A stretch of 64,000 nt of DNA from Methanomassiliicoccus sp. (GTDB lineage Archaea > Thermoplasmatota > Thermoplasmata > Methanomassiliicoccales > Methanomassiliicoccaceae): NCBI GenBank assembly GCA_018262895.1, contig JADFDJ010000004.1, forward strand, positions 62,001 to 126,000, given 5' to 3'. Positions 1 through 64,000 of the stretch are shown here, piece by piece. Numbering within the stretch: position 1 is the stretch's first letter; each line of letters starts with the position of its first letter. Made by a program: the position numbers and the translations under genes. Under the pieces are notes generated by a model, which was given only the letters and a program-made list of their open reading frames with translations, had not been told where the DNA came from and made no database searches.

Positions 1-1396
1 CCGCCTTCACCGACGAGACGGTCTGTTCCCCGGTGATATCGTGCTGCTCTTCTGAAGACCGTCCACCGCTAGATGGAGTCTCCGCCGGTCCAGGGACCTC
101 CATCAGGAAGAGGTCAAGAAATCGCCCTTTGGTTAGATCATCGACGGCGGAGCGGGGATAGTTCAGGCTGACGTTGAGCCGTCCACGGAAGGTGTATATG
201 CCCATGCCTATGTTCGGCGGGTACAGAAGCGGGCCTATGAAATGGACGTCCTTTATTTCAGGGCCTCCGAAGTCCACCTCCTTTGGATCGACCACACCCA
301 AATTGGAGATGACCGGATGGGCGGTCTTGGAACCGACCACGCCCTTGATGGTCCTCAGCAACCAGGGGCCCGGGAGCATGAACAGCTCCAGCAGCACCAT
401 CTCCGCCAGCTCTATCTTGTTTTTCTTCTTGTCTTCCACCTGCCGATGCACCCTGTCCATGGTCTGATCGAAGGTCTCGTTGTGCAAACGCTCGATGTTG
501 AGGAGATAGATGGCGGATAGGTCGCTGACCACGTCCGCCTGGAATCTGGGAAGGTGTTTGCGCAGGTTCACGGGGACCTCGATCATCAACCGCTCACCCA
601 ACGGTGGATCGCAGATCTCAAAGAGGGCCCGGCAGAAGCTCGTGAGCAGAACGTCATTTATAGTTACGTTCCTCTCCTTGGCATACTCTCGAACGAAGCT
701 CAGCCTCTCGGGGCTGAGCTGCGTCACCGTGAATGTTCCCTGGTCATCGTTGCCGCCGGTACGAGGGACCCCCCATGACCTACCGGGCAGATCGATGTGA
801 GGCAGGGCCTTGATGGCGTTGAGAAGGCCCACCTCCTTGAGGACCTGGAGGGGCCCCGGTCGACCTGCGGCGGACCTTTCCGGGATATGGTGTGGGTCCT
901 TCCCGAGCTGCCGATAGATCGAGGCCAGGAGGGAGAGGTATCTCACCGCGCCCCCTCCGTCAAGGGCCATGTGGTTGGACCTTATGCACAGAACATCGTT
1001 CTCCCAGCGGAACAGACCGACCTTTACCTGGGGAGCGTTCTCTGGAAGCATGGGTTCGTTGATGAACTTGTAGAAACGGGGATCGGAGGGGAGGCAGACA
1101 ACCATGTGGAAGATCGGCCACCAATCTTTTTCATCCACCCGCTGCCAGTACGGTCGGAGCCCATCATCGACGTAACGGTATGCAATCCAAGGGCTGGCAA
1201 CGAGGGTCAGGCGCACCGCCTCCTCAAGCCTGGCCTCATCCACATGGCCGTCGAAGTAGACCAAAATGCGGGCCTGGCCATCCATGAAGTCGTGTCCCAG
1301 GCTCATGAAACGATCGATGGACGTGGAGGGGAGCCTCTTCGGATGCCCGGTATCGGCATCTTCCATCTGAGCGGAACCATTCAGAATGGAACGCAT
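1..1396 (-). CDS. condensation/WS-DGAT-fold acyltransferase, C-terminus cut by window edge
   Basis: An open frame of about 465 codons runs leftward off the window edge with no stop. It carries the HxxxDG active-site motif as HMALDGGG about 145 residues in. This motif is typical of the condensation-domain and wax-ester-synthase/DGAT/alcohol-acyltransferase superfamily, where the His is the general base in acyl transfer to an alcohol or amine. A second-half segment, VPVNLRKHLP, resembles the PVNLR motif region of the same fold. The start is ATG at 1396, with GGAGG touching it; ATG at 1366 is the alternative. The substrate cannot be told. Synthesis of a lipid or ester is possible, given the LuxC/LuxE genes 25 kb away, but that link is inference. 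Confidence 0.75.
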   Translation of the reverse strand, partial: MRSILNGSAQMEDADTGHPKRLPSTSIDRFMSLGHDFMDGQARILVYFDGHVDEARLEEAVRLTLVASPWIAYRYVDDGLRPYWQRVDEKDWWPIFHMVVCLPSDPRFYKFINEPMLPENAPQVKVGLFRWENDVLCIRSNHMALDGGGAVRYLSLLASIYRQLGKDPHHIPERSAAGRPGPLQVLKEVGLLNAIKALPHIDLPGRSWGVPRTGGNDDQGTFTVTQLSPERLSFVREYAKERNVTINDVLLTSFCRALFEICDPPLGERLMIEVPVNLRKHLPRFQADVVSDLSAIYLLNIERLHNETFDQTMDRVHRQVEDKKKNKIELAEMVLLELFMLPGPWLLRTIKGVVGSKTAHPVISNLGVVDPKEVDFGGPEIKDVHFIGPLLYPPNIGMGIYTFRGRLNVSLNYPRSAVDDLTKGRFLDLFLMEVPGPAETPSSGGRSSEEQHDITGEQTVSSVKA

Positions 1397-1642
1397 CCTC
1401 CGCAAGTGTGACGTATCAACATCTGGGCCGGGATGGTCATGCCTGAAGGACGATAAAAACCTGCCACACCGCGGTCTAATGACAGGTACGGGAATTTCGT
1501 GAAAGATTCTGCCATGATGCAGGTTGAGGTATGCGAATGAATAGATAGGAGCGAAAGGCGTTTGGAGGATGATGGTGGAAGCAGACCAGGCAAAGAGTGG
1601 TCATTGGGCCATCTGCCCGTTGGGTTTACTTCCTCGACAGAC

Positions 1643-1648
1643 TTTATA
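1643..1648 (+). promoter_or_regulatory. TATA box for ABC transporter operon
   Basis: TTTATA lies 41 nt before the GTG start of the ATPase gene, in an otherwise gene-free gap. A GAGGA ribosome-binding site follows at about 1679-1683. The spacing suggests a short leader rather than a leaderless transcript. Confidence 0.5.
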
Positions 1649-1688
1649 GGGTATCGGACGTATCAACCACGGGCAGACGAGGAATCCT

Positions 1689-2408
1689 GTGTCCATAATA
1701 AGTTGTCAGGGACTTACCAAGACATATGTGACGGGCGACGTGCGTGTCGAGGCTTTGAAGGGCATCACGCTGGAGATCGGAAAGGGGGAGATGGTCGCCA
1801 TCATGGGTCCGTCAGGATGCGGCAAGACCACCCTGCTGAACTGTCTTTCCGGTCTTGACGACGTCACCTCTGGTAAGATATTCATCGAGGAAAATGACAT
1901 CACGACGCTGGACGACGACGAGAAGAGCGAGCTCCGTGCAGTCCGGATGGGTTTCGTGTTCCAGTTCTACAACCTACTGCCAGTGCTCTCGGCCACGGAG
2001 AACGTGGAGCTGCCTCTCCTCATAAGCGGTACCAAGAGCGAGGAGGCCAACGAGAGAGCCCTCCGTCTCCTGGACAGGGTGGGCCTGAAGGAAAGGTCAA
2101 TGCAGCGTCCGTCCTCTCTCTCAGGTGGGGAGAGGCAGAGGGTGGCTATTGCCCGCGCGCTCGTGAACGACCCCGCGATCGTGTTCGCCGACGAGCCGAC
2201 CGGGGACCTTGACAAGAGGACCGCTAACGATATTGTGGCCCTGCTCAGGGAGCTGAACGAGGAGAACGAGCAGACGTTCGTCATCGTGACACATGACCCC
2301 GAGGTGGGCGCGAGGTGCGACCGCATAGTCCACATGCGGGACGGGCTGGTGGTCAGCGAGAACGGGAGCGTTGCTAGGATATCGCAGGAAATAGTCGACA
2401 TGGGGTGA
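1689..2408 (+). CDS. ABC transporter ATP-binding protein, MacB/LolD type
   Basis: A 239-residue ATPase that powers the permease encoded immediately downstream. Walker A is GPSGCGKTT (residues 40-48), the Q-loop glutamine is near 92, the signature LSGGE is at 144-148, Walker B IVFADEP is at 164-170 and the switch histidine is near 202. All catalytic elements are intact. The sequence between Walker A and signature matches the LolD/MacB/FtsE branch, which drives mechanotransmission through FtsX-type permeases rather than solute uptake. Start is GTG with a GAGGA site 5 nt upstream; the longer overlapping frame at 1562 is a shadow. Likely exports or extracts a lipid, lipoprotein or peptide; the substrate is unknown. 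Confidence 0.93.
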
Positions 2409-2421
2409 GGGTTTGCTCCGA

Positions 2422-5376
2422 ATGAGAACCATCCTCCTCTCGCTGCTCTTCATCGCTCTATTCATCGTCGCGTCGCTGCAGTTGCCGACCACCTACGCGC
2501 TCCTGGTCGGGATCGTGCTGGTGATCGTGTTCATACTCCTGGATGCTATGGGGAACCGCATCCTTCTGGTAATCGGGAGCCGGAACATATTCAGGAGGAA
2601 AGGCACCACCGCCCTGGTGATATGCGGCCTCATGGTGGGAACGGCCATTATCTCTGCCTCCTTCATCGTGGGTAATACTCTCGACAACATGATAATCGGA
2701 GACACCACCAAGGGGAGCGGGGGGGCCGATTTCGTGATCGAGGCAAAGGGAGAGCTGGGCAACTTCATGCTCAACTCCACACTGGTTGAAGAGCTGGAGG
2801 GGGACCTCAGGAGCATTGAGAACGTCCACATCGTTGAATCCTTCGTTAGGTCCTCTGCAGGAGTGCTGGACAACGAGACCCAGCTGTCCGATGCGTCGGC
2901 CAGCTTCATGGGCCTAACGGACAGCCTCCTGGCCTCATATGATCTCATGGACCTCAGCGGGGAGCGGGTCGAGGGGCTGCCGTTGGAAGGCGAGGCTTTC
3001 ATAAACGAGAAGCTGGCCACGGAGCTGGACGCCAAGATCGGGGACCAACTCACGCTGCTGAACGGTTACATATCGGTCGACGTGGTGGTGCAGCGCATCG
3101 TCCAGTACGAAGGTCTGGGGAGCTATGGCCTGCAGCCGCAGGTCTATCTCGACCTGTCCACCGCTCAGAACCTGACGGGATATCCTGATCACAAGAACAT
3201 CTTCTTCATCTCCCTGGCGGATAAGGAGGATGAGTATTTCGACCGTGCCCGGGAGAGCCTGAACACCACCCTCCAGAACTATCAGGGTGAGGGCCTCACG
3301 ATCACCTTAGACAGGCAGAAGGTCATCGAGGAGGGCTTGGACAACATGGCGACCTACACCAGCCTGTTCTTCCTCCTGGGATCGTTCTCCATCATAGCCG
3401 GGATAGCTCTTATCGTCAATATATTCACCATGCTGGGGGAGGAGCGGAAGAGCGAGATAGGGATCTCCCGCGCCGTGGGCATGAAGCGGGCGCAGATGGT
3501 CCGGGTCTTCACCTACGAGGGGATGCTGTACGCCGCCATAGCGGCGGGCATCGGGACCCTCGTGGGGCTTGTGCTCGCATACGTCCTGGTGAACATGGCC
3601 GCGGCCAGCATAGACCTGGGCGACCTGCCCCTGGCCGACTACTTCACCTTCACCCCCTTCTCCCTGGCCATCTCCTACCTCATAGGTTTCCTCCTGACCC
3701 TCCTGGTAGTGTACGTCACCACCCGCAGGATATCCCATCTGAACATCGTCAGGGCGGTCAGGAACATACCGGAGCCGCCCCTCTCGCGCGATGACCGCAG
3801 GGGCTGGATGATCGGTCTTATGCTCTTCGCCCTGGGCGCGGGCCTTATGGTCGTGGGAATAATGTGGGAGTCGCAGCTCTTCAGCATGACCGGGTTATCC
3901 TGCGCGACCGTGTCCCTGGGCTTCCTGCTGCGCAAGGCCGTGGGAGACAGGATCGCGTGGAACATCGCGGGCGTGGCCACGTTGTTCATATGGCTGCCCC
4001 TGCCGTTCTCCATCTTCCCCTACTCCGGGTTCATCGAGCTCTTCGTGGTCGCGGGGATCTTCATGGTCACCGCGGCCTTGATACTGGTCATGTTCAACTC
4101 CGACGAGATCATATGGTTCTTCACCAAGGTCCTGCGGGTCAAGAAGGGGTACAGGGCGGTGGTGAAGACCGCGATATCCTACCCTCTGAAGTCGAAGTTC
4201 AGGACCGCCCTCACCGTCTTCATATTCGGACTGGTGATCTTCACCATAACCACCCTGTCCGTGGTGTCGGCCATACTGGACGTCGGCATACCGAAGCTGG
4301 CCGCCGAGACCTCCGGTGGTTATGACATCATTGCCACCACCAATCCCCTGACCCCCCTGGACACGGACCTGTGGGAGCGGACGAACGCTTCTTCCTCGTT
4401 CATCAAGGGAGAGAACATAACCAATGTGGTCTCCATGCAAACGGGGAGCGGCATGTTGAGGACGTCCACAACGGACGCCTCAGGGAAGCTGGTGACGAAC
4501 GACACGATCTACAACATCCTGGGGTTCGATAGCCGTATCTACACCGAAGGCAACTACTGGCTGGCCGATTGGGACAAGGAGCGTTTTCCCACCGAGGACG
4601 AGGTGTGGAACGGCGTGCTTGAGAACACCAGCCTGGTCATAGTGGATGGCAGCATGCTCACGAGCGAGATGAGCGACTTCACTGCCGGGCCGCAAGCGGA
4701 GATCGGGGACGTGGTCACCATGACGACCTCCAACGGCAGCTACTCGTTCACGGTGGTGGGGGTCATGAAGCAGCCTGTCCTCACCGGCCTGTTCGTGAGC
4801 CACACGTTCATGGAGGAGACCCTCAACATCACCAACCCCGGGGTGTACCTGCTCAATATCCGGGAAGGATTGGACGTGGACAGGCAGGCAGCCCTTCTGG
4901 AGAGGGAGTTCCTGGCCAACGGGATGCAGACCATCCCCATAGACACCGTCGCCAAGGAGATCGTCCAGCAGATCAACGGAGTGTTCACCTTGTTCCGGGC
5001 CTTCCTCGGTCTAGGCCTCATCATCGGGGTGTCCGGCCTGGGAATCATCACCGTCCGTGCCATAAGGGAGAGGCGGCTGGAGATCGGCATGATGCGGGCC
5101 ATAGGCTATACGAAAAGGATGGTGGTGACCAACTTCGCCCTGGAATCATCGTTCATATCGTTCCTGGGCATCGTGATAGGTACCCTGCTGGGCATATCCA
5201 TCGGCTATACCGTGTACCTGGAGGCCTTCGAGGAGCTGGGCTACGACTTCGTCATCCCCTGGGTGGAGATCGTTGCTGTTGGGATCGGTGCGTTCCTGGC
5301 GACCCTGCTCAGCGTGTACCCTGCGGCCAGGGGCGCAAGCAAGATATCTCCGGCCGAGGTGCTGAGGTTCGAGTGA
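2422..5376 (+). CDS. ABC transporter permease, double FtsX/MacB domain
   Basis: A membrane protein of about 984 residues with two FtsX-like halves. Each half has an extracellular MacB-PCD-like domain (roughly residues 75-310 and 635-870) followed by a block of transmembrane helices (about 315-440 and 875-985). Extra helices lie at the N-terminus and in the middle (about 465-560). Both copies keep the short conserved stretch after the first FtsX helix (EIGISRAVGMKR and EIGMMRAIGYTKR) that contacts the ATPase. It overlaps the operon with the ATPase, 13 nt after its stop. ATG at 2422 is preferred over TTG at 2413, because the GAGGG site sits only a few bases before the TTG. The family works in lipoprotein release, macrolide or peptide export, or cell-envelope signalling. 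Confidence 0.9.
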   Translation: MRTILLSLLFIALFIVASLQLPTTYALLVGIVLVIVFILLDAMGNRILLVIGSRNIFRRKGTTALVICGLMVGTAIISASFIVGNTLDNMIIGDTTKGSGGADFVIEAKGELGNFMLNSTLVEELEGDLRSIENVHIVESFVRSSAGVLDNETQLSDASASFMGLTDSLLASYDLMDLSGERVEGLPLEGEAFINEKLATELDAKIGDQLTLLNGYISVDVVVQRIVQYEGLGSYGLQPQVYLDLSTAQNLTGYPDHKNIFFISLADKEDEYFDRARESLNTTLQNYQGEGLTITLDRQKVIEEGLDNMATYTSLFFLLGSFSIIAGIALIVNIFTMLGEERKSEIGISRAVGMKRAQMVRVFTYEGMLYAAIAAGIGTLVGLVLAYVLVNMAAASIDLGDLPLADYFTFTPFSLAISYLIGFLLTLLVVYVTTRRISHLNIVRAVRNIPEPPLSRDDRRGWMIGLMLFALGAGLMVVGIMWESQLFSMTGLSCATVSLGFLLRKAVGDRIAWNIAGVATLFIWLPLPFSIFPYSGFIELFVVAGIFMVTAALILVMFNSDEIIWFFTKVLRVKKGYRAVVKTAISYPLKSKFRTALTVFIFGLVIFTITTLSVVSAILDVGIPKLAAETSGGYDIIATTNPLTPLDTDLWERTNASSSFIKGENITNVVSMQTGSGMLRTSTTDASGKLVTNDTIYNILGFDSRIYTEGNYWLADWDKERFPTEDEVWNGVLENTSLVIVDGSMLTSEMSDFTAGPQAEIGDVVTMTTSNGSYSFTVVGVMKQPVLTGLFVSHTFMEETLNITNPGVYLLNIREGLDVDRQAALLEREFLANGMQTIPIDTVAKEIVQQINGVFTLFRAFLGLGLIIGVSGLGIITVRAIRERRLEIGMMRAIGYTKRMVVTNFALESSFISFLGIVIGTLLGISIGYTVYLEAFEELGYDFVIPWVEIVAVGIGAFLATLLSVYPAARGASKISPAEVLRFE

Positions 5377-5550
5377 GGACGAGGCGTCGAGTTTTCCTGC
5401 CTTCACTTGGAGGGTACTTTCGGACCGCCGGTAGCTCCCATGAGGCATGCTCATGTCTCGGCGATTTTATTCCGCCCAGTCATTTATCGACCATCTAATG
5501 AAAAACGACCTTTTGGCTTTTCGTTTTTCGGGCACCTCTCACTGTCACCC

Positions 5551-5557
5551 ATATAAC
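5551..5557 (+). promoter_or_regulatory. TATA box for 5588 gene
   Basis: ATATAAC sits 31 nt before the ATG at 5588 and follows an AC-rich stretch that could serve as a BRE. A GGTGAGG site at 5568-5574 lies between. Confidence 0.5.
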
Positions 5558-5587
5558 TCCCGGGTCCGGTGAGGATACTGTGAGAGC

Positions 5588-5809
5588 ATGGACGGAGAGC
5601 ACCTGGAGACATACTGGACGATCCTGAAGAACTGGATAGAGGATGAGGTGGGGGCAGAGCACAGGGAGCAGTGCCCAGCACTCTTCATGGTGGAGGCTGC
5701 GCTGCATACCATCAGCAGGGAAGGGGGAGGCTCTCCCCCTGGCCGCCATGAGAACAGGGCCTCGCCGCCCAGGGACGGCTGCAGGACCTGCGGGGCGTGC
5801 CGCCGATGA
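5588..5809 (+). CDS. small Cys-containing protein, unknown function
   Basis: A 73-residue protein with its own TATA box and a GGTGAGG site upstream. The N-terminal half (WTILKNWIEDEVGAEH) looks helical. The C-terminus ends in a CxxCxxC motif (CRTCGAC) after a proline- and glycine-rich linker, which could bind metal. The stop overlaps an ATG that opens a further 20-codon frame to 5868, then the winged-helix gene begins, so the two genes are probably co-transcribed. I recognise no family. Confidence 0.5.
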   Translation: MDGEHLETYWTILKNWIEDEVGAEHREQCPALFMVEAALHTISREGGGSPPGRHENRASPPRDGCRTCGACRR

Positions 5810-5874
5810 GACGTGAAGTGCGGTCGCTTCTGCTCGAGGATGGAGGACGAAGTATCGACGGAGGATAACGGAAG

Positions 5875-6381
5875 ATGATCGAGGAGGAGAAGGAGGCGTC
5901 TTTGTTCCTCAAGGATATGTTCCTGAGGGCTTCCAGGCCGGGTGCCGGCCGACGTGTCAAGCTGCATGAGCTGGGACAGCTAATGGGCAAGGACCAAGAG
6001 CACTGCATCGCGGCCATCGCCAGACTACGGCGCCTGGGCTATGTGGAGATCGTCGGCGGAAGAGTGGTCATCACCGATGCTGGTTACGATGCGCTCGATC
6101 TCTCCAGCAGCCTGGGCATCGATTACGATGAGCTTGCCCTCACCATCGAGGCGCTGGAGTCAAGGGTCTCGGATCTTGAGCTCATGTTCGAGGAGGAGAT
6201 ATGTGAGCTTAGGGAGGAGCTGAGGTCCCTGCTTGACGACATACGCACTGGCAAAGCTGACAAGGTCGGCACCCGGCGCAAGCTGTGGGACATTTCGGAC
6301 AAGTTGATCAACTCCGGCGCCAACGTGGCTACCATCGTGAGTTTTCTTAGAATGATGTGGCCTTACATGAGCGGCTGCTGA
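5875..6381 (+). CDS. winged-helix protein with coiled coil
   Basis: A 168-residue protein. Residues 20-65 (LHELGQLMGK...RLRRLGYVEIVGGRVVITDAGYDAL) have the helix-turn-helix plus wing pattern of a MarR/ArsR-like DNA-binding domain. Residues 85-125 are a strongly charged coiled coil (EALESRVSDLELMFEEEICELREEL), suggesting a dimer. A GGAGG site precedes the ATG. The gene follows the small Cys protein and precedes a membrane protein on the same strand, so it may regulate or sense for them. The target is unknown. Confidence 0.75.
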   Translation: MIEEEKEASLFLKDMFLRASRPGAGRRVKLHELGQLMGKDQEHCIAAIARLRRLGYVEIVGGRVVITDAGYDALDLSSSLGIDYDELALTIEALESRVSDLELMFEEEICELREELRSLLDDIRTGKADKVGTRRKLWDISDKLINSGANVATIVSFLRMMWPYMSGC

Positions 6382-6470
6382 CCCTCACGGTCTGAACATC
6401 GTGAGTGACCAGGGCGCCAAGGCAGCGGCGAGGCAAGTCATGTAAATATTTCCGAGCGATACACCCCGAC

Positions 6471-7601
6471 ATGAACACAGGGACGTCCTTTGAGGCGTCC
6501 TATTGCCCCCTGGAGGAGGCCGAGCGGTTCCGACAGGAAGTCATGGAGGAGGTGAGGAGAGAGGAGCGCATGCTGGCGGACGTTAACGAGCCGCGCAGGG
6601 GGGAGGCATGGGGATGGTTCCTCTCCCTCATCATCCTCATGCTGGCCGCGTTCATCGTGGTGATCCATCCCATAGGCTTCCTCTTCTGGGCCCTGGTCGC
6701 CTTCCTACTGTACAGCTTCAACTTCATCATCTGGTTCATTCCCACCACAAAGGGCACTGTGCACCAGGAAGGATGGGGGAAGGGAGGTCTGTCGCTGCGG
6801 TCGGTCAAGGACCCTTTCCGGTACATCCTTCAGAAGAAGAAGGTCCTGGGCCTGGAGATCCTGATGACCATGTTCCTCAGCGGGATGGTCCCCCTGGCGC
6901 TGAGCTTCTTCGTGCTGTTCGGGGCAGGCATGATCTTCGGGTTTTACTACGGTTTCATCGCCAGCGTGAGCGACCCCGTGAGCGCCGTCAACCTGATCGT
7001 GCAGATGATCGTCATCCTGTTGTTCTTCATTCTGCTCGTGGTGCTTGAGCCTCAGGAAAGGGGTCTCGCCCGCACTGCCCGTAGGTTCAAGGGAAGGTTC
7101 GAGAGCGCGCGCAGCGAAAGCGTAACGGCCGGGCTGTTCGTCATCGCCGTTGTCGGCCTCTTCTTTGCCATCTTCGGGCTCCTGTTCATAGGTGCCATTC
7201 TCTTTCCCGGGGGCACCTGGGAGGAGCTGCTGACCTTCATGCAGATAGAAGGAGATGCTGAGCTCATGATACTTGTCGTGGTCTTCATCGCCGAGATCGT
7301 GCTGATGCGCCACCTCCAGTCTATCTCCGGAAGGAGGATGTCCCGGGCACTGCTGGACGACCGCATCAACAGTATCAGGATGGACGCCCTGACCCCTGTT
7401 GAGGATGCCATTTCCCACGCCCGCGAGGTCGGTTCCGACACCATCGGTTGCGACATCCTTGACCGTGCCGAGACCAGCTTCTACAGCATCGTCATCTACG
7501 ATCTGTTCGAGCACAACTTCTTCGGACACTGGCCGGTGTACGTCGTAGGCCCTAACATGAGCATCGTTCTTGACGAGAACGCACTGGCCCACGTGCGCTG
7601 A
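6471..7601 (+). CDS. multi-pass membrane protein, unknown function
   Basis: A protein of about 376 residues with five or six hydrophobic segments: two in tandem early (about residues 40-85), two more near 145-200, then pairs near 220-250 and 270-290. A soluble tail of about 90 residues follows. The start at ATG 6471 is chosen because TGTAAATATT at 6441-6450 lies about 25 nt upstream, the right spacing for a leaderless archaeal transcript. GTG at 6405 would add 22 residues, including one Cys. No transporter motif is recognisable. It is probably in the same regulatory neighbourhood as the winged-helix gene before it. Confidence 0.7.
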   Translation: MNTGTSFEASYCPLEEAERFRQEVMEEVRREERMLADVNEPRRGEAWGWFLSLIILMLAAFIVVIHPIGFLFWALVAFLLYSFNFIIWFIPTTKGTVHQEGWGKGGLSLRSVKDPFRYILQKKKVLGLEILMTMFLSGMVPLALSFFVLFGAGMIFGFYYGFIASVSDPVSAVNLIVQMIVILLFFILLVVLEPQERGLARTARRFKGRFESARSESVTAGLFVIAVVGLFFAIFGLLFIGAILFPGGTWEELLTFMQIEGDAELMILVVVFIAEIVLMRHLQSISGRRMSRALLDDRINSIRMDALTPVEDAISHAREVGSDTIGCDILDRAETSFYSIVIYDLFEHNFFGHWPVYVVGPNMSIVLDENALAHVR

Positions 7602-7688
7602 CGATCCTATCTCGCGGTCATATGCTGATAGGTCCTGCTCAGGGTGCGCCATCACCGCTCATCCATATCGATGGCCTGGAGAGGTCCT

Positions 7689-8363
7689 CTAAGATTCCGT
7701 TGGTCCGCCCTCAACATGTCCTTTCGCTTGGAGGAGCTCTGCCTTCTGCTGGCAGTACTCCTCCTCGCTTAGTATGCCGGAATCCCTGAGCCTCACCAGC
7801 CTCTCCAGCAACACGATGCGCCTCTCGACATCGTTCATACTGTCGGACCTTGTTCCCTCAGAGCGGGTTTTGGACTCCTCCATGAAGCCCGAGACGATTA
7901 TACCCGCGGGCATCGCCACCATCCCCACCCCCAGGATGGCGATGAACGCACCGAGGAAATTGCCCAGTGGGGTTATGGGGACCGCATCGCCGTAGCCCAC
8001 GGTAGTGACGGTCGCTATCGCCCACCACATGGTCTCTGGTATGCTTGCGAACTTCTCCGGCTGAACTTCGTTCTCTGCCTGCCACATGAAGCAGGAGGCG
8101 CATATCATCAGGAGGATGATGAGGAAGAAGGTGAAGACCAGGCTCTCCTTCTCCCTATGCAGCACACGCGACAGCAGCCCCACCCCGTCAGAGCACCTGG
8201 CCAGCTTGACGATCCTAAGGAAACGGACCAGCCTGAGGGCACGCAGGAAACGGGCATCAAAGGCAATGAAGAAGGGCAGGTAGAACGGGAGCACCGCCAC
8301 CAGGTCTATCAGGGCGTAGATGGAGACCGCGTACCACAGCCTCCCGGTGACCGGATGGGCGGA
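7689..8363 (-). pseudogene. voltage-gated K+ channel, 5'-truncated (S1-S2 missing)
   Basis: The frame encodes the S2-S3 linker and S3 (residues resembling HPVTGRLWYA then LIDLVAVLPFYLP), an arginine-rich S4 (FLRALRLVRFLRIVKLAR), S5, the pore loop with selectivity filter TVGYGD, S6 and a short cytoplasmic tail with a coiled-coil-like SHOCT-type end (LRDSGILSEEEYCQQKAELL). Reading back from S3, an in-frame TGA occurs at about 8361-8363, and no reading frame upstream encodes S1-S2 before the neighbouring methyltransferase gene ends at 8483. The longest start-to-stop frame begins with GTG at 8300, inside S3. A channel without S1-S2 is not expected to gate normally. Either the gene is a remnant, or S4-S6 is still made. 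Confidence 0.6.
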
Positions 8364-8482
8364 TGGACTACGCTGGTTTCATTGGAAGGAACGCGGCCTT
8401 CTACCTCTAGGCCAAGGAGCTCTTCGAATACTATTGGAGCAGGAGCCGCCGAAGCACCCGCTCCCTTCTTTCCAGGGGAGCG

Positions 8483-9196
8483 TTAATGGACAGAACATCT
8501 CCATCCACCGTACACCGTGAAATTGTAGTACTTCCAGATCACGTCCACCCTCGAAAAGCCAGCATCCTTCATCCACTTCAGATGATCTGTTAATCTGGCC
8601 GGAGAGTCCTCCCGGTGATAGCGGGGGAGGACAGAGCCGTCGACCTCATCCCGCGGGAGTCCCTGATACATGAACTCGGCCCATTTTTCCATATAGAGCT
8701 CCTGCGTCCTTTCATCGGAGGCGAGGACCACGTCGGCATTGAAGAACGAACCTCCGGGAGCGAGCGCCTGGAATATCCTACGGTACTGATCCATCTTGTC
8801 CTCATCGGTGACCATATGATGCAGGGCCAGGGAGGAGATTATCAGGTCGTAGGGTCCATCGTACTCGAATTCGTAGAGATTGTGAAGAATGTACCTGACT
8901 CTTTCGTGTCCATTGAGCCTCTCCCTGGCCACGTCCAGCATGTCCTCCGTCATGTCCAGACAGGCCAGCTCCACCTCAGGATGGGATGCCAGCAGCTTAG
9001 CTGAAAGGGTCCCGGTGCCGCAGCCGATGTCGATGGCCCGCAGCCTCCTCCCTTCTGGGTACCGAACGCAGGAAACGAGGACATCCAGCATCTCATCGTA
9101 TCGGGGTATCACCCTCCTTATCCACTGATCATACTCTCCCGAACCCTTTGAGAAGTTCGATCTTATCTCGGACATCCTCCTCTCCTGCTCATCCAT
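8483..9196 (-). CDS. class I SAM-dependent methyltransferase
   Basis: A 237-residue protein with the SAM-binding motif I (DIGCGTGTL, about residues 56-64), the acidic end of strand 2 (CLDMTEDML) and motif IV (DLIISSLALHHM). This is the Methyltransf_25/UbiE-like layout. The start ATG at 9196 is followed by a basic, charged N-terminus. The gene reads toward the truncated potassium channel, separated by only about 120 nt. The methyl acceptor is not predictable. Confidence 0.85.
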   Translation of the reverse strand: MDEQERRMSEIRSNFSKGSGEYDQWIRRVIPRYDEMLDVLVSCVRYPEGRRLRAIDIGCGTGTLSAKLLASHPEVELACLDMTEDMLDVARERLNGHERVRYILHNLYEFEYDGPYDLIISSLALHHMVTDEDKMDQYRRIFQALAPGGSFFNADVVLASDERTQELYMEKWAEFMYQGLPRDEVDGSVLPRYHREDSPARLTDHLKWMKDAGFSRVDVIWKYYNFTVYGGWRCSVH

Positions 9197-9669
9197 TTGA
9201 TCATCCTCACAGTCACATTATCGGACCGTTCTCTCCAAGATATGAACCGATGAATCATTATGATATCGAGCGCCTAGTCCTGTACGTTCAAGAACGCACA
9301 TACATAAAGTACCAGTAGGGTCTTCGAAACTCGTGGCTCTGTATCACTGCGTGACAATTACCTCGAAAGATAAATAACCCCTAGCCTCATGGTTTTTCCC
9401 GTTCAGATGTACATTGCACATATCTCTAAAGGGCGATCCGAAATGGTACCAGGGGCCTGGATTGAAGAGCTTATGAACTTTTTGTTCATAACCAGGTGCA
9501 GGCCTCTGTTCGAGGATGCGCTGCGATCCGTAGTGTGTAGGCCAACACCGCCTGCTGGGTCGACAACGGACAGGTTTGTTTCCAGTCAACTTCAGGATAC
9601 ACGGCCCTCCCTTGGGAACGCAACGAGATGCGATTTTTCATCGGCCATTCATTCTCGGAGGCGAGCAGC
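9197..9669. other. gap between divergent genes, holding promoters and a hairpin
   Basis: About 470 bases between the divergent methyltransferase and histidine kinase genes. It holds a TATA-like GATAAATAAC near 9368-9377 on the plus strand, an 8-bp inverted repeat at 9471-9491 and a 94-codon plus-strand frame (9389-9673). That frame overlaps the kinase start in another phase and has no recognisable content, so I do not call it a gene. Confidence 0.4.
9471..9491. repeat. 8-bp inverted repeat upstream of the histidine kinase
   Basis: TTATGAAC (9471-9478) and its exact reverse complement (9484-9491) flank a TTTTT loop. An outer CCTGG/CCAGG pair (9457-9461 and 9492-9496) extends it imperfectly. 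It lies downstream of the TATA-like box and about 180 nt before the kinase ATG, so it could be a leader hairpin or an operator. The role is inferred. Confidence 0.35.
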
Positions 9670-12600
9670 ATGAGCTCTGCAGGTTCAGGTCCTAACGTAG
9701 ATCACGATATAGATGGTTCGAAGAAACATCTGACCTCTAAAATGGAACAATTAACAAGGCAGGCCATCAAAAGAAGGCTGTCCCGGGACCGCAACGAGGC
9801 GAAAGGGAGAGAGCCGGACGAACTTCAGGGTCCGGTCCTTACTGGCTCATGGATATATACTGTAGGAGCTGACAACGGTCGTATCTGGGTCTCGGAGGGG
9901 ATCGGAAGGATCTTCGGGATAATCGTGCCGGATGATGGATATGTACCGATAGAGACCATCAGTCGTTGCATCCCTGACCGAGAGAAGGTTCGACTTTCAC
10001 TGAGCGAGCTGTTCAATGATAGAAAGGAACACGATATGGAGTTCGAGGTGGTGCCTGCCGATGGTGGGCTCAAGAAGATCGTGCTCTCCGTGGCGGACAT
10101 AATGGAGGAGACCGAAGGGACGAGCGTGAGGATCTCGGGGACCATTTGGGACATCACCGACATCCTTCTTCTGGACTCCAGGATGCGCCGGCTGAACCGT
10201 GAGCTGATGGCTATCAAGGAATGCGCTCGTGCGGTAATAAAGGCCAGGAACGAGCAGGAGCTGTGGGACTCAATTTGCCGGATCGTCTGCGATATCGCTG
10301 GATATCGGTTGACCTGGGTGGGGTTGGCGGAGCACAATGATGGGAAGGACATACGCCCGGTGGCCTGGAGCGGTTACAACGAAGATTACGTTCTGAGCGT
10401 CAGAGCTACATGGGGTGATGATGAGAGGAGTACTGGACCAGCGGGCAGGAGCATCAAGACCGGACGGACAACGTTCATACAGGACGTGTTGAACGATGAC
10501 AGGTATGACCTTTGGCGGGAGCATGCCTTGAAGAACGGTTACCGCTCCTTGATCGCCATCCCTCTGATGGACAGTGGGGAGGCGTTCGGTGCCCTGATGA
10601 TCTACTCTGACAAGACCAATGGGTTCACCTCGGAAGAGGTGGAGCTCCTGGAGGAGATGGCGGGAGATCTTGCTTTCGGGATCGTCACATTGCGGATGAG
10701 GAGGGAACGGGAGAAGGCCATGGATGCCCTGAAAAGAGTGGAAGCCCGGAACCGTACGTTGTACGATCTTTCCCAGATGACGGGGGCTACATCCAAAGAC
10801 CTTACTGAAAGGGCGTTGAACAGCTGCATCTCACTGTCAGAAAGCAAGTTGGGCTTCGTGGCCTTCGTGAACGAGGACGAGACCGCCTTGACCATGCATA
10901 ACTGGTCTAAACAGGTTATGGAAGAATGCATGGTGGCTAACAGGCCCTACTTATATAGGATGGAGGAGACGGGGTCGTGGACGGAATCGTTGCGCCGGAG
11001 AAGGCCGGTCATAGTAAATCATTACAGCGAACCTCACGCCAACAAGAGAGGCCTGCCCCTAGGTCACGTGAAGATCGAGCGCTTCATGACCGTTCCCGTT
11101 TTCGACCGAAGCCACATAGTGGCGGTCCTGGGCGTGGCTAACAAAGAAAGCGACTACACTGAGGAGGATGCGACCGACCTGTCCCTTCTAATGGACGGGA
11201 TGTGGCGCATCGTGCGTAAGCTAAAGGCCGAGGAGGAGCTGAAGGAGCATCATAACCTCCTCAACTCCTTCGCCGAGAACATCCCCGATGCCATCTACAT
11301 AAAGGATCTCGATGGTAGGTACCTTATGATGAATCCCGGAGGGGCCGCTCTCCTGGGGATGGAAAGCAAGGATGTGCTGGGAAAGGATGATGAGGCTCTC
11401 TTCGGCGCCGAGGTCGCCGCCCAGCTCAGGGGCGAAGACCGGGAAGTGATCGAGGAACGCCAAGCTAGGTTCTACGAGGCTACAAACATTATCAGGGGTC
11501 GCAGGACGACATACTCGACCTGGAAGGCGCCTTATATGAACTCCGATGGAGAGGTCATCGGGATGATGGGGTATAGTCGTGATATTTCCGAGAAGAAGGA
11601 GGCCGAGGAAGCCCTGCAGCGTTCGGAGCAGATGCTGAAGATCGTTATCGATAACTTCCCCGGATTGGTGTTCTGGAAGGACCGAAACCTTGTCTACCTG
11701 GGTGCGAACAAGGAGTCGGCCACCAATGTGGGCTTTGAGGACCCCTCAGAATATGTCGGAAAGACCGACTATGACCTACCCTGGGCCGAGACCGAGGCTG
11801 ATGCATACAGGGCGGATGACATCCAGGTCATGGAGAGCGGGATACCCAAGCTACACATCATCGAGAGGCAGCAACGACTTAACGGTAAGTTCGGCTGGCT
11901 GGACACAAGCAAGGTCCCGCTCCGGGATAAGGATGGTAAGGTCGTCGGGATATTGGGCACGGCCACCGATATCACGGAGAAGAAGAGGGCGGAGGATGCC
12001 CTGCGGCAGGCCAACCTCATCGTGGAGAATAGCCCGGTGATGCTGTTCCGCTGGCGTGCCGAGGATGGCTGGCCGGTGGAGCTGGTATCAAACAACATCA
12101 CTCAGTTCGGTTATGAACCCCAGGAACTGCTGGATGGATCGATCAAATATGCGTCGATCATACACCCTGATGATCTGGGACTCACCGCTGAGAAGGTTGA
12201 CGAGTGCGTTAGAAGCGGGATCGATCAGTTCGAGCAGGTCTATCGCATCAGGACCAAGGACGGGCATTACCGATGGGTGGAGGACCGCACGGTGGTGGAG
12301 CGCGGTGCCGATGGCGGGGTTACCCACTACCAGGGCATCGTGATCGACATCACCGAGCGGAAGCTGGCTGAGCAGGGCTTGCAGGAAAGCGAGGAGCGGA
12401 ACCGCAGGCTGCTGGGAAGGTCGTTCGACGCCAGGATCACGCACCGTGACGGCAAGATCATCTTCGCCAACGATACGGCGGCAAGGCTCATTAGGGCCGA
12501 GAGCAAGGAGGACCTTATCGGCAAGGACCTGGTCGAGTTCCTGACCGGTGAATCCAAGGAAAAAGCGGAAAAGAGGATTCAACAGCTGTATGCTAAACCT

Positions 12601-15153
12601 GGGACCGTGGTGCCTATCATCGAAGAACAGTTCATTTGCTTCGATGGGGACATCATCGACATCGAGGTCACGGCCGCGAGCTTCCTCGAGGGAGGAGAAC
12701 CGACCGTTGAGGTGGTGTTCCGGGACATATCCGAACGTAAGCGCATCCAGGAGGAGCTGAGAAGGAGCGAGGAGAAGTTCAGGGGTCTGGTCGAGAACGC
12801 ACCGTACGCGATGCTCATCATCTCAGATGACAAGATAAAATACCTGAACCCGGCCGCCATGGAACTGTTCGGCGCTTCATCAGCAGATGACGTCCTGGGC
12901 ACCAAGATCTCGGACCGCGTCGATCCCCGGTTCAGACCTTCGTTGAAGAGGCGGAAACACCAGCTCGAGGTCGAGAAGAGGCCCACGGAGAAGACGGACG
13001 AGGTGTATATCAAGCTTGACGGGACACCGGTCGATGTCGAGGTCGCCGCCGTGCCTTACCGGTTCAACAATGATGATGGGTCCATGATAATCCTGCGGGA
13101 CATCACGGACCGGAAGCGGGCCGAGGAGGCGCTAGAGAAGCGCATACTGGCGTTGACCAGACCTCTGGACGAGATGGAGGACATCGTCTTCGAGGATCTC
13201 TTCAACATATCAGAGCTCCAGCACCTGCAGGACCTGCTTGGAAAGGCCTGGGGGGTCGGGGTCCTCCTGACCCGACCGGACGGTACCCCTATCACCCGTC
13301 CCAGCAACTTCACGTACTTTTGCACGGAGTTCATTCGCAAGAGCGAGAAAGGGCGCATGAGATGCCAAACGTCCGACTCGATCATCGGACGTCATAATCC
13401 CTCTGGACCGACGATCGAGCGTTGTTTGAGCGCCGGACTGTGGGGGGCGGGAGCGAGCATCACCGTCGGCGGCCGCCATATCGCTAACTGGTTGATCGGC
13501 CAGGTCCGGAATGAAGCTCAGACCGAGGAGGAGATGGTGGAATATGCCCGGGAGATAGGAGTAGATGAGGCTAGGTTCCGTGAGGCCTTCCTCCAGGTGC
13601 CTGTTATGTCCACGGAGAGGTTCGAGCACATCGCGAACACCCTCTTCGCTCTGGCCAACCAGCTCTCCTCTATCGCCTACCAGAACATACAGCAGGCGCG
13701 CTTCATCGCCGAGCGCAAAATGGCTGATGACGCTCTCCGTGAGGCCAACCTCATCATGGAGAACAGCCCAGTGATGCTGTTCCGCTGGAGGGCGCAGGAG
13801 GGATGGCCGGTGGAGCTGGTATCCAAGAACATCGTGAGGTTCGGTTACGAGCCGGAGATGTTCCTCAATGGTTCATTGCTCTTCTCTGACATCGTACATC
13901 CCGATGACCTCGATGGCATCAAGGCCGCCTTAGATGATAAGATCAGTCAGGGCGAGGACAGCTACGAAGGCATCTACCGTATCCGCAGCCGGGACGGAGC
14001 CTACCATTGGGTGGACGAGCGCACCTTCCTGGAGAGGGATTCCGAAGGGATGGTGACCAACATACAGGGTATCTTAATAGACATCACCGAGAGGGTGGAG
14101 GCAGAGAAGCGACTTCAAGCGATCAATGATGCCCTGAAGGAGGGCGAGGAGAAGTATCAAGAGCTCTTCGAGCTAGGAAGCGAGGCCGTGTTCTTGATCG
14201 ACAACGGAACGGGGAAGGTCCTCGAATGCAACACCGCTGCCAGCGAGATGTACGGCTATAGCCACAAGGAGCTCCTGGAATCAAATACGCGCGACCTCTT
14301 GGTAAAGAGGGCGGAGTCAGAGAGCAAGATGATCGAGAACAGGAACGGTAGTGTGATTATACCTCTGGAATACCACCGTAGAAAGGACGGCCGGATGTTC
14401 CCTGTGGAGATCAACAGCCGGTACTTCACATGGAAGGGGAATAACGTTCACGTGGCTGCGGTCAGGGACATAACGGAGCGGATCAGGACGTCCGAGGCCC
14501 TTCGCCAGGTCAATAAAAAGCTGAACCTCCTGAACAACATCACGCGGCACGATCTGAAGAACCAGATGACCGCCCTCACGGGCAACCTGGCACTGGCGAA
14601 ATTGAAGAGAGCGGACCCTTCGTTCGATGTGTACATGGAAAAGGCCTTGGCATCGGCGGACAGCATGACCGCCATCATCAAGTTCGCCGAGGCTTACGAG
14701 GAGATAGGCGTTCGCGAAGCCATATGGCATGACCTGAAGACCCTGGTCATCGACAGCGTTGGGGACGTCCCACCGAGCAAGCTACGGATCATCAATGATG
14801 TTCCAGCGGGGATAGAGGTTTTCGCCGATCCACTCATAAAGAAGGTCTTCTACAATCTCATCGATAACGCCATCCGTCACGGTGAGAAGGCAACGACCGT
14901 ACGCTTCTCCGTGGAGAAGGTCGATGGGGTTCACACCATCGTCTGCGAGGACGATGGTCTGGGCATCTCTGCGGACATACGGAGCAAGCTGTTCAATAGA
15001 GGTTTCGGGAAGAACCATGGCCTGGGTCTCTTCCTATCGAGGGAGATCCTGGCCATAACCGATATAACCATGACCGAGGAGGGCGAGCCGGGAAAGGGGG
15101 CTCGCTTCGTCATGTCCGTGCCCAGGGACGGGATACGGGGCGTGTATCTGTAG
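9670..15153 (+). CDS. large multi-PAS/GAF/PocR sensor histidine kinase
   Basis: A soluble sensor of about 1827 residues with no obvious membrane segment. Approximate domains in order: PAS (55-173), GAF (180-345), GAF (355-515), PAS (525-650), PAS (652-775), PAS (777-905), PAS (905-1027), PAS (1030-1153), PocR-type ligand-binding domain (1156-1350; Cys-rich, e.g. FTYFCTEF and MRCQTSD), PAS (1355-1485), PAS (1493-1610), then the kinase. The phospho-acceptor His is near 1627 in TRHDLKNQ. The ATPase has an N box (NLIDNAIRH), G1 (EDDGLGIS) and G2 (GLGLFLSRE). Start ATG 9670 is chosen because GGAGG lies 8 nt upstream; ATG 9628 has no such site. It has no receiver domain. A stand-alone receiver is encoded at 33 kb, but pairing is unproven. 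Confidence 0.93.
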   Translation: MSSAGSGPNVDHDIDGSKKHLTSKMEQLTRQAIKRRLSRDRNEAKGREPDELQGPVLTGSWIYTVGADNGRIWVSEGIGRIFGIIVPDDGYVPIETISRCIPDREKVRLSLSELFNDRKEHDMEFEVVPADGGLKKIVLSVADIMEETEGTSVRISGTIWDITDILLLDSRMRRLNRELMAIKECARAVIKARNEQELWDSICRIVCDIAGYRLTWVGLAEHNDGKDIRPVAWSGYNEDYVLSVRATWGDDERSTGPAGRSIKTGRTTFIQDVLNDDRYDLWREHALKNGYRSLIAIPLMDSGEAFGALMIYSDKTNGFTSEEVELLEEMAGDLAFGIVTLRMRREREKAMDALKRVEARNRTLYDLSQMTGATSKDLTERALNSCISLSESKLGFVAFVNEDETALTMHNWSKQVMEECMVANRPYLYRMEETGSWTESLRRRRPVIVNHYSEPHANKRGLPLGHVKIERFMTVPVFDRSHIVAVLGVANKESDYTEEDATDLSLLMDGMWRIVRKLKAEEELKEHHNLLNSFAENIPDAIYIKDLDGRYLMMNPGGAALLGMESKDVLGKDDEALFGAEVAAQLRGEDREVIEERQARFYEATNIIRGRRTTYSTWKAPYMNSDGEVIGMMGYSRDISEKKEAEEALQRSEQMLKIVIDNFPGLVFWKDRNLVYLGANKESATNVGFEDPSEYVGKTDYDLPWAETEADAYRADDIQVMESGIPKLHIIERQQRLNGKFGWLDTSKVPLRDKDGKVVGILGTATDITEKKRAEDALRQANLIVENSPVMLFRWRAEDGWPVELVSNNITQFGYEPQELLDGSIKYASIIHPDDLGLTAEKVDECVRSGIDQFEQVYRIRTKDGHYRWVEDRTVVERGADGGVTHYQGIVIDITERKLAEQGLQESEERNRRLLGRSFDARITHRDGKIIFANDTAARLIRAESKEDLIGKDLVEFLTGESKEKAEKRIQQLYAKPGTVVPIIEEQFICFDGDIIDIEVTAASFLEGGEPTVEVVFRDISERKRIQEELRRSEEKFRGLVENAPYAMLIISDDKIKYLNPAAMELFGASSADDVLGTKISDRVDPRFRPSLKRRKHQLEVEKRPTEKTDEVYIKLDGTPVDVEVAAVPYRFNNDDGSMIILRDITDRKRAEEALEKRILALTRPLDEMEDIVFEDLFNISELQHLQDLLGKAWGVGVLLTRPDGTPITRPSNFTYFCTEFIRKSEKGRMRCQTSDSIIGRHNPSGPTIERCLSAGLWGAGASITVGGRHIANWLIGQVRNEAQTEEEMVEYAREIGVDEARFREAFLQVPVMSTERFEHIANTLFALANQLSSIAYQNIQQARFIAERKMADDALREANLIMENSPVMLFRWRAQEGWPVELVSKNIVRFGYEPEMFLNGSLLFSDIVHPDDLDGIKAALDDKISQGEDSYEGIYRIRSRDGAYHWVDERTFLERDSEGMVTNIQGILIDITERVEAEKRLQAINDALKEGEEKYQELFELGSEAVFLIDNGTGKVLECNTAASEMYGYSHKELLESNTRDLLVKRAESESKMIENRNGSVIIPLEYHRRKDGRMFPVEINSRYFTWKGNNVHVAAVRDITERIRTSEALRQVNKKLNLLNNITRHDLKNQMTALTGNLALAKLKRADPSFDVYMEKALASADSMTAIIKFAEAYEEIGVREAIWHDLKTLVIDSVGDVPPSKLRIINDVPAGIEVFADPLIKKVFYNLIDNAIRHGEKATTVRFSVEKVDGVHTIVCEDDGLGISADIRSKLFNRGFGKNHGLGLFLSREILAITDITMTEEGEPGKGARFVMSVPRDGIRGVYL

Positions 15154-15321
15154 GACCCCGAACGCTATCTGTCGACCACTCTCATAGCTACTTACAGCTT
15201 TGGGGTCCCTCAGGCCATGCGACCTTCCCTGTGACCTATGCTCACGGCAGCTCCCGCCCTGCTCGCCATGGAACAACAAGTTTTTTCCAGTGGCTGGCCT
15301 GTAGCGTTAGGAGGCCTTTCA

Positions 15322-16533
15322 TTGGCAGGTAAAAAGCGCAGGGGACTTCTCACGGGCATCTCCACCAATGTCCTGGTTCTCGGGCTGGTGTCCCTTCTCA
15401 ACGACGCCAGCAGCGAGATGATATACCCCATACTGCCGCTTTTCCTGGCCGGTCTGGGTGCCAGCGGTGCGGTGATAGGCTTGATAGAGGGGGCCGCGGA
15501 GACCACGGCATCCCTCCTCAAGGTTGTCTCTGGACGCTTCTCCGATCGGTTCGGCAGAAGGAAGCCGTTCCTGACCGCAGGGTACGGTCTGAGCACCATG
15601 GCGAAGCCTCTCCTCGTCCTGACCACGTCCTACTGGCAGGTTCTTGGAGTCCGCATCACGGAAAGGATCGGGAAGGGTCTGCGGGCCGCCCCCCGCGATG
15701 CCCTCATCGCCGATTCCACGAAAAAAGAGGACCTGGGAAGGGCCTACGGTCTGCACAAGGCCATGGACTCCATGGGAGCGGTGATAGGCCCGCTTCTGAT
15801 CCTTCCTATACTGCTGGCCGCCGGCACCGTGACCGAGGGTACGTTCCGGACGGTGTTCCTCCTGGCCACCATTCCCGCGGTCATCTCCGTCATCATCATC
15901 GTTCTGTACGTCAGGGAGGACGGTCGCAAGGTCCAGAGGTGCACCGCCAACTTTCTCAAGGACTCCAGGCGCCTGGGCAGGGACTTCTGGTTGCTGACAC
16001 TGGTCGTGGTGGTGTTCTTCCTGGGGGAGATCAGCTACGCGTTCTTCGTGCTCAGGTCTGAAGCGCTGGGGTCCAGCACAGTGACCACGATCCTTCTGTA
16101 CATACTTTACAACGTGGTGTTCGTGATCATGTCCCTACCCTCTGGCATCCTCTCGGACCGATGGGGGAGGAGACCGGTCCTGGCGTTCTCCTTCGTCCTC
16201 TTCGCCGCCACCTGCGTGACATTGACCCTGGCGGATGGCCTGGTCCTGCTCGCCCTGGGATTCGTCCTGTACGGGGTGTACAAAGGGTCGAGCGAGGGTG
16301 TGTTCAAGGCCTTCGTCATCGATGTAGTTCCCAGGGACCTCTGCGGAACCGCACTGGGTATCTACCACACCGCGGTAGGGCTAGTGATGCTTCCCGGCGG
16401 TATCTTGGCCGGCATCCTATGGGATGCCTTTGGTTCTGAGATGACCTTCGCATACGGTGGCGCGATGAGCCTTCTGGCATTGGCCCTGCTGCTCCTCTTC
16501 ATGCGCCACCGCCGTGCCCCCGAACCTTCCTGA
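15322..16533 (+). CDS. MFS transporter
   Basis: About 403 residues and 12 predicted membrane segments. The N-terminus (NVLVLGLVSLLNDASSEMIYP) and the loop between helices 2 and 3 (GRFSDRFGRRKPF, the MFS motif A pattern GxxxDRxGRR) are typical of a common MFS branch in bacteria and archaea. A second GxLSDRWGRRP copy follows in the C-half. TTG at 15322 is preferred, because TAGGAGG lies 6 nt upstream and the family alignment starts there; ATG 15238 would add 28 unlikely residues. The substrate is unknown, most likely a drug or small metabolite. Confidence 0.85.
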   Translation: MAGKKRRGLLTGISTNVLVLGLVSLLNDASSEMIYPILPLFLAGLGASGAVIGLIEGAAETTASLLKVVSGRFSDRFGRRKPFLTAGYGLSTMAKPLLVLTTSYWQVLGVRITERIGKGLRAAPRDALIADSTKKEDLGRAYGLHKAMDSMGAVIGPLLILPILLAAGTVTEGTFRTVFLLATIPAVISVIIIVLYVREDGRKVQRCTANFLKDSRRLGRDFWLLTLVVVVFFLGEISYAFFVLRSEALGSSTVTTILLYILYNVVFVIMSLPSGILSDRWGRRPVLAFSFVLFAATCVTLTLADGLVLLALGFVLYGVYKGSSEGVFKAFVIDVVPRDLCGTALGIYHTAVGLVMLPGGILAGILWDAFGSEMTFAYGGAMSLLALALLLLFMRHRRAPEPS

Positions 16534-16573
16534 CCTCGGGATCCTGAGGCATAAGGAGGTGCTCGGCACCTCT

Positions 16574-18535
16574 TCAAGCACGCGCTCTTCCTGTGATCAT
16601 GTCCTTCTCGTCCCTGAACGATGTGGCGAGAAGCATCATGGACATGCCTGCTATCAGCAGCGCAGAGCCCAGCCAAACACCGCTCACCATCGGCAGCAGG
16701 CGGACCTGCACCAAGGCAGACTCATTGGCCATCCAGTCGTAGCTGATGTATAGGTCCTCGGACAGTCCGTTCAGGACCTGGGTTCCGCCATGGACCAGCA
16801 AGGACCCGGAATAACCGTCCTCATAGTGATTGGACACCGAGACCGTTCTCGCTCCCCCGCCCCCGGTGACCTCGAAGGTGGCCGTGCGTACCTCGCCCGG
16901 CACCCCGGCGGACGATGTCCACGGCTCTGTCGTCAGACCCAGCAGCCTGACCGTGCTATCTCCCAGCGAGACCTGGTCTCCAATGCCCATGATCTCCCTG
17001 TCCTCCGGCAGCGAGGACTGGTAGTATGAAGAGACCACGAAGCTAAGCACCACCACTATCAGGCCCAAGTGGGCCAGGATAGGCCCTGCCCTTCTGACCC
17101 ATCGTCGCGCCGGAGAGCGTTCCGTTCTCACCAGGCGGTAAAGGGATGCGGCAAGCGTCGCCGCTGCCGGCGGGAGGATGAGGGCAACAGGCAGGGGGAT
17201 GCTCCCTGTCGCCAATGAGACCAGCGCAAGGAGGATGGACACCAGGCCTACGGCCGTTCCGAGCATGAAGGCCTTGCGACGGCCTAACCTTGGTGAAGAT
17301 TCTATGATCAGGAGAGCTATGAGCATTATCGCCAGCAAATAAGCGGTCTTCTCGGTGAACTCCATGAAGTTGTCCCCCTGGTCAAGACCGACGTTCTTAA
17401 CGAGGAGCAGTACCAGAAGGACGGAGAACATCATGTGGAGTGCCACTATGCCCAGGATGCCATCCTCGACCCGCGTGTGCACCCTCCTTGACATTCGGTA
17501 GCCGAGGACTGAACCGAGGACCAGTAGGAGCACGATGACGATGAACAGCCCCATGATGCTCTTGTCCCCCTCGATGACCGTGAGGAAGCGGGACGCCATA
17601 GAGCCGCTCACCGAGCTTCCGTAGGTGTGCACCGAGGAGCCCCAAAGCCCCCCGGTACGGGTTATGAAGGAGGACAGGAGGACGTACACGAAGGAGAGCA
17701 TGCCCAGGAAGGGCAGCAGATATCCATGACGGGCAGCGGGGGACCGGTGCGCATGCAGGAATGCCATGACGGCAAGCATGGGCAGCAGGGAGGCGGTCTC
17801 CACCGGGTCCCACACCCAGTACCCTCCCCACCCGAGCTCATAGTAGGCCCACACCGCACCCACCAGGATGCCCATGACCAGCAGGAGGCCCGCCAGCCTT
17901 GCCCAGGGAAGGGCCACTTTGAGCCAATCATCCTCGAGCGTGAGGAATCGGGCGAGGGACGCGGAGAATATGGCCATGCAGAAAGCGTAGGCCGCAAAGA
18001 CCAAGGGGGGATGGAGGGCCATCTCCAGGGTCTGCAGGGACATGCTCATGCCCATACCCTCAGGATGAAGTGCAAGTTCAGAGGGCGCGGTCAGGGCGAA
18101 GAGGTCGGCGGCCATGACTATAAGGGCGAAGAGGAGCACCATGCTCCCGGCGGCCGTACGGAAAGCCGAAGAGAACCTCCGACCAAGCCCCCGTCGCCCT
18201 TCCATAAGGGTCTCCACGGCCAAGGCGAGGGACATGAACCATGCCCACAGCAGGAGCCCGCCCTCGCCGCCGGCCCACACCCCCACAAGCTTGTAGAACG
18301 GGTCGATGCTTTGGGATGAATGGGACCACACGTACTCGGTGTTCAGATCGGATGCGAGGAACAGATAGGCCAGGATGGAGAGGGTCGCGGTGAGCAGGGC
18401 GAATGATATGAGGGCACCGTATCGCGAGATGTGCTCCCATCGCCGGTCCCCACGCCCCAGTGATAGGCCCCCACCGGCACTGGCCGCAAGGGCTGACACG
18501 GCCGCCGCCGCAAGGAGCACCTCTCCGATGTTCAT
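16574..18535 (-). CDS. ccmF: CcmF-like cytochrome c maturation protein
   Basis: A 653-residue membrane protein with about 14-15 hydrophobic segments. It carries the tryptophan-rich heme-handling motif WGGYWVWDPVE near residues 235-245 and conserved His positions (for example ALHPPLVFAAY near 173), as in CcmF/NrfE heme lyases. These proteins attach heme to apocytochrome c outside the membrane. The C-terminal part has a soluble extracytoplasmic domain of about 110 residues before the last helix, as in CcmF. It is the third gene of a minus-strand set, starting 4 nt after the NapH-like gene ends. No CcmA, B, C or E is in the window. The organism would need those elsewhere, or CcmF has another job. 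Confidence 0.88.
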   Translation of the reverse strand: MNIGEVLLAAAAVSALAASAGGGLSLGRGDRRWEHISRYGALISFALLTATLSILAYLFLASDLNTEYVWSHSSQSIDPFYKLVGVWAGGEGGLLLWAWFMSLALAVETLMEGRRGLGRRFSSAFRTAAGSMVLLFALIVMAADLFALTAPSELALHPEGMGMSMSLQTLEMALHPPLVFAAYAFCMAIFSASLARFLTLEDDWLKVALPWARLAGLLLVMGILVGAVWAYYELGWGGYWVWDPVETASLLPMLAVMAFLHAHRSPAARHGYLLPFLGMLSFVYVLLSSFITRTGGLWGSSVHTYGSSVSGSMASRFLTVIEGDKSIMGLFIVIVLLLVLGSVLGYRMSRRVHTRVEDGILGIVALHMMFSVLLVLLLVKNVGLDQGDNFMEFTEKTAYLLAIMLIALLIIESSPRLGRRKAFMLGTAVGLVSILLALVSLATGSIPLPVALILPPAAATLAASLYRLVRTERSPARRWVRRAGPILAHLGLIVVVLSFVVSSYYQSSLPEDREIMGIGDQVSLGDSTVRLLGLTTEPWTSSAGVPGEVRTATFEVTGGGGARTVSVSNHYEDGYSGSLLVHGGTQVLNGLSEDLYISYDWMANESALVQVRLLPMVSGVWLGSALLIAGMSMMLLATSFRDEKDMITGRARA

Positions 18536-18539
18536 CGCT

Positions 18540-19820
18540 TCACTCCGACCGTAGCTCTCGGCGATCTCCCAGGAGCCGGGTGCGCAGCGACGACAAGGCG
18601 GCCTTCAATCTGGTGGACATCCGGGACAGCAGCATTCCGCCGTACAGCAGAGGGATGGCCACGGCACATGCCCCCCCAAGAGGGCACGCGGCGCATCCCG
18701 TGGCCGCACAGGGGCCGGTGAACATGTATGCGAGGGGTGCCGTGGCCGCAGCCAGCACGAAAGCGCTCGCGGTGCGGACCCTTGATATAGCGTCCTTGAC
18801 CTTCTTGTGGATCTTCTCCCCGGTGCTCCCGTAGGCGCCGCGGTAAGCATTGAAGGAGCAGTTGTTGATGCACTCCCTGCAGCCGTTGCACAGCGTCGTC
18901 TCGATCTTACCATCCATTCCTATGGCCCACATGGGGCAGTTGACATCGCACTTCCGGCAGTTTCGGCAGTTGGAGGCCTCGTACTCCAGGCGGTAGAAGC
19001 CCAGCTTGGCACCTATGGCATGGGATATGCCCGAGATCGCCCCAAGGGGGCAGAAGAACAGGCACCATCCCCGCCCTCCGACCATCATTATACCTCCAAG
19101 TAGCAGCCAGACTATCAGGGTCAGCACGGCCCCGGCGTTCCAGAAGTTCTCAGGGGCTGTGGAGAACAGGCCTAGCGACATGTACTCCATTAAAGCAGGG
19201 CTGCAGAACCTACCCATGTCCACCCCGTAGGAGCACTGGGCCACCGGGCCAGCCATCGCCCATCCGACTAAGATGAACCCAGCCAGGAAGCCATATCGCA
19301 GGCTGGCGGTGACCTTGGTGTTCTGGATGCGCATGCGGTAACGTTCTGGGATGGGGACTATCCTGCTGAGCATCTCGCTCATGGCCCCCACCGGGCACAG
19401 CCTCCCGCAGAACAGCGGGCCGAAGAGGAGCGCGACCACCAGGATAGCCCCTATGGTGATGAGGGCAATAGGGCCGATGCTCGCCGGAACTGACCCAGTG
19501 ATCAGCAGCTCCATTGGCAGCTTGAAGCATACAGAATGAATCGTCGCCTCATCAGTTGACCCCGTTATGGAGTATGCCAGCCTGGTGAACACCGCAAAGG
19601 GGGCGATGAACAGGAAGAAACCTGCTATCAGACCCAGGTACCGTTCGCTGTTCCGCCACACCGTTTTCGGCACCTTCAGCTTGACGCGTCCTGCCGCCGG
19701 CCGCTCAGGCTCTGGCAGACGGACGTTCGGCACCTCCGAACGGGAACGGCCCTTCAAGGGGCCAGGGAGCTTGGATTTATCAAATGTGAGGGTCTTTTTC
19801 AGAGGGTTCCTCAATGCCAT
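18540..19820 (-). CDS. NapH/NosR-like membrane ferredoxin
   Basis: A 426-residue protein with a soluble N-terminus, then membrane segments. Two conserved Cys-Pro motifs of the NapH/NosR/CcoG family sit at membrane edges: CGRLCP (138-143) and CLFFCP (253-258). Two 4Fe-4S sites follow, CxxCxxCxxxCP (285-296) and a similar one at 311-321, then two further membrane segments with an extra Cys-rich stretch (CAATGCAACP, about residues 379-388). The family moves electrons between quinols and periplasmic or extracytoplasmic acceptors. The gene overlaps the preceding exported CxCH protein by 10 nt and is followed 4 nt later by ccmF, so all three are probably one transcript. Confidence 0.88.
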   Translation of the reverse strand: MALRNPLKKTLTFDKSKLPGPLKGRSRSEVPNVRLPEPERPAAGRVKLKVPKTVWRNSERYLGLIAGFFLFIAPFAVFTRLAYSITGSTDEATIHSVCFKLPMELLITGSVPASIGPIALITIGAILVVALLFGPLFCGRLCPVGAMSEMLSRIVPIPERYRMRIQNTKVTASLRYGFLAGFILVGWAMAGPVAQCSYGVDMGRFCSPALMEYMSLGLFSTAPENFWNAGAVLTLIVWLLLGGIMMVGGRGWCLFFCPLGAISGISHAIGAKLGFYRLEYEASNCRNCRKCDVNCPMWAIGMDGKIETTLCNGCRECINNCSFNAYRGAYGSTGEKIHKKVKDAISRVRTASAFVLAAATAPLAYMFTGPCAATGCAACPLGGACAVAIPLLYGGMLLSRMSTRLKAALSSLRTRLLGDRRELRSE

Positions 19821-20773
19821 CTGTTCTTTCTCCTCAGCTCCATAATGCCAATGGCGAATATGAAGCCGACCACGATCAAGAACCCGATATCGGCAAGGGT
19901 AAGATCGAACTGCTGTATCGGCGCGATCAACGCCGCCTGGTTGCTAACGGTCACATCGACCTCCTTGGACACCGTCTCCCCACTGGTGGTTATGGCGGTG
20001 ACCTTGATCTTGTGCTCACCGTCCTGAAGGTCGGAGGTATCGACCGTCCAGGTGTAGGAGGAGCCGTCCGTGCTGTCGACCACGGAGCCATCGATCTCGA
20101 GGTTGGCAGAGGTGATGTCCACGGCCTCGCTGGCGGCCACTGTGGCGTCGATGGTGACGCTGCCGCTCAAGGTGGTCCCGTTGACGGGGGTGAGTATCGA
20201 CAGGAAGGTGGAGGCGTCGTTGGAAGAGGAACCATCCTGGACAGTGAAGGCCATGCCGGCGGAGTAGTCCTTGTAGTATGCGATACCATCGGCGCTGTTC
20301 TCCATCCTGGCATACAGGGAGTACACTCCAGGCTTCTCAGGCGCTTCCAGGGTCCATACGAACTCGGCGCTACCCTTGTATGCGGTGATCTCATTGTAAT
20401 TGTACTGCGTGGACCAGGTATCGGACACTATGACCCAGCCAAAGTCAGTGGGCATGGTGTTACCCCCGCTTAGCTTGGACACGATCATAACGCCCAGGGG
20501 GTTGTTCTCAGCCTCCCCGCCGGTGACGGTAACGGTGACAACGACCTGCTCGCCTGGAGCGAGGATGGTCTGGGACGCGGACATGCTGACGACGGCACTA
20601 CTAACCGCGCCATGGCAGCTGCAATCGCCTGCCTGAAAATTGCTATTGCCGCCACCCCCGGCCCATCCGGTGACAGGCGTTAAGAGTAGTGTAACCACGA
20701 AAGCTACGGCGGCCAGAGCCAAAAGGTATGGTCGTCTGCTCAATTTAACCGTCCCCACGAACAGTACGAGCAC
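19811..20773 (-). CDS. exported membrane-anchored protein with CxCH motif
   Basis: A 320-residue protein. The N-terminus has RR then a hydrophobic core and an AG cleavage-like site (about residues 12-39), and the C-terminus has one membrane helix (about 290-312) followed by basic residues. Just after the signal peptide is CSCH (C51, C53, H54). This resembles the CxxCH-bearing start of the choice-of-anchor-V family, but with one residue instead of two between the cysteines. Residues 60-175 look like that family's beta-sandwich and 190-280 like a Big/Ig-type domain. Start is GTG 20773, with a TATA-like GATATTTA upstream. First gene of the operon with the NapH-like ferredoxin and CcmF. Heme binding is inferred. 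Confidence 0.78.
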   Translation of the reverse strand: MLVLFVGTVKLSRRPYLLALAAVAFVVTLLLTPVTGWAGGGGNSNFQAGDCSCHGAVSSAVVSMSASQTILAPGEQVVVTVTVTGGEAENNPLGVMIVSKLSGGNTMPTDFGWVIVSDTWSTQYNYNEITAYKGSAEFVWTLEAPEKPGVYSLYARMENSADGIAYYKDYSAGMAFTVQDGSSSNDASTFLSILTPVNGTTLSGSVTIDATVAASEAVDITSANLEIDGSVVDSTDGSSYTWTVDTSDLQDGEHKIKVTAITTSGETVSKEVDVTVSNQAALIAPIQQFDLTLADIGFLIVVGFIFAIGIMELRRKNRWH

Positions 20774-21056
20774 TTTAACCTTTCGCCCGTAAATATCGTA
20801 AAAGGTAATAATGATGGAATAATTGGCGGTTTATTCAACATTCTGTTCATACAATAAAAAAAATATTTCCTCTCCGTACTATTTCGGCGTAAATTCTGAT
20901 TCGTTGCCCTTCCCCAAATCCTTACCGATCGAGAGAATCGATCCCCCGGCCGAAGGAGGCGTCCGGCAGGAGCGTTCTTATACTTACATAATGTCATTGT
21001 CATAAAACCGCTGAGAAACGGAGGAGCTTCCTACGGCAGGTCTGATCAAGGGAACG

Positions 21057-23021
21057 GTGGCAACGATCCTTATCACCTCGATGATGGTACTTTGCTCTAA
21101 CGGACCAGCCATGGCTGCGGAGGAACCTTCGACATGTGCTTTTCTGATCGATTTCGGAAACGGCAGGATACTCTGGGCCGATGTTCCTGTCGCCGAAGGC
21201 ATGAACGGATTCGAAGTGTATGAGAACGCCACGGCCATGCTTGGCCTGGCCGAGACCAATGCATATCAACCGCCGTATGGCCACTACATCACGAGCATCG
21301 ACGGCTACACCAGCACCATCAACTACTCCTGCCCCGTGTGCCCTTATGATATCTGGAGGCTGCTCAAGTGGAGCGATGAGGTCGATGGGTGGACCTGGAC
21401 CTCCACCATGATCGATAGCATAGACCCCCTCGCCACCAGAGCCATCGCCCTTATGTTCACGCGGTATCCGTACGTGGGGCCTCCGACGGCCACGCCGCAG
21501 CACCGGGACCCGTGGATAAGCGAGAGGCATGATTTCCTGAACTCCGGGAGCGCCCTATCGTACAGTGCTTCGGGGGTGGATATGAAGTGGCGTCTGGACC
21601 TCGGCAACGGGGCCATCGACGTCCCTGTCATCTCCGGGGCCGGGCGGCTTTATGCCCTCAGCAGCGGCGTCCTTAATAGAACCACGGACACTTACCAGAC
21701 CAGCTCCAAGCTCTTCTGTTTCGCGCAGTCCGGCGACGTGCTGTGGCAGGAGGAAGTGGGCAGTGGTCATCAGGACGCTGCACCCCTGCTGTGGGACGGG
21801 ACGGTGTACGTGCACTCCGCAGACGGGATCCTATATGCATTCAATGCCGAGAACGGCTATCTGAAGTGGACCTACTGTACGGGGAAGACCGATGGCAATG
21901 TCACATCTCCCATCGTCTGCAACAACCTCATCATCATCTCCGGTAACCCCGGGGAGATGCTGGCGGTAACTAGGTCCGGCACCCTGAACTGGTCGATGAT
22001 CGTTCCCTCGACGTTCGCATCCTCCCCCGCGGCCTTTCAAGACCTGCTGCTTGTAGGTGGAGAGGACGGCAAATTGTACGCTATGGCGGCAAATGGAAGC
22101 GGCGAGCTATGGAACGTTACCGTAGGCGGCACCATAACCGGCTCCCCAGTAGCACTGGATGACAGGATAGTTATCACCTACACCAATGTATCTGAAGGCA
22201 CCCCCATAGGCGGGGGTATGGCCGCGGTATCGTACTATGGGGAGCTTATATGGGAAGCCCCTACCGCCCACACTCCAGGTTCTGCGGCGGTGACGCCCGA
22301 CGGTGTGGTCTCCGTGTCCTCTCACGGGATGACATCGGTATCTCTCGACGGTCAACCACAGTGGACCGCACCCCTTAATTCCACCGATCCCGGGGGATCT
22401 CCCCTGGCGATCAATGGCATGACCTTGGTGGTGACCAAGGAGGACAGGAGCCGGCTTCTGGCCGTCAACAGCCATGGATTTGTGGAGTGGGAAAAGGTCA
22501 TAGAACCCGCCCAGACCATAGCCAGTTCGCCTTCCATCTCCGATAACGTCCTATATCTGGCATCGTCCGAAGGGAGCGTTTACGCATTCTTCTTAGAGGA
22601 TCAGCAATGGGTCGTTCCTCCAGTGAGCTCCTTCGCCTACACGGTTAACGGTACCACGGTGCACTTCGACGGCAGCCTATCCTACGGAGGAGAAGGGGAG
22701 CTCGTCTACAACTGGTCATTCGGGGATGGTCAGACGGCCACCGGAGTGAGCGTCGACCACACCTACGAGAACAAGACCGACATGAAGGTGACCCTGATCG
22801 TAACCGACTCCGCTGGCCTGAAGAGCGAGCTGACCAAGATGGTCGTATTGGGATGCTCGACGCAGGAACCGGGTCTTGAGCCCGGCGCGACATCCGATGA
22901 TGCCTCCACCCCGTCCGGAATGTTCCCTGGATGGCCGATATGGGGAACGGGGATCATCGCGCTGGTGGTAATCCTCGCGTTGACCCTGGGGATCAGAAGG
23001 GCAAAGGAAGGGAAGAAATGA
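21057..23021 (+). CDS. secreted DUF4430-like / PQQ-propeller / PKD protein with C-terminal membrane anchor
   Basis: A 654-residue protein. A short signal peptide (about 1-21, ending AMAA) precedes a domain of about 110 residues resembling DUF4430, with a CPVC motif near 95. Residues 150-520 hold repeated PQQ-like beta-propeller blades (for example LYAFNAENGYLKW and LYAMAANGSGELW). Residues 530-605 form a PKD domain (NWSFGDGQ). A linker and one membrane helix near 630-648 end the protein. GTG at 21057 is used; a few upstream codons in frame (LIKGT) would fit a longer signal peptide, but only with a CTG start. The gene is divergent from the cytochrome-like operon. The propeller could bind a protein or a cofactor; no catalytic residues can be named. 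Confidence 0.75.
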   Translation: MATILITSMMVLCSNGPAMAAEEPSTCAFLIDFGNGRILWADVPVAEGMNGFEVYENATAMLGLAETNAYQPPYGHYITSIDGYTSTINYSCPVCPYDIWRLLKWSDEVDGWTWTSTMIDSIDPLATRAIALMFTRYPYVGPPTATPQHRDPWISERHDFLNSGSALSYSASGVDMKWRLDLGNGAIDVPVISGAGRLYALSSGVLNRTTDTYQTSSKLFCFAQSGDVLWQEEVGSGHQDAAPLLWDGTVYVHSADGILYAFNAENGYLKWTYCTGKTDGNVTSPIVCNNLIIISGNPGEMLAVTRSGTLNWSMIVPSTFASSPAAFQDLLLVGGEDGKLYAMAANGSGELWNVTVGGTITGSPVALDDRIVITYTNVSEGTPIGGGMAAVSYYGELIWEAPTAHTPGSAAVTPDGVVSVSSHGMTSVSLDGQPQWTAPLNSTDPGGSPLAINGMTLVVTKEDRSRLLAVNSHGFVEWEKVIEPAQTIASSPSISDNVLYLASSEGSVYAFFLEDQQWVVPPVSSFAYTVNGTTVHFDGSLSYGGEGELVYNWSFGDGQTATGVSVDHTYENKTDMKVTLIVTDSAGLKSELTKMVVLGCSTQEPGLEPGATSDDASTPSGMFPGWPIWGTGIIALVVILALTLGIRRAKEGKK

Positions 23022-23452
23022 GACGGGGGCCAGGGCCGCTCGGGCATAGGTTCGGATGAACGGGTTTCGCTCCCTATCCCGCTCTTGTCGGGAGCGGGAT
23101 GCGGGCCTGGGCCACCAAATATAAAAATAAGTTACGGGGGCGCCGTCCTTGAGGCCTGATCGGTGCCTTGGCTGAGCGTACGGGGGGCTTGAGAAATCTG
23201 TCGACAGGGGACCAAGATCACGTAGTTCTATCACTTAGCATCGAGTTTATTCGGGCTTGATGGCTTGCGGGCCGTAGTAGCATGGGTCCCGTTCGATCAT
23301 CTTGGGGGCGGAGCTTCAACAGCGATGCCATTGTGCCCAGCCTTTTCGATAGGTTGCATTTTTTAATATTATCGTTTAGAATATTGTTAAATAGGACACT
23401 CTCCCAATTATCATATCAGGCCCCCCAAGGCAGGTTCGGAGGAGTGGTGTAG
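23022..23452. other. gene-free stretch with TATA-like box, possible RNA
   Basis: After the propeller gene a 9-bp hairpin (23076-23100) may end transcription. An AAATATAAAAATAAG stretch at about 23117-23131 looks like a strong TATA box, yet no sensible frame follows for over 300 bases on either strand. The sequence from about 23145 is GC-rich and could fold, so a small RNA is possible. I do not recognise RNase P or another known family. A second AT-rich promoter-like stretch lies at 23360-23395. Confidence 0.3.
23076..23100 (+). terminator. hairpin after the propeller gene
   Basis: ATCCCGCTC (23076-23084) pairs perfectly with GAGCGGGAT (23092-23100) around a 7-base loop, 55 bases after the stop codon. 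No T-run follows, so termination is a guess. Confidence 0.4.
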
Positions 23453-23560
23453 ATGATCGAGTTGGCGTTCGGTAACGAGATAGTCATAGGATTCGCGGCC
23501 TTGTGGACGGCCATATTGATCCGGGTCAGGGTTGGAGCGGGGATCAGGTTCCCATTGTAG
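23453..23560 (+). CDS. 35-residue membrane protein
   Basis: A short frame with a GGAGGA site 9 nt before its ATG. Promoter-like GTTAAATAG lies about 60 nt upstream. The product has one hydrophobic stretch (IVIGFAALWTAILI) followed by a basic tail (RVRVGAGIR), the pattern of a single-pass small membrane protein. A 7-bp hairpin (23559-23576) starts at the stop codon, and a second hairpin with a T-run follows at 23611-23634. The combination of promoter, ribosome-binding site and terminator makes it a plausible real gene of unknown function. Confidence 0.5.
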   Translation: MIELAFGNEIVIGFAALWTAILIRVRVGAGIRFPL

Positions 23561-23610
23561 CCGCTCACAAGCGGCTGCAGGACCCATGGATGAAACCAGT
23601 TTGATCGCAG

Positions 23611-23634
23611 GGGGTTAACCCCTCAGCACTTTTT
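23611..23634 (+). terminator. hairpin and T-run
   Basis: GGGG TTAA CCCC (23611-23622) is followed 7 bases later by TTTTT. It lies downstream of the 35-residue ORF and between converging genes, so it may serve either strand. Confidence 0.45.
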
Positions 23635-23707
23635 CTCACATCAGATAGGGAGCTAGCCTACGGACATGTCCTTCATAGATCCTATCTCCACAGTCACTTT
23701 GCCTGTC

Positions 23708-24694
23708 TTACAGATAGTGATTCTCGCGGTACCATTGCACCGTGGCCGCCAATCCTTCCGGTAGCGGCCACCGGGGAGAGTATCCCAGCTCCTTTCGGGC
23801 TCGCTCGATGCTGTAGTTGCGGTCCTCGCGGAAGGTGTCCATCGTGCTCATCCTGAACATGAAGGAATCCCTGCCTCTCAGCCTGTTCAAAACCTCCACG
23901 GGGGCGACCAGGGCCTTGGCCACAGGGACGGGGACATGCAGCCGGGGGGGCTTCCGCCCGAATATCTCCGCGAGGATGGAGTATATCTCATCGTAGGTGT
24001 AGGCTCTGGAGTCAGAGATATGGTACGTCCTCCCGATGGAACGGGGGTTCTCCAGGGCCAGTCGGAACCCCTGCACCACGTCGTCCACATGGACGAACTG
24101 GAGGAGCCTTCGCCCGTCCCCCACCACAAAGCGACCCATGACCGAGCCCCCGAAGGCGGTGATGAACCAGTATGAGATGTCCTCGAGGTTCCGAGGACCA
24201 TAGATGCCCGACGGCCGGATGACGGTGTGCTCGATGCCATTGGATGCTTGCTCTCGCAAAAGCTCCTCCCCCTGCGCCTTGGAGCGTCCGTATTCGTACA
24301 CCGGGGCTGGTGTGCGGTCCTCGCCTGCGGGCTCCGCTCCGGTAGGTCCCAAAGCCTCCGTGGAGGAGCAGTAGACGATGCGGGTGACGCCGCTGCCGAT
24401 CATCGATCTGAGGAGGGCCCTCGTTCCTTCAACGTTGATGCGGCGGTACCTTTCCTTGTCTCCGGTGAAAGTGTAGTAGGCTGCTAGGTGGACCACCGCG
24501 TCCACGTTCCTGGCCACTCCCTCCAGGCTCCCAGGGTCGGCGAGGTCGCAGCAGCGCAGCTCTACACCCAGGGGTGTCAGCAAGGAGGTGTCGCTGCCCT
24601 TCCGGACCATTGCCATGATCTCATGCTTCCCTGACAGCGCCTCGCATAGATGGCCTCCCAGGAAGCCGGAGGCGCCGGTGACCAGCAGACGCAT
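23708..24694 (-). CDS. NAD-dependent epimerase/dehydratase (3-beta-HSD/OleD-like)
   Basis: A 328-residue extended short-chain dehydrogenase. The N-terminal nucleotide site is TGASGFLG (6-13) and the catalytic pair is Y135/K139 in YGRSK, with Ser/Thr near 111-112. ATG 24694 lies one base after the TGA of the LuxC-like gene, so the two are tightly coupled; the longer frame from 24727 lies inside that gene. The family oxidises, reduces or epimerises sugar nucleotides or steroid-like and beta-keto substrates. Next to an acyl-activating and acyl-reducing pair, a beta-hydroxy/keto lipid substrate is plausible, though sugar epimerisation cannot be excluded. Confidence 0.88.
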   Translation of the reverse strand: MRLLVTGASGFLGGHLCEALSGKHEIMAMVRKGSDTSLLTPLGVELRCCDLADPGSLEGVARNVDAVVHLAAYYTFTGDKERYRRINVEGTRALLRSMIGSGVTRIVYCSSTEALGPTGAEPAGEDRTPAPVYEYGRSKAQGEELLREQASNGIEHTVIRPSGIYGPRNLEDISYWFITAFGGSVMGRFVVGDGRRLLQFVHVDDVVQGFRLALENPRSIGRTYHISDSRAYTYDEIYSILAEIFGRKPPRLHVPVPVAKALVAPVEVLNRLRGRDSFMFRMSTMDTFREDRNYSIERARKELGYSPRWPLPEGLAATVQWYRENHYL

Positions 24695-24695
24695 A

Positions 24696-26144
24696 TCATG
24701 GCCCCCTGGCCCGATGGTACAGGGCATATGCGAACAGGGACGCCAAGGGGGACCCGTCGTATGGCTCTGCCGGGTCCCTGCGGAACATGTCGTCCAGGGG
24801 TACCAGCCGGTACGCTCCCGTGGCCAACAACGCTTCCTTGGCCTCGGCGTGCTGGTGCTCGGACAGGGACAGGCCTACCGTCTGCACCTTGTCCACACCC
24901 TGAAATGCCTTCATCTTCGGCAGACCAGTGAGAACGTCCACCGCGGACGCGATGTCCCTCACGACCACCATCTCCATGAAGCGCCGTCGGACATGAGGGC
25001 CGTAACCCGGAAATGATGTCAGCGCCTCGTCGAGAGAGCTCTCCCCTTGGGTCACAGCAATGGACCAGGGGTTGTTGACATCACTTGACCGCAAGAGGGT
25101 GGAACCGCACAGCTCCATGATCCTCAGGGAGCTGGCTCGGATGAAGCCGAGGTCATCGCTCTGGACTGTCGGATGTTTCGCCCCGATCTCCTGCAGATGT
25201 GATGCCATCTTCCGAGCGAGAACGACGGCCTCGTCCCTTGTCCCTATGAACGCTCCCAGAGTAGGGGAGGAGCACAGCTGCTGCTCGTACAGGACCATGT
25301 TCTCGGCTAGCCCTCGCGCGGCCCGGTCGTCCGATCCCTCCTGAGAGATGATGGCAAAACCAGTCAGTGGGCCGTGGGATAGTGATCGCGGGTGGTGCGG
25401 GTTGGACATCGCCCTCGCCATGACCTCGGAGCGGCCAGGCTCCCCGCCCCAGTAGTTCACCGCTCCCAGGTCCCCCCTTCCCAGGAGATGGTGCAGGCGA
25501 GGGCTGTCATGGGCGAAGTAGGCCACGGCCAAAGACTGGGCCATGAGGTTCGCCGCCTGATCGTGGTAGGCCAGGCCCCTCAGGGGCTCGAACACCTCTT
25601 GGAGCGTACGATGGTTAGCCATGGAGGGCTTGACGATGGTGCAGTTGCCCAACGCCAGAGACAGGGCGGTGGGTATGACGGCAGGGACGATGGAGTTGCC
25701 CGAGGCGATGATGAGTACGGGGCCGGCGGGGAGGTGGCGTACCTCCCCCGCCCGGCCGAGCGGGACGAAGCGCTCGGTGCTTCCCCGACCCCCGGGAAGG
25801 GAGACGTCTATGTTCTCCGCCAGGGACTCCTGGTCCAAGGCTTGAGGGACCAGAGACATCTCCAGGTCTATGTTGGCCTCGGAGTAGCCAGTGGCCTGCA
25901 ATAGCTCGGACCGCACTTCGCGCAGCTCTCCGTCGATGGTGCGGGCCCTCCATATATCTCCCAGCTGGTTCAGTACGGCGAGCCTAGCGGCCAGCGGCAC
26001 CTTGCACAGCTCCGCCTGCACCGCCCGCCCCCCTGCCAGGAACTGGTCTATCGACGCCTCGGTGAGCTCATCCACCACCACGTCTCCCAAGGTCACGGGC
26101 ACGGTCTCAGGTTCGCTTCCAAGCACCCAGGGGACCAGCTTCAT
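24696..26144 (-). CDS. LuxC-like fatty acyl-CoA reductase
   Basis: About 482 residues in the aldehyde-dehydrogenase-fold LuxC family, which reduces activated fatty acyl groups to aldehydes with NADPH. The active-site Cys lies in LYEQQLCSSPT, a match to the LuxC pattern QQxCSSP. A nucleotide-binding region precedes it (HLPAGPVLIIASGNS then LSLALGNCTIVKPS). Start ATG 26144 overlaps the LuxE-like stop as ATGA, with AGGAGGT upstream; the longer frame from 26336 lies inside luxE. With the LuxE-like gene this forms the core of a fatty acid reductase as in bacterial bioluminescence. No luxA, luxB or luxD is nearby, so light production is not implied. Confidence 0.88.
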   Translation of the reverse strand: MKLVPWVLGSEPETVPVTLGDVVVDELTEASIDQFLAGGRAVQAELCKVPLAARLAVLNQLGDIWRARTIDGELREVRSELLQATGYSEANIDLEMSLVPQALDQESLAENIDVSLPGGRGSTERFVPLGRAGEVRHLPAGPVLIIASGNSIVPAVIPTALSLALGNCTIVKPSMANHRTLQEVFEPLRGLAYHDQAANLMAQSLAVAYFAHDSPRLHHLLGRGDLGAVNYWGGEPGRSEVMARAMSNPHHPRSLSHGPLTGFAIISQEGSDDRAARGLAENMVLYEQQLCSSPTLGAFIGTRDEAVVLARKMASHLQEIGAKHPTVQSDDLGFIRASSLRIMELCGSTLLRSSDVNNPWSIAVTQGESSLDEALTSFPGYGPHVRRRFMEMVVVRDIASAVDVLTGLPKMKAFQGVDKVQTVGLSLSEHQHAEAKEALLATGAYRLVPLDDMFRRDPAEPYDGSPLASLFAYALYHRARGP

Positions 26145-27406
26145 CTCTGACCTCCTGTCATCATCTCCTCCATGGAACCGCCGCAGGCCCTCTGCAGGCT
26201 CCATCCCTCCTTCACTGTCAGCCTGCGCTGGTAGATGAACTCCCTGCCGTAGAAGGAGGCGGACGGGCGGGAGGTCATCAGGTCCCCTGGATAGAAGCAT
26301 TCCAGCCAGGAGGTGACGAAGGGGTTGAACAGGCATACCAAACCTTCCTTCGCCTCCTCGTCCAGGGGTTCCAGTGTCATAGGGTCCAGAAGGAACACCG
26401 TGGACAGCGGGTGAGGCACCTTGGCCATGACCCCTTGACGGTCTATCAGGGCAGTGAGGGTCTCGGTCATCCCCAGGACGTCCATGAACGGTGTGGGCAC
26501 GGCGGTTCCGTCCCGTTCCTGGGCGGTGAACTGCCTTCGGGCATTTTCGACAATCCTGTCGTAAGGCGGGAGATCGTCGAAGCCCTTAGTGCCACCTCCG
26601 GTCACGATCATGCCCCCCCTGCCCAGCTTCACGGGGGGAGTGCCCGTGGCCATCCTCTGCACCAGCCTCTTGCCCCAGGACAGGTCGTCCATCTTCTTGG
26701 TCAGGAGATGGACCCCCGCAGGGGCCGTGAAGAAGAGCTTGGGCTCGGCCTTGCTCTTCAGGAACCTGATGATGTTGGAGGTGTTGGGAGTGAGCTTGGT
26801 CCAGGGCTTGTCGCCGTCCCGTCCCTCCTCCAGGTCCATCCCGTAGAGCAGATCGATGCCTTTTGATTCTAGCGTCAGGGCCACGAAAGCCACGAAGCTC
26901 AGCCTATATCTCAGCTCGGGGGCCGCCATGAACAGGGCTATGCCTTTACCCGGCTCCAGCATCCCTCCGTAAACATGCTCGAAAAGGGCGGTGTTGGCTT
27001 GGACCATGATAGCCAGGTCCAAGGGACTGCGGTAGATCTTGACCGGCGCCCTTCCGGTGGTACCAGAGGAGGAGAACGTCTCTCCCTCCATTTCCACCTC
27101 CGGTATGAGGAACCTCCTGTGGCCGTCACCCCTTAGCATGTCGGAGGGAACGGCGAGCTTTGCCAGGTCCGCTAGATCGGGATCTCGGAGATCGATGCCG
27201 GTCCGTTCGAACAGGTCGGCGTAGTAGGGGCTGCGCCTCTGGAAGAATCGCAGGCATTCGCCCGTCAGCTCCTTCCTGACCCTCGCAAGGGAGTCCGGGG
27301 GGAGGGAGAAAAGGTCCTCCTGGACCATGCTCCACATCTTCTTTACATAAGGATCGGACAGCAGGGCGCTGGACCGGGCCCTCTGGAAAATTTCCTCGAC
27401 CGTCAT
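26141..27406 (-). CDS. LuxE-like acyl-protein synthetase
   Basis: About 421 residues of the LuxE/phenylacetate-CoA-ligase-like adenylating family. It has the P-loop-like ATP motif FSSSGTTGRAPVKIY (near residue 115), which activates a fatty acid as an acyl-AMP and passes it to the reductase. Start ATG 27406 is supported by a TATA sequence (ATAAAGA on the minus strand, 27432-27438) 29 nt upstream, implying a leaderless mRNA; the longer frame from 27481 would begin upstream of that promoter. It is the first gene of the luxE-luxC-epimerase operon. Confidence 0.87.
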   Translation of the reverse strand: MTVEEIFQRARSSALLSDPYVKKMWSMVQEDLFSLPPDSLARVRKELTGECLRFFQRRSPYYADLFERTGIDLRDPDLADLAKLAVPSDMLRGDGHRRFLIPEVEMEGETFSSSGTTGRAPVKIYRSPLDLAIMVQANTALFEHVYGGMLEPGKGIALFMAAPELRYRLSFVAFVALTLESKGIDLLYGMDLEEGRDGDKPWTKLTPNTSNIIRFLKSKAEPKLFFTAPAGVHLLTKKMDDLSWGKRLVQRMATGTPPVKLGRGGMIVTGGGTKGFDDLPPYDRIVENARRQFTAQERDGTAVPTPFMDVLGMTETLTALIDRQGVMAKVPHPLSTVFLLDPMTLEPLDEEAKEGLVCLFNPFVTSWLECFYPGDLMTSRPSASFYGREFIYQRRLTVKEGWSLQRACGGSMEEMMTGGQR

Positions 27407-27431
27407 CTGACGCAGATATGCTGACCCAGTA

Positions 27432-27438
27432 TCTTTAT
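27432..27438 (-). promoter_or_regulatory. TATA box for luxE-luxC-epimerase operon
   Basis: ATAAAGA on the minus strand centres 29 nt before the ATG at 27406, with no ribosome-binding site between, as expected for a leaderless archaeal transcript. Confidence 0.5.
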
Positions 27439-27575
27439 GGAATCGGCGTTCAGGTTCCGCCACATGTCCAGGACCGGACATATGGCCGTCTGACGATTGC
27501 TGCCCGCATATCTACGGCCGCTCCGGTCGATGGATGAGGGTCCGTTCGAACCTTCCGGAAGGGAGTATGCGGACC

Positions 27576-29972
27576 TTAAGGGTTAGGGTTCCAGACGAGC
27601 GCCAGAAGCTTGGTGGTGATGTTGGTCTTAGTGGGCTTGATGGACAGCGTCTCCAGCTTCTCCGTCAAAGGATCGATGCGCGCGCTCAAGGCCCTTACCT
27701 CCGCCTGGAACTCTTCCTCGAGCCGGTCCCGCTGCTGCTTCAGGGCCTCCAGGTTCTCCTTGGCGTACTCAACATCCTGCTTCTCCTTGGAGGAGCGGCT
27801 GAGCTGCTTGGCCGATCTGCTCGCCGCGGTGCTCGCCTTCCTCCCCACCATGGCTCCCAGTATGGAGGAGCCCAGTGTCATGGCCGTCTGGTACTTCTGG
27901 CTCCGCGCCTGCTCCTGCTCCTTCTCCTTGGTCATCTGGGCCTTGCGGATCTTCTCGTCGAGAGCGGCGTACTTGGGGGCGTACTTCTTTCTCAGCTTCT
28001 CCATGCTATCGTCCGTGACCTCCCGCGCCGCGAGCTGCAGACGGATCCGGAAGTCGCTCTCCCTCTCCCCAGGGTTGGAGAGCCTCTCCAGGCTGGGGCT
28101 CCACCACAGGTCAAGGGCCTGGCTCCTGGCCAGCCAGCCCTGGAACTCCTTCTCCCAGGAGGTATAGCTCTTGGCCTTGGATGCGGCAGGGGGGAGCTCC
28201 GTGAAGCTCGCCCTCTCGGCTGGTGACCTTTCCAGGGCCGAAAGGTCCAGGTCCAGGGGCCTGGCGTTGTCCCAGCTGAGGGGTATGGGGTCGTTCGTCA
28301 GGGGTGCCAAGAAGGTCATGTCCCGGGTCAAGTCCACCTTCTTCCTGGCATCGGCGAACCGTACCGTGGCGGATCCCAGTATCATGGGTCGGTACGTGTG
28401 CGCTCCTGTAGAGGGTGCCATGGGCAGATAGTATTGCGGGATCTCCGCAGGAAGGACTGGACGCTGGACGCCGGTAATGGACGTGGCTGCGGGAGATGCC
28501 ACCCCGGTCGGGGTCACGCCAGCAACGACCGGTGATGGGGTGGGTCGATGTGTGGAGGCCTTGATGGGGTCCATGAGGACCTTTATCTGTTCCCTCGTCA
28601 ACGGTCCGCGGAGGTATGACATGGCCCATCTTGACGTGAAGACCGTTGGTCCGTCATCATTGACGTTGTGCATCAGGAACACTCTGTTACCCAGGCCGGC
28701 GATGATCTCGTCCATCTTGCCCCGGTCGAACCTTGCACCCGTTCCCGCGGATGCTCCCTCTAGCGCATCCAGGATTCTGAGCTTGTCCCTTTCGGTCTGC
28801 AGGCGCCCGATGAACCAGGTTCCGGTGTTGGACAGGCTCTTGTAATCCAGGTCGACGGGGTTCTGGGTGACCAGGGTTACCCCGAGGCCGAATGCCCGGG
28901 CCTGCTTCATTAAGGTGAGCAGGGGGAGCTTTGAGGGGGGGTTGGCGACCGGAGGGAGGTACCCGAAGACCTCATCTATGTACAGGATGGCCCTGAGGCT
29001 GGTGGTTCCGGACTGGGTGCGCATCCAGCCAACCACGTGGTTAAGGAGCAGGGACACGAAGAACATGCGCTCGGCATCGCTGAGATGGGCGATGGAGAAT
29101 ATGGACACCTTGGGCTTCCCGTTGGCGTCGTGGAGGAAGGACCGGATGTCCAGGGGGTCGCCCTCCAGCCAGAGGCGGAAACCGGGAGCTGCCAGCAGGT
29201 TGTTGATCTGCATCGCCAGGGCGAAACGGTCCTTGGAAGGGTAGAACGATTCCATCTCCAGCACCCCGATCTGCTTCACAGGCGGCGACTGTATCTGATG
29301 TATGAGGCTTGCCAGGTCAAGATCGGCGCTCTTCCTCCAGACCTCAGAAAATATGGTCGACAGGAGTATGTGCTCCCGTGAGCGGATGGGGTCCCCCTCG
29401 ATGCCTATGAGGCCAAGAAGGCTCGTGACCGTGGTGCTGACCCTCTCCTGAAGCATCTCCTCGTCCCTGATAATCTCCTGGGGGGGAGCAGAGAACGACT
29501 TGAGGATGGACACCGGCGTACCGGCGTTGCTGCCGGGAGTGTAGATGTTGAATCTACATGCGTCGCGCAGCCTCTGGATCCGCCCCCCGTCCTCCCCCCA
29601 GGAAGCCAGGCCGTTCCTCCAGGCCTCGGCCTGCTTGGCAGCGTACTCATCCAGGGACAGGCCCTTCTTGGCGGCATCCTCGGCGTTGACCCACGGGAGG
29701 AAATCCTCCTTCCGCAGCTGGGGGAAGGTCAGCAGGAGGTTGGTCATATCTCCCTTCGGGTCTATGATTATCGATGGTATCCCATCCAGGGCGGCCTCCT
29801 CCAGGAGAGAGATGCACAGGCCGGTCTTACCGCTCCCGGTCATACCCACACAAACCGCGTGGGTGACCAGGTCCTTGGAGTCGTAAAGAAGAAGGTTCTC
29901 CTTCGCCGCCTTACTGGCCAGATCGTATTCCCGTCCCAGGTAGAAGATCCCAAGTTTCTCGAAGTCCTGCAT
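27576..29972 (-). CDS. HerA/FtsK-like ATPase with C-terminal coiled coil
   Basis: A 798-residue P-loop ATPase of the HerA/DUF87-type superfamily. Walker A is GMTGSGKT (43-50), a DPKGD motif lies at about 75-79 and Walker B is ILYIDEVFG (near 340). The sensor region LVTQNPVDLDYKSLSNTGTW follows, as in HerA-type pumps. The C-terminal 300 residues include a short Gly-rich stretch (GSSILGAMVGRKAS) flanked by long charged coiled coils. Start ATG 29972 has GGAGGAG upstream and a TATA box TATAAA about 22 nt back. HerA relatives pump DNA or protein in repair, conjugation and defence. No nuclease neighbour is present, so its role is open. Confidence 0.82.
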   Translation of the reverse strand: MQDFEKLGIFYLGREYDLASKAAKENLLLYDSKDLVTHAVCVGMTGSGKTGLCISLLEEAALDGIPSIIIDPKGDMTNLLLTFPQLRKEDFLPWVNAEDAAKKGLSLDEYAAKQAEAWRNGLASWGEDGGRIQRLRDACRFNIYTPGSNAGTPVSILKSFSAPPQEIIRDEEMLQERVSTTVTSLLGLIGIEGDPIRSREHILLSTIFSEVWRKSADLDLASLIHQIQSPPVKQIGVLEMESFYPSKDRFALAMQINNLLAAPGFRLWLEGDPLDIRSFLHDANGKPKVSIFSIAHLSDAERMFFVSLLLNHVVGWMRTQSGTTSLRAILYIDEVFGYLPPVANPPSKLPLLTLMKQARAFGLGVTLVTQNPVDLDYKSLSNTGTWFIGRLQTERDKLRILDALEGASAGTGARFDRGKMDEIIAGLGNRVFLMHNVNDDGPTVFTSRWAMSYLRGPLTREQIKVLMDPIKASTHRPTPSPVVAGVTPTGVASPAATSITGVQRPVLPAEIPQYYLPMAPSTGAHTYRPMILGSATVRFADARKKVDLTRDMTFLAPLTNDPIPLSWDNARPLDLDLSALERSPAERASFTELPPAASKAKSYTSWEKEFQGWLARSQALDLWWSPSLERLSNPGERESDFRIRLQLAAREVTDDSMEKLRKKYAPKYAALDEKIRKAQMTKEKEQEQARSQKYQTAMTLGSSILGAMVGRKASTAASRSAKQLSRSSKEKQDVEYAKENLEALKQQRDRLEEEFQAEVRALSARIDPLTEKLETLSIKPTKTNITTKLLALVWNPNP

Positions 29973-29990
29973 CGACCGCTCCTCCGTCGT

Positions 29991-29996
29991 TTTATA
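29991..29996 (-). promoter_or_regulatory. TATA box for HerA-like gene
   Basis: TATAAA on the minus strand is followed by GGAGGAG and the ATG at 29972. The promoter is divergent from that of the DUF937 gene about 90 bases away. Confidence 0.5.
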
Positions 29997-30111
29997 CGGG
30001 TCATCGCACAAAAAGCTTATCATGACCGGCCAGGGTCCAGTCGTCCTCCATAGTTCCTAGCTTGCTGAGCTTTTTCCAATGCAATAAATGATAATGCATG
30101 AGACCTTTTTC

Positions 30112-30693
30112 ATGTCCATGGAATCGATCAGTGAGGGTCTGATGGGAATGTTGTCCTCCGGGGACAACCTTTCAGCGATAAGCAAGACCGTGGGAGGAGA
30201 TTCTAACGCCATCAAGTCCGCGTTGGGGATGGGGATCCCTGCCATAATGGGGTCCATGGCCAACAGTGCATCGAAGCCCGGTGGACTGGATATGCTCAAG
30301 GGATTGATGTCCAAAGCGGATGCCGCGAATCCGACGGGGGACATCGGCGCCATGCTCAGCGGAGGGGGGTCGGCCGGAGGTTCGGACATGATCAGCAGCC
30401 TCATGGGCAGCCAGCTCGCCCCCATACAGAACGCCATCGCCAAGAAGACCGGGCTGCCGGCATCGGTGATCGGACAGGTTCTGGCGATGGTAGCGCCCAT
30501 GATACTGGGCAAGGTGAGCAAGATGTTCACTTCCCAGAAGATGGACGATAAAGGTCTGAGCGCCTTCCTGGGCGATCAGTCCAAGATGGCCATGCAATCC
30601 TCTCCGGATATGGCAGATATAATGAAGCAGATCACCGAGGGCGCAGGAGAGAAGACCGGCTTCCTGGCCAAGCTTAAGGCGCTGTTCAAGTAG
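30112..30693 (+). CDS. DUF937-type glycine/methionine-rich protein
   Basis: A protein of about 193 residues, rich in Gly, Ser, Met and Ala. Repeats such as ISKTVGGDSNAIKSALGMGIPAIMGSMA match the DUF937/YidB-like helical pattern of unknown function. ATG 30112 is chosen because ATAAATGATA (30084-30093) lies 25 nt upstream; ATG 30088 lies inside that box. It is divergent from the HerA-like ATPase. DUF937 proteins are often found near ATPases or cell-surface genes; I infer no specific role. Confidence 0.75.
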   Translation: MSMESISEGLMGMLSSGDNLSAISKTVGGDSNAIKSALGMGIPAIMGSMANSASKPGGLDMLKGLMSKADAANPTGDIGAMLSGGGSAGGSDMISSLMGSQLAPIQNAIAKKTGLPASVIGQVLAMVAPMILGKVSKMFTSQKMDDKGLSAFLGDQSKMAMQSSPDMADIMKQITEGAGEKTGFLAKLKALFK

Positions 30694-30798
30694 ACCGGCC
30701 CACGCAGGTCCATTCGCGCGCTCATACGTCCAGCGGAAGCTGGAAGGGTAGGAAAAGCGGTCGGCGCTCAACCCTGGCAGATGATCGAGACCATATCC

Positions 30799-31230
30799 CT
30801 AGATCGCTTCCCCCTCTGGCTTCATCCTGCAGCGGCGTATAAGGAAGAATGAGATGGACAGCGACAGAATGGCTGCTCCCACGCCCATGAGAACCTCGGC
30901 GCTGACGGTCTCGTAGTTGAAGACTATCAGTTCTCTGGCGACCGCGGTCAGTGCGACCAGGATGACGATCTCAACATGGATCTGCTGTTTGATCGCGTAG
31001 GCGTACAGGGTGTCCATAAGTTCCACGCACACCACCAGCAGCAGGAAGTTGCCGATGAGATTGAGGACGGTCATCCTGGTGGAGATGAGCAGGTCCTTGT
31101 TCAAGGTCGAACCTAGAACGTCCATTATCGTCGATAGCAGTATGAGGAAAATGACGAAGCCTATCACACCGATGGCGGTGTACATCACTATCTTCTTGTA
31201 GGCCGGCAGGATCGTTACCAGGTTTTGCAT
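30799..31230 (-). CDS. PsiE-family membrane protein
   Basis: A 143-residue protein with four hydrophobic segments (about 15-38, 52-75, 80-100, 110-132) and the PsiE-family pattern in its third segment (HVEIVILVALTAVARELIVFNYE). Bacterial PsiE is induced by phosphate starvation. AT-rich, TATA-like sequence (TATAAATATCATAATAATAAG, read on the minus strand at about 31238-31262) immediately precedes the ATG. The gene stands alone. Function in archaea is unknown. Confidence 0.8.
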   Translation of the reverse strand: MQNLVTILPAYKKIVMYTAIGVIGFVIFLILLSTIMDVLGSTLNKDLLISTRMTVLNLIGNFLLLVVCVELMDTLYAYAIKQQIHVEIVILVALTAVARELIVFNYETVSAEVLMGVGAAILSLSISFFLIRRCRMKPEGEAI

Positions 31231-31517
31231 CGGTCCAGTATCTTATTATTATGATATTTATATTAAGAATGTCATATTATCACTTCGTTCGATGAGCGGC
31301 TGGGATATATTAAAGCACTCACGCCCGGCAGCGCGCCTTCCATAAAAAAAATTATGTGCTGGACCATCTTGATGTGCAATATTGCTGATTTGATAAAAAA
31401 GTGATTTCCGTTATTCTCAGGAGAGCATTGTGGTCCCAAAGATGATGGCATCGATCGAGACGATCTCCGATCTCATGGCCCGTGAAAATGGGGAAGGGGG
31501 TTTGGGTCAGGGTCAGT

Positions 31518-31823
31518 TCATCCAGCGACGCTTTCGAACAATCCCTTCATGTCAGCGGGGAGCTCGTCCTTCCTTATCGCGTAGGCGGCCTTGACGTACG
31601 GTAAGGCCTCTGCCGGGGTTGCCGCGAGCATCTTCTTTCCGCCTTCGGCCTTGATCTCCAGGGTTATGCTGTTAGCCAGCCAAGCATCGGAGCATAGGTC
31701 CCTGGCAGTATCGCGAATAATGTCCAGGGGTTCTCGAACCGGAGCCTCGGCTGCGGTACCGTGGCTTTCTTGGGGATGGTCGCTCGGTGAACCTCCGAGC
31801 GCCCTGCGTATCCTGCCTATCAA
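31518..31823 (-). CDS. small protein, unknown function
   Basis: A 101-residue protein with a basic N-terminus (IGRIRRALGG), a Pro/Ser/His-rich linker and a C-terminal 60-residue part that looks folded (LDIIRDTARDLCSD... PAEALPYVKAAYAIRK). TTG is the start, with AGGTAGGA directly before it and GATATAC about 27 nt upstream. I recognise no family. Confidence 0.55.
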   Translation of the reverse strand: MIGRIRRALGGSPSDHPQESHGTAAEAPVREPLDIIRDTARDLCSDAWLANSITLEIKAEGGKKMLAATPAEALPYVKAAYAIRKDELPADMKGLFESVAG

Positions 31824-32002
31824 TCCTACCTTCTCTGCCAGTATATCACCGTAATGACGACGGCAGGGCGATTAATTACTTTATGGTCCTTTACTGAGGA
31901 AAAAGCGAACCTTCGCCTAATCCGATATATACTCCTGTCAGTATACGCCCTTCTGAATTTTCACAGGGCCTCCCTTGGACGGTAGCTCGAAAAAATATTG
32001 GA

Positions 32003-32019
32003 AGGGGGTAGCTCCCCCT
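32003..32019 (-). terminator. hairpin and T-run downstream of the zinc-finger remnant
   Basis: AGGGGG TAGCT CCCCCT forms a 6-bp stem with a 5-base loop. On the minus strand it is followed by a T-rich run (complement of AAAAAATA at 31990-31997). It lies 11 bases past the end of the broken gene. Confidence 0.55.
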
Positions 32020-32029
32020 GGAAGATCAT

Positions 32030-32590
32030 CTATTGGTGATGCTCTCGGAAGTGTGCCTTAAGCTGATCGGAAAGGTCCACTTCGGTCTCGCCGCGGAGAG
32101 CGACGTAACAGAGAGGGCAGTCCTGTAGATACCGGCTTCCTCTCGGGTCATCATCTTGTGGACTACAACTCCTCCCTGGGATATGGAGCCAGTCCCCCTC
32201 TCGCACTGTGGCCCGGTGCGAGGGTATCTGAACTGACCAACCTCCTCACGCAGCGCCTTAGAACTGGCCGATGCCTTCTCATAATCCATCTCCGAGAACG
32301 TCCTGACCGCTCTCTCCTCGGCGTTCTAGCCCGTGCGTTGTTCCTGGAACTGGGTGATCCTCTCCACATCCCTGCGGCCCTCACCTGTCAGCTTTTCGGT
32401 TTCGGTACCGCTGAACGTTTCCACAGCCATCTCCTCCGGCGTACCTCCCTCACAGTACTCCTCGTGCTTCAGGGGAAGCTCGGGAACTTTCACATCATAA
32501 ACTCCGGCCATATGGCCCCGGAGCACCTCTGTCAGCTCCTCCATGTGTTCTGTTTCCACTCGCATTTCGCACATTGGGCATTAAAAAACA
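32030..32590 (-). pseudogene. C2H2-like zinc-finger protein gene, disrupted
   Basis: Read on the minus strand, three frames together spell one plausible protein of about 180 residues. Near the start, a QCAKCEW zinc-finger half is in one frame and MEELTEVLRGHMAGVYDVKVPEL in another. The second frame then runs through RITQFQEQRTG, meets a TAG at 32326-32328, and continues without a break in the same phase through MDYEKASASSKALREEVGQF to VVVHKMMTREEAG. The last part, YLQDCPLCYVALRGE then DQLKAHFREHHQ with CxxC and HxxxHH, is in a third frame, ending at TAG 32030. Two frameshifts and one stop imply a pseudogene or assembly errors. It resembles the small zinc-finger genes at 47.5-47.8 kb. Confidence 0.6.
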
Positions 32591-33020
32591 CTAGTCCTCA
32601 CCTCCCCAAACTCTCTTAAGGTGTCAGTAAAAAACAGTTATCCATTGGTCTCGTGATACATAGTCATCATTATCGAAATTAACTTTAGTTCCATTTGAAA
32701 AATAATTGAGATTTTTAAACGAGTGAAGTGGATATATTCATCCTCCCTGGTCATTTGAGGGAGAGGTGACGAGGAGCGCCACTAATGATAGTGCCATGCC
32801 CATGACCAGTGATGGGGCCATGAAGGACATGGTACATCAAGCGCTTTCAGCTAGCTAAGTACCAGTAGAGATCGAGCTTAAGTGGTGATTTTTTCAGCAT
32901 CAGGGCCGCGATATCGGCAGGTATGATCGCCACAGATGTTGGGCATGATCCCAAGACGACTTAATGAGCACCTGAACCGCGCGAAGGACAGTGGTGGAGG
33001 ACACTGATCACGTCCAGCGC
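32591..33020. other. AT-rich gap, possible 30-codon ORF
   Basis: About 430 bases. A TATA-like GGATATATTC at about 32728 is followed by GAGGGAGAG and a GTG at 32766 opening a 30-codon frame (to 32858) rich in Met, Ser and Ala with no recognisable content. The rest holds no frame or RNA I can support. Confidence 0.25.
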
Positions 33021-33476
33021 TCAGCCCGTGGATCCGTCCATCCCGCTGCCCTCGTCGGCATACCCCAGGCACCTGGAGCTCATGAACGACAGGAGGGAGG
33101 GTACCAGGGTCTCGGCCTCGTCCATGCAGGAGGGCTTGATCAGGTACATGTCTGCTCCCAAGCTCATAGCCAGTTCCTTGTCGTTCATCGCATCTGAACC
33201 CGTGAGAACGATGGTCGGTATCGCGGAAAGGGCAGAATTGTTCATTCGTACCCTTAAAAATTCGAACCCATCCATACGTGGCATCTTCAGGTCCAGGAGG
33301 ATCAGGTCCGGTGTGTGGTCCTTGCTGTTCGATTCCAGGTAGGATAGGGCTTTCTCCCCGTCGCACACGTGCTCGATGGTGATAGGTACCGTCGATGTCT
33401 CCACCAGGATGCCTATCAGTTTCGCATCACCCATATTATCTTCGACAAGGAGGATCCTCATCTGCCCCACATCCAC
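33021..33476 (-). CDS. stand-alone response regulator receiver protein
   Basis: A 151-residue CheY-like receiver, closest by eye to the Rcp1-type group. The acidic pocket is E12/D13, the phospho-acceptor is D62 (LLDLKMP), the switch Thr/Ser is T92 (LTGSD) and the conserved Lys is K114 (IKPS). There is no output domain. A TATA box (CTATAAG on minus, about 33498-33504) lies 25 nt before ATG 33476, supporting this start over ATG 33461 and a leaderless mRNA. It may receive phosphate from the PAS/PocR kinase at 9.7 kb or another orphan kinase. Confidence 0.9.
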   Translation of the reverse strand: MDVGQMRILLVEDNMGDAKLIGILVETSTVPITIEHVCDGEKALSYLESNSKDHTPDLILLDLKMPRMDGFEFLRVRMNNSALSAIPTIVLTGSDAMNDKELAMSLGADMYLIKPSCMDEAETLVPSLLSFMSSRCLGYADEGSGMDGSTG

Positions 33477-34145
33477 GTTCCTGCATCAGGGCGCCCCTTA
33501 TAGGCTACGGACGATCTCCGCCCGCTGTCCAAATTTTGCTGCCACCGCATGACCCTAGGGCTTGGTGGTGATACGGAACAGCTCACACTATCCCTCTGTT
33601 CAAGCTAAATTCAGGCCTTGGACCCACAAGGGTCGACCTACCTCCTTTCATCAAGATATCAAGCATCCTACCCTTTTTCCGAAGTTACTATTGTAGGTTA
33701 AAATATTTTATACTGTTACCTTCGCATCTTCCGTTCGGTGGACAAATTCGCCTTTCTTTGTATTTGTGCCAACGTAACATCCTACGTGGCGCAAAGGGCA
33801 TCCTGGGAGGGGGGACAGGTCGAGATCATCCCAAACTCGAACTTTTTTTGACCTTTGGAACGCCATGACCCTCATGATCTTCATCGCGACATGAATCCAA
33901 CTACAGTTATGGTCGTGGAAACCGTTCTGGGGTAAAAATCGACCTTCAGGTCCAGGCTCTGGCGGTCCTTCCCGGGGGATGAACATCGGCCATTCTCAGA
34001 AGGCTCCCGATCTAGAAGGGCGACAGGGACATGAGCATTTATCATGCTGGCCGTATCTCATTTCGGAAGTCTTATTACGACCTTCCCCTTGGAAGGGGAA
34101 CGAACGCGGTCCTTAGGACCTTCACCTCCCACGGGTGAGAATTTC
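33477..34145. other. low-GC gap with one doubtful small ORF
   Basis: About 670 bases, lower in GC than its flanks. It holds the receiver promoter on the minus strand, a T-rich stretch near 33650-33720, and a doubtful minus-strand frame at 33708-33884, listed separately. No RNA gene is recognised. Confidence 0.4.
33708..33884 (-). CDS. possible 58-residue Cys/His protein
   Basis: A frame of 58 codons with a basic N-terminus and a GCPLRHVGC segment, then FVHRTEDA, which could bind zinc. A TATA-like CCATAACTG lies about 40 nt upstream of ATG 33884. GC and codon choice are unlike its neighbours and there is no clear ribosome-binding site, so it may be chance. Confidence 0.3.
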   Translation of the reverse strand: MKIMRVMAFQRSKKVRVWDDLDLSPLPGCPLRHVGCYVGTNTKKGEFVHRTEDAKVTV

Positions 34146-34505
34146 ATGAGCAACGCACCACCTTATCAAAATCCTATCGAGGACCTGGGTCGGACTGCCG
34201 CCAGGTTCAGCAAGCAGCTGCTGGTCAAACATGCCAGGATCCCAGGGGTACGTATCCTGGTGAGGCATGATAGATGCAACGGTTGCGGTTCCTGCGTACG
34301 TAAGGGATTCTGCCGCGTGGGTGCCATCTCCGTAGTAGATAGGAAGGCTAAGGTCGATGAGAAGACCTGCCGGGGATGCACCCGATGCACACATCTCTGC
34401 CCCAAGGACGCACTAGCCATGGAGATACGCCCTCCGGCACCGGTCCGCCTCGCCCTGAAGAGGCTGGACCAGGGGCTCACAGGGGTCCTCGGCGACCGCC
34501 GCTGA
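34146..34505 (+). CDS. 4Fe-4S ferredoxin-like protein
   Basis: A 119-residue protein with two iron-sulfur motifs: CNGCGSCVRKGFC (about 40-52) and CRGCTRCTHLCP (about 76-87). The first departs from the usual CxxCxxCxxxCP by having longer spacing before its last Cys and no Pro. This is seen in some ferredoxin domains fused to MvhD/HdrA-like proteins. The N-terminal 35 residues are basic and amphipathic. ATG 34146 has GGGTGAG upstream; the longer frame from 34044 is rejected. Likely an electron carrier for an unidentified partner. Confidence 0.8.
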   Translation: MSNAPPYQNPIEDLGRTAARFSKQLLVKHARIPGVRILVRHDRCNGCGSCVRKGFCRVGAISVVDRKAKVDEKTCRGCTRCTHLCPKDALAMEIRPPAPVRLALKRLDQGLTGVLGDRR

Positions 34506-34559
34506 AGCACCTCCGTCCTCATTTCTTTTTGTTACTGTCAGCGCTGGCAGCGGAGGACA

Positions 34560-36347
34560 TCACTGGTCCCTGGCGAACCTTTCCATCATCTCCAGGAACT
34601 CCTCGGCCTGGTCGATGCCCTTCTGCCAGAACTCCTCAGACGTGATGTCGAAGCCCTGGGACTCCGCAAGCTGGGCCGGGGAGCGGCTTGACCCCGATGC
34701 CAGCAAAGCCTTCATCTTGGGCACGAACTCCCTCCCCTGCTCCCTGTACACTTTGTAAAGGGCGAAGACGAACAGCTGAGCGAACACGTACGGATAGTTG
34801 TAGAAGCGGTAGTTGGGGATGTAGTAGTGCATCTTCATGGTCCACTCCCACTTCATCTCTGGCAGCCATTCCACAGCGTCCCCGTAGACGTCATCGCGGG
34901 CCTTGGTCCACAGGGCTGCGACCGTTTCCCCGTCCAGGAAGGTACCGCTCTTTATGGCGTCGTACAGGCTCTGCTCGAAGTGAAAGCGGGCGCTGACCTG
35001 GAAGGCGGCCATTCCGAACTCCTCCCACACGGTATCAAGGACCGCCAGGCGCTCCATGTCAGATGTGGCCTCCTTCAGGAGCTGATCGGTGAGGAGGAGC
35101 TCCCCAAAGATGGAGCTGGTCTCGGCGATGCATGACCCGGCGCTAAAGTTGCTGAGGTTCTGTGCACGCGACGCCAGGTAGCCGTGGATGGCATGCCCCA
35201 GCTCGTGCGCCTGGGTGTAGACGTCGCTCCTCCTGCCGTTGAAGCTCTGAAGCACATAGGCGCTCTTACCTGCGTACCAGTAGCTGCAGAAGGCCCCGCT
35301 GGCCTTTCCCTTGCGGGGCTGCGCATCGATGTGCCTGCGGTCGAACATCTCCCCCACCCAGTGAGTGTATTGCTCATCAAAGGCGGTGTACGCGGCCGTT
35401 ACTGTGCGCCGGGAGGATTCCCAGTCATACCTCTTGTCCGGAGCGTTGGGCAGGGGGGAGGACAGGTCCCAGTTGCCGAGCCTCTCCAGGCCCAGGAGCC
35501 TGGCCTTGAGCTTCAGGTAACGGCGGTACGTCATCACGTTCTTCCGCATGACGTTCATCAATGCCCCTATGGCCGCTTCCTCGACGTCGTTGTCGAGCAG
35601 GCTGGGATCGACCGGTTTTCCGTACCTGCGCCACTCACACATGTGCAGGTGATCGGAGCATATCGAGCGCAGGGCCGATGCCCAGAGGATCTCGTCCTTC
35701 CCCAGTTCAGTGTACACTATGCTGTTGGCATCCCTCCTCTTGTTACGGTCTGGGTCAGAGTAGTAGCTGATGATCTCACCGTAGGCGAGGTCCTTGACGG
35801 TGCCATCCACCTCCATCCGGAACGTACGGGTGGAGAGCCAGTCCTGCTGCAGCTGGGACCACGCATCCACTCCGTTCTGGTCCTTGGCCATCACCAGGCG
35901 CTCCTCGGCCTCGGAGAGCAGATGAGGCACCCTTGCCTGGACCTTCTCCAGGTAGTGGTGGTACTCTGAGAGGACGGGGTCGTCCACCAGCTGCGGCCTT
36001 GCCCTTATCAGCTCCCCCAGCTCGATGTCGGAGAAGGCCATCTCCTGCCCGGCCCGTGTCCCGGCGTTCCTGACGGCATCGTTGAGCCTCTTGGATACCG
36101 GGTCCGTGGAATCGGCGGAGTATGCCAGCTGGCAGAACATGATGTTCCCCTCGTGCCGCACATAAAGCGCATCCCTCTCCTCCAGGAACTTCAGGAGACC
36201 CTGGGGATCGAGGCCAGTGATCTTGCCTTGGTATCTTTCCCTGAACCGCCGGGTTTCCGTTACCAGTTCCTCTAGTCCGGCAATGATGGCATCGGGGTTG
36301 GTGTCAGTGACGAGCTGTGATAGGTCCCATGTGATCGGTACGTCCAT
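34560..36347 (-). CDS. pepF: M3 family oligoendopeptidase (PepF-like)
   Basis: A 595-residue cytosolic zinc metallopeptidase. The zinc site HELGH lies at 381-385, within AHELGHAIHGYLAS, and the third ligand region ETSSIFGE follows about 25 residues later. Length and layout match PepF/M3B oligoendopeptidases, which cut peptides of about 7-17 residues. It is not in an obvious operon; the ferredoxin gene converges on it. Confidence 0.92.
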   Translation of the reverse strand: MDVPITWDLSQLVTDTNPDAIIAGLEELVTETRRFRERYQGKITGLDPQGLLKFLEERDALYVRHEGNIMFCQLAYSADSTDPVSKRLNDAVRNAGTRAGQEMAFSDIELGELIRARPQLVDDPVLSEYHHYLEKVQARVPHLLSEAEERLVMAKDQNGVDAWSQLQQDWLSTRTFRMEVDGTVKDLAYGEIISYYSDPDRNKRRDANSIVYTELGKDEILWASALRSICSDHLHMCEWRRYGKPVDPSLLDNDVEEAAIGALMNVMRKNVMTYRRYLKLKARLLGLERLGNWDLSSPLPNAPDKRYDWESSRRTVTAAYTAFDEQYTHWVGEMFDRRHIDAQPRKGKASGAFCSYWYAGKSAYVLQSFNGRRSDVYTQAHELGHAIHGYLASRAQNLSNFSAGSCIAETSSIFGELLLTDQLLKEATSDMERLAVLDTVWEEFGMAAFQVSARFHFEQSLYDAIKSGTFLDGETVAALWTKARDDVYGDAVEWLPEMKWEWTMKMHYYIPNYRFYNYPYVFAQLFVFALYKVYREQGREFVPKMKALLASGSSRSPAQLAESQGFDITSEEFWQKGIDQAEEFLEMMERFARDQ

Positions 36348-36510
36348 ACTTCAAACCTCATCGCTGATGCATCTCTGTGGTTAATAAAAATGGTCCCATC
36401 ATCCGCCCAGATAGTGCCGTCCTCCTCTCGTACGATCGCTTGTCCGCCCTTCCGTGGAACGCTCTCGCCGCGGCCATGGTTCGTAGACAGCCCCAAGGGT
36501 CCCGCCAATC

Positions 36511-36518
36511 GTTATAAG
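36511..36518 (+). promoter_or_regulatory. TATA box for 36542 gene
   Basis: GTTATAAG centres 27 nt before ATG 36542, leaving no room for a leader. This decides the start against GTG 36524. Confidence 0.5.
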
Positions 36519-36541
36519 AGCTTGTGAGAAATAACAGTAGC

Positions 36542-37894
36542 ATGGCGCAGGTGTCCTTGAAGGGCCGGACGATCGGCCCCTGGGCCGGGTTCGAGAGGGA
36601 GGTCCTCGCCGCCTCGGAGCATGCGGGGTGGGTCCGATACGTGGGAAGACGTCAGGTCCAGCTGAGAAAGAGCCCCTTCCTTCCCCCCGACCCCACCAGG
36701 ACCTATCTGCTGCCGGTGGACGTCGTATTGAACGAGGAGGAGCTGGTGGAGCTGGTCGTGGAGCGCCCGCGTCATAACGTGCGTTCCCTCGCCCGGGGCT
36801 CGGCGTTGGCGGACGATTATGAGAAGGTCTACGATGTCCAGAGCGCCCGCGTTCTTCCGCTTCCCATGCCCCGCCCTTACCTGGACACCGAAGATTTCCT
36901 GCACCGCGTGATCATGAATTGGAAGAACGGGGAGGAGGACCACCTGGACAAGTCCATCGCCCTGCAGCTCCTCTCCTGTCCCCGGACCGCGATGGGGCCG
37001 GGTGGCATAGGCTCCCAATCCTTCGACCTCTCGGGAGCGTCGAAGGCGCTAGATGACCTGCGCCGCTCCATCGAGATCAACCTCCCCCTGGAGTTCACGC
37101 GGCCACATCCCCGCTATGAGATGGACTTCCTGTCCACGCCCACGGACCTGACATCCTTGCGCAGGAGAGTGGTGGCCGGGGAGGTGGAGGAGGCCTCATA
37201 CAACTACCTGAAGATGGTGGACCCGTCGCACCACCCCCTGCCTCAGCATGTCCCCACCATCATATACAACGCCTCCTACCGGCCGGTGGGCAGGGACCCC
37301 GACCCCGACATCCTGGAGTTCCAGCTGTACGGCCTAGCCCTGAGACCGGTGGTCAGCGAGCCCATGCTTGTCCAGATCGAGAAGATGATGGGGTCCATAC
37401 TCGAGGAGTCGGACCCATCCCTGGCGGGATACAACATCAGCTTTGACCAGGATGCCCTGGCCAAGATCGCCATGGCCCTCTGCAGGCTGTACCGGAGGGA
37501 CCGCCTGGACGAGGACATGCTGTCCCAGAGCCGGCAGTGGTTCCGCGAGCTGTACAGGTTCTTTGCGGACCTCCGCCTCAACTACGTACGCCCCGGAGGC
37601 TCCTCGAGGGTGGGGGACGAGTATCGGACCGCTTACGGCCATGAGAGGCAGGGGCCTCACGACATGGAGGTCCTGCGGGAGATCCACCGCGGCGTGAACG
37701 AGGTAGGGTTGGACTACGTCTCCTTCTCCGGCCTGAAGAAGGCGCTGCGGCGCAAGGTGACCGCCGACGAGATCAGGGATTCCATCACCAGGCTGGTCCA
37801 GGGGGGCGCGATCATCTCCAAGGAGAACGATAATCTGTTCCGCCCCGTGAGGCGTTACGAGCCTAGGCTTCCGGAAAGGAGAGGGGAAATCTAA
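36542..37894 (+). CDS. winged-helix-ended protein of unknown function
   Basis: A 450-residue soluble protein. I recognise no family for residues 1-380, which include a notable Gly/Cys patch (LLSCPRTAMGPGGIGSQSF, near 140). The last 65 residues (VGLDYVSFSGLKKALRRKVTADEIRDSI... QGGAIISKENDNLFRPV) look like a winged-helix domain similar to those at the C-terminus of archaeal MCM or Cdc6. The N-terminal region contains a strand-turn-strand pattern reminiscent of OB folds, but this is weak. A DNA-binding role is plausible. Confidence 0.7.
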   Translation: MAQVSLKGRTIGPWAGFEREVLAASEHAGWVRYVGRRQVQLRKSPFLPPDPTRTYLLPVDVVLNEEELVELVVERPRHNVRSLARGSALADDYEKVYDVQSARVLPLPMPRPYLDTEDFLHRVIMNWKNGEEDHLDKSIALQLLSCPRTAMGPGGIGSQSFDLSGASKALDDLRRSIEINLPLEFTRPHPRYEMDFLSTPTDLTSLRRRVVAGEVEEASYNYLKMVDPSHHPLPQHVPTIIYNASYRPVGRDPDPDILEFQLYGLALRPVVSEPMLVQIEKMMGSILEESDPSLAGYNISFDQDALAKIAMALCRLYRRDRLDEDMLSQSRQWFRELYRFFADLRLNYVRPGGSSRVGDEYRTAYGHERQGPHDMEVLREIHRGVNEVGLDYVSFSGLKKALRRKVTADEIRDSITRLVQGGAIISKENDNLFRPVRRYEPRLPERRGEI

Positions 37895-37897
37895 CGT

Positions 37898-38311
37898 TCA
37901 CCTGTTCTCCCTCTTACGGAGCCGGTACCCTATGCCCTGGAAGATGGCCACCAGCTGCTCGCTGTCGTGGACCAGGACCTCGTATACCCCGGTGGTCCTG
38001 CTCTCGCCCACCTTGCGGGCCTTGGCCACGAGGTCCCCCCGGGCCGGCTTCAGGTAGCTTATGCTCACTGTGAGGGCTACCTGAGGGTCACCGTCGCTGT
38101 TGGCCGCTAGCGCGAAGGCCTGGTCAGCCACCGAGTACACCGCTCCTCCATGACCGTTGCCCAGTGCGTTGGTCATCCCTTTTATGGGCATACGCACAAC
38201 GGCCTCACCGTTGCCAACAGACACGGTCTCCATCTTCAAAGCGATGGCATAGGGGGCGTTCTCGATCTGCCTCAACCGTTCCTCCACCTCACTCGGAAGG
38301 TCCTTCTTCAT
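37898..38311 (-). CDS. PaaI-type hotdog thioesterase
   Basis: A 137-residue protein with the PaaI/YbgC-like hotdog fold. The acyl-CoA site segment is NALGNGHGGAVYSVADQAFALA, with the conserved HGG and the catalytic Asp a few residues later. Typical PaaI thioesterases are 130-150 residues and hydrolyse acyl- or aryl-CoA. ATG 38311 gives the right length; a longer frame from 38380 would add 23 unlikely residues. Convergent with the winged-helix gene, ending 4 bases from it. Confidence 0.85.
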   Translation of the reverse strand: MKKDLPSEVEERLRQIENAPYAIALKMETVSVGNGEAVVRMPIKGMTNALGNGHGGAVYSVADQAFALAANSDGDPQVALTVSISYLKPARGDLVAKARKVGESRTTGVYEVLVHDSEQLVAIFQGIGYRLRKRENR

Positions 38312-38728
38312 GATGCTCAAACAGGAAACGCACCATGCAACATGAAGGTACGGGTCTTCGGACGGCCTACCGTTCTTCATCGGCGGACGATAGAGCCTTG
38401 CCTACTCCACAAAAGAGTGGGCTGGTCCATGGTACGAAAACCTGAACCATCGAGGCTCGACAGGCCTCATATCTCCTCAGGTCGGCAGATTCCGCGGTAC
38501 CTTTCAAATATTGATGAATGGTGATGGACCTCGCCCTTCACCGATGGACCACGGTCCTCGTCCAGAGACCGCGAAGGTTTAACGACTTTATTAGAAGAGC
38601 ATAGGACCATGGAGGTTCCAAGGCCCCGAGGAGCTCAAATATCGAAGATCGCACCCATCGGTCCTTTACTAAACAAAATTACATAAAAATATTACCGGCC
38701 AGCTCTCAAGTGACCTCGAGGTGAGAAC
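38312..38728. other. gap between divergent genes
   Basis: About 415 bases between divergent genes, with a strong TATA-like ACATAAAAATATTA at 38681-38694 for the ABM gene. No ORF with sensible content or RNA is seen in the remainder. Confidence 0.4.
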
Positions 38729-39079
38729 ATGATGGAGGCGTCTATGGTGAGGTCATTGACAAAGGGGAAGTACTACTCGATCGGGGCCTGGACGATCAAA
38801 CCGGGACGGGAGAACGAGTTCGTCTCCACCTGGAACGATTTTGCCCAGTGGACCACCGAGCTGACCGCCGGGGAATCGATGGGGACGCTGGTCCAGGACG
38901 TGGACGAACCACGGCTGTTCTATTGCTTCTGGCCGTTCGAGACCGAGGAAAGGATAAAGAAGTGGAGGTCGGAGCCTAAGTTCCGAGAGCTCATGATGCG
39001 CATGCGGGCATTCTGCGAATCATGGCATCCTTCGATAGCTCGAGTGGTGGGAACCGTGGGCGGCGAAGCACCGCCTTGA
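38729..39079 (+). CDS. antibiotic biosynthesis monooxygenase (ABM) domain protein
   Basis: A 116-residue ferredoxin-like fold of the ABM/heme-degrading group: YYSIGAWTIKPGRENEFVSTWNDFAQWT, then LFYCFWPFETEERIKKWRSEPKFREL. Members bind flavins or quinone-like compounds or degrade heme. A GAGGTGAG site precedes the ATG, with the TATA box about 40 nt upstream. The function is not predictable beyond fold. Confidence 0.8.
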   Translation: MMEASMVRSLTKGKYYSIGAWTIKPGRENEFVSTWNDFAQWTTELTAGESMGTLVQDVDEPRLFYCFWPFETEERIKKWRSEPKFRELMMRMRAFCESWHPSIARVVGTVGGEAPP

Positions 39080-39086
39080 GCCATCT

Positions 39087-39311
39087 TCAGCAGCAGGGGA
39101 ACTCGATCTCCTCATCCTCGTCTGGACCGACATCGACCCTCTGTATGTTGTTGTTGGAATCGATGTACTTTAGCCGGATCCGACCCTCTGGAAGCCTGAT
39201 GACCCTAAGGTCCCGTATTGGAGTGTCTATGAACCCGAGGAAACCGGTCATGTCGGTCTTTCCCTCATAGCTCTTCACGTGGGCATAGATATCACAGCGC
39301 TTGATCCTCAT
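39087..39311 (-). CDS. small acidic-tailed protein, unknown function
   Basis: A 74-residue protein. The N-terminus (MRIKRCDIYAHVKSYEGKTDMTGFLGFIDTPI) and the following RVIRLPEGRIRLKYI look like a small beta-barrel, and the C-terminus is acidic and ends PCC. A GTAAAATC TATA-like element lies about 27 nt upstream. Its start lies in the 5' leader region of the divergent ABC-F gene. I recognise no family. Confidence 0.6.
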   Translation of the reverse strand: MRIKRCDIYAHVKSYEGKTDMTGFLGFIDTPIRDLRVIRLPEGRIRLKYIDSNNNIQRVDVGPDEDEEIEFPCC

Positions 39312-39557
39312 GTTCTTCGGCCATCGAACATGAAAGGTCGATTTTACGCTTTCGGTACTTTGATGAGAAATGCTGGACTTTCACTGATGGATGGCATGAT
39401 GATGCCTAGGGGGTGCGCTGGCCGCAATAGTCAGGTGCGACCATCAGATTCCGATGTGGCTCGCACACCTCGAGGGCAGCAGCAGACCCATAGGACGGCG
39501 GGTCCACCAAGTTTTGGAAAAGCAAAGCTTATGGGCGATGCCATTATAGGTGGAGGC

Positions 39558-41342
39558 ATGCTCGTCCGCCTGGAAGGTGTCTCTAAGGCCTTCGGTCCCA
39601 AGGATATCCTGAAGAACGTCTCCATGCAGATCAATGACAACGACCGTATCGCCCTTGTCGGCCCCAACGGTGCCGGGAAGACGACCTTGCTGAAGATGCT
39701 CACGGGGGATGAGAGGGTGGACACGGGCGAGCTCACGGTGAAGACCAACAAGATAGTCTACCTTGCCCAATTCCCCTCCTTCGATGCCGACACCACCGTG
39801 GGTGAGACGCTGAGCACCGGGCATCGTACCGAAGCTCAGGAGCGCATGGAGGAACTGGAGTCCATCATGACCTCCGGGGAGCTCCCTCGGGGAATGGACT
39901 GGAACGAGATATCCCTGGAGTACGCCCGGCTCCAGGAGGAAGCGGGCCGCCAGGGCATGAGCGATGCGGAGAGGGCACTGGAGCACATGCGTGAGTTCGG
40001 CATCGAGGACAAGATCAAGGGCAAGGTGGGCGAGCTCAGCGGAGGGGAGAGGACCAAGCTCATGCTGGCCAAGGTTCTGTCGCAAGCGGAGAAGGCCGAT
40101 CTGCTGATACTTGATGAGCCCACAAATCACCTGGACATCGATGCTGTGGAGTGGCTCGAGGACTACCTTCTTGAGTTCAAGGGGGCGGTCCTCATAGTCT
40201 CCCATGACAGGTACTTCCTGGACCGGACCGTGACCCAGGTCTACGAGCTGGAGAACGCCAAGCTCCGTCACTACCAGGGCAACTATTCCCAGTTCGTCGA
40301 CAAGAAGGCTATAGAGCTGGAGAGGCAGCGTAAGGAGTTCGAGAAGAACGCAAGGGAGCGGGACCGGCAGGCGAGGATCGCCGACGAGCAACACCGCATG
40401 CTGTGGTTCTCCTCCACCCACAAGACCCGGCTGAAGATGCTCGAGCGCATGGAGGTGAAGGAGGCCCCGGACAAGAAGAAGGACCTCACCCTCGATGTCA
40501 GCGCGGCCCAGAAATCTGGGAAGAACATGATCATTGCCCGGCGCCTCAAGGTGACCCGTGGCGGGAACGTGATCTTCAAGGACCTGGACATGGACGTGGA
40601 CAGGGGAGACAAGATCGGTCTGTTCGGGCCTAACGGCGCGGGGAAGACCACGCTCATCATGGCCCTGCTGGGAGAGCTACCGGCAAGGGGGGACCTGTGG
40701 GTCGCTCCGGGGGCCCGGATCGGGTACTACGCCCAGGGCCAGGACCTCATGGACCCCAAGCTGTCCTCACTGGAGCAGATAAACAAGTCACTGGAGGGGG
40801 AGGCGCGGGCCCGGGCTAGAGCGTACCTCTACCGCTTCCAGCTGGACCAGAAGGACGCGGAGCGGCCCATCGGCACCCTCTCGGGCGGGGAGAGGGCGCG
40901 GGTGGCGCTGGCGCTCCTGCTATCCTCAGACCTTAACTTCCTGGTCCTGGACGAGCCCACCAACTACCTGGACCTCATGGCCAAGCATGCGGTGGAGATG
41001 GCCCTGGCCGAGTTCCCCGGCACGTTCATCATCGTCACCCACGACCGGTACCTCCTGGACTCAGTGTGCAGCGAGGTCGCGGAACTTCGTCATGGCGTCC
41101 TGACGGTGTTCCACGGTAGCTATTCCCAGTACAAGGGGGTCAGGGTAGGTAAGGAGGCGGTGGAGGAGGCAGAGGTGTACAAGGTGGTATCGGGGTTCAC
41201 GGAGTGGGTCTCCAAGAAGAAATACTCGGTGGGAGACAGGGTCTTAGTGGCGCCCTCCGAAAAGGAGAATTTCCAATGGGCGCTGGACAACGGCAAGCTG
41301 CGCAGGATACCGGGCAAGGAGAGGAAGATAATAAAAAAATAG
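39558..41342 (+). CDS. ABC-F ATPase
   Basis: A 594-residue protein with two ABC ATPase domains and no membrane segments, the ABC-F layout of ribosome-acting translation factors. Walker A appears twice as GPNGAGKTT (about 34-42 and 357-365), the signatures are LSGGERTK and LSGGERAR, and Walker B regions are LLILDEPTNHLD and FLVLDEPTNYLD. The linker between domains is rich in charge (about 255-310). A C-terminal extension of about 60 residues follows. ATG 39558, with AGGTGGAGG before it, is preferred; the 93-residue extension from 39279 is antisense to the neighbouring gene. Confidence 0.92.
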   Translation: MLVRLEGVSKAFGPKDILKNVSMQINDNDRIALVGPNGAGKTTLLKMLTGDERVDTGELTVKTNKIVYLAQFPSFDADTTVGETLSTGHRTEAQERMEELESIMTSGELPRGMDWNEISLEYARLQEEAGRQGMSDAERALEHMREFGIEDKIKGKVGELSGGERTKLMLAKVLSQAEKADLLILDEPTNHLDIDAVEWLEDYLLEFKGAVLIVSHDRYFLDRTVTQVYELENAKLRHYQGNYSQFVDKKAIELERQRKEFEKNARERDRQARIADEQHRMLWFSSTHKTRLKMLERMEVKEAPDKKKDLTLDVSAAQKSGKNMIIARRLKVTRGGNVIFKDLDMDVDRGDKIGLFGPNGAGKTTLIMALLGELPARGDLWVAPGARIGYYAQGQDLMDPKLSSLEQINKSLEGEARARARAYLYRFQLDQKDAERPIGTLSGGERARVALALLLSSDLNFLVLDEPTNYLDLMAKHAVEMALAEFPGTFIIVTHDRYLLDSVCSEVAELRHGVLTVFHGSYSQYKGVRVGKEAVEEAEVYKVVSGFTEWVSKKKYSVGDRVLVAPSEKENFQWALDNGKLRRIPGKERKIIKK

Positions 41343-41425
41343 TCTGGAACAGCGATGGGAATGTTTAAAATATCCGAAAAGAAATTAAAATATGTTATTT
41401 ACAACCTAGAAAGTGTTAGTTTGAC

Positions 41426-42295
41426 ATGGCGCTCGGGAACGTGTTGTCTATAGTGGGCTGTGTCGTTCTATCGGACGAGCTTAGCTACGTCCTTTCCAAG
41501 GACAAGGACCTATCCCGCGCGTTCATAATCGACAACGAGGAAGGCCGTCTCCTCAGCGATAAGCTGGAGAAGCGAGATATTGAGACCGAGGTAATCGGTG
41601 CTAGCGAGATGCGGCGCGCCAGCGTCCAGGACCGCTTCTCAGTGCTCATCTGGTTGAACGATGCCTCCAACTGCGATAAGGTACGGGAACAGAGGAAAAA
41701 CGTAAACTTTTCCATCGCCAACCTGGCGGAGCACTCTGGACTGTGCCTTTGCTTCTATGGCAGATGCCATGGGGCCTTTGACCACCTCGATGACCTGGAG
41801 GAGGAGGTGAATGTACCCCTGATGGTCCTTATGGATGTCGCGGGAGCTGTGGTCGATGATTGTATGGCGGCTAACATGGGCGGTCAGGCCGAGTATCGAA
41901 GGGCGAAGGCAAGCAATCCTGACACATTCTTCCTGACACCGGGATATTTGGAGGAATGGTATCGGGCCCATGAGCATTTGGGCAAGAGGCAGATGAGGCA
42001 GTGCGCCCGTTCCCTCCTGCAGGAGAACGGCTACTCCGAGATAATGAAGTTGGACAACGGCCTGGGGGAGTGCGGAAAGGCGGAGGAGCGCCTTGAACTA
42101 TTTTCCCGCTGCGAGAACATCAGGGTGATCAACCGCTTATGTGGACTGAGCGTCTTCGAGAACTCATACTCCATAGCCAAGAAGATGCTGGCCGAGATGA
42201 AGCCGCGTACCCTTTCCCCATACTTCATGAGGACCGTTCCCATGGTATGCCGGGTCGGCAGCAGCTTGGTTCATCGCATGGGCAGAACGGTCTGA
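41426..42295 (+). CDS. DUF1638-like protein
   Basis: A 289-residue protein resembling DUF1638. It has LCLCFYGRCHG (near 108-118), a VDDCMAANMGG segment and then the characteristic FLTPGYLEEW, at the order and spacing seen in that family. DUF1638 proteins occur in methanogens beside corrinoid methyltransferase genes and may bind a corrinoid or metal; no such partner is present here. AT-rich promoter sequence (TTAAAATATG, about 41386-41395) lies upstream. Its 3' end overlaps the convergent methyltransferase gene by 25 bases. Confidence 0.7.
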   Translation: MALGNVLSIVGCVVLSDELSYVLSKDKDLSRAFIIDNEEGRLLSDKLEKRDIETEVIGASEMRRASVQDRFSVLIWLNDASNCDKVREQRKNVNFSIANLAEHSGLCLCFYGRCHGAFDHLDDLEEEVNVPLMVLMDVAGAVVDDCMAANMGGQAEYRRAKASNPDTFFLTPGYLEEWYRAHEHLGKRQMRQCARSLLQENGYSEIMKLDNGLGECGKAEERLELFSRCENIRVINRLCGLSVFENSYSIAKKMLAEMKPRTLSPYFMRTVPMVCRVGSSLVHRMGRTV

Positions 42296-42897
42296 TAGAC
42301 CCCTTCCCACTCTGCCCGTACGTGCTCTGATCCACGGTACCTCTTCTTCTGAACGACCTCCTCGAGGGAGACCTCCAGGAAATCGCTCATCAGCTCAGCG
42401 ATCTCAGCATGTGAGAAGTAATGGGTGAGGATGCCGTTCCCCCTGATGTAAGTACCGGGCTCCACCTCCTCCCCCTTTCCCGCCCTCATGTCCTGGCACG
42501 AGAAGGTCCTGATCATCACCGTTCCTCCCGGGACCATGACCCTCAGGATCTCCCTTACTGCCTGTTCCATCTCCTTTGCTCTGAGATGCCCCAGGACATG
42601 CACTGCCACCACGTGGTCGAAGCATTGGTCGGAGAAAGGCAAATCGCGAACGTCGCCCTCCACCAGGTCCAATTTGGTCGAGCGCACGGATGCGCGACAG
42701 CGATCGAGGCCCTGTCTCGAGAAGTCCAGTCCAACTACCCGTTCAGCGCTTCGGACCAGCGCGGCCGCGGTCTTACCGTTCCCGCATCCCAGCTCCAGGA
42801 CGGTCCCGCTTAACACTGGGTAGGAGAGGATAGACGGTCCCTTCCACATCGGGTCGGGTCGGGAGTAGTTATCGTTCCAAGATCGTCGCTGGTCCAT
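42271..42897 (-). CDS. class I SAM-dependent methyltransferase
   Basis: A 208-residue protein with motif I LELGCGNGKT (about 33-42), an acidic residue after strand 2 (GLDFS) and motif IV (FDHVVAVHVLGHL). ATG 42897 is chosen from the promoter: GTATTAATAC (42921-42930) lies 28 nt upstream, implying a leaderless start, whereas ATG 42945 precedes the box. The acceptor is unknown. Confidence 0.85.
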   Translation of the reverse strand: MDQRRSWNDNYSRPDPMWKGPSILSYPVLSGTVLELGCGNGKTAAALVRSAERVVGLDFSRQGLDRCRASVRSTKLDLVEGDVRDLPFSDQCFDHVVAVHVLGHLRAKEMEQAVREILRVMVPGGTVMIRTFSCQDMRAGKGEEVEPGTYIRGNGILTHYFSHAEIAELMSDFLEVSLEEVVQKKRYRGSEHVRAEWEGVYQTVLPMR

Positions 42898-42970
42898 GAT
42901 GCCTTGGAGAAGTGACCTACGTATTAATACGGCTCGCCATCCCACTTATGTGGCTCCGATGCTCGTTTCC

Positions 42971-43696
42971 CTACTGCCGGGAGAACGCCTCGCAGAACTG
43001 GACCTCTGGGCCACGTCCCAAGGACAGGTACGCATTGAGGCCCTTAATCTTCGATACGTAGTCCTCCCGATCCTGCTGGGTGCGGTGCTCCCTTATCGCC
43101 TTTTCCTTATAGGCCATCGTTTTTGATGTGTCCACCACCACATCCGGTCGCACCACATTGTACACTCCGTACCTGAGCACATCCACAACCTCTCCGGCAG
43201 TAGCTGCAAGGACGATATCATATGCCGTCCTATGGTCAGGATGGCCTGCATCAGGGTCGGTAACGAACACCAGACGGGGATTGTACTGCTGCACGGCCTC
43301 CCTCGCCTCCTTTATGGTGCTGCGGTCGCAGCGCAGGCCTCTTTCGGGACGGTTCATGAACTGCAGGTTCGCTATACCCAGCACCGTGGCGGAGTTGACC
43401 GATTCCAGCCTTCTGATGGAGGCGGTCTCATCGGGGGTCATGGATGGGCAGCCGAAGCGGCCGTCGGTCATGTAAATTGCGAGGATGTTGCATCCCAGTT
43501 CGAACAGGAGCCGGGTCGTGCCTCCGCATCCCAGCGTATCATCGTCTGGATGCGGCGAGAATATCATTATCCGTTCCCCGACGTAACGGTCCAGGGATAG
43601 AAGGGGCGGCCTGGAGGATAGAGGGTCCACAGCTCCATCTGCAGAGGTCGCCGCAGCTGCGTTCGGATCTGGCTTGCCACCGGTCGTGACGTTCAC
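42971..43696 (-). CDS. PIG-L/LmbE-family deacetylase
   Basis: A 241-residue protein with the zinc motif PHPDDDTLGCGG (about 48-59) and a later DAGHPDHR segment that supplies further ligands and catalytic residues. The family removes acetyl groups from N-acetylglucosamine-type sugars in lipids and thiol cofactors. The N-terminal 35 residues are low complexity and may not be part of the fold. It stands beside the methyltransferase on the same strand. Confidence 0.88.
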   Translation of the reverse strand: MNVTTGGKPDPNAAAATSADGAVDPLSSRPPLLSLDRYVGERIMIFSPHPDDDTLGCGGTTRLLFELGCNILAIYMTDGRFGCPSMTPDETASIRRLESVNSATVLGIANLQFMNRPERGLRCDRSTIKEAREAVQQYNPRLVFVTDPDAGHPDHRTAYDIVLAATAGEVVDVLRYGVYNVVRPDVVVDTSKTMAYKEKAIREHRTQQDREDYVSKIKGLNAYLSLGRGPEVQFCEAFSRQ

Positions 43697-43811
43697 TGAA
43701 AATTCACCATCCTCCGATGATATAATCCTTTTACCGTCAAGTAGCGGTTTTGATTTCCTGAGACATATCAGGGAAAAGAGGTGACGACCGGAAGTGGCGA
43801 TGTGGGGCAGC

Positions 43812-44282
43812 TCAAGGATCGGTCGCCGAGATCATGAACCAAGAAAGGAGGAGAAGCGGCCCCAGGGCAGGGTGGTCACGCTCGATGATGATCTCTCCCC
43901 GGGGGCGCCTGCTCTTGACGTCCCTGTGGACCTTGAATAGAACACCTTTTCCTTCCTCCATCACGGTCCAATCATCTCCCTGGCCTGTACGTTCCCAAGC
44001 AATATCGGGCGTCCCCTTGTACGAAATGGTCCCCTTGCCCAGCGAGTCGATGGATAGGACGGCGAGGTCTTCCTTGTCCCCCACGAGGTTCATGGCCGCA
44101 CCCGGTCTGCGCAGGCCTCCCTTGCGGAGCACGTAATCGGTCCCTCCATAGGTGCCTCTCATAGATGTACCGAAGAATGCCGGCGACGATATCGTCGCAA
44201 CGGTCTCGCTGTCCCTTCGCAGCTCCCAGTCCATCTTCCAGGCCTTGGGCCGGATCCACTCGAACTTACCCCTCAGCTCCAT
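43812..44282 (-). CDS. small beta-rich protein, unknown function
   Basis: About 156 residues with alternating short strands (GKFEWIRPKAWKMDWELRRDSE, GTYGGTDYVLRKGG), a pattern like LURP-one/scramblase-type beta barrels, and a hydrophobic C-terminus (LGPLLLLSWFMI). ATG 44282 has GAGGTGG upstream; TTG 44300 is the alternative. It follows hisD on the same strand by about 40 bases and may be co-transcribed. The family is not certain. Confidence 0.6.
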   Translation of the reverse strand: MELRGKFEWIRPKAWKMDWELRRDSETVATISSPAFFGTSMRGTYGGTDYVLRKGGLRRPGAAMNLVGDKEDLAVLSIDSLGKGTISYKGTPDIAWERTGQGDDWTVMEEGKGVLFKVHRDVKSRRPRGEIIIERDHPALGPLLLLSWFMISATDP

Positions 44283-44325
44283 GCGATCCACCTCGGTCAA
44301 GCGCTAACCGCGACCTCATGCCTCA

Positions 44326-45585
44326 CTATCCTTCATCGGACTGGCGACGTATGCTCACCGAGCGGGCGTGCGCGTGCAGGCCTTCCGCCTTCGCCAGCTT
44401 GATCACCGTATCCGCAAGGTATTCCAGCCCCTCCCGCTCCACGATCTGGACCGAGCTGCGCTTCATGAACTGGGGAACGTCCAGGCCAGAGTGCACGTGG
44501 GCGAACCCGGCGGTGGGGAGCACGTGGTTGGTGCCGGAGGCGTAATCTCCCAGCGCCACCGCGGCGTAGCGCCCCACGAATATCGAGCCAGCGTTGCGTA
44601 TGCCCTGCAGCGCCGTCTGGGGGTCTCTGACCTGGATGGACAGGTGCTCAGGGGCGATGAAGTTGACCAGCTCCACCGCGGACGCAGCGTCCCGGGCAAG
44701 TACGTAGCCGCAGTTCTGCAGTGACCTCTCGATGATCTCCTTCCTCTCAGAGCGCACCATCATCTTCTCGATCTCCCTGCCCACCTTGGAGGCTAGGGTC
44801 TCATCGGTGGTGATCAGGATGCAGGCGGCGTTGGGGTCGTGCTCCGCCTGCGCGATTATGTCCGCGGCGATGAAGCTCTCGTCCGCGCTGGAATCTGCCA
44901 GGACCGCTATCTCCGATGGACCAGCGGGGGAATCGATCTCCACCAGGTCCCTCAGGGCCATCTTGGCCGTGGTAACGTATATGTTGCCAGGACCGACGAT
45001 CTTCTGCACCGGGGATATGCTCTTAGTGCCGATGGCCATGGCCGCTATGGCCTGGGCCCCTCCCACCTTGTAGATGGCGTCCACGCCCGAGATGTCGGCC
45101 GCAACCAGCGTAAGGGGGTTCACTGGAGGGGGCGTGCACATGATGACATGAGGTACCCCCGCAACTCGTGCGGGTATGGAGCACATGAGAACGGTCGAGG
45201 GGTAGGAAGCGCGGCCCCCGGGAACGTAGATTCCCACGCTGTCCAGGGGAGTGGTCTTCACACCCAGGACCAGTCCGGGAGATACCTCGCGGGTCCACAT
45301 GTCGGCGGGCCTCTGCATGCGGTGGAAGGCCTCGATGTTCGCCTTGGACCTTCTGAGTGCATCCACCAGCGCCCCGTCGACCTCGGAGTAGGCCTTCTCG
45401 ATCTCATCCCTGGTGACCTTGAGATGCTCCAGGCGGACCTTGTCGAACCTCTCGGTGAGTTCGAAAAGGGCCTCATCCCCCTTCTCCCGCACCTTGGAAA
45501 TGATATCTTCCACCGGACCTCGGGCCTCAGCGAGGCTGCCACGCCGTCTGCTGTTCCATCTTTCGATGTCCACCTGCTTCAACAT
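44326..45585 (-). CDS. hisD: histidinol dehydrogenase
   Basis: A 419-residue enzyme that oxidises histidinol to histidine in two NAD-dependent steps, the last of histidine synthesis. The conserved segments VGIYVPGGRASYPSTVLM, VGGAQAIAAMAIGT and AEHDPNAACILIT (zinc and base region) are present, as are FIAPEHL and the C-terminal GxxHVHSGLDVPQFM-like stretch. A TATA-like CTTAAATTC lies about 27 nt before ATG 45585, supporting that start over 45669. No other his gene is in the window. Confidence 0.95.
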   Translation of the reverse strand: MLKQVDIERWNSRRRGSLAEARGPVEDIISKVREKGDEALFELTERFDKVRLEHLKVTRDEIEKAYSEVDGALVDALRRSKANIEAFHRMQRPADMWTREVSPGLVLGVKTTPLDSVGIYVPGGRASYPSTVLMCSIPARVAGVPHVIMCTPPPVNPLTLVAADISGVDAIYKVGGAQAIAAMAIGTKSISPVQKIVGPGNIYVTTAKMALRDLVEIDSPAGPSEIAVLADSSADESFIAADIIAQAEHDPNAACILITTDETLASKVGREIEKMMVRSERKEIIERSLQNCGYVLARDAASAVELVNFIAPEHLSIQVRDPQTALQGIRNAGSIFVGRYAAVALGDYASGTNHVLPTAGFAHVHSGLDVPQFMKRSSVQIVEREGLEYLADTVIKLAKAEGLHAHARSVSIRRQSDEG

Positions 45586-45787
45586 CGGGTTGAAGAATGG
45601 AGCACATGAATTTAAGGATGTTTGATGACGGCAACAGTGGACCGGAACGGCTAGGATGTGAACGGACAATTGTTCCCTGGGAGTAAGTCTCTGCAGCGGA
45701 GGCTCGGCATGCAGGGGGCCGGGATCCGATGATGACCGACACTTCAGGTCAAAATATAATATTCACCCTAGGCCCATAGATGGACCG

Positions 45788-46042
45788 ATGAAGATCGAGA
45801 TGTTCTACTCTATGAGCTGCGGCAAGTGCCGCATGCTCGAAACGGTGGTGCACACGGCGCTGGAGGACCTCAAGATGGACGTGGAGGTGGAGAAGCTGCT
45901 CAACCCCGACCAGGCCATGCAGCGCGGGGCTATGTCCCAGCCGGCGATGTGGATCAACGATAAGCTCATCGTCCAAGGCCGTGTCCCGCTGGTGAGCGAG
46001 ATGAAGGAGATGATCATGAAGGCGAGGGACGAGCAGGCCTAG
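45788..46042 (+). CDS. thioredoxin/glutaredoxin-like protein
   Basis: An 84-residue thioredoxin-fold protein with a CGKC active site (C11, C14), the usual cis-Pro segment (MSQPAMWINDKLI) and a length matching the small archaeal redox group MTH895/Thioredoxin_3. AAAATATAAT lies about 32 nt upstream of the ATG. Reductant and client are unknown. Confidence 0.85.
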   Translation: MKIEMFYSMSCGKCRMLETVVHTALEDLKMDVEVEKLLNPDQAMQRGAMSQPAMWINDKLIVQGRVPLVSEMKEMIMKARDEQA

Positions 46043-46109
46043 GTCAGTTCGGACCTTGGGCATTTTAGAAGAACCTTTTTATTGTGGTTACCTTTGCCTC
46101 TCTCCCATG

Positions 46110-46388
46110 GTTACCAAAGTTCACGCCGCCCATATACTGGTCAAGGACCAGGCAAAGGCATACGAGCTGCTCGCCCGCATCAAGTCCGGGGAAAAGTTCG
46201 AGACCATCGCCAAGGAGTATTCCATGTGCCCTTCCAAGAGCAAGGGAGGGGACCTGGGGACCTTCGGACGCGGTCAGATGGTCAAAAAGTTCGAGGACGC
46301 GGCCTTCAATGCCAAGAAGGGTGAGGTAGTGGGACCGGTCAAGACCGAGTTCGGCTACCACCTCATAAAGGTCATCGACAGCCAGTAA
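46110..46388 (+). CDS. parvulin-type peptidyl-prolyl isomerase
   Basis: A 92-residue stand-alone parvulin: HAAHILVKDQ (active His), then ARIKSGEKFETIAKEYSMCPSKSKGGDLGTFGRGQMV and a C-terminal GYHLIKVIDS. The length and sequence match cytosolic Par10/PpiC. ATG 46110 follows a TATA-like TTTTTATTG by about 27 nt; the frame from 46056 starts before it. Folds or repairs proline-containing proteins. Confidence 0.92.
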   Translation, partial: VTKVHAAHILVKDQAKAYELLARIKSGEKFETIAKEYSMCPSKSKGGDLGTFGRGQMVKKFEDAAFNAKKGEVVGPVKTEFGYHLIKVIDSQ

Positions 46389-46396
46389 ACACCATT

Positions 46397-46412
46397 CCGG
46401 CCGGAAGGCCGG
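46397..46412. terminator. hairpin between convergent genes
   Basis: CCGGCC GGAA GGCCGG, a perfect 6-bp stem with a 4-base loop, lies between the parvulin stop and the end of the membrane protein on the other strand. T-rich sequence follows on the plus side. It may serve both genes. Confidence 0.5.
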
Positions 46413-46419
46413 TGATTTC

Positions 46420-46785
46420 TCATTTCAATATTGCATAGGTCCATGCCAGAGCGGACACCAACAGCATCGTCAGCGCCCTGTAGAGATCGAAGATGAAGAA
46501 GCCTGCCAGGAACGACAGCGCGATGGCCGCTATGCCCAAAGCCCCCGCCGTACGGAAGGCCTTCCTCGATCTCCGCACACCCTCGATAAGCCAATCATAG
46601 GAGAAGTACAGGACCGCTATGAACAGGACCACAGCCGCGATCTGGATACACGGTCCGATCCTCTCCAAGGTGGTCTCCAGGATCATCTGGCCGGGATTGA
46701 TACCTAGGCCTGTCAGAACACCCCAAACGAAGGCCGAGAGGACGGGCTTGATATCGAGCTTGCGTTTGCTCCTTCGCCTGGGCAC
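46420..46785 (-). CDS. small membrane protein, unknown function
   Basis: A 121-residue protein with a basic N-terminus (RRRSKRKLDIK) and four hydrophobic segments (about 14-34, 46-64, 80-97, 99-119). No family recognised. It is convergent with the parvulin gene. Confidence 0.65.
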   Translation of the reverse strand: MPRRRSKRKLDIKPVLSAFVWGVLTGLGINPGQMILETTLERIGPCIQIAAVVLFIAVLYFSYDWLIEGVRRSRKAFRTAGALGIAAIALSFLAGFFIFDLYRALTMLLVSALAWTYAILK

Positions 46786-46953
46786 GCGACCCCATATCCT
46801 CTTCCTCTCTTATCCTTTCTCCTTCCAGTATCTGCCAGTAACATGCTGATGATGAACGATATGGATATCTGCACAGGCCGCATTCAACGCTGAACACCGA
46901 ACCGATGAGGGCAGATTATTATTAGCGCGGCCGCGCCTTTAGTGAGGATCACA

Positions 46954-47487
46954 ATGTCCGAGGAGGTAAAGTTGAACCTGGGGGCCATTGAAGCGGTGAT
47001 GCAGCTGCCGCCTGCCCCCGTTGTGCTGCTGGCTGTGGGCGGGGATGAGCCGAACGTCACCACCATAGGGATGTTTAACGTGTTCTCGGTGGACCCTACC
47101 ATCGTGGGCATCGGTATCAAGTCATCACGCTTCAGCTACAAGCTGCTCGAGGAGAGCGATGATTTCTCCCTCAATGTTCCCGGAAGGGATCTTCTGGAGC
47201 ATGTTGTGAAGTGCGGAAAGCACTCAGGTAGCCGGCTGAACAAGTTCTCAGAGGTGGGTCTGACGCCTAAGCCCGGCAGCAGGATCAGGTCCCCCACGAT
47301 CGCAGAGTGCCCGTTGGCTCTGGAGGTCAAGAAACTGGAGAACATCGACCGCGGCGACTGGGACCACATCTGGTACATGGGAAAGGTGGTCCATGCGGAC
47401 ATAGACAAGGATTATGACAGGAGCAACGTCCTCCTCTACTGGGACGGTGAGTTCTGGACCCCGGAGATGGTGCAGGGAAAGGAGTGA
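46954..47487 (+). CDS. flavin reductase-like protein
   Basis: About 177 residues with the FMN-binding split-barrel pattern: PPAPVVLLAVGGDEPNVTTIGMFNVFSVDPTIVGIGI, then NVPGRDLLEHVVKCGKHSG. It resembles archaeal flavin reductase/ferric reductase-like FMN proteins. GTG 46942 is in frame, but GTGAGG lies right before ATG 46954. It reduces a flavin or an unknown acceptor. Confidence 0.87.
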   Translation: MSEEVKLNLGAIEAVMQLPPAPVVLLAVGGDEPNVTTIGMFNVFSVDPTIVGIGIKSSRFSYKLLEESDDFSLNVPGRDLLEHVVKCGKHSGSRLNKFSEVGLTPKPGSRIRSPTIAECPLALEVKKLENIDRGDWDHIWYMGKVVHADIDKDYDRSNVLLYWDGEFWTPEMVQGKE

Positions 47488-47676
47488 TCACTCCAGCAGC
47501 TCCCGGACCGCCGAGGCCGGCCATATGGCATGAGCCTCCTTGAGATGGACCCGGAGATGGTTGGATAGATCCTCGCCGTCATGTCCATAGATGCGGCTCA
47601 CGCAATAGGGGCAAAGCAGTGATTCCTCGACATCCTCCCCAGGTTCCCTGTCAGAAGGTACGGTTCCCCGCTTCAT
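47488..47676 (-). CDS. small C2H2-like zinc-finger protein
   Basis: A 62-residue protein with CPYCVSRIYG then DLSNHLRVHLKEAH: CxxC followed about 20 residues later by HxxxH and a further His. GGGAGGGG directly precedes the ATG. It reads toward the flavin reductase, ending one base from it. Similar layouts are found in the 35-residue neighbour and the broken gene at 32.0-32.6 kb. A DNA-, RNA- or protein-binding role is inferred. Confidence 0.7.
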   Translation of the reverse strand: MKRGTVPSDREPGEDVEESLLCPYCVSRIYGHDGEDLSNHLRVHLKEAHAIWPASAVRELLE

Positions 47677-47733
47677 CCCCTCCCACAGCTCAGGGTGGTG
47701 TTCCCTTCCCTCGTTCCCGGTAAGGGGGCTTTC

Positions 47734-47841
47734 CTACATATCGTGAACGTTGGTCATGTGCTCCAGCAGTGCCCTTGTCAGTTCAGACTCCCCGTCACCA
47801 TCGAGGAACTCGGAGCAGATGGGGCATCGAATTGTGGTCAT
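47734..47841 (-). CDS. 35-residue zinc-finger protein
   Basis: A short frame encoding CPICSEFLDG then LLEHMTNVHDM, a full C2H2-like finger (CxxC then HxxxxH) and little else. ATG 47841 is followed by TTIR. It sits 57 bases upstream of the 62-residue zinc-finger gene on the same strand and has the same CPxC...H...H arrangement. The agreement in two adjacent frames makes chance unlikely. Confidence 0.6.
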   Translation of the reverse strand: MTTIRCPICSEFLDGDGESELTRALLEHMTNVHDM

Positions 47842-47905
47842 GCACAAATAATCCGAGCAGCGTTGCCATAAATGCTTCCACTCAAAGAGACGGGGAGAGA
47901 CCTGC

Positions 47906-48088
47906 ATGACACCGGAGGTCGGCAGGACCGTTGTGCGAGAGAACCGTTCCTATTTGAGCATCAAGGACGATAGCGACCCCTCGGGATGGTTCCAGGGAGG
48001 AGAAGCTCAACGCCTGGAGCCCACGAACATCACAGCCCATAAGTGCATTTATTTCCATCCGACAGCAATTGTATATATTATTCAGTGA
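47906..48088 (+). CDS. possible 60-residue protein
   Basis: A frame of 60 codons with a high share of G or C in the third position, as in real genes here, and a CATAAATGC TATA-like element about 35 nt upstream. The last codons overlap the strong TATA box (TGTATATATTATT) of the next gene. The product is polar with no recognised motif. Doubtful. Confidence 0.35.
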   Translation: MTPEVGRTVVRENRSYLSIKDDSDPSGWFQGGEAQRLEPTNITAHKCIYFHPTAIVYIIQ

Positions 48089-48119
48089 GCATCTAGAGGA
48101 AAAAGAAGGGGATGAAGAG

Positions 48120-48542
48120 ATGAAGAAACTGTGGCGATGCAATGTCTGTAACGATATTCACTATGGTGTGAAAGCTCCGACCATCTGCCCGACCTGCGGT
48201 GCCAAGATGGCTTTCACGCTGATCGATTACCCAGAGTCCATGAAGGTCATCTTCGATGACGGCGAGAGGCTCGATGAGGTGGACAAGCTCCTCGAGGTGT
48301 GGAACAAGTTCGCGGAAGGAAAACCCTTCAAGGTTAATCCTGACGAGGTGTTCGTACGCACATTGGCGAAGGGGGAGCTGGAGAACCAGAAGAACCATGG
48401 GTTGAAGTACTGCCCGTGCAGGATAACCACAGGAGATAGGTTCGAGGACCTGGCCCTGATCTGCCCGTGCAACTTTTTTATACAGCCAGTCTACAAAGAG
48501 AGTGGTGAATGCTGGTGTGGTCTGTTCGTAAAGAGGGATTGA
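48120..48542 (+). CDS. rubredoxin-like / ferredoxin-thioredoxin reductase-like protein
   Basis: A 140-residue protein. The N-terminal 30 residues are a rubredoxin-type iron site (C7, C10, C23, C26 in CNVC and CPTC). The C-terminal half has CPC (98-100), CPC (115-117) and CWC (131-133), the Cys spacing of the catalytic beta chain of ferredoxin:thioredoxin reductase, where a CPC/CPC/CHC set holds a 4Fe-4S cluster next to a redox disulfide. It therefore probably passes electrons from a carrier to a thioredoxin. ATG 48120 is chosen; a strong TATA box (48069-48078) lies just inside the longer frame's start. The next gene encodes a CPHC thioredoxin-like protein one base after its stop. Confidence 0.85.
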   Translation: MKKLWRCNVCNDIHYGVKAPTICPTCGAKMAFTLIDYPESMKVIFDDGERLDEVDKLLEVWNKFAEGKPFKVNPDEVFVRTLAKGELENQKNHGLKYCPCRITTGDRFEDLALICPCNFFIQPVYKESGECWCGLFVKRD

Positions 48543-48543
48543 G

Positions 48544-48849
48544 ATGAGCGAGGCAGGAGACCGATTGATCTTCTTCTGGGGCCGGGAGTGCCCCCACTGC
48601 GCGAAGCTCCACCCCGTCGTTACCGAGGTCAGTGAGGAGCTCGCTAAGGAGAACGGCCGCGGTATCGAGGAGAAGGAGGTGTGGCACTCGGAGGAGAACG
48701 CCAAGCTGATGCGGTCCTATGGTCAGGCCCTGAAGAAGGCCTGCGGCGGGTCCCTCGGAGTACCGGCGCTGTACAATGAGAGGACCAAGAAGGCCCTCTG
48801 CGGCATGAGGACCACCAAGGAGCAGATCCTCGAGTGGGCCAGGGAGTAG
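48544..48849 (+). CDS. thioredoxin-like protein (CPHC)
   Basis: A 101-residue thioredoxin-fold protein with CPHC (C16-C19) as the active site and a cis-Pro segment (LGVPALYNERTKKALCGMR). CPHC is the DsbA-type motif and is oxidising in DsbA, but this protein lacks a signal peptide. It begins one base after the FTR-like gene and is the likely partner of that protein, completing a small thiol-redox operon. LplB and LplA follow within a few bases, so transcription may continue. Confidence 0.85.
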   Translation: MSEAGDRLIFFWGRECPHCAKLHPVVTEVSEELAKENGRGIEEKEVWHSEENAKLMRSYGQALKKACGGSLGVPALYNERTKKALCGMRTTKEQILEWARE

Positions 48850-48853
48850 GCCG

Positions 48854-49138
48854 GTGCGGGCCTCCGCCCAAAGGAGGGTCCCGGGTGGTAAGAGGGTGAG
48901 GGTCCACCTGGAGCTGGAGGGCGGAGCTGTCATGGTAGCAGAGATCTCCGGCGACTTCTTCCTGTATCCGGAGGACAGCTTGAAGGCTCTGGAGGACGCA
49001 TTGGTGGGTTTATCCGCAAGCACCACCGAGGGCTCGGTCCTGGCGCTGGTAGAGCATATCTTCGCATCTCACAACATCACCTCATTTGGTTTCACGCCGC
49101 ACGACCTTGCCCGGACGATCTGGGAGGCTCTCCGGTGA
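48854..49138 (+). CDS. lplB: lipoate-protein ligase subunit B (LplB)
   Basis: A 94-residue protein matching the separate accessory subunit known in Thermoplasma acidophilum: GGKRVRVHLELEGG, ISGDFFLYPEDSLKALEDALVG and FTPHDLARTIWEAL. In that organism LplA cannot activate lipoate without LplB. GTG 48854 is used, with GGGAGTAGG upstream. Its end overlaps lplA by 4 bases (GTGA), so the subunits are made together. Confidence 0.85.
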   Translation: MRASAQRRVPGGKRVRVHLELEGGAVMVAEISGDFFLYPEDSLKALEDALVGLSASTTEGSVLALVEHIFASHNITSFGFTPHDLARTIWEALR

Positions 49139-49881
49139 TCTGGAGGCTGCTTCCGTTCGAGCATAACCGGGCCGCGATGAACATGGCCATCGATGAGGCA
49201 GTGTGCGAAGGCGTTGCCGGGCAACGATCACCTCCGACCATTAGGTTCTACGGCTGGACCCCTTCGGCGGTCAGCATTGGATGCTTCCAGAACATCCTGG
49301 ATGAGGTGGATGTGGAAGAGTGCCGCCGACAGGGTGTGGACGTGGTCCGCCGGCGCACCGGGGGCGGAACGGTTTTCCACGACCAGGCCGGGGAGGTTAC
49401 CTACAGCGTCATCGCCCCCGAGCCGGAGATGGGGAGGGACATACTGGCATCTTACCGCAGGGTCTGCGGCTGGGTCATCGATGCCCTGTCCGATCAGGGC
49501 ATCACCGCCGAGTTCTCGCCCATCAATGACATCATCGTCAACGGAAGGAAGGTGTCCGGCTGTGCCCAGACCAGGCGGAGGGGCGTGTTCCTGCAGCACG
49601 GGACGGTGCTCCACTCCCTGGATGCCGGGAGGATGTTCGCCCTCCTCAGGGTCGACAGGGAGAAGCTTGCTCAGAAGGGATTGGGGTCCGCGGAGGAGCG
49701 TGTGACCTCATTGTCAGAGCTGTGCGGCTGCACTCGGGATGAGCTGCTGTCCAGCCTACGGCAGGCGTTCCTCCGGGGAAAGGAGCACTTCTCCGGTGAC
49801 CTGACCTCGTACGAGAGGGACCGGGCGCTGGAGCTGGCACGATCTCGGTACGGCAACCGCGAATGGACCTTTTCACGCTAG
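49135..49881 (+). CDS. lplA: lipoate-protein ligase catalytic subunit (LplA)
   Basis: A 248-residue catalytic subunit with the ATP/lipoyl-AMP motif RRRTGGGTVFHD (72-83) and the active Lys at about 139 in NGRKVSGCAQ. It attaches lipoate to the E2 lipoyl domain encoded next door on the other strand, needing the LplB subunit. GTG at 49135 starts it. It lacks the C-terminal domain of bacterial LplA, as expected when LplB is separate. Confidence 0.93.
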   Translation: MIWRLLPFEHNRAAMNMAIDEAVCEGVAGQRSPPTIRFYGWTPSAVSIGCFQNILDEVDVEECRRQGVDVVRRRTGGGTVFHDQAGEVTYSVIAPEPEMGRDILASYRRVCGWVIDALSDQGITAEFSPINDIIVNGRKVSGCAQTRRRGVFLQHGTVLHSLDAGRMFALLRVDREKLAQKGLGSAEERVTSLSELCGCTRDELLSSLRQAFLRGKEHFSGDLTSYERDRALELARSRYGNREWTFSR

Positions 49882-51098
49882 ATGCCCAGCAGCAGAAGCT
49901 CCGGGCTCTCCAGGAACCGCCTCAGGTCCGTGAGGAACCTGGCTGCCTCCGCCCCGTCCATTATCCGATGGTCGAAGGTGAGGGACAGGTCCAGGACCTT
50001 CCTCGGCCTGACCTCCCCGTCGAGGACCAGCGGCGCATCGTAGATCCTGCCGGTGCCCAGGATGGCCGCCTCTGGATGGTTGGGGATGGGGGTGGCGAAG
50101 GTACCTCCGAACACGCCATAGTTGGTTATGGAGAAGGTGCCCCCCTTGAGATCGGCCAGGTCGACCTTCCGCTCATGGGCTGCGTCGGACAGCGTCTTCA
50201 GCTCAGCTGCCAGCGCCACTATGTCCTTCTGGTCCGCCGCCTTGACCACCGGCACCATCAGTCCCTCCTCGGTGGCCACGGCCACGCCCAGGTTGTAGTA
50301 CTTCTTTATGACAATCTCCCCGGTCTCCTCGTCCATGGAGGAGTTGAGGACCGGGTTGCTCTGGAGGGCTGCGATGACCGCCTTCATTATGAACGGCAGG
50401 TAGGTGAGCTTCACCCCCTTCGACTGAAGGACATGGTCCTTGACCTTCTCCCGCAGGGCCACCAGCTCGGTCACGTCCGCGGTGTCCTGGGTGGTGACCA
50501 GCGCGGCCTTGCTCTGAGCCTCCATCATGTGTTTGGCCACGGCGCGGCGCACCCCTCTAAGCGGCCTTCGCTCGACCCATCCGTATAGGTCGAACTTCGG
50601 TTGGACCTTGGGGGCGGGGGGCTCCTCCGTCACCGCCACCGCTCCCCGAACGTCATTTTCGACCACCCTGCCCTCAGGGCCCGTCCCCTTCACGGTGGTG
50701 ATGTCCACTCCCAGGTCACGGGCTAGCTTACGAACCGCGGGGGTGGCCTGCACCGCGGCGGGCGCCCTCCCTTCCGGCCGGCTGCTGACGACCACCTCAT
50801 CGCTAACCGGCAGCTCTCCCACCACCGATACCGAACCCGCTTCGGCCTCCTCGCCCTGCCCGCCTTCCTCGATGGTGGCGAGCACCTCTCCCACCTTGAC
50901 GATGCCTCCTACAGGGAAGCTCAGCTTTCCCATGCGGCCGGAGTAGGGCGAAGGCATCTCCACAATGGCCTTGTCGGTCTCCACTTCAGCGATGGACTGG
51001 TCCTTCCTCACCAGGTCCCCCTCCTTGACCAACCACTTCTTGATCTCACCCTCAGTCACTCCCTCCCCGAGGTCGGGGAACCTAAACTCCCTGGCCAT
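49878..51098 (-). CDS. pdhC: dihydrolipoyl acyltransferase (E2) of 2-oxoacid dehydrogenase complex
   Basis: A 406-residue E2. The lipoyl domain (1-80) has the lipoylated Lys at about 43 in ETDKA. A linker and a peripheral-subunit-binding domain (about 120-155, PAVRKLARDLGVDITTVKGTGPEGRV) follow, then the catalytic domain ending FDHRIMDGAEAARFL, with the catalytic His and Asp at about 377 and 381. There is one lipoyl domain only. ATG 51098 has TAGGAGG upstream; the longer frame from 51320 overlaps E1beta. The end of the E2 gene overlaps the end of lplA by 4 bases. The 2-oxoacid (pyruvate or branched-chain) cannot be told. Confidence 0.93.
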   Translation of the reverse strand: MAREFRFPDLGEGVTEGEIKKWLVKEGDLVRKDQSIAEVETDKAIVEMPSPYSGRMGKLSFPVGGIVKVGEVLATIEEGGQGEEAEAGSVSVVGELPVSDEVVVSSRPEGRAPAAVQATPAVRKLARDLGVDITTVKGTGPEGRVVENDVRGAVAVTEEPPAPKVQPKFDLYGWVERRPLRGVRRAVAKHMMEAQSKAALVTTQDTADVTELVALREKVKDHVLQSKGVKLTYLPFIMKAVIAALQSNPVLNSSMDEETGEIVIKKYYNLGVAVATEEGLMVPVVKAADQKDIVALAAELKTLSDAAHERKVDLADLKGGTFSITNYGVFGGTFATPIPNHPEAAILGTGRIYDAPLVLDGEVRPRKVLDLSLTFDHRIMDGAEAARFLTDLRRFLESPELLLLGI

Positions 51099-51109
51099 TT
51101 TGGAACCTC

Positions 51110-52087
51110 CTAGAAATTGGCGACCCTTTCGATGGCATTCTCTATCCTCCCTGGCGTTATGTAATAGTGTCCCTCTCCCTGGGGAAGGGGCACTACGATG
51201 TCCGGGGCCGTGACCCTCTCCACCGGAGCCTCCAGCGATAGGAGCGCCCCCTCGTTGATCCGGGCGATCAGCTCCGCGGCCACGCCGCAGTTCCTGGGCG
51301 CCTCCTGGACAATGACGCATCGTCCTGTCTTGCGCACCGAGGACAGCACCGCGGTGCTATCCATGGGCGAAAGGGTCCTAAGGTCCAGGACATCGCACTC
51401 GATGCCTTTCTTCCCAACCGATCCCACCGCCTTCTCGATAAGCGGCATCATCGCCCCCCACCCCACCACGGTGATGTCGTCCCCTTCCCGCACCTGGCGG
51501 GCCTCTCCGAGAGGGATGGTGAAGCTCTCCTCCTCCACCTCCTCTTTCATCAGACGGTAGCTCCTGGTCGGCTCCAGGAATACCACGGGGTCGGGATCGC
51601 GTATCGATGATATCAATAGGCCCTTGGCCTCGCGCGGCGTGGACGGGACCACCACCTTCAGCCCGGGGACCTGCACGAACAGCGCCTCCATGCTCTCGGA
51701 GTGATGCTCCAGAGCCTTAACGCCGGCTCCGTATGGCATCCTCATTACCATGGGCACGTGCATACCGCTGCGGGTGCGGTTCCGCATGCGGGAGGCGTGG
51801 GAGATCATCGTGCTGAGCGTGAGGTAGGAGAACCCCATGAACTGGATCTCCGCCACCGGCCTCAGGCCGTTCAATGCCATGCCCACGGCCATTCCCGCTA
51901 TGGCCATCTCCGCAAGTGGGGTGTCCACCACCCTATCCGCTCCGAAGCGGTCGAGGAGGCCTTCGGTCACCCGGAAGACCCCACCGTCCCTTCCCACGTC
52001 CTCGCCCAGGACCACCACTGAGGGATCCCTCTCCATCTCCCCGCCGAAGGCCTGGTTGAGAGCGGACACCATGTTAAGGACGGCCAT
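51110..52087 (-). CDS. pdhB: 2-oxoacid dehydrogenase E1 beta subunit
   Basis: A 325-residue subunit with the E1beta pattern VVVLGEDVGRDGGVFRVTEGL near the N-terminus, IAGMAVGMALNGLRPVAEIQF and a C-terminal SLEAPVERVTAPD. It pairs with E1alpha to decarboxylate a 2-oxoacid with thiamine diphosphate and load the acyl group onto lipoyl-E2. The ATG at 52087 touches the E1alpha stop as TGATG. The E2 gene starts 12 bases after its stop. Confidence 0.93.
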   Translation of the reverse strand: MAVLNMVSALNQAFGGEMERDPSVVVLGEDVGRDGGVFRVTEGLLDRFGADRVVDTPLAEMAIAGMAVGMALNGLRPVAEIQFMGFSYLTLSTMISHASRMRNRTRSGMHVPMVMRMPYGAGVKALEHHSESMEALFVQVPGLKVVVPSTPREAKGLLISSIRDPDPVVFLEPTRSYRLMKEEVEEESFTIPLGEARQVREGDDITVVGWGAMMPLIEKAVGSVGKKGIECDVLDLRTLSPMDSTAVLSSVRKTGRCVIVQEAPRNCGVAAELIARINEGALLSLEAPVERVTAPDIVVPLPQGEGHYYITPGRIENAIERVANF

Positions 52088-53169
52088 CACCTCCCACCCC
52101 CTTCGAGCCGACGGCAGCGCTCCAGCTGCTCCGTCAGCGTTCGAGGCATCTGGGCGTAGGTGTGCTTGAAGACATCATCGACGGTAGGCCGGGGGAACCT
52201 CTCCGCCTCCACGACGATGCGCTCCGTCTCCTCCTTAGCCTCTCCCAGGATGGTTTCCTCTTGCCTCTCGTCGAGCATGCCCCTGTTCATCAGGTAGGCC
52301 TTGAGGCGGACCAGGGGGTCGCGCTTCTCCCACTCCTTCAGCTCCTCCTCGAGACGGTACTTTTTGGCGTCATCCGATGTGGTGTGGTTCCCCATGCGGT
52401 AGGTGTACGCCTCAATCAGCGTCGGACCCTCTCCCCTGCGGGCGCGCCCCACCGCCTCCTGGGTGGCCATGTACATCGCCAGGACGTCGTTTCCATCCAC
52501 CATGATGCCCGGGAAGCCGTACGCCACGGCCTTCTGGGCCAGGGTAGGGGCCGCGGTCTGGCGGTTGCGGGGCATGGATATGGCCCATTGGTTGTTCTGA
52601 ATGACGAACACGTTGGGCGTGCGGAACGTCCCTGCCGAATTGAGGGCCTCATGGAAGTCACCGGCGGAGGTGGCTCCGTCGCCGCAGTAGCTCAGGGTCA
52701 CCGTCCCCTCCCTTCTGATCATGGACGCATAGGCCATGCCCACAGCGATGGGCAGCTGTGAGCCTACCGGGATAACTGCGGGGAGGACCTTGAGACCCGG
52801 TGGATAATGGCTCCCCTCCTCGTTCCCCATCCAGTAGAGATAGAGCCTCAGCGGGTCCAGCCCCTTCCACAGGAGCCCCGCCAGCTCACGGAAGGCCCAG
52901 ACGAGCCAGTCGTCCTTCCCGATGGCCATGGCGGGGCCGAGGGATGCGGCCTCCTGCCCTCTGTTCGGTGGATAAGCCCCCAGCCTACCCTGGCGCTGCA
53001 GGATGACCGCCTTGTCATCGATCTGCCTGGCCAGCACCATGGTGCGGTAGGCCCTCATGAGGACATCGGGATCGAGAACGGGTTCCAGGGACGGGTTCAC
53101 CACCTTTCCTTCCTGATCGAGCACCTGCAGCATTCTCTTCTTGAGGGGATCGTAGTCGTCTATCAGCAT
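52087..53169 (-). CDS. pdhA: 2-oxoacid dehydrogenase E1 alpha subunit
   Basis: A 360-residue subunit with the thiamine diphosphate motif GDGATSAG...NN at about 163-193, plus the conserved ARQIDDKAVILQRQGR and GSHYPPG. It decarboxylates the 2-oxoacid. It overlaps lipA by 7 bases. Order is lipA - E1alpha - E1beta - E2; no dihydrolipoamide dehydrogenase (E3) gene follows. Confidence 0.93.
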   Translation of the reverse strand: MLIDDYDPLKKRMLQVLDQEGKVVNPSLEPVLDPDVLMRAYRTMVLARQIDDKAVILQRQGRLGAYPPNRGQEAASLGPAMAIGKDDWLVWAFRELAGLLWKGLDPLRLYLYWMGNEEGSHYPPGLKVLPAVIPVGSQLPIAVGMAYASMIRREGTVTLSYCGDGATSAGDFHEALNSAGTFRTPNVFVIQNNQWAISMPRNRQTAAPTLAQKAVAYGFPGIMVDGNDVLAMYMATQEAVGRARRGEGPTLIEAYTYRMGNHTTSDDAKKYRLEEELKEWEKRDPLVRLKAYLMNRGMLDERQEETILGEAKEETERIVVEAERFPRPTVDDVFKHTYAQMPRTLTEQLERCRRLEGGGR

Positions 53170-54032
53170 GTGTCGGCCTCCTTGGAAACACGTTCATCGG
53201 GGGAGTAGGAGCTCCTTATGAGAGGGGCGGAGGCCACATGGAGGAAGCCCATGTCCTGTGCCTCCTCGGCCAGCCTCCGGAATGTCTCCGGAGGCACATA
53301 CTCCTGGACCTCCAGCCGGCCGTTCCGGGGACGGAGGTACTGTCCGATGGCGACCAGGTCGGTTCCCGCCGCCCTCAGGTCCCACAGGGCTTCTACCACC
53401 TCCTGGTATAGCTCCCCCAGTCCAAGCATTAGGGAGCTCTTGGTCACCATGGAGGGGTCCAGCCTCTTTATTGTTCTCAGGGTTCCCAGCGAGATCTCAT
53501 ACGAGGAGCGGCGGTCCCGGACCGTCTGCAGCCGCCTCACTGTCTCGATGTTGTGCCCCAAAACGTCCGGTCTCGCCTTCACTATGGTCCCTATATCCTG
53601 GGTCGAAGAGCCCATGTCCGGGACCAGCAGCTCTATCCTTGCGTCGGGGCTGGTCGCTCGGACCGCTTCCACCACTGCACGGTATTGTCCCGCTCCCTGG
53701 TCGGGGAGGTCGTCCCTGGTGACGGAGGTGATGACCACGTTCCTCAGCCCCAGCTCAGAGACCGCGGCGGCGATCCGTTCCGGCTCCTCGGGGTCAGGCG
53801 GCTCCGGGGGACCTTGCTCCACGGCACAGAACGCGCATCTGCGGGTGCACCTCCGCCCCAGGATGAGGAAGGTCACGTGCCCGCGGGACCAGCAATCCGA
53901 GATGTTGGGGCAATGGGAAGAGTCGCAGATGGTCTTAAGGTCCCTCCTCCTTGTGAGCTCCCGCACCTCGGCGAAGTGCTCCCCGGTGGGAGCCCTCACT
54001 TTCAACCACTCGGGCTTTCCTCGGACGAGCAT
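53163..54032 (-). CDS. lipA: lipoyl synthase
   Basis: A 289-residue radical-SAM enzyme that inserts two sulfurs into octanoyl-E2. The auxiliary cluster Cys are C36, C41 and C47 (CDSSHCPNISDC), the radical-SAM Cys are C62, C66 and C69 (CTRRCAFC), and the C-terminal RSSY supplies the Ser ligand of the auxiliary cluster. All are intact. It is first in the operon with E1alpha/E1beta/E2. No lipB octanoyl transferase is in the window; LplA/LplB may supply octanoyl- or lipoyl-protein. Confidence 0.95.
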   Translation of the reverse strand: MLVRGKPEWLKVRAPTGEHFAEVRELTRRRDLKTICDSSHCPNISDCWSRGHVTFLILGRRCTRRCAFCAVEQGPPEPPDPEEPERIAAAVSELGLRNVVITSVTRDDLPDQGAGQYRAVVEAVRATSPDARIELLVPDMGSSTQDIGTIVKARPDVLGHNIETVRRLQTVRDRRSSYEISLGTLRTIKRLDPSMVTKSSLMLGLGELYQEVVEALWDLRAAGTDLVAIGQYLRPRNGRLEVQEYVPPETFRRLAEEAQDMGFLHVASAPLIRSSYSPDERVSKEADTC

Positions 54033-54372
54033 ATGCCCTATGTATGGGAACCCGCCAGGGAAAAAGGCAACGGAGGAACGAGGTGGAATGGGGGCATCGG
54101 AGCGCTCAAAGCAGAAGTCGTCAGCCCCGACGGTCCCAAAAGCATGGGAGACGCCGATCGTGCGGGCGAGAGTTCGAAATTAATGCCCGGCCTCATCTGA
54201 GGGTGCATCAACAGGGCCCGCGATCGGGGCTGCTCTCCCTTCTTGTCCGCCAGCCACGCCATTTTGAATCACACACGCTACTGCCCCAATCCCTCGGACG
54301 GAGCGCCGAGCCCGGGCAAACCGTGATCCAAAGGATGGGCGGGGGGGACACCCTCCAACAAAGCATATCTGC
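54033..54372. other. gap between divergent lipA and SDR genes
   Basis: About 340 bases with several overlapping frames of low content, none supported. A CATTAATTT element on the minus strand (about 54175-54183) may be a lipA promoter with a long leader. No RNA gene is recognised. Confidence 0.3.
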
Positions 54373-55386
54373 GTGGTGGAGCATCCGCCAAATGTGTCTC
54401 CGGCAACAGATGGATGGAGCATCAGCAGCAGTCCCAGGATCGATGGAAGGTCCGTCCTCATCACTGGTGGAGCATCCGGCCTGGGTGCGAGGATATCCAA
54501 GGCCCTGTCCGCGCTGGGAGCACAGGTGACCGTTGCCGATGTGGATCTCAAGGGGGCGACCTCGGTTGCGGAGGACATTCGGACCACCATCGATTACGCC
54601 CGACCCGAGGTACTGGGGATCGACCTCGGGGACCTTCGTTCGGTGGAGAGGGCCGCCACGACCTTCCGTTCCAGGCACGAGTCTCTAGACCTTTTGGTGA
54701 ACAATGCTGGCATAATGACCCCTCCGTACTCGAGGACGGTGCATGGATATGAGTCACAGTGGGGGATCAACCACCTCGGTCATTTCGCCCTCACCGCGGC
54801 ACTCCTGGACCCCCTATTGGAGCAGAGAGGTTCACGGGTGGTCGTCCAGACCAGCTGCGTCCACAGGGGAGGGAGTATTAACTTCGAGGACATCAACTCG
54901 GAGCGGTCCTACGGGCCATGGAGGGCCTACAAGCAGAGCAAGCTCGCAACACTGCTATTCGCCCGCGAGCTGCAGAGACGGTTGGACCTGGGGGGGATCG
55001 AATCGCCCATCTGCGTGGCCTGCCATCCCGGACTGGTGGACACTCCCCTGTACCGCAATACCCGTCTGATGCGCTGGTACCTGCAGCCTTTCATGCACAG
55101 TATCGAAGCTGGCATCCAACCCGCTCTGCGGGCCTGTCTGGACCGGTCGGTGAAGGGCGGTGAGATCATCGGACCGGACGGATGGATGGAGTTCAAGGGT
55201 CGTCCGGTAAGAGTGCGCCCTCACCGCAAGGGAAAGGACATGCATTTGGCAGGTAAGGTATGGGAGATGTCCGAACGCATGACCGGCATCGAACTCTCCG
55301 CCCTCATCGATGCCGCCCCTCGGAGAAATTGCTCGGAAATGGGCGCTGAGGGCACCGCAATGCTTGATAATGAGATTGAGCGATGA
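54373..55386 (+). CDS. short-chain dehydrogenase/reductase
   Basis: A 337-residue NAD(P)-dependent oxidoreductase with the cofactor motif TGGASGLG (about 31-38), NNAG (near 113) and the active pair Tyr/Lys in YKQSK. It resembles the retinol-dehydrogenase-like SDR group and has a long C-terminal tail. GTG 54373 is used, with GTG 54391 as an alternative; no ATG is in phase. DUF2769 follows 8 bases after its stop. The substrate is unknown. Confidence 0.85.
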   Translation: MVEHPPNVSPATDGWSISSSPRIDGRSVLITGGASGLGARISKALSALGAQVTVADVDLKGATSVAEDIRTTIDYARPEVLGIDLGDLRSVERAATTFRSRHESLDLLVNNAGIMTPPYSRTVHGYESQWGINHLGHFALTAALLDPLLEQRGSRVVVQTSCVHRGGSINFEDINSERSYGPWRAYKQSKLATLLFARELQRRLDLGGIESPICVACHPGLVDTPLYRNTRLMRWYLQPFMHSIEAGIQPALRACLDRSVKGGEIIGPDGWMEFKGRPVRVRPHRKGKDMHLAGKVWEMSERMTGIELSALIDAAPRRNCSEMGAEGTAMLDNEIER

Positions 55387-55394
55387 CATAGGTG

Positions 55395-55676
55395 ATGCGC
55401 AACATCGATGAACTGAACAGGATGACACCGGAGAAGAGGAAGGCCGAGATCGCGAGCATGCGGACAAAGTGCCCGTGCGCGAAGTGCCCCACCTTCACGG
55501 AGTGCGCGAGGGAACGGGATGAGAAGTTGTTCTGCTTCTACGGACGGTCCCCCGACTGCGTGTCCCGTGAGCTGAAGTGCATCTGTCCCAAATGCCCCGT
55601 GCATGCCGAGTTCGGTTTCAAGGGCCTTCATTACTGCACGCGGGGTGGCGAGAGGACAACCCCCAAGAGGTTCTGA
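55395..55676 (+). CDS. DUF2769-type Cys-rich protein
   Basis: A 93-residue protein with the DUF2769 Cys pattern: CPCAKCPTFTEC (near 25-36), LFCFYGRSPDC, CICPKCPV and YCTRG. Such proteins are common in methanogens and Thermoplasmata and probably bind iron-sulfur or zinc. ATG 55395 follows TAGGTG; GTG 55392 is the alternative. It follows the SDR gene by 8 bases and is likely co-transcribed. Confidence 0.8.
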   Translation: MRNIDELNRMTPEKRKAEIASMRTKCPCAKCPTFTECARERDEKLFCFYGRSPDCVSRELKCICPKCPVHAEFGFKGLHYCTRGGERTTPKRF

Positions 55677-55825
55677 TCCAGCTGGCGTCTCCGCCTCCTG
55701 ATGTCCTGGGTCCCCATGATGTGGACCGTGCTTCACACCAATGTTGATATATCCTCTTTTTTATGCATGCGCATAGGATGTGGTGGTAGCCGACGACAAA
55801 ACACGGTGGCTCTCGGATTGCGATA

Positions 55826-56758
55826 GTGGCGGCCATCATCGGGAACCTGGCTATTGCCGTGGTCAAGTTCATCGCCGCAGCCATCACCGGCTCCTCGGCC
55901 ATGATCTCCGAGGGCATCCACTCCATCGTGGACACTGGTAATGGTGTGCTGCTGCTTCTGGGATTGAAACGGGCCAAGCAGCCTGCCGATGGGAGCCATC
56001 CGTTCGGTTACGGCAAGTCGTTGTACTTCTGGACCAACATCGTGGCCATATCCATCTTCGGCATCGGCGGCGGCATGTCCCTGTACGAGGGCATCACCTA
56101 TATCGGCGATGTGACCCCCAGCACGGAGCTGGGAGACCCAACCGCAGCTTACATCGTGCTCGCTATAGCCATATTGATAGAGAGTTCCTCTTTCACGATC
56201 GCCATCAGGCAATTCTTCCAGGCGAAGGGCGCGAAGAGCTCCATGGAGTTCTTTAAGGAGTCGAAGGACCCGAGCCTCTACACCGTGGTCCTTGAGGACA
56301 GCGCCGCATTGCTCGGCCTTTTCTTCGCGTTCCTAGGCATATTCTTCGGCCACTTGTTGAAGAACCCTTACCTGGATGGAATGGCATCCATAGCCATCGG
56401 CATCCTGCTGATGAGCGTGGCCTGGTTCCTGGCGCACAGGACTAGCGATCTGCTTCTTGGGGAGGGGGTCAGCGCGGAGATGCTGGCGGACATCCGAAGG
56501 CGCGTGGAGGAGGACCCAGCGGTGGAGCGCTCCGGGGACATCCTCACGATGTACCTGGGCCCGCACGACCTGCTCATCAACATGGGCGTGTGCTTCGTCC
56601 CGGGCACAACGGCCGAGCAGATGCATCAGGCCATCCGACGTATCGAGGCGGAGCTCCGCAGGACATACCCCGAGACCAACAGAGTGTATATCGAAGCTGA
56701 ATCGCTACCTGCCGTGGCTCCGATGTGCTCAGAACGATCTGCCAGTAAACATGACTAG
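55826..56758 (+). CDS. cation diffusion facilitator, 5' end in doubt
   Basis: A CDF-family metal exporter with six membrane segments and the metal sites SEGIHSIVDTGN (helix 2) and LEDSAALLG (helix 5), plus a C-terminal cytoplasmic domain (about 215-295). GTG 55826 lies within the first helix, so the frame lacks the usual N-terminal 10-15 residues. An upstream segment in another phase (ADDKTR, from GTG 55783) fits both that missing part and a TATA box at about 55757. This suggests a frameshift in the gene or assembly. Most likely exports zinc, iron or manganese. Confidence 0.8.
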   Translation: MAAIIGNLAIAVVKFIAAAITGSSAMISEGIHSIVDTGNGVLLLLGLKRAKQPADGSHPFGYGKSLYFWTNIVAISIFGIGGGMSLYEGITYIGDVTPSTELGDPTAAYIVLAIAILIESSSFTIAIRQFFQAKGAKSSMEFFKESKDPSLYTVVLEDSAALLGLFFAFLGIFFGHLLKNPYLDGMASIAIGILLMSVAWFLAHRTSDLLLGEGVSAEMLADIRRRVEEDPAVERSGDILTMYLGPHDLLINMGVCFVPGTTAEQMHQAIRRIEAELRRTYPETNRVYIEAESLPAVAPMCSERSASKHD

Positions 56759-56789
56759 TACCGATCTCCGCAAGAGGTAGGGAAAAGGC

Positions 56790-57023
56790 TTACGGCTGCG
56801 GTTCATTCTCTTCCGCAAGCTTACTGAAGTACTCCACCGAGCTGGGGTTGGTGACCTCTATGGTCAGGATTATGTTGTCGTCTTCCTCCTCAGCGTCCTT
56901 GATGAAGCCTATCAGGATGTTCTCATCCCCGAAAGGGCAAAAGCCATCGGCCCTGAACCTTTCCAACAGCCCCTGGGCGAGCTTGTCTGTCTTCGGGGAC
57001 GTTAAACGGACGATCACGTGCAT
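56790..57023 (-). CDS. small protein, unknown function
   Basis: A 77-residue protein with an alternating pattern (HVIVRLTSPKTDKLAQGLLERFRADGF, NILIGFIKDAEEEDDNIILTIEV) like a small ferredoxin-like fold and an acidic end. No family recognised. It is convergent with the CDF gene. Confidence 0.55.
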   Translation of the reverse strand: MHVIVRLTSPKTDKLAQGLLERFRADGFCPFGDENILIGFIKDAEEEDDNIILTIEVTNPSSVEYFSKLAEENEPQP

Positions 57024-57152
57024 TACTCGAGTCCTGTTTATTTAGATTGGTCGCCCCGGTTTGAGAGTTCTGATAGTGAAACCGCCTGCTGTTCTGGAGT
57101 CATCACCGAAGACTGGTCCAGAGAATCAGCTTGAGCCAGCACTTCGCAAGGA

Positions 57153-57159
57153 ATATATA
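57153..57159 (+). promoter_or_regulatory. TATA box for SRP RNA
   Basis: ATATATA lies about 22-25 nt before the predicted 5' end of the SRP RNA, with no reading frame following, as expected for a stable RNA promoter. Confidence 0.7.
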
Positions 57160-57176
57160 GGTACAGCATCTTAGGA

Positions 57177-57495
57177 GGGGCGCTAGGCTCGACCGGGACG
57201 TTCGGCACGCCCTTTTACACCGCAGACGTCGATAGCGGGGGTGACAACGGGGGACGCCGTAACCGGAAAGGCGCGGGCCCTGCCAACGACTATGAGGCCT
57301 CGTCCTATGGGGTTGGAGGCGGTTAGGAGGCGCGATCGGAGGGTCGCGCGCCTTTCCCTGGTCACGGAGAACGGGTCAGGCCCTGACGGGAGCAGCCTTA
57401 CCGTGGACTACTAACGCTCAAAGGGGAGCGGGGCTGAGAAGCTGGTAGGACAACTCGTGTTGATCCGAGCGGCTACCTCCGCGGCCTAGCGCTTT
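57177..57495 (+). ncRNA. signal recognition particle RNA (7S/SRP RNA)
   Basis: About 315 nt, the usual archaeal size. The ends pair as GCGCTAGGC (57180-57188) with GCCTAGCGC (57484-57492), as in archaeal helix 1. The SRP54-binding helix 8 is recognisable from GGGTCAGG... GGGAGCAGCC near 57373-57396. A TATA box lies just upstream. It forms the scaffold of the particle that targets secretory and membrane proteins. The 3' end lies 3 nt from the stop of the AIR-synthase-related gene on the other strand. Confidence 0.92.
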
Positions 57496-57497
57496 CT

Positions 57498-58493
57498 TCA
57501 TCTCTGTGCGTGAGAAGGCAACTTGCTCGGATCGCAACCGGTTATCTTGTCACGCTTTAGGTCGAAAACCACCGCACTGGCACCGCTATCGGATATGACC
57601 AGCTCATTGGTGTCGTCCACAACCCCAACGACAGCGGCGGTGATGCCTACCTCATTGAAGATGTCTATGACCTCACGGGAACACCTGGCATCGCAAGTGA
57701 CCGTGAAACCGCAACCTTGGTAGGCAAGAAGCCACTGCTCGAGATCGACATTCTGGGGGCGGGGGATCTTGTTCAGCTCTACCCTGCCGCCCTTGCCGCT
57801 GGTCTCCAGTAGCATTCCCAGAGTGCCTATGCATCCGGGATTGCTGATGTCCTTTCCTGAACGGACAAGATGCCTCTTGCCGATCTCGTTCATGATCAGC
57901 ATCTGCTTACGGCAGAAATCAGAATCCTTCAAGGAAGTTGTGTCCCAAGCATAAGGAAGTGCAGGTGGGAAGAAGCCGACGAGGTCCATTGCGAAAATTA
58001 TGTCATCGCCCGCCCTAGCAGTATGCGAATAGATGACCGAATCCCTTCGAGCAGTGCCGAGAACGGCAACATCGATGGCATTGTATCCGCAATCAGGATG
58101 AGTATGTCCGCCAACGATAGGGACCCCGAACTTTTGCACAGCCGACTCCATGCCCTTCATGACCTGAGCGCAGACGTTCTCCTCCTTCATGGAGACTATG
58201 TCCACCATGGCCAATGGCACGCCCCCCATCGCAGAGATGTCGTTCAGGTTCACCAGAACAGCAAAGTAACCAGCGTAGAAGGGATTGGTCTTCATCAGGC
58301 TTTCCATGATCCCATCTGCGGCCAGCAGAAGTACGTCGTCGTTGAAGCCTATGACCGCCGCATCGTCCCCGTATGCCGCAAGGATGTTATCCTGAGGAAT
58401 GAGGGGGAAGAAATTGATGACCTCGGAAATGGTCCTCTTTCGGGTCACCCCTGGATAATTCCTAAGCTTCTCTGCAAGGGCCTGCAGGTCCAT
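57498..58493 (-). CDS. AIR-synthase-related protein, methanogenesis marker 2-like
   Basis: A 331-residue protein of the PurM/SelD/ThiL ATP-binding superfamily. It has YGDDAAVIG (41-49), a DGI motif (near 60), a metal-binding NLNDISAMGG (about 83-92) and VGGHTHPD (about 126-133). By eye it is closest to the methanogenesis marker 2 group, of unknown function, though related sll0787-type proteins exist in non-methanogens. A TATA-like TTTATTTAAG lies about 28 nt before ATG 58493, so it may have its own promoter, although the winged-helix gene upstream is on the same strand. It may act in selenium or cofactor chemistry. Confidence 0.72.
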   Translation of the reverse strand: MDLQALAEKLRNYPGVTRKRTISEVINFFPLIPQDNILAAYGDDAAVIGFNDDVLLLAADGIMESLMKTNPFYAGYFAVLVNLNDISAMGGVPLAMVDIVSMKEENVCAQVMKGMESAVQKFGVPIVGGHTHPDCGYNAIDVAVLGTARRDSVIYSHTARAGDDIIFAMDLVGFFPPALPYAWDTTSLKDSDFCRKQMLIMNEIGKRHLVRSGKDISNPGCIGTLGMLLETSGKGGRVELNKIPRPQNVDLEQWLLAYQGCGFTVTCDARCSREVIDIFNEVGITAAVVGVVDDTNELVISDSGASAVVFDLKRDKITGCDPSKLPSHAQR

Positions 58494-58547
58494 ATTCGAG
58501 TCAATAGATGCATGGCTTAAATAAATTGTTCAGACCTGTAATATTGG

Positions 58548-59147
58548 TCAATGCCTCTCTCCGACACCGAAATCCAATTTTGTCTGCTTGGTCTCGCGTA
58601 TGAGATTGGAGAAGCCAAGGAGATCGCAAAGGATAGATGAGAGAAGGTCCTCGAACTTAGAGGAGAGGCCTGGATCGTCATGAACGTACGCAAGGTTCAC
58701 ATCAAGTATCTTGATACCTGCTCTTTGCAGGAATTTTTTCACATCTTGCTTTTCCTCGTTGCTCACCTGCATCGCCGGTGGCATATCCCTGACCCCCGCT
58801 CTCCTAAGCTCCTCGAAGAAAATCGGTCGGTGGAACAACCTGTACAGGGTGTATAATATCAGGAGATCGGCGTCGGGTCCACTGCTAATATTTCTCGCCC
58901 CATCTCCGACGATCTCGTAGACGTCCTTATCCTTGCCTTTCCCTAGAATGTAGACCTTTGAGGGTGGCACATCCTTTTCCTTCAAGTAGTTGTTATCAGT
59001 AAGTGCCCTTAGATAACCCGTTAGAATGAGCCTATGAAGGTTTACGCCCCTCTCCCCTAGTTCCTTGGATAAGGCGCTTATTGATTTCCCATCATTCTTT
59101 AAAATATCAAATATATGCTCCTTCAATGCCCTATCTGGGTTGAACAT
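58548..59147 (-). CDS. winged-helix regulator-like protein
   Basis: A 199-residue protein whose first 70 residues (DILKNDGKSISALSKELGERGVNLHRLILTGYLRALTDNNYLKEKDV) form a helix-turn-helix plus wing. The middle is helical and contains a Cys-poor region (LLILYTLYRLFHRPIFFEELRRAG), and the C-terminus is amphipathic. It lies 55 bases upstream of the AIR-synthase-like gene on the same strand and may regulate it. Confidence 0.72.
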   Translation of the reverse strand: MFNPDRALKEHIFDILKNDGKSISALSKELGERGVNLHRLILTGYLRALTDNNYLKEKDVPPSKVYILGKGKDKDVYEIVGDGARNISSGPDADLLILYTLYRLFHRPIFFEELRRAGVRDMPPAMQVSNEEKQDVKKFLQRAGIKILDVNLAYVHDDPGLSSKFEDLLSSILCDLLGFSNLIRETKQTKLDFGVGERH

Positions 59148-59690
59148 TTTATCAGATGTGGTAACAGACTTGATAAATAAATAATTGATTTGTTCTTTCT
59201 ACATTATAACTTATTAGAAAGCCTGTTGAACGAGATCCTTCAAGTTCAGTTTGTCCCACTTAGGCAACTTGTTGAGAGTATCTTGACCTATGCTTAGTGT
59301 GCATCCCTCTGCATCAATGCCGCTGTTCTCAAATTTTAGAAAGACATAATAAAGATGTGATTGTATCCGGCTAGTGTTATTGATGATGATAGAGATAACA
59401 AGGCTTATCTCGAATTGATTTCGATGTATAATATATATTCTGACTATCAAGAACAATAATAAACTATACTCCGCAAAATGTTATTTAATTCGTTTTTTCG
59501 AGCAACTCACAATACTGGCATATTCATCTGGTAACAAATATGATATCGAACCTGATAACAAAGTCAATTTTTAATGGACATTTTTGCATCCCTATTGTAC
59601 CAGGTTCTTGTCAAAATTACACTTATACCCAATCTTCAATTGTCCTTTTTGTTCAATCAGTAGCGAAATGGTAGGGGCACGAGTGGTATA
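59148..59690. other. AT-rich gap with one doubtful ORF
   Basis: About 540 bases clearly lower in GC than the flanks. It includes T-rich and ATAATATATATT runs near 59430-59470. A minus-strand frame (59214-59456) is listed separately. TATA-like sequence at the end may serve nrdD. Confidence 0.5.
59214..59456 (-). CDS. doubtful 80-residue ORF, possible gene remnant
   Basis: The last 37 codons (SGIDAEGCTLSIGQDTLNK... then KWDKLNLKDLVQQAF) read like real protein, while the first 40 codons are AT-rich and Ile/Asn/Tyr-heavy, typical of chance frames. It may be the 3' end of a lost gene. No family recognised. Confidence 0.3.
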   Translation of the reverse strand: MFLIVRIYIIHRNQFEISLVISIIINNTSRIQSHLYYVFLKFENSGIDAEGCTLSIGQDTLNKLPKWDKLNLKDLVQQAF

Positions 59691-61793
59691 ATGAAAGCAT
59701 CTGAAGAGAAGCAATCGACAAACATGTATGGAGACAATAGGGAATCGACCGAACTCACGCTGTTCGTTAGGACGTCCGATGAGGAGCTCAAGAAGTGGGA
59801 CCGTTCTAAGATCTATGATGCCCTGATAAGGGAGACAACGATCAGCGAGGATGCTGCGGCGATCATCTCCCGTGAGGTCGAGAAGATGATAGCAGAGCTC
59901 GAGATTGACATGATCACTGCGCCGTTGATCAGAGAGCTCACAAACGCTAAGCTAGTTGAATATGGGCTTTCCAAGATCAGGAAGCAGCACACCCGTCTAG
60001 GTGTCCCGCTGTATGATGCTCGGCAGATCATCATGATGCCCAACAAGGAGAACGCGAACGTTCCCCACGGGCCGGAGGCCACTAACCTAACTCTTGCAGA
60101 GAACATCAAGAAGGAGTTCGCTCTCCTGGAGGTGTTTTCGCAGGACCTTGCCGACGCTCATATGAGGGGGGACATCCACCTTCACGATCTCGGTATGGTC
60201 GACCGCCCGTACTGCTCGGGGCAGAGCATCGAGTACGTGAAGAAGTTCGGCCTCAACCTTCCAAATGCCCTGAGCATCGCCAAGCCGGCACGGCATCCTG
60301 AGGTCCTGATCGAACAGATCATTAAGTTCTCCGCTGCTCTGCAGGGGCACTTCTCCGGAGCCATAGGATGGGACGCCTTCAACCTGTTCCTTGCCCCTTA
60401 CCTGGTCGATGTTGACAATAAGCGGATGAAGCAGCTTGCCCAGATACTTGTCTATGAGTTCGCCCAGCAGGCTGTTGCCAGGGGAGGGCAGAGCATCTTC
60501 TCCGATCTGAACCTCTACTGGGAAGTCCCTGACCACTTTGTCGGCGTTCCGGCCATCGGACCTGAGGGCAAGTTCACCGGCAAGAACTACGAGGATTACC
60601 TCCCGGAATCGCAGAGGTTCATCAACGCCCTGTTCGACGTGTACCTTGAGGGTGACGCCATGGGAAGACCGTTCTTCTTCCCCAAGCCTAACGTGCACAT
60701 GACGGAAAAGTTCTTCCAGACTGAGGGTCACGAGGAGTTCCTGAACAAGATCTCCAAGGTAGCGTCGGAGAAGGGCAACACCTACTTCGTCTTTGACCGG
60801 GGCGGAACCGCCAAGATATCTGAATGCTGCCGCCTGACCTTCAAACTGGAACAGTCCGACCTGGACGACGCCAAGACCCCGTGGAAGATGAGGTACTCTG
60901 CCATGCAGAACGTCACCATCAACCTTCCAAGGGTCGCATACGATGCTCACCAGAACGATGAGCGCCTGTTCGAACTGCTCACCCAGAGGCTGGAGATTGT
61001 GGCCCAGGCCCACGTTCAGAAGAGGGAGTTCATCACCCAGCTGTTCAATATGGGCAAGAACGGGCCTCTGTCCCTCCTGACTATGAACATGGATGGTGAG
61101 ACCTACTACAGGATCAACAAGTCCTCCTTCCTTGTGGGAATGGTCGGCCTTAACGAGCTGGTGCAATATCACACTGGTCAGCAGCTCCATGAGTCCAAGG
61201 AAGCAATGATGTTCGGCCTCAAGGTCATCTCCTACATGAAGACCGAGGCTGAGCGTATTGGCAACGAGTATGGGCTAAAGATGCCCCTGGAGCAGACCCC
61301 GGCAGAGTCGACGGCATACCGCTTCGCAAAGCTGGACATGAAGTACTACCCCCTCCAGTCACCAACGGTTATAAAGGGCAACAAGAAGAACGGAGAGGTA
61401 TACTACACGAACTCCACCTACATGAACGTGGGAGCGGACATCTCTGCGATCGAGAGGGTAAAAATGGAGGGCCGCTTCCATCCCCTGATCGATGCGGGCT
61501 CCCTCACCCATGTCTGGCTAGGTGAGTCAAAGCCTTCGCCGGAGAGCATTGCGGCATTCGTGGTCAAGACGTTCCAGAACACCTCCAATGCCCAGATCTG
61601 CTTCAGCCCGGAGTTCACATCCTGTCTGAGCTGCGGGAAGACCGCGAGAGGGCTGCGCGAGGCGTGCTCTTACTGCGGTTCCCCCGATGTTGAAGGCATC
61701 ACCCGTGTGACCGGGTTCTTCTCCAAGACCAAGGGGTGGAACAAGGGCAAGATGGGCGAGCTAAAGGACCGCACCAGGAACATCATAGGTTGA
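59691..61793 (+). CDS. nrdD: anaerobic ribonucleoside-triphosphate reductase
   Basis: A 700-residue class III enzyme that makes deoxynucleotides without oxygen. Residues 25-115 are an ATP-cone regulatory domain (FVRTSDEELKKWDRSKI). The central part is the glycyl-radical barrel, with the conserved CSGQ near 179. The zinc site CLSC...CSYC lies at about 645-662, and the glycyl-radical region RVTGFFS is at 672-678, with the radical Gly at about 675, 25 residues from the end. ATG 59691 is used; ATG 59724 (12 residues shorter) is possible. No nrdG activase is in the window. Implies an anaerobic or microaerobic lifestyle. Confidence 0.95.
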   Translation: MKASEEKQSTNMYGDNRESTELTLFVRTSDEELKKWDRSKIYDALIRETTISEDAAAIISREVEKMIAELEIDMITAPLIRELTNAKLVEYGLSKIRKQHTRLGVPLYDARQIIMMPNKENANVPHGPEATNLTLAENIKKEFALLEVFSQDLADAHMRGDIHLHDLGMVDRPYCSGQSIEYVKKFGLNLPNALSIAKPARHPEVLIEQIIKFSAALQGHFSGAIGWDAFNLFLAPYLVDVDNKRMKQLAQILVYEFAQQAVARGGQSIFSDLNLYWEVPDHFVGVPAIGPEGKFTGKNYEDYLPESQRFINALFDVYLEGDAMGRPFFFPKPNVHMTEKFFQTEGHEEFLNKISKVASEKGNTYFVFDRGGTAKISECCRLTFKLEQSDLDDAKTPWKMRYSAMQNVTINLPRVAYDAHQNDERLFELLTQRLEIVAQAHVQKREFITQLFNMGKNGPLSLLTMNMDGETYYRINKSSFLVGMVGLNELVQYHTGQQLHESKEAMMFGLKVISYMKTEAERIGNEYGLKMPLEQTPAESTAYRFAKLDMKYYPLQSPTVIKGNKKNGEVYYTNSTYMNVGADISAIERVKMEGRFHPLIDAGSLTHVWLGESKPSPESIAAFVVKTFQNTSNAQICFSPEFTSCLSCGKTARGLREACSYCGSPDVEGITRVTGFFSKTKGWNKGKMGELKDRTRNIIG

Positions 61794-61934
61794 GCGTTCC
61801 AAACCTCTTCCCACTCTTTTATTACCAAACTTATTTCTATCCATCTGCTTGTCCTTCATTCTTTGTACCATCAGTCAACGATACTTATGGTCCAAGCGTT
61901 AAATACCGCCCAAATCATAGAAAGAACTGCAGGG

Positions 61935-62201
61935 GTGTTGCTTTTGGGACGCGTGAAGGTCGGCGATCATCTATGGTTGAACCTCAGTAGGCGTAGCCAA
62001 TGCGATAACTGCGCGTACAAGGTCTGCGCCCGTAATGATGGCAGCAGAGTGGAGGACTGCCCTCACTTCGTCCCTGCGATGGTGGCCTTCAAGCTGTGCA
62101 GCCGCTGCGGAGAGGTCTTCGAGGTATCCTCCAACTTCAGGGCACTGGACTACGAGCTGTGTCCGGTCTGTAACTCCAAGGTCTACGTCGTCCATATCTG
62201 A
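61935..62201 (+). CDS. zinc-ribbon protein, unknown function
   Basis: About 88 residues with eight Cys in pairs: CDNCAYKVC (near 24-32), a DCPHF segment, CSRCG and CPVC. It probably binds two zinc ions. GTG 61935 is chosen because GTTAAATAC (about 61898-61906) lies 33 nt upstream; the frame from 61863 would begin before the promoter. It stands between nrdD and the convergent protease gene. Confidence 0.6.
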   Translation: MLLLGRVKVGDHLWLNLSRRSQCDNCAYKVCARNDGSRVEDCPHFVPAMVAFKLCSRCGEVFEVSSNFRALDYELCPVCNSKVYVVHI

Positions 62202-62202
62202 C

Positions 62203-63795
62203 TCAAAGGAGACGTGGACCGATCAGCTGCCACACGATTAGGAAGAGGACCAGCAGAGCGAAGGCCCAGGTAATGGAGTTCACATACTGGTCCCGGGTGG
62301 CCTGATCGGCCTTTTTCTTGACCTTGGCCACGATGCTATCCAGCCAATCCTTGAACAGGAACCCTCCGTCCAGCGGCACTGCCGGCAGGGCGTTGGTCAT
62401 GCCAACCATGAGGTTGATCCAGAATATCCAGTAAAGGCTGTTGGCGATCATCCAGAATATGTCGGTCGGTAGCCCGGCGAAGATGCCGCCAGGGACGAAA
62501 ATATCCGACAGAGGGCTCTGGAGAGGCTGAAGGCCGTAGAAAGGGAGAGCGATGTAGACCAGCGTTCCTGAGAGGTACTCGTTGAAGGAATCAGCGCCCG
62601 AGAAGGGATTGCCCAGCTTGTCAAGGATAACCTGAGGGTCGTTGGTCACAGCGCCCAGGTAGGCCGTGTTCACTCCCACATAGGCGATGTCCTCCGCATC
62701 CTGACCGTAATGGGTTGCGAAGTACTCCTTCTTGCTCACCGGCGTTATGCTGCTCACCGTGGTCGCCGTCTCATAGGATACGGAGGTAGAGTTGAAGACC
62801 AGGGCGGAGACCGGGACGGTGGTCCCCGGAACGATGGAAGTCAAGATGCTCTTGAAGTCCGCTTCGTTTCTTACTACGGAACCGTTCAGGGACGTCAAGA
62901 TCATCCCATTTCGCAGGCCTGCCTTGTCCGCCGGAAGATCATCGGCTACAGTGGTGAAGACCACCCCTGAGATGACGCTCGCCTGAAGTAGATCGTCGCC
63001 TCGATAGAAGGAGACGGTAGCGTTCGTACCGGGGTCAGGAGCGGCAAAATTGCCGTACTGCCCATCGCCTATGGCGACCTCGTCGACGGATATTATCTGG
63101 TCACCGTAGCCCAATCCTGCCCGCGCAGCTGGACTGCCATCGGCCACCGAGACCACCAAGGGGTTGTCCCTTATGGGCTCGGCCGACGACACCATGACGG
63201 AAGAGAACAACAGCGCGCAGATGAGGGCGGCTATTATATTGGTGCCCGGTCCCACAGCGTAGACCGAGGTCCTCTTCTTCTTCTCGACCTTCACCAATGC
63301 ATCCTCATCAGGCTCAACGAAGGCTCCCATGGGCACTACCAGGAATACTATCCCAAGCGCCTTGACCGCCATGTTCCCTACCCTTGTCAGGATCCCGTGG
63401 GCGAACTCGTGTATGAACACCGCCACGACCAGGCCCAGGATGCCGTACCAGATGGGGATTATGGGGTTGATGCCCGGTAGTCCGATTAGCATCTCCACGG
63501 AGGGGGCCTGTTCAGCAGGGATGCTGGGGACGAGGAACGCCTCCCATATCAGAAGGCTCATGATGAAGACCATGGTTCCTACGACGAGAACCTTGCTCAG
63601 CATGGCATAGGCGTTCCAGAACCTTGCGGGCTTGGACAGTTTATCGATAAGGTCCCTGCCCCGCTTGGTCCGCCACATGATGAACGGGCCCCACATGGAC
63701 ATGCTGTACTTCTCGAGGATCCCTTTTTTGTTAAGGACATATGCAAGTACAATGTAAATACCGATGACCGCCAGGGCGATGATTAGGCCGTCCAT
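62203..63795 (-). CDS. site-2-type membrane metalloprotease (M50)
   Basis: A 530-residue S2P/RseP-like intramembrane protease. The zinc motif HEFAH lies at 129-133, and the second motif DGG (PLDGGFLFKDW) is near 475. Two PDZ-like domains (about 205-260 and 265-330) are inserted between. Hydrophobic segments lie at 1-20, 60-85, 105-145, 180-200 and 430-525. The family cuts membrane-bound regulators after a first cut, releasing a signal. Substrate unknown. Start is ATG 63795. Confidence 0.9.
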   Translation of the reverse strand: MDGLIIALAVIGIYIVLAYVLNKKGILEKYSMSMWGPFIMWRTKRGRDLIDKLSKPARFWNAYAMLSKVLVVGTMVFIMSLLIWEAFLVPSIPAEQAPSVEMLIGLPGINPIIPIWYGILGLVVAVFIHEFAHGILTRVGNMAVKALGIVFLVVPMGAFVEPDEDALVKVEKKKRTSVYAVGPGTNIIAALICALLFSSVMVSSAEPIRDNPLVVSVADGSPAARAGLGYGDQIISVDEVAIGDGQYGNFAAPDPGTNATVSFYRGDDLLQASVISGVVFTTVADDLPADKAGLRNGMILTSLNGSVVRNEADFKSILTSIVPGTTVPVSALVFNSTSVSYETATTVSSITPVSKKEYFATHYGQDAEDIAYVGVNTAYLGAVTNDPQVILDKLGNPFSGADSFNEYLSGTLVYIALPFYGLQPLQSPLSDIFVPGGIFAGLPTDIFWMIANSLYWIFWINLMVGMTNALPAVPLDGGFLFKDWLDSIVAKVKKKADQATRDQYVNSITWAFALLVLFLIVWQLIGPRLL

Positions 63796-63872
63796 CCACT
63801 TCCTCGAAGCGCACTAACTACCTTTCACTATTAAACCATTAGGACTTAAAAACCATATGGAACGCGAGAAGC

Positions 63873-64000
63873 CTACTGCGGTTGACCTGGCTGGTCCCTT
63901 GCCCATACATCATTGGATATGTTCTCGTACACGGCGGCCATCTCATCGACCTCGGTCTTGCTCTCCTGAGGTATGGCCGCCAAACGAAGGATCTGGTCCC
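63873..64000 (-). CDS. C-terminal part of an unidentified protein, cut by window edge
   Basis: The last 42 codons of a minus-strand frame ending at TAG (63873-63875). The residues (DQILRLAAIPQESKTEVDEMAAVYENISNDVWARDQ) are helical and soluble. Too short to identify. It lies upstream of the S2P gene on the same strand, separated by about 78 bases. Confidence 0.6.
   Translation of the reverse strand, partial: DQILRLAAIPQESKTEVDEMAAVYENISNDVWARDQPGQPQ

Follow-up and report, generated by a model that had tools for sequence, protein, structure and literature searches.

A conserved Methanomassiliicoccales operon pairs a lone CcmF with an exported C-S-C-H protein and a NapH-like Fe-S protein

In Methanosarcina, CcmABCEF are all required, act together and are inherited in an all-or-none manner within the genus (PMC9084895), while a 2021 survey found CcmCF in none of 12 Methanomassiliicoccales (PMC8351635). 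Heme attachment sites that depart from the usual motif can have dedicated lyases, including NrfE (CXXCK), NrfI and a Wolinella factor for CX15CH (reviewed in PMC3601427). Here we describe a three-gene operon in a 64,000-nt stretch of DNA from a Methanomassiliicoccus sp. genome (the window) that resembles each of these systems in part. It has in common with the archaeal pathway of Methanosarcina acetivorans (CcmABCEF, System I*; PMC9084895) a CcmF with the WWD motif, and in other Thermoplasmata the likeness extends to CcmE with a CxxxY-type end and to client genes beside Ccm. In contrast to Methanosarcina, within which the set is reported to be all-or-none, CcmB, CcmC and CcmE were not found in the genome studied here. 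The likeness to NrfE, NrfI and the Wolinella factor is that a lyase of the CcmF/CcsA type has its gene next to that of a single client whose site is unusual (PMC3601427). NrfE, however, is an additional paralog that accompanies a general Ccm set and is matched to CXXCK, whereas this genome has no second PF01578 protein and the sites at issue are CxCH, CxAH and CxFH.

The three genes lie on the minus strand from 20773 to 16574 and encode an exported protein (cxch), a NapH-like membrane Fe-S protein and CcmF, spaced as the single operon that the initial annotation had described (Table 1). Their order is the same in all six readable loci of the genus (the window, G001, G003, G004, G005 and G006; Methanomassiliicoccales), and the letters DCSCHG around the site are identical in every one. 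The exported gene is absent beside the CcmF of G002, probably only because that CcmF is the terminal gene of a 3-kb contig. Pairwise dN/dS within the genus spans 0.08-0.42 (cxch), 0.12-0.34 (napH) and 0.12-0.36 (ccmF), so all three genes are under purifying selection. Conserved order, conserved motif and these dN/dS values together show that the arrangement is not due to chance. The source genome is 2.34 Mb in size and 99.66% complete. The divergent neighbour of cxch adjoins it in other loci of the genus too and is at most a candidate member of the system.

Table 1. Positions of the operon, its surroundings and related genes in other loci. Positions without a locus prefix are those of the window.
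Feature	Position	Strand	Remarks
cxch	20773-19811	minus	320 aa; GTG start
C-S-C-H codons (C51-S-C-H54)	20612-20623	minus	residues 51-54
NapH-like membrane Fe-S protein gene	19820-18540	minus	426 aa; 10 bp overlap with cxch
CcmF gene	18535-16574	minus	653 aa; starts 4 bp past the NapH-like gene
Divergent neighbour	21057-23021	plus	exported beta-propeller (PQQ_2/BamB-like) and PKD protein
Large protein upstream of an MFS gene	9628-15153		1841 aa; resembles, by eye, a multi-PAS sensor kinase
CAGTSKH paralogs of G040	L040:6562-8604, L040:9347-10276		beside a complete Ccm cluster
DUF2231-like membrane protein	L040:8605-9303, L041:8323-9027, L042:8492-9169, L073:3678-4385, others		~230 aa; follows the CxnCH gene in 17 copies
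Methanomethylicota exported protein	L108:4328-4921, L109, L110, L111:9441-10034, L114-L117		~195 aa; directly upstream of the NapH-like gene
Small membrane protein with GPC..xC..CP.GG.C	L037:2933-3277, L038:6488-6889, L039:14557-14892, L109:10887-11102		directly after the NapH-like gene
Radical-SAM proteins	L123:2812-4332, L124:2601-4067, L125:2761-4257		~490-510 aa; AhbC- and AhbD-like, below both cut-offs
Radical-SAM protein of G153	L079:7026-8237		resembles AhbC at 196 bits; two genes downstream of the lone-CcmF/CGGSCH/DUF2231-like locus

The cxch product begins with a hydrophobic helix (residues ~14-31), just past which lies the C-S-C-H site, as first noted; a choice-of-anchor-V-like domain (~60-180), a Big_7 Ig domain (~190-276) and a C-terminal TM helix (~293-317) follow. 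Judged from these predicted parts, it is an exported, C-terminally membrane-anchored Ig-domain protein. Its score against choice_anch_V (NF041895) is 38.8 bits, just below the cut-off of 42, with Big_7 also matched; its relatives at L092, L096 and L099 pass the NF041895 cut-off. With choice-of-anchor V it shares a Cys/His site right after the signal helix and then an Ig-like domain, but it differs from that family in its sub-threshold score, its Big_7 domain and its C-terminal TM anchor. An AlphaFold model (pLDDT 87) shows the N-terminal helix, a well-predicted CSCH loop, two Ig-like domains and the C-terminal helix. The best Foldseek matches of this model are only Ig/FnIII-type folds, with no heme protein among them and no clue to a cofactor, and the exported domain had no match when its sequence was searched against solved structures. 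Our literature search found nothing on CXCH heme sites or on choice-of-anchor proteins with CXXCH. The site is CSCH and not the CXXCH by which c-type cytochromes are recognized; its His54 is invariant in 14 of 14 alignment rows (genus and relatives).

Using a profile of the N-terminal domain, we detected it in 25 of 400 genomes of the class at E ~1e-6 or better, and by this similarity it falls in a broader family of the Thermoplasmata that is akin to choice-of-anchor V. The proposed link to choice-of-anchor V therefore stands as a relation, though not with CxxCH as the usual form of the site: the spacer ranges from 1 to 5 residues across this archaeal family, and CX3CH is commonest. Homologs carry CxxCH (CDNCH, CTNCH, CIGCH, CGGCH), CX3CH (CGTSCH, CGGSCH, CSTNCH), CX4CH (CAVTGCH, CGNGACH) or CX5CH (CGFQPGCH, CGGGGSCH) at the same site; CxCH recurs outside the genus (CSCH, CICH, CTCH), and a few homologs have xxxCH. 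Two paralogs of G040 read CAGTSKH, with Lys adjoining the His where the second Cys would stand.

Several of these genes have Ccm surroundings. They adjoin CcmA, CcmC, CcmE and in some cases CcmF at L040, L075, L077, L080, L089, L090 and L096, and the CcmE of these clusters mostly has a C-x-S-K-Y end, the archaeal CxxxY type. A membrane protein distantly like DUF2231, with a conserved H..T.E.H.G, usually comes next after the clustered family gene and is a candidate for an electron partner in the membrane. PF01578 (the CcmF/CcmC family) exceeded its cut-off in 30 genomes of a 400-genome draw of the same kind, and it is present in 24 of the 25 that bear the exported domain (Fisher 6.5e-32, ignoring relatedness). 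Because genome relatedness is not corrected for in this figure, the count by genus is the safer one (12 of 13 genera, Fisher 5.9e-13). The sole exception, G017, has a family member with ATSCH and a DUF2231-like partner, and no CcmF. Homologs occurring mostly without CcmF would have spoken against the initial annotation; the co-occurrence is the reverse of this. Mainly because of it, and with several members lying beside Ccm gene clusters, we regard the exported-domain family as probable Ccm clients.

The members from the genus form one clade with those of G050, G054 and G040-C38 (support 96/95) among CxnCH relatives, in a tree that was midpoint-rooted only and built from an alignment excluding the motif residues. 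All nine clade members have a NapH-like partner in place of the DUF2231-like one. At the site, G050 has CSFH, and G054 and G040-C38 have CSAH, so that the Cys adjoining the His is lost. The anticipated conservation of CxCH thus holds throughout the genus (6/6) and breaks down in the three nearest relatives beyond it; likewise, CcmF and the NapH-like gene stay beside the CxCH gene throughout the genus, and outside the clade the partner is usually DUF2231-like. As read from the alignment, the partner swap and the site change coincide, and what is conserved in the branch is C-S-x-H, i.e. the first Cys and the His.

The NapH-like protein has two CxxxCP Fer4_5 motifs and two 4Fe-4S motifs, which, like its membrane location, it has in common with NapH/MauN-type ferredoxins (TIGR02163). 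It matches Fer4_5 (PF12801) at 49.2 bits, above the cut-off, which puts it among the NapH-like Fe-S membrane proteins, but reaches only 47.6 bits against the NapH model TIGR02163 (cut-off 213). It also differs from the NapH/MauN type in an extra C-terminal Cys-rich part and in having its nearest relatives outside the order in Methanomethylicota (41-48% identity). By these scores and motifs the second gene product is NapH-like, as proposed, and not NapH. Its Cys columns are invariant in eight rows. In the genus its C-terminus reads GPC..GC..CPLGGAC; other lineages encode this part as a separate small gene, whose product (GPC..xC..CP.GG.C) is thus fused to the NapH-like C-terminus in the window's genus and matched no Pfam family in the two copies scanned.

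The Methanomethylicota relatives lie beside an unrelated exported protein that mostly ends in SCH, GCH, CCS or CCG, in most copies as a Gly-rich tail followed by GGSCH, GGGCH, CCS or CCG; the copies scanned had no Pfam or NCBIfam match. No PF01578 protein exceeded the cut-off in the eight Methanomethylicota genomes that carry these relatives, and a NapH-like protein is therefore not by itself a pointer to heme. The initial view of NapH-like proteins as electron carriers to such cytochromes is corrected by these relatives in CcmF-free genomes: the protein is not tied to cytochromes.

The third gene product matches PF01578 at 80.1 bits (cut-off 29.9) and has a homolog in the CcmF structure 6zmq (E 1e-18), which bears out its assignment as CcmF. 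Its WWD motif is WGGYWVWDP, and the four heme-ligand His (175, 261, 303 and 489) are invariant in every row covering the column. The curated bacterial model TIGR00353 gives 163 bits against a cut-off of 569; by that model the protein is thus CcmF-like, and by Pfam, motif and ligands it is CcmF. As the only PF01578 protein found in its genome, it leaves that search with no CcmC, and the lack of a second, CcsA-type PF01578 protein there rules out System II (CcsBA). PF03100 detected no CcmE in this or the other genus genomes, while the same model does match in G040. For CcmB the genome yielded no convincing match, only weak ABC-2 permease-like ones; the 31.7-bit match was rejected, as PF01061 scores it better and it adjoins a DrrA-type ATPase and a CbiM-like gene. 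ABC ATPases are too unspecific for CcmA to be assigned by that feature alone. Within the sensitivity of these models, the suggested search for Ccm partners therefore returns CcmF and neither CcmB, CcmC nor CcmE.

The same holds more widely. Near-complete genomes of the genus (97-99.7%) each have one PF01578 protein and no CcmE, as do G050, G054 and G060, where the single PF01578 protein is CcmF; in G040, of the same order, CcmB, CcmC, CcmE and CcmF are all found by the same models. The lone CcmF adjoins its client, in the same operon in the genus and divergently in G054, G060 and G153; in G050 both genes lie at contig ends, which fits the arrangement seen in G054. The clients in G060 and G153 carry CDNCH and CGGSCH. 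Gene absences are less certain in these two genomes because they are 78% and 88% complete, and the CcmE search in G153 covered its locus only. A lyase gene next to one odd-site client, as in the role of NrfE, is thus found in all six genus loci and in G054, G060 and G153. This pairing strengthens the earlier idea of a dedicated system for the single-residue spacer, in which heme binding is still what we infer.

Models of AhbC and AhbD gave no convincing match in the source genome, most of the genus, G040, G050, G054 or G060; strong AhbC matches occur in several genomes of the class that have full Ccm. We rejected an AhbD identity for ~300-bit matches in G005, G009 and G017, where each match is a single protein of ~490-510 aa that scores 211-236 bits against AhbC as well and falls below both cut-offs. 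Since neither AhbC nor AhbD is recognisable in G040 despite its full Ccm set, and methanogens that use heme without synthesizing it have been reported (PMC8351635), external heme is a possible source.

We favour, with a probability of about 0.5, a dedicated, stripped-down heme attachment to the C-S-x-H site. The operon would then code for a cell-surface Ig-domain protein together with the electron partner and the dedicated heme lyase that serve it. The N-terminal CxnCH (n = 1-5) would be the heme-attachment site of a Thermoplasmata family of Ccm clients; in the NapH-linked branch this site would have become C-S-x-H (CSCH in the genus), and the usual DUF2231-like membrane partner would have been swapped for a NapH-like Fe-S protein. 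CcmABCE and heme synthesis appear to have been lost in most NapH-linked members, leaving one CcmF beside one client. CcmF would draw on extracellular heme, or on heme from some chaperone, and link it to the client through one or two thioethers, the His serving as iron ligand. The NapH-like protein would then either pass electrons to this heme or hold the thiols of the client and the heme of CcmF in the reduced state. A more specific proposal, that CcmF can dispense with CcmABCE and act by itself as a heme attachment enzyme in methanogens without their own heme synthesis, joining heme or another tetrapyrrole to C-S-x-H with electrons from the Fe-S membrane protein, is tentative and on the doubtful side.

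Several observations argue for heme attachment: same-site homologs from CxCH to CX5CH beside CcmA/C/E, the PF01578 co-occurrence, the lone CcmF adjoining its client, the retained WWD motif and four heme-ligand His, the invariant His54, the purifying selection, the place of the CSxH clade among CxnCH relatives, and the heme users without heme synthesis among methanogens (PMC8351635). Others point away from it. CcmE, CcmC, a convincing CcmB and AhbC/AhbD were not found, although CcmABCEF are required in Methanosarcina (PMC9084895); Ala or Phe replaces the Cys adjoining the His in the sister lineages; the best fold matches include no heme protein; Methanomethylicota have NapH-like relatives in PF01578-free genomes; and G017 has its ATSCH member without CcmF.

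The main alternative takes up these latter points. In the NapH-linked branch the NapH-like protein might serve a former heme site that has come to hold a redox centre (Fe-S or another kind), a metal ion or a reactive thiol, with CcmF kept for another job, for example another tetrapyrrole or thiol reduction. Its strongest point is the loss of the second Cys in CSAH and CSFH, since known single-Cys cytochromes c retain the Cys that adjoins the His. The missing CcmB/C/E and AhbC/D agree with it, as does the pairing, in Methanomethylicota, of NapH-like relatives with an unrelated exported protein and no CcmF. We nevertheless consider such reuse somewhat unlikely, as the CcmF retains every heme-ligand His and the WWD motif and adjoins its client in lineages with and without NapH, and as the lone CcmF of G060 and G153 (78% and 88% complete) pairs with CDNCH and CGGSCH clients. 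That a full pathway is present, its CcmB/C/E and heme synthesis too diverged or hidden in assembly gaps, would account for steps that are essential where studied (PMC9084895) and for the weak CcmB matches (31.7 bits). This is improbable, however, given that the same models detect CcmE, CcmC and CcmB in G040, a genome from the same order, that the near-complete genus genomes agree in having one PF01578 protein and no CcmE, and that the weak CcmB match is better read as a PF01061 permease in its DrrA/CbiM-like surroundings. Decay of a lost cytochrome c pathway would fit the missing partners and the absence of the second Cys from the sister lineages, but with three intact genes in the complete genus loci, dN/dS of 0.08-0.42, and conserved gene order and heme-ligand residues, we give it very little weight.

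A conserved lone CcmF with one client provides a test of whether CcmF acts without a heme chaperone, and of whether heme is handled at all in methanogens that are considered to have no cytochromes c. The exported-domain family is a natural spacing series, running from 1 to 5 residues and then to loss of the second Cys, that bears on how much of CxxCH is needed. The CcmF operon described here may represent an unusually reduced form of heme attachment, or machinery reused for something else.
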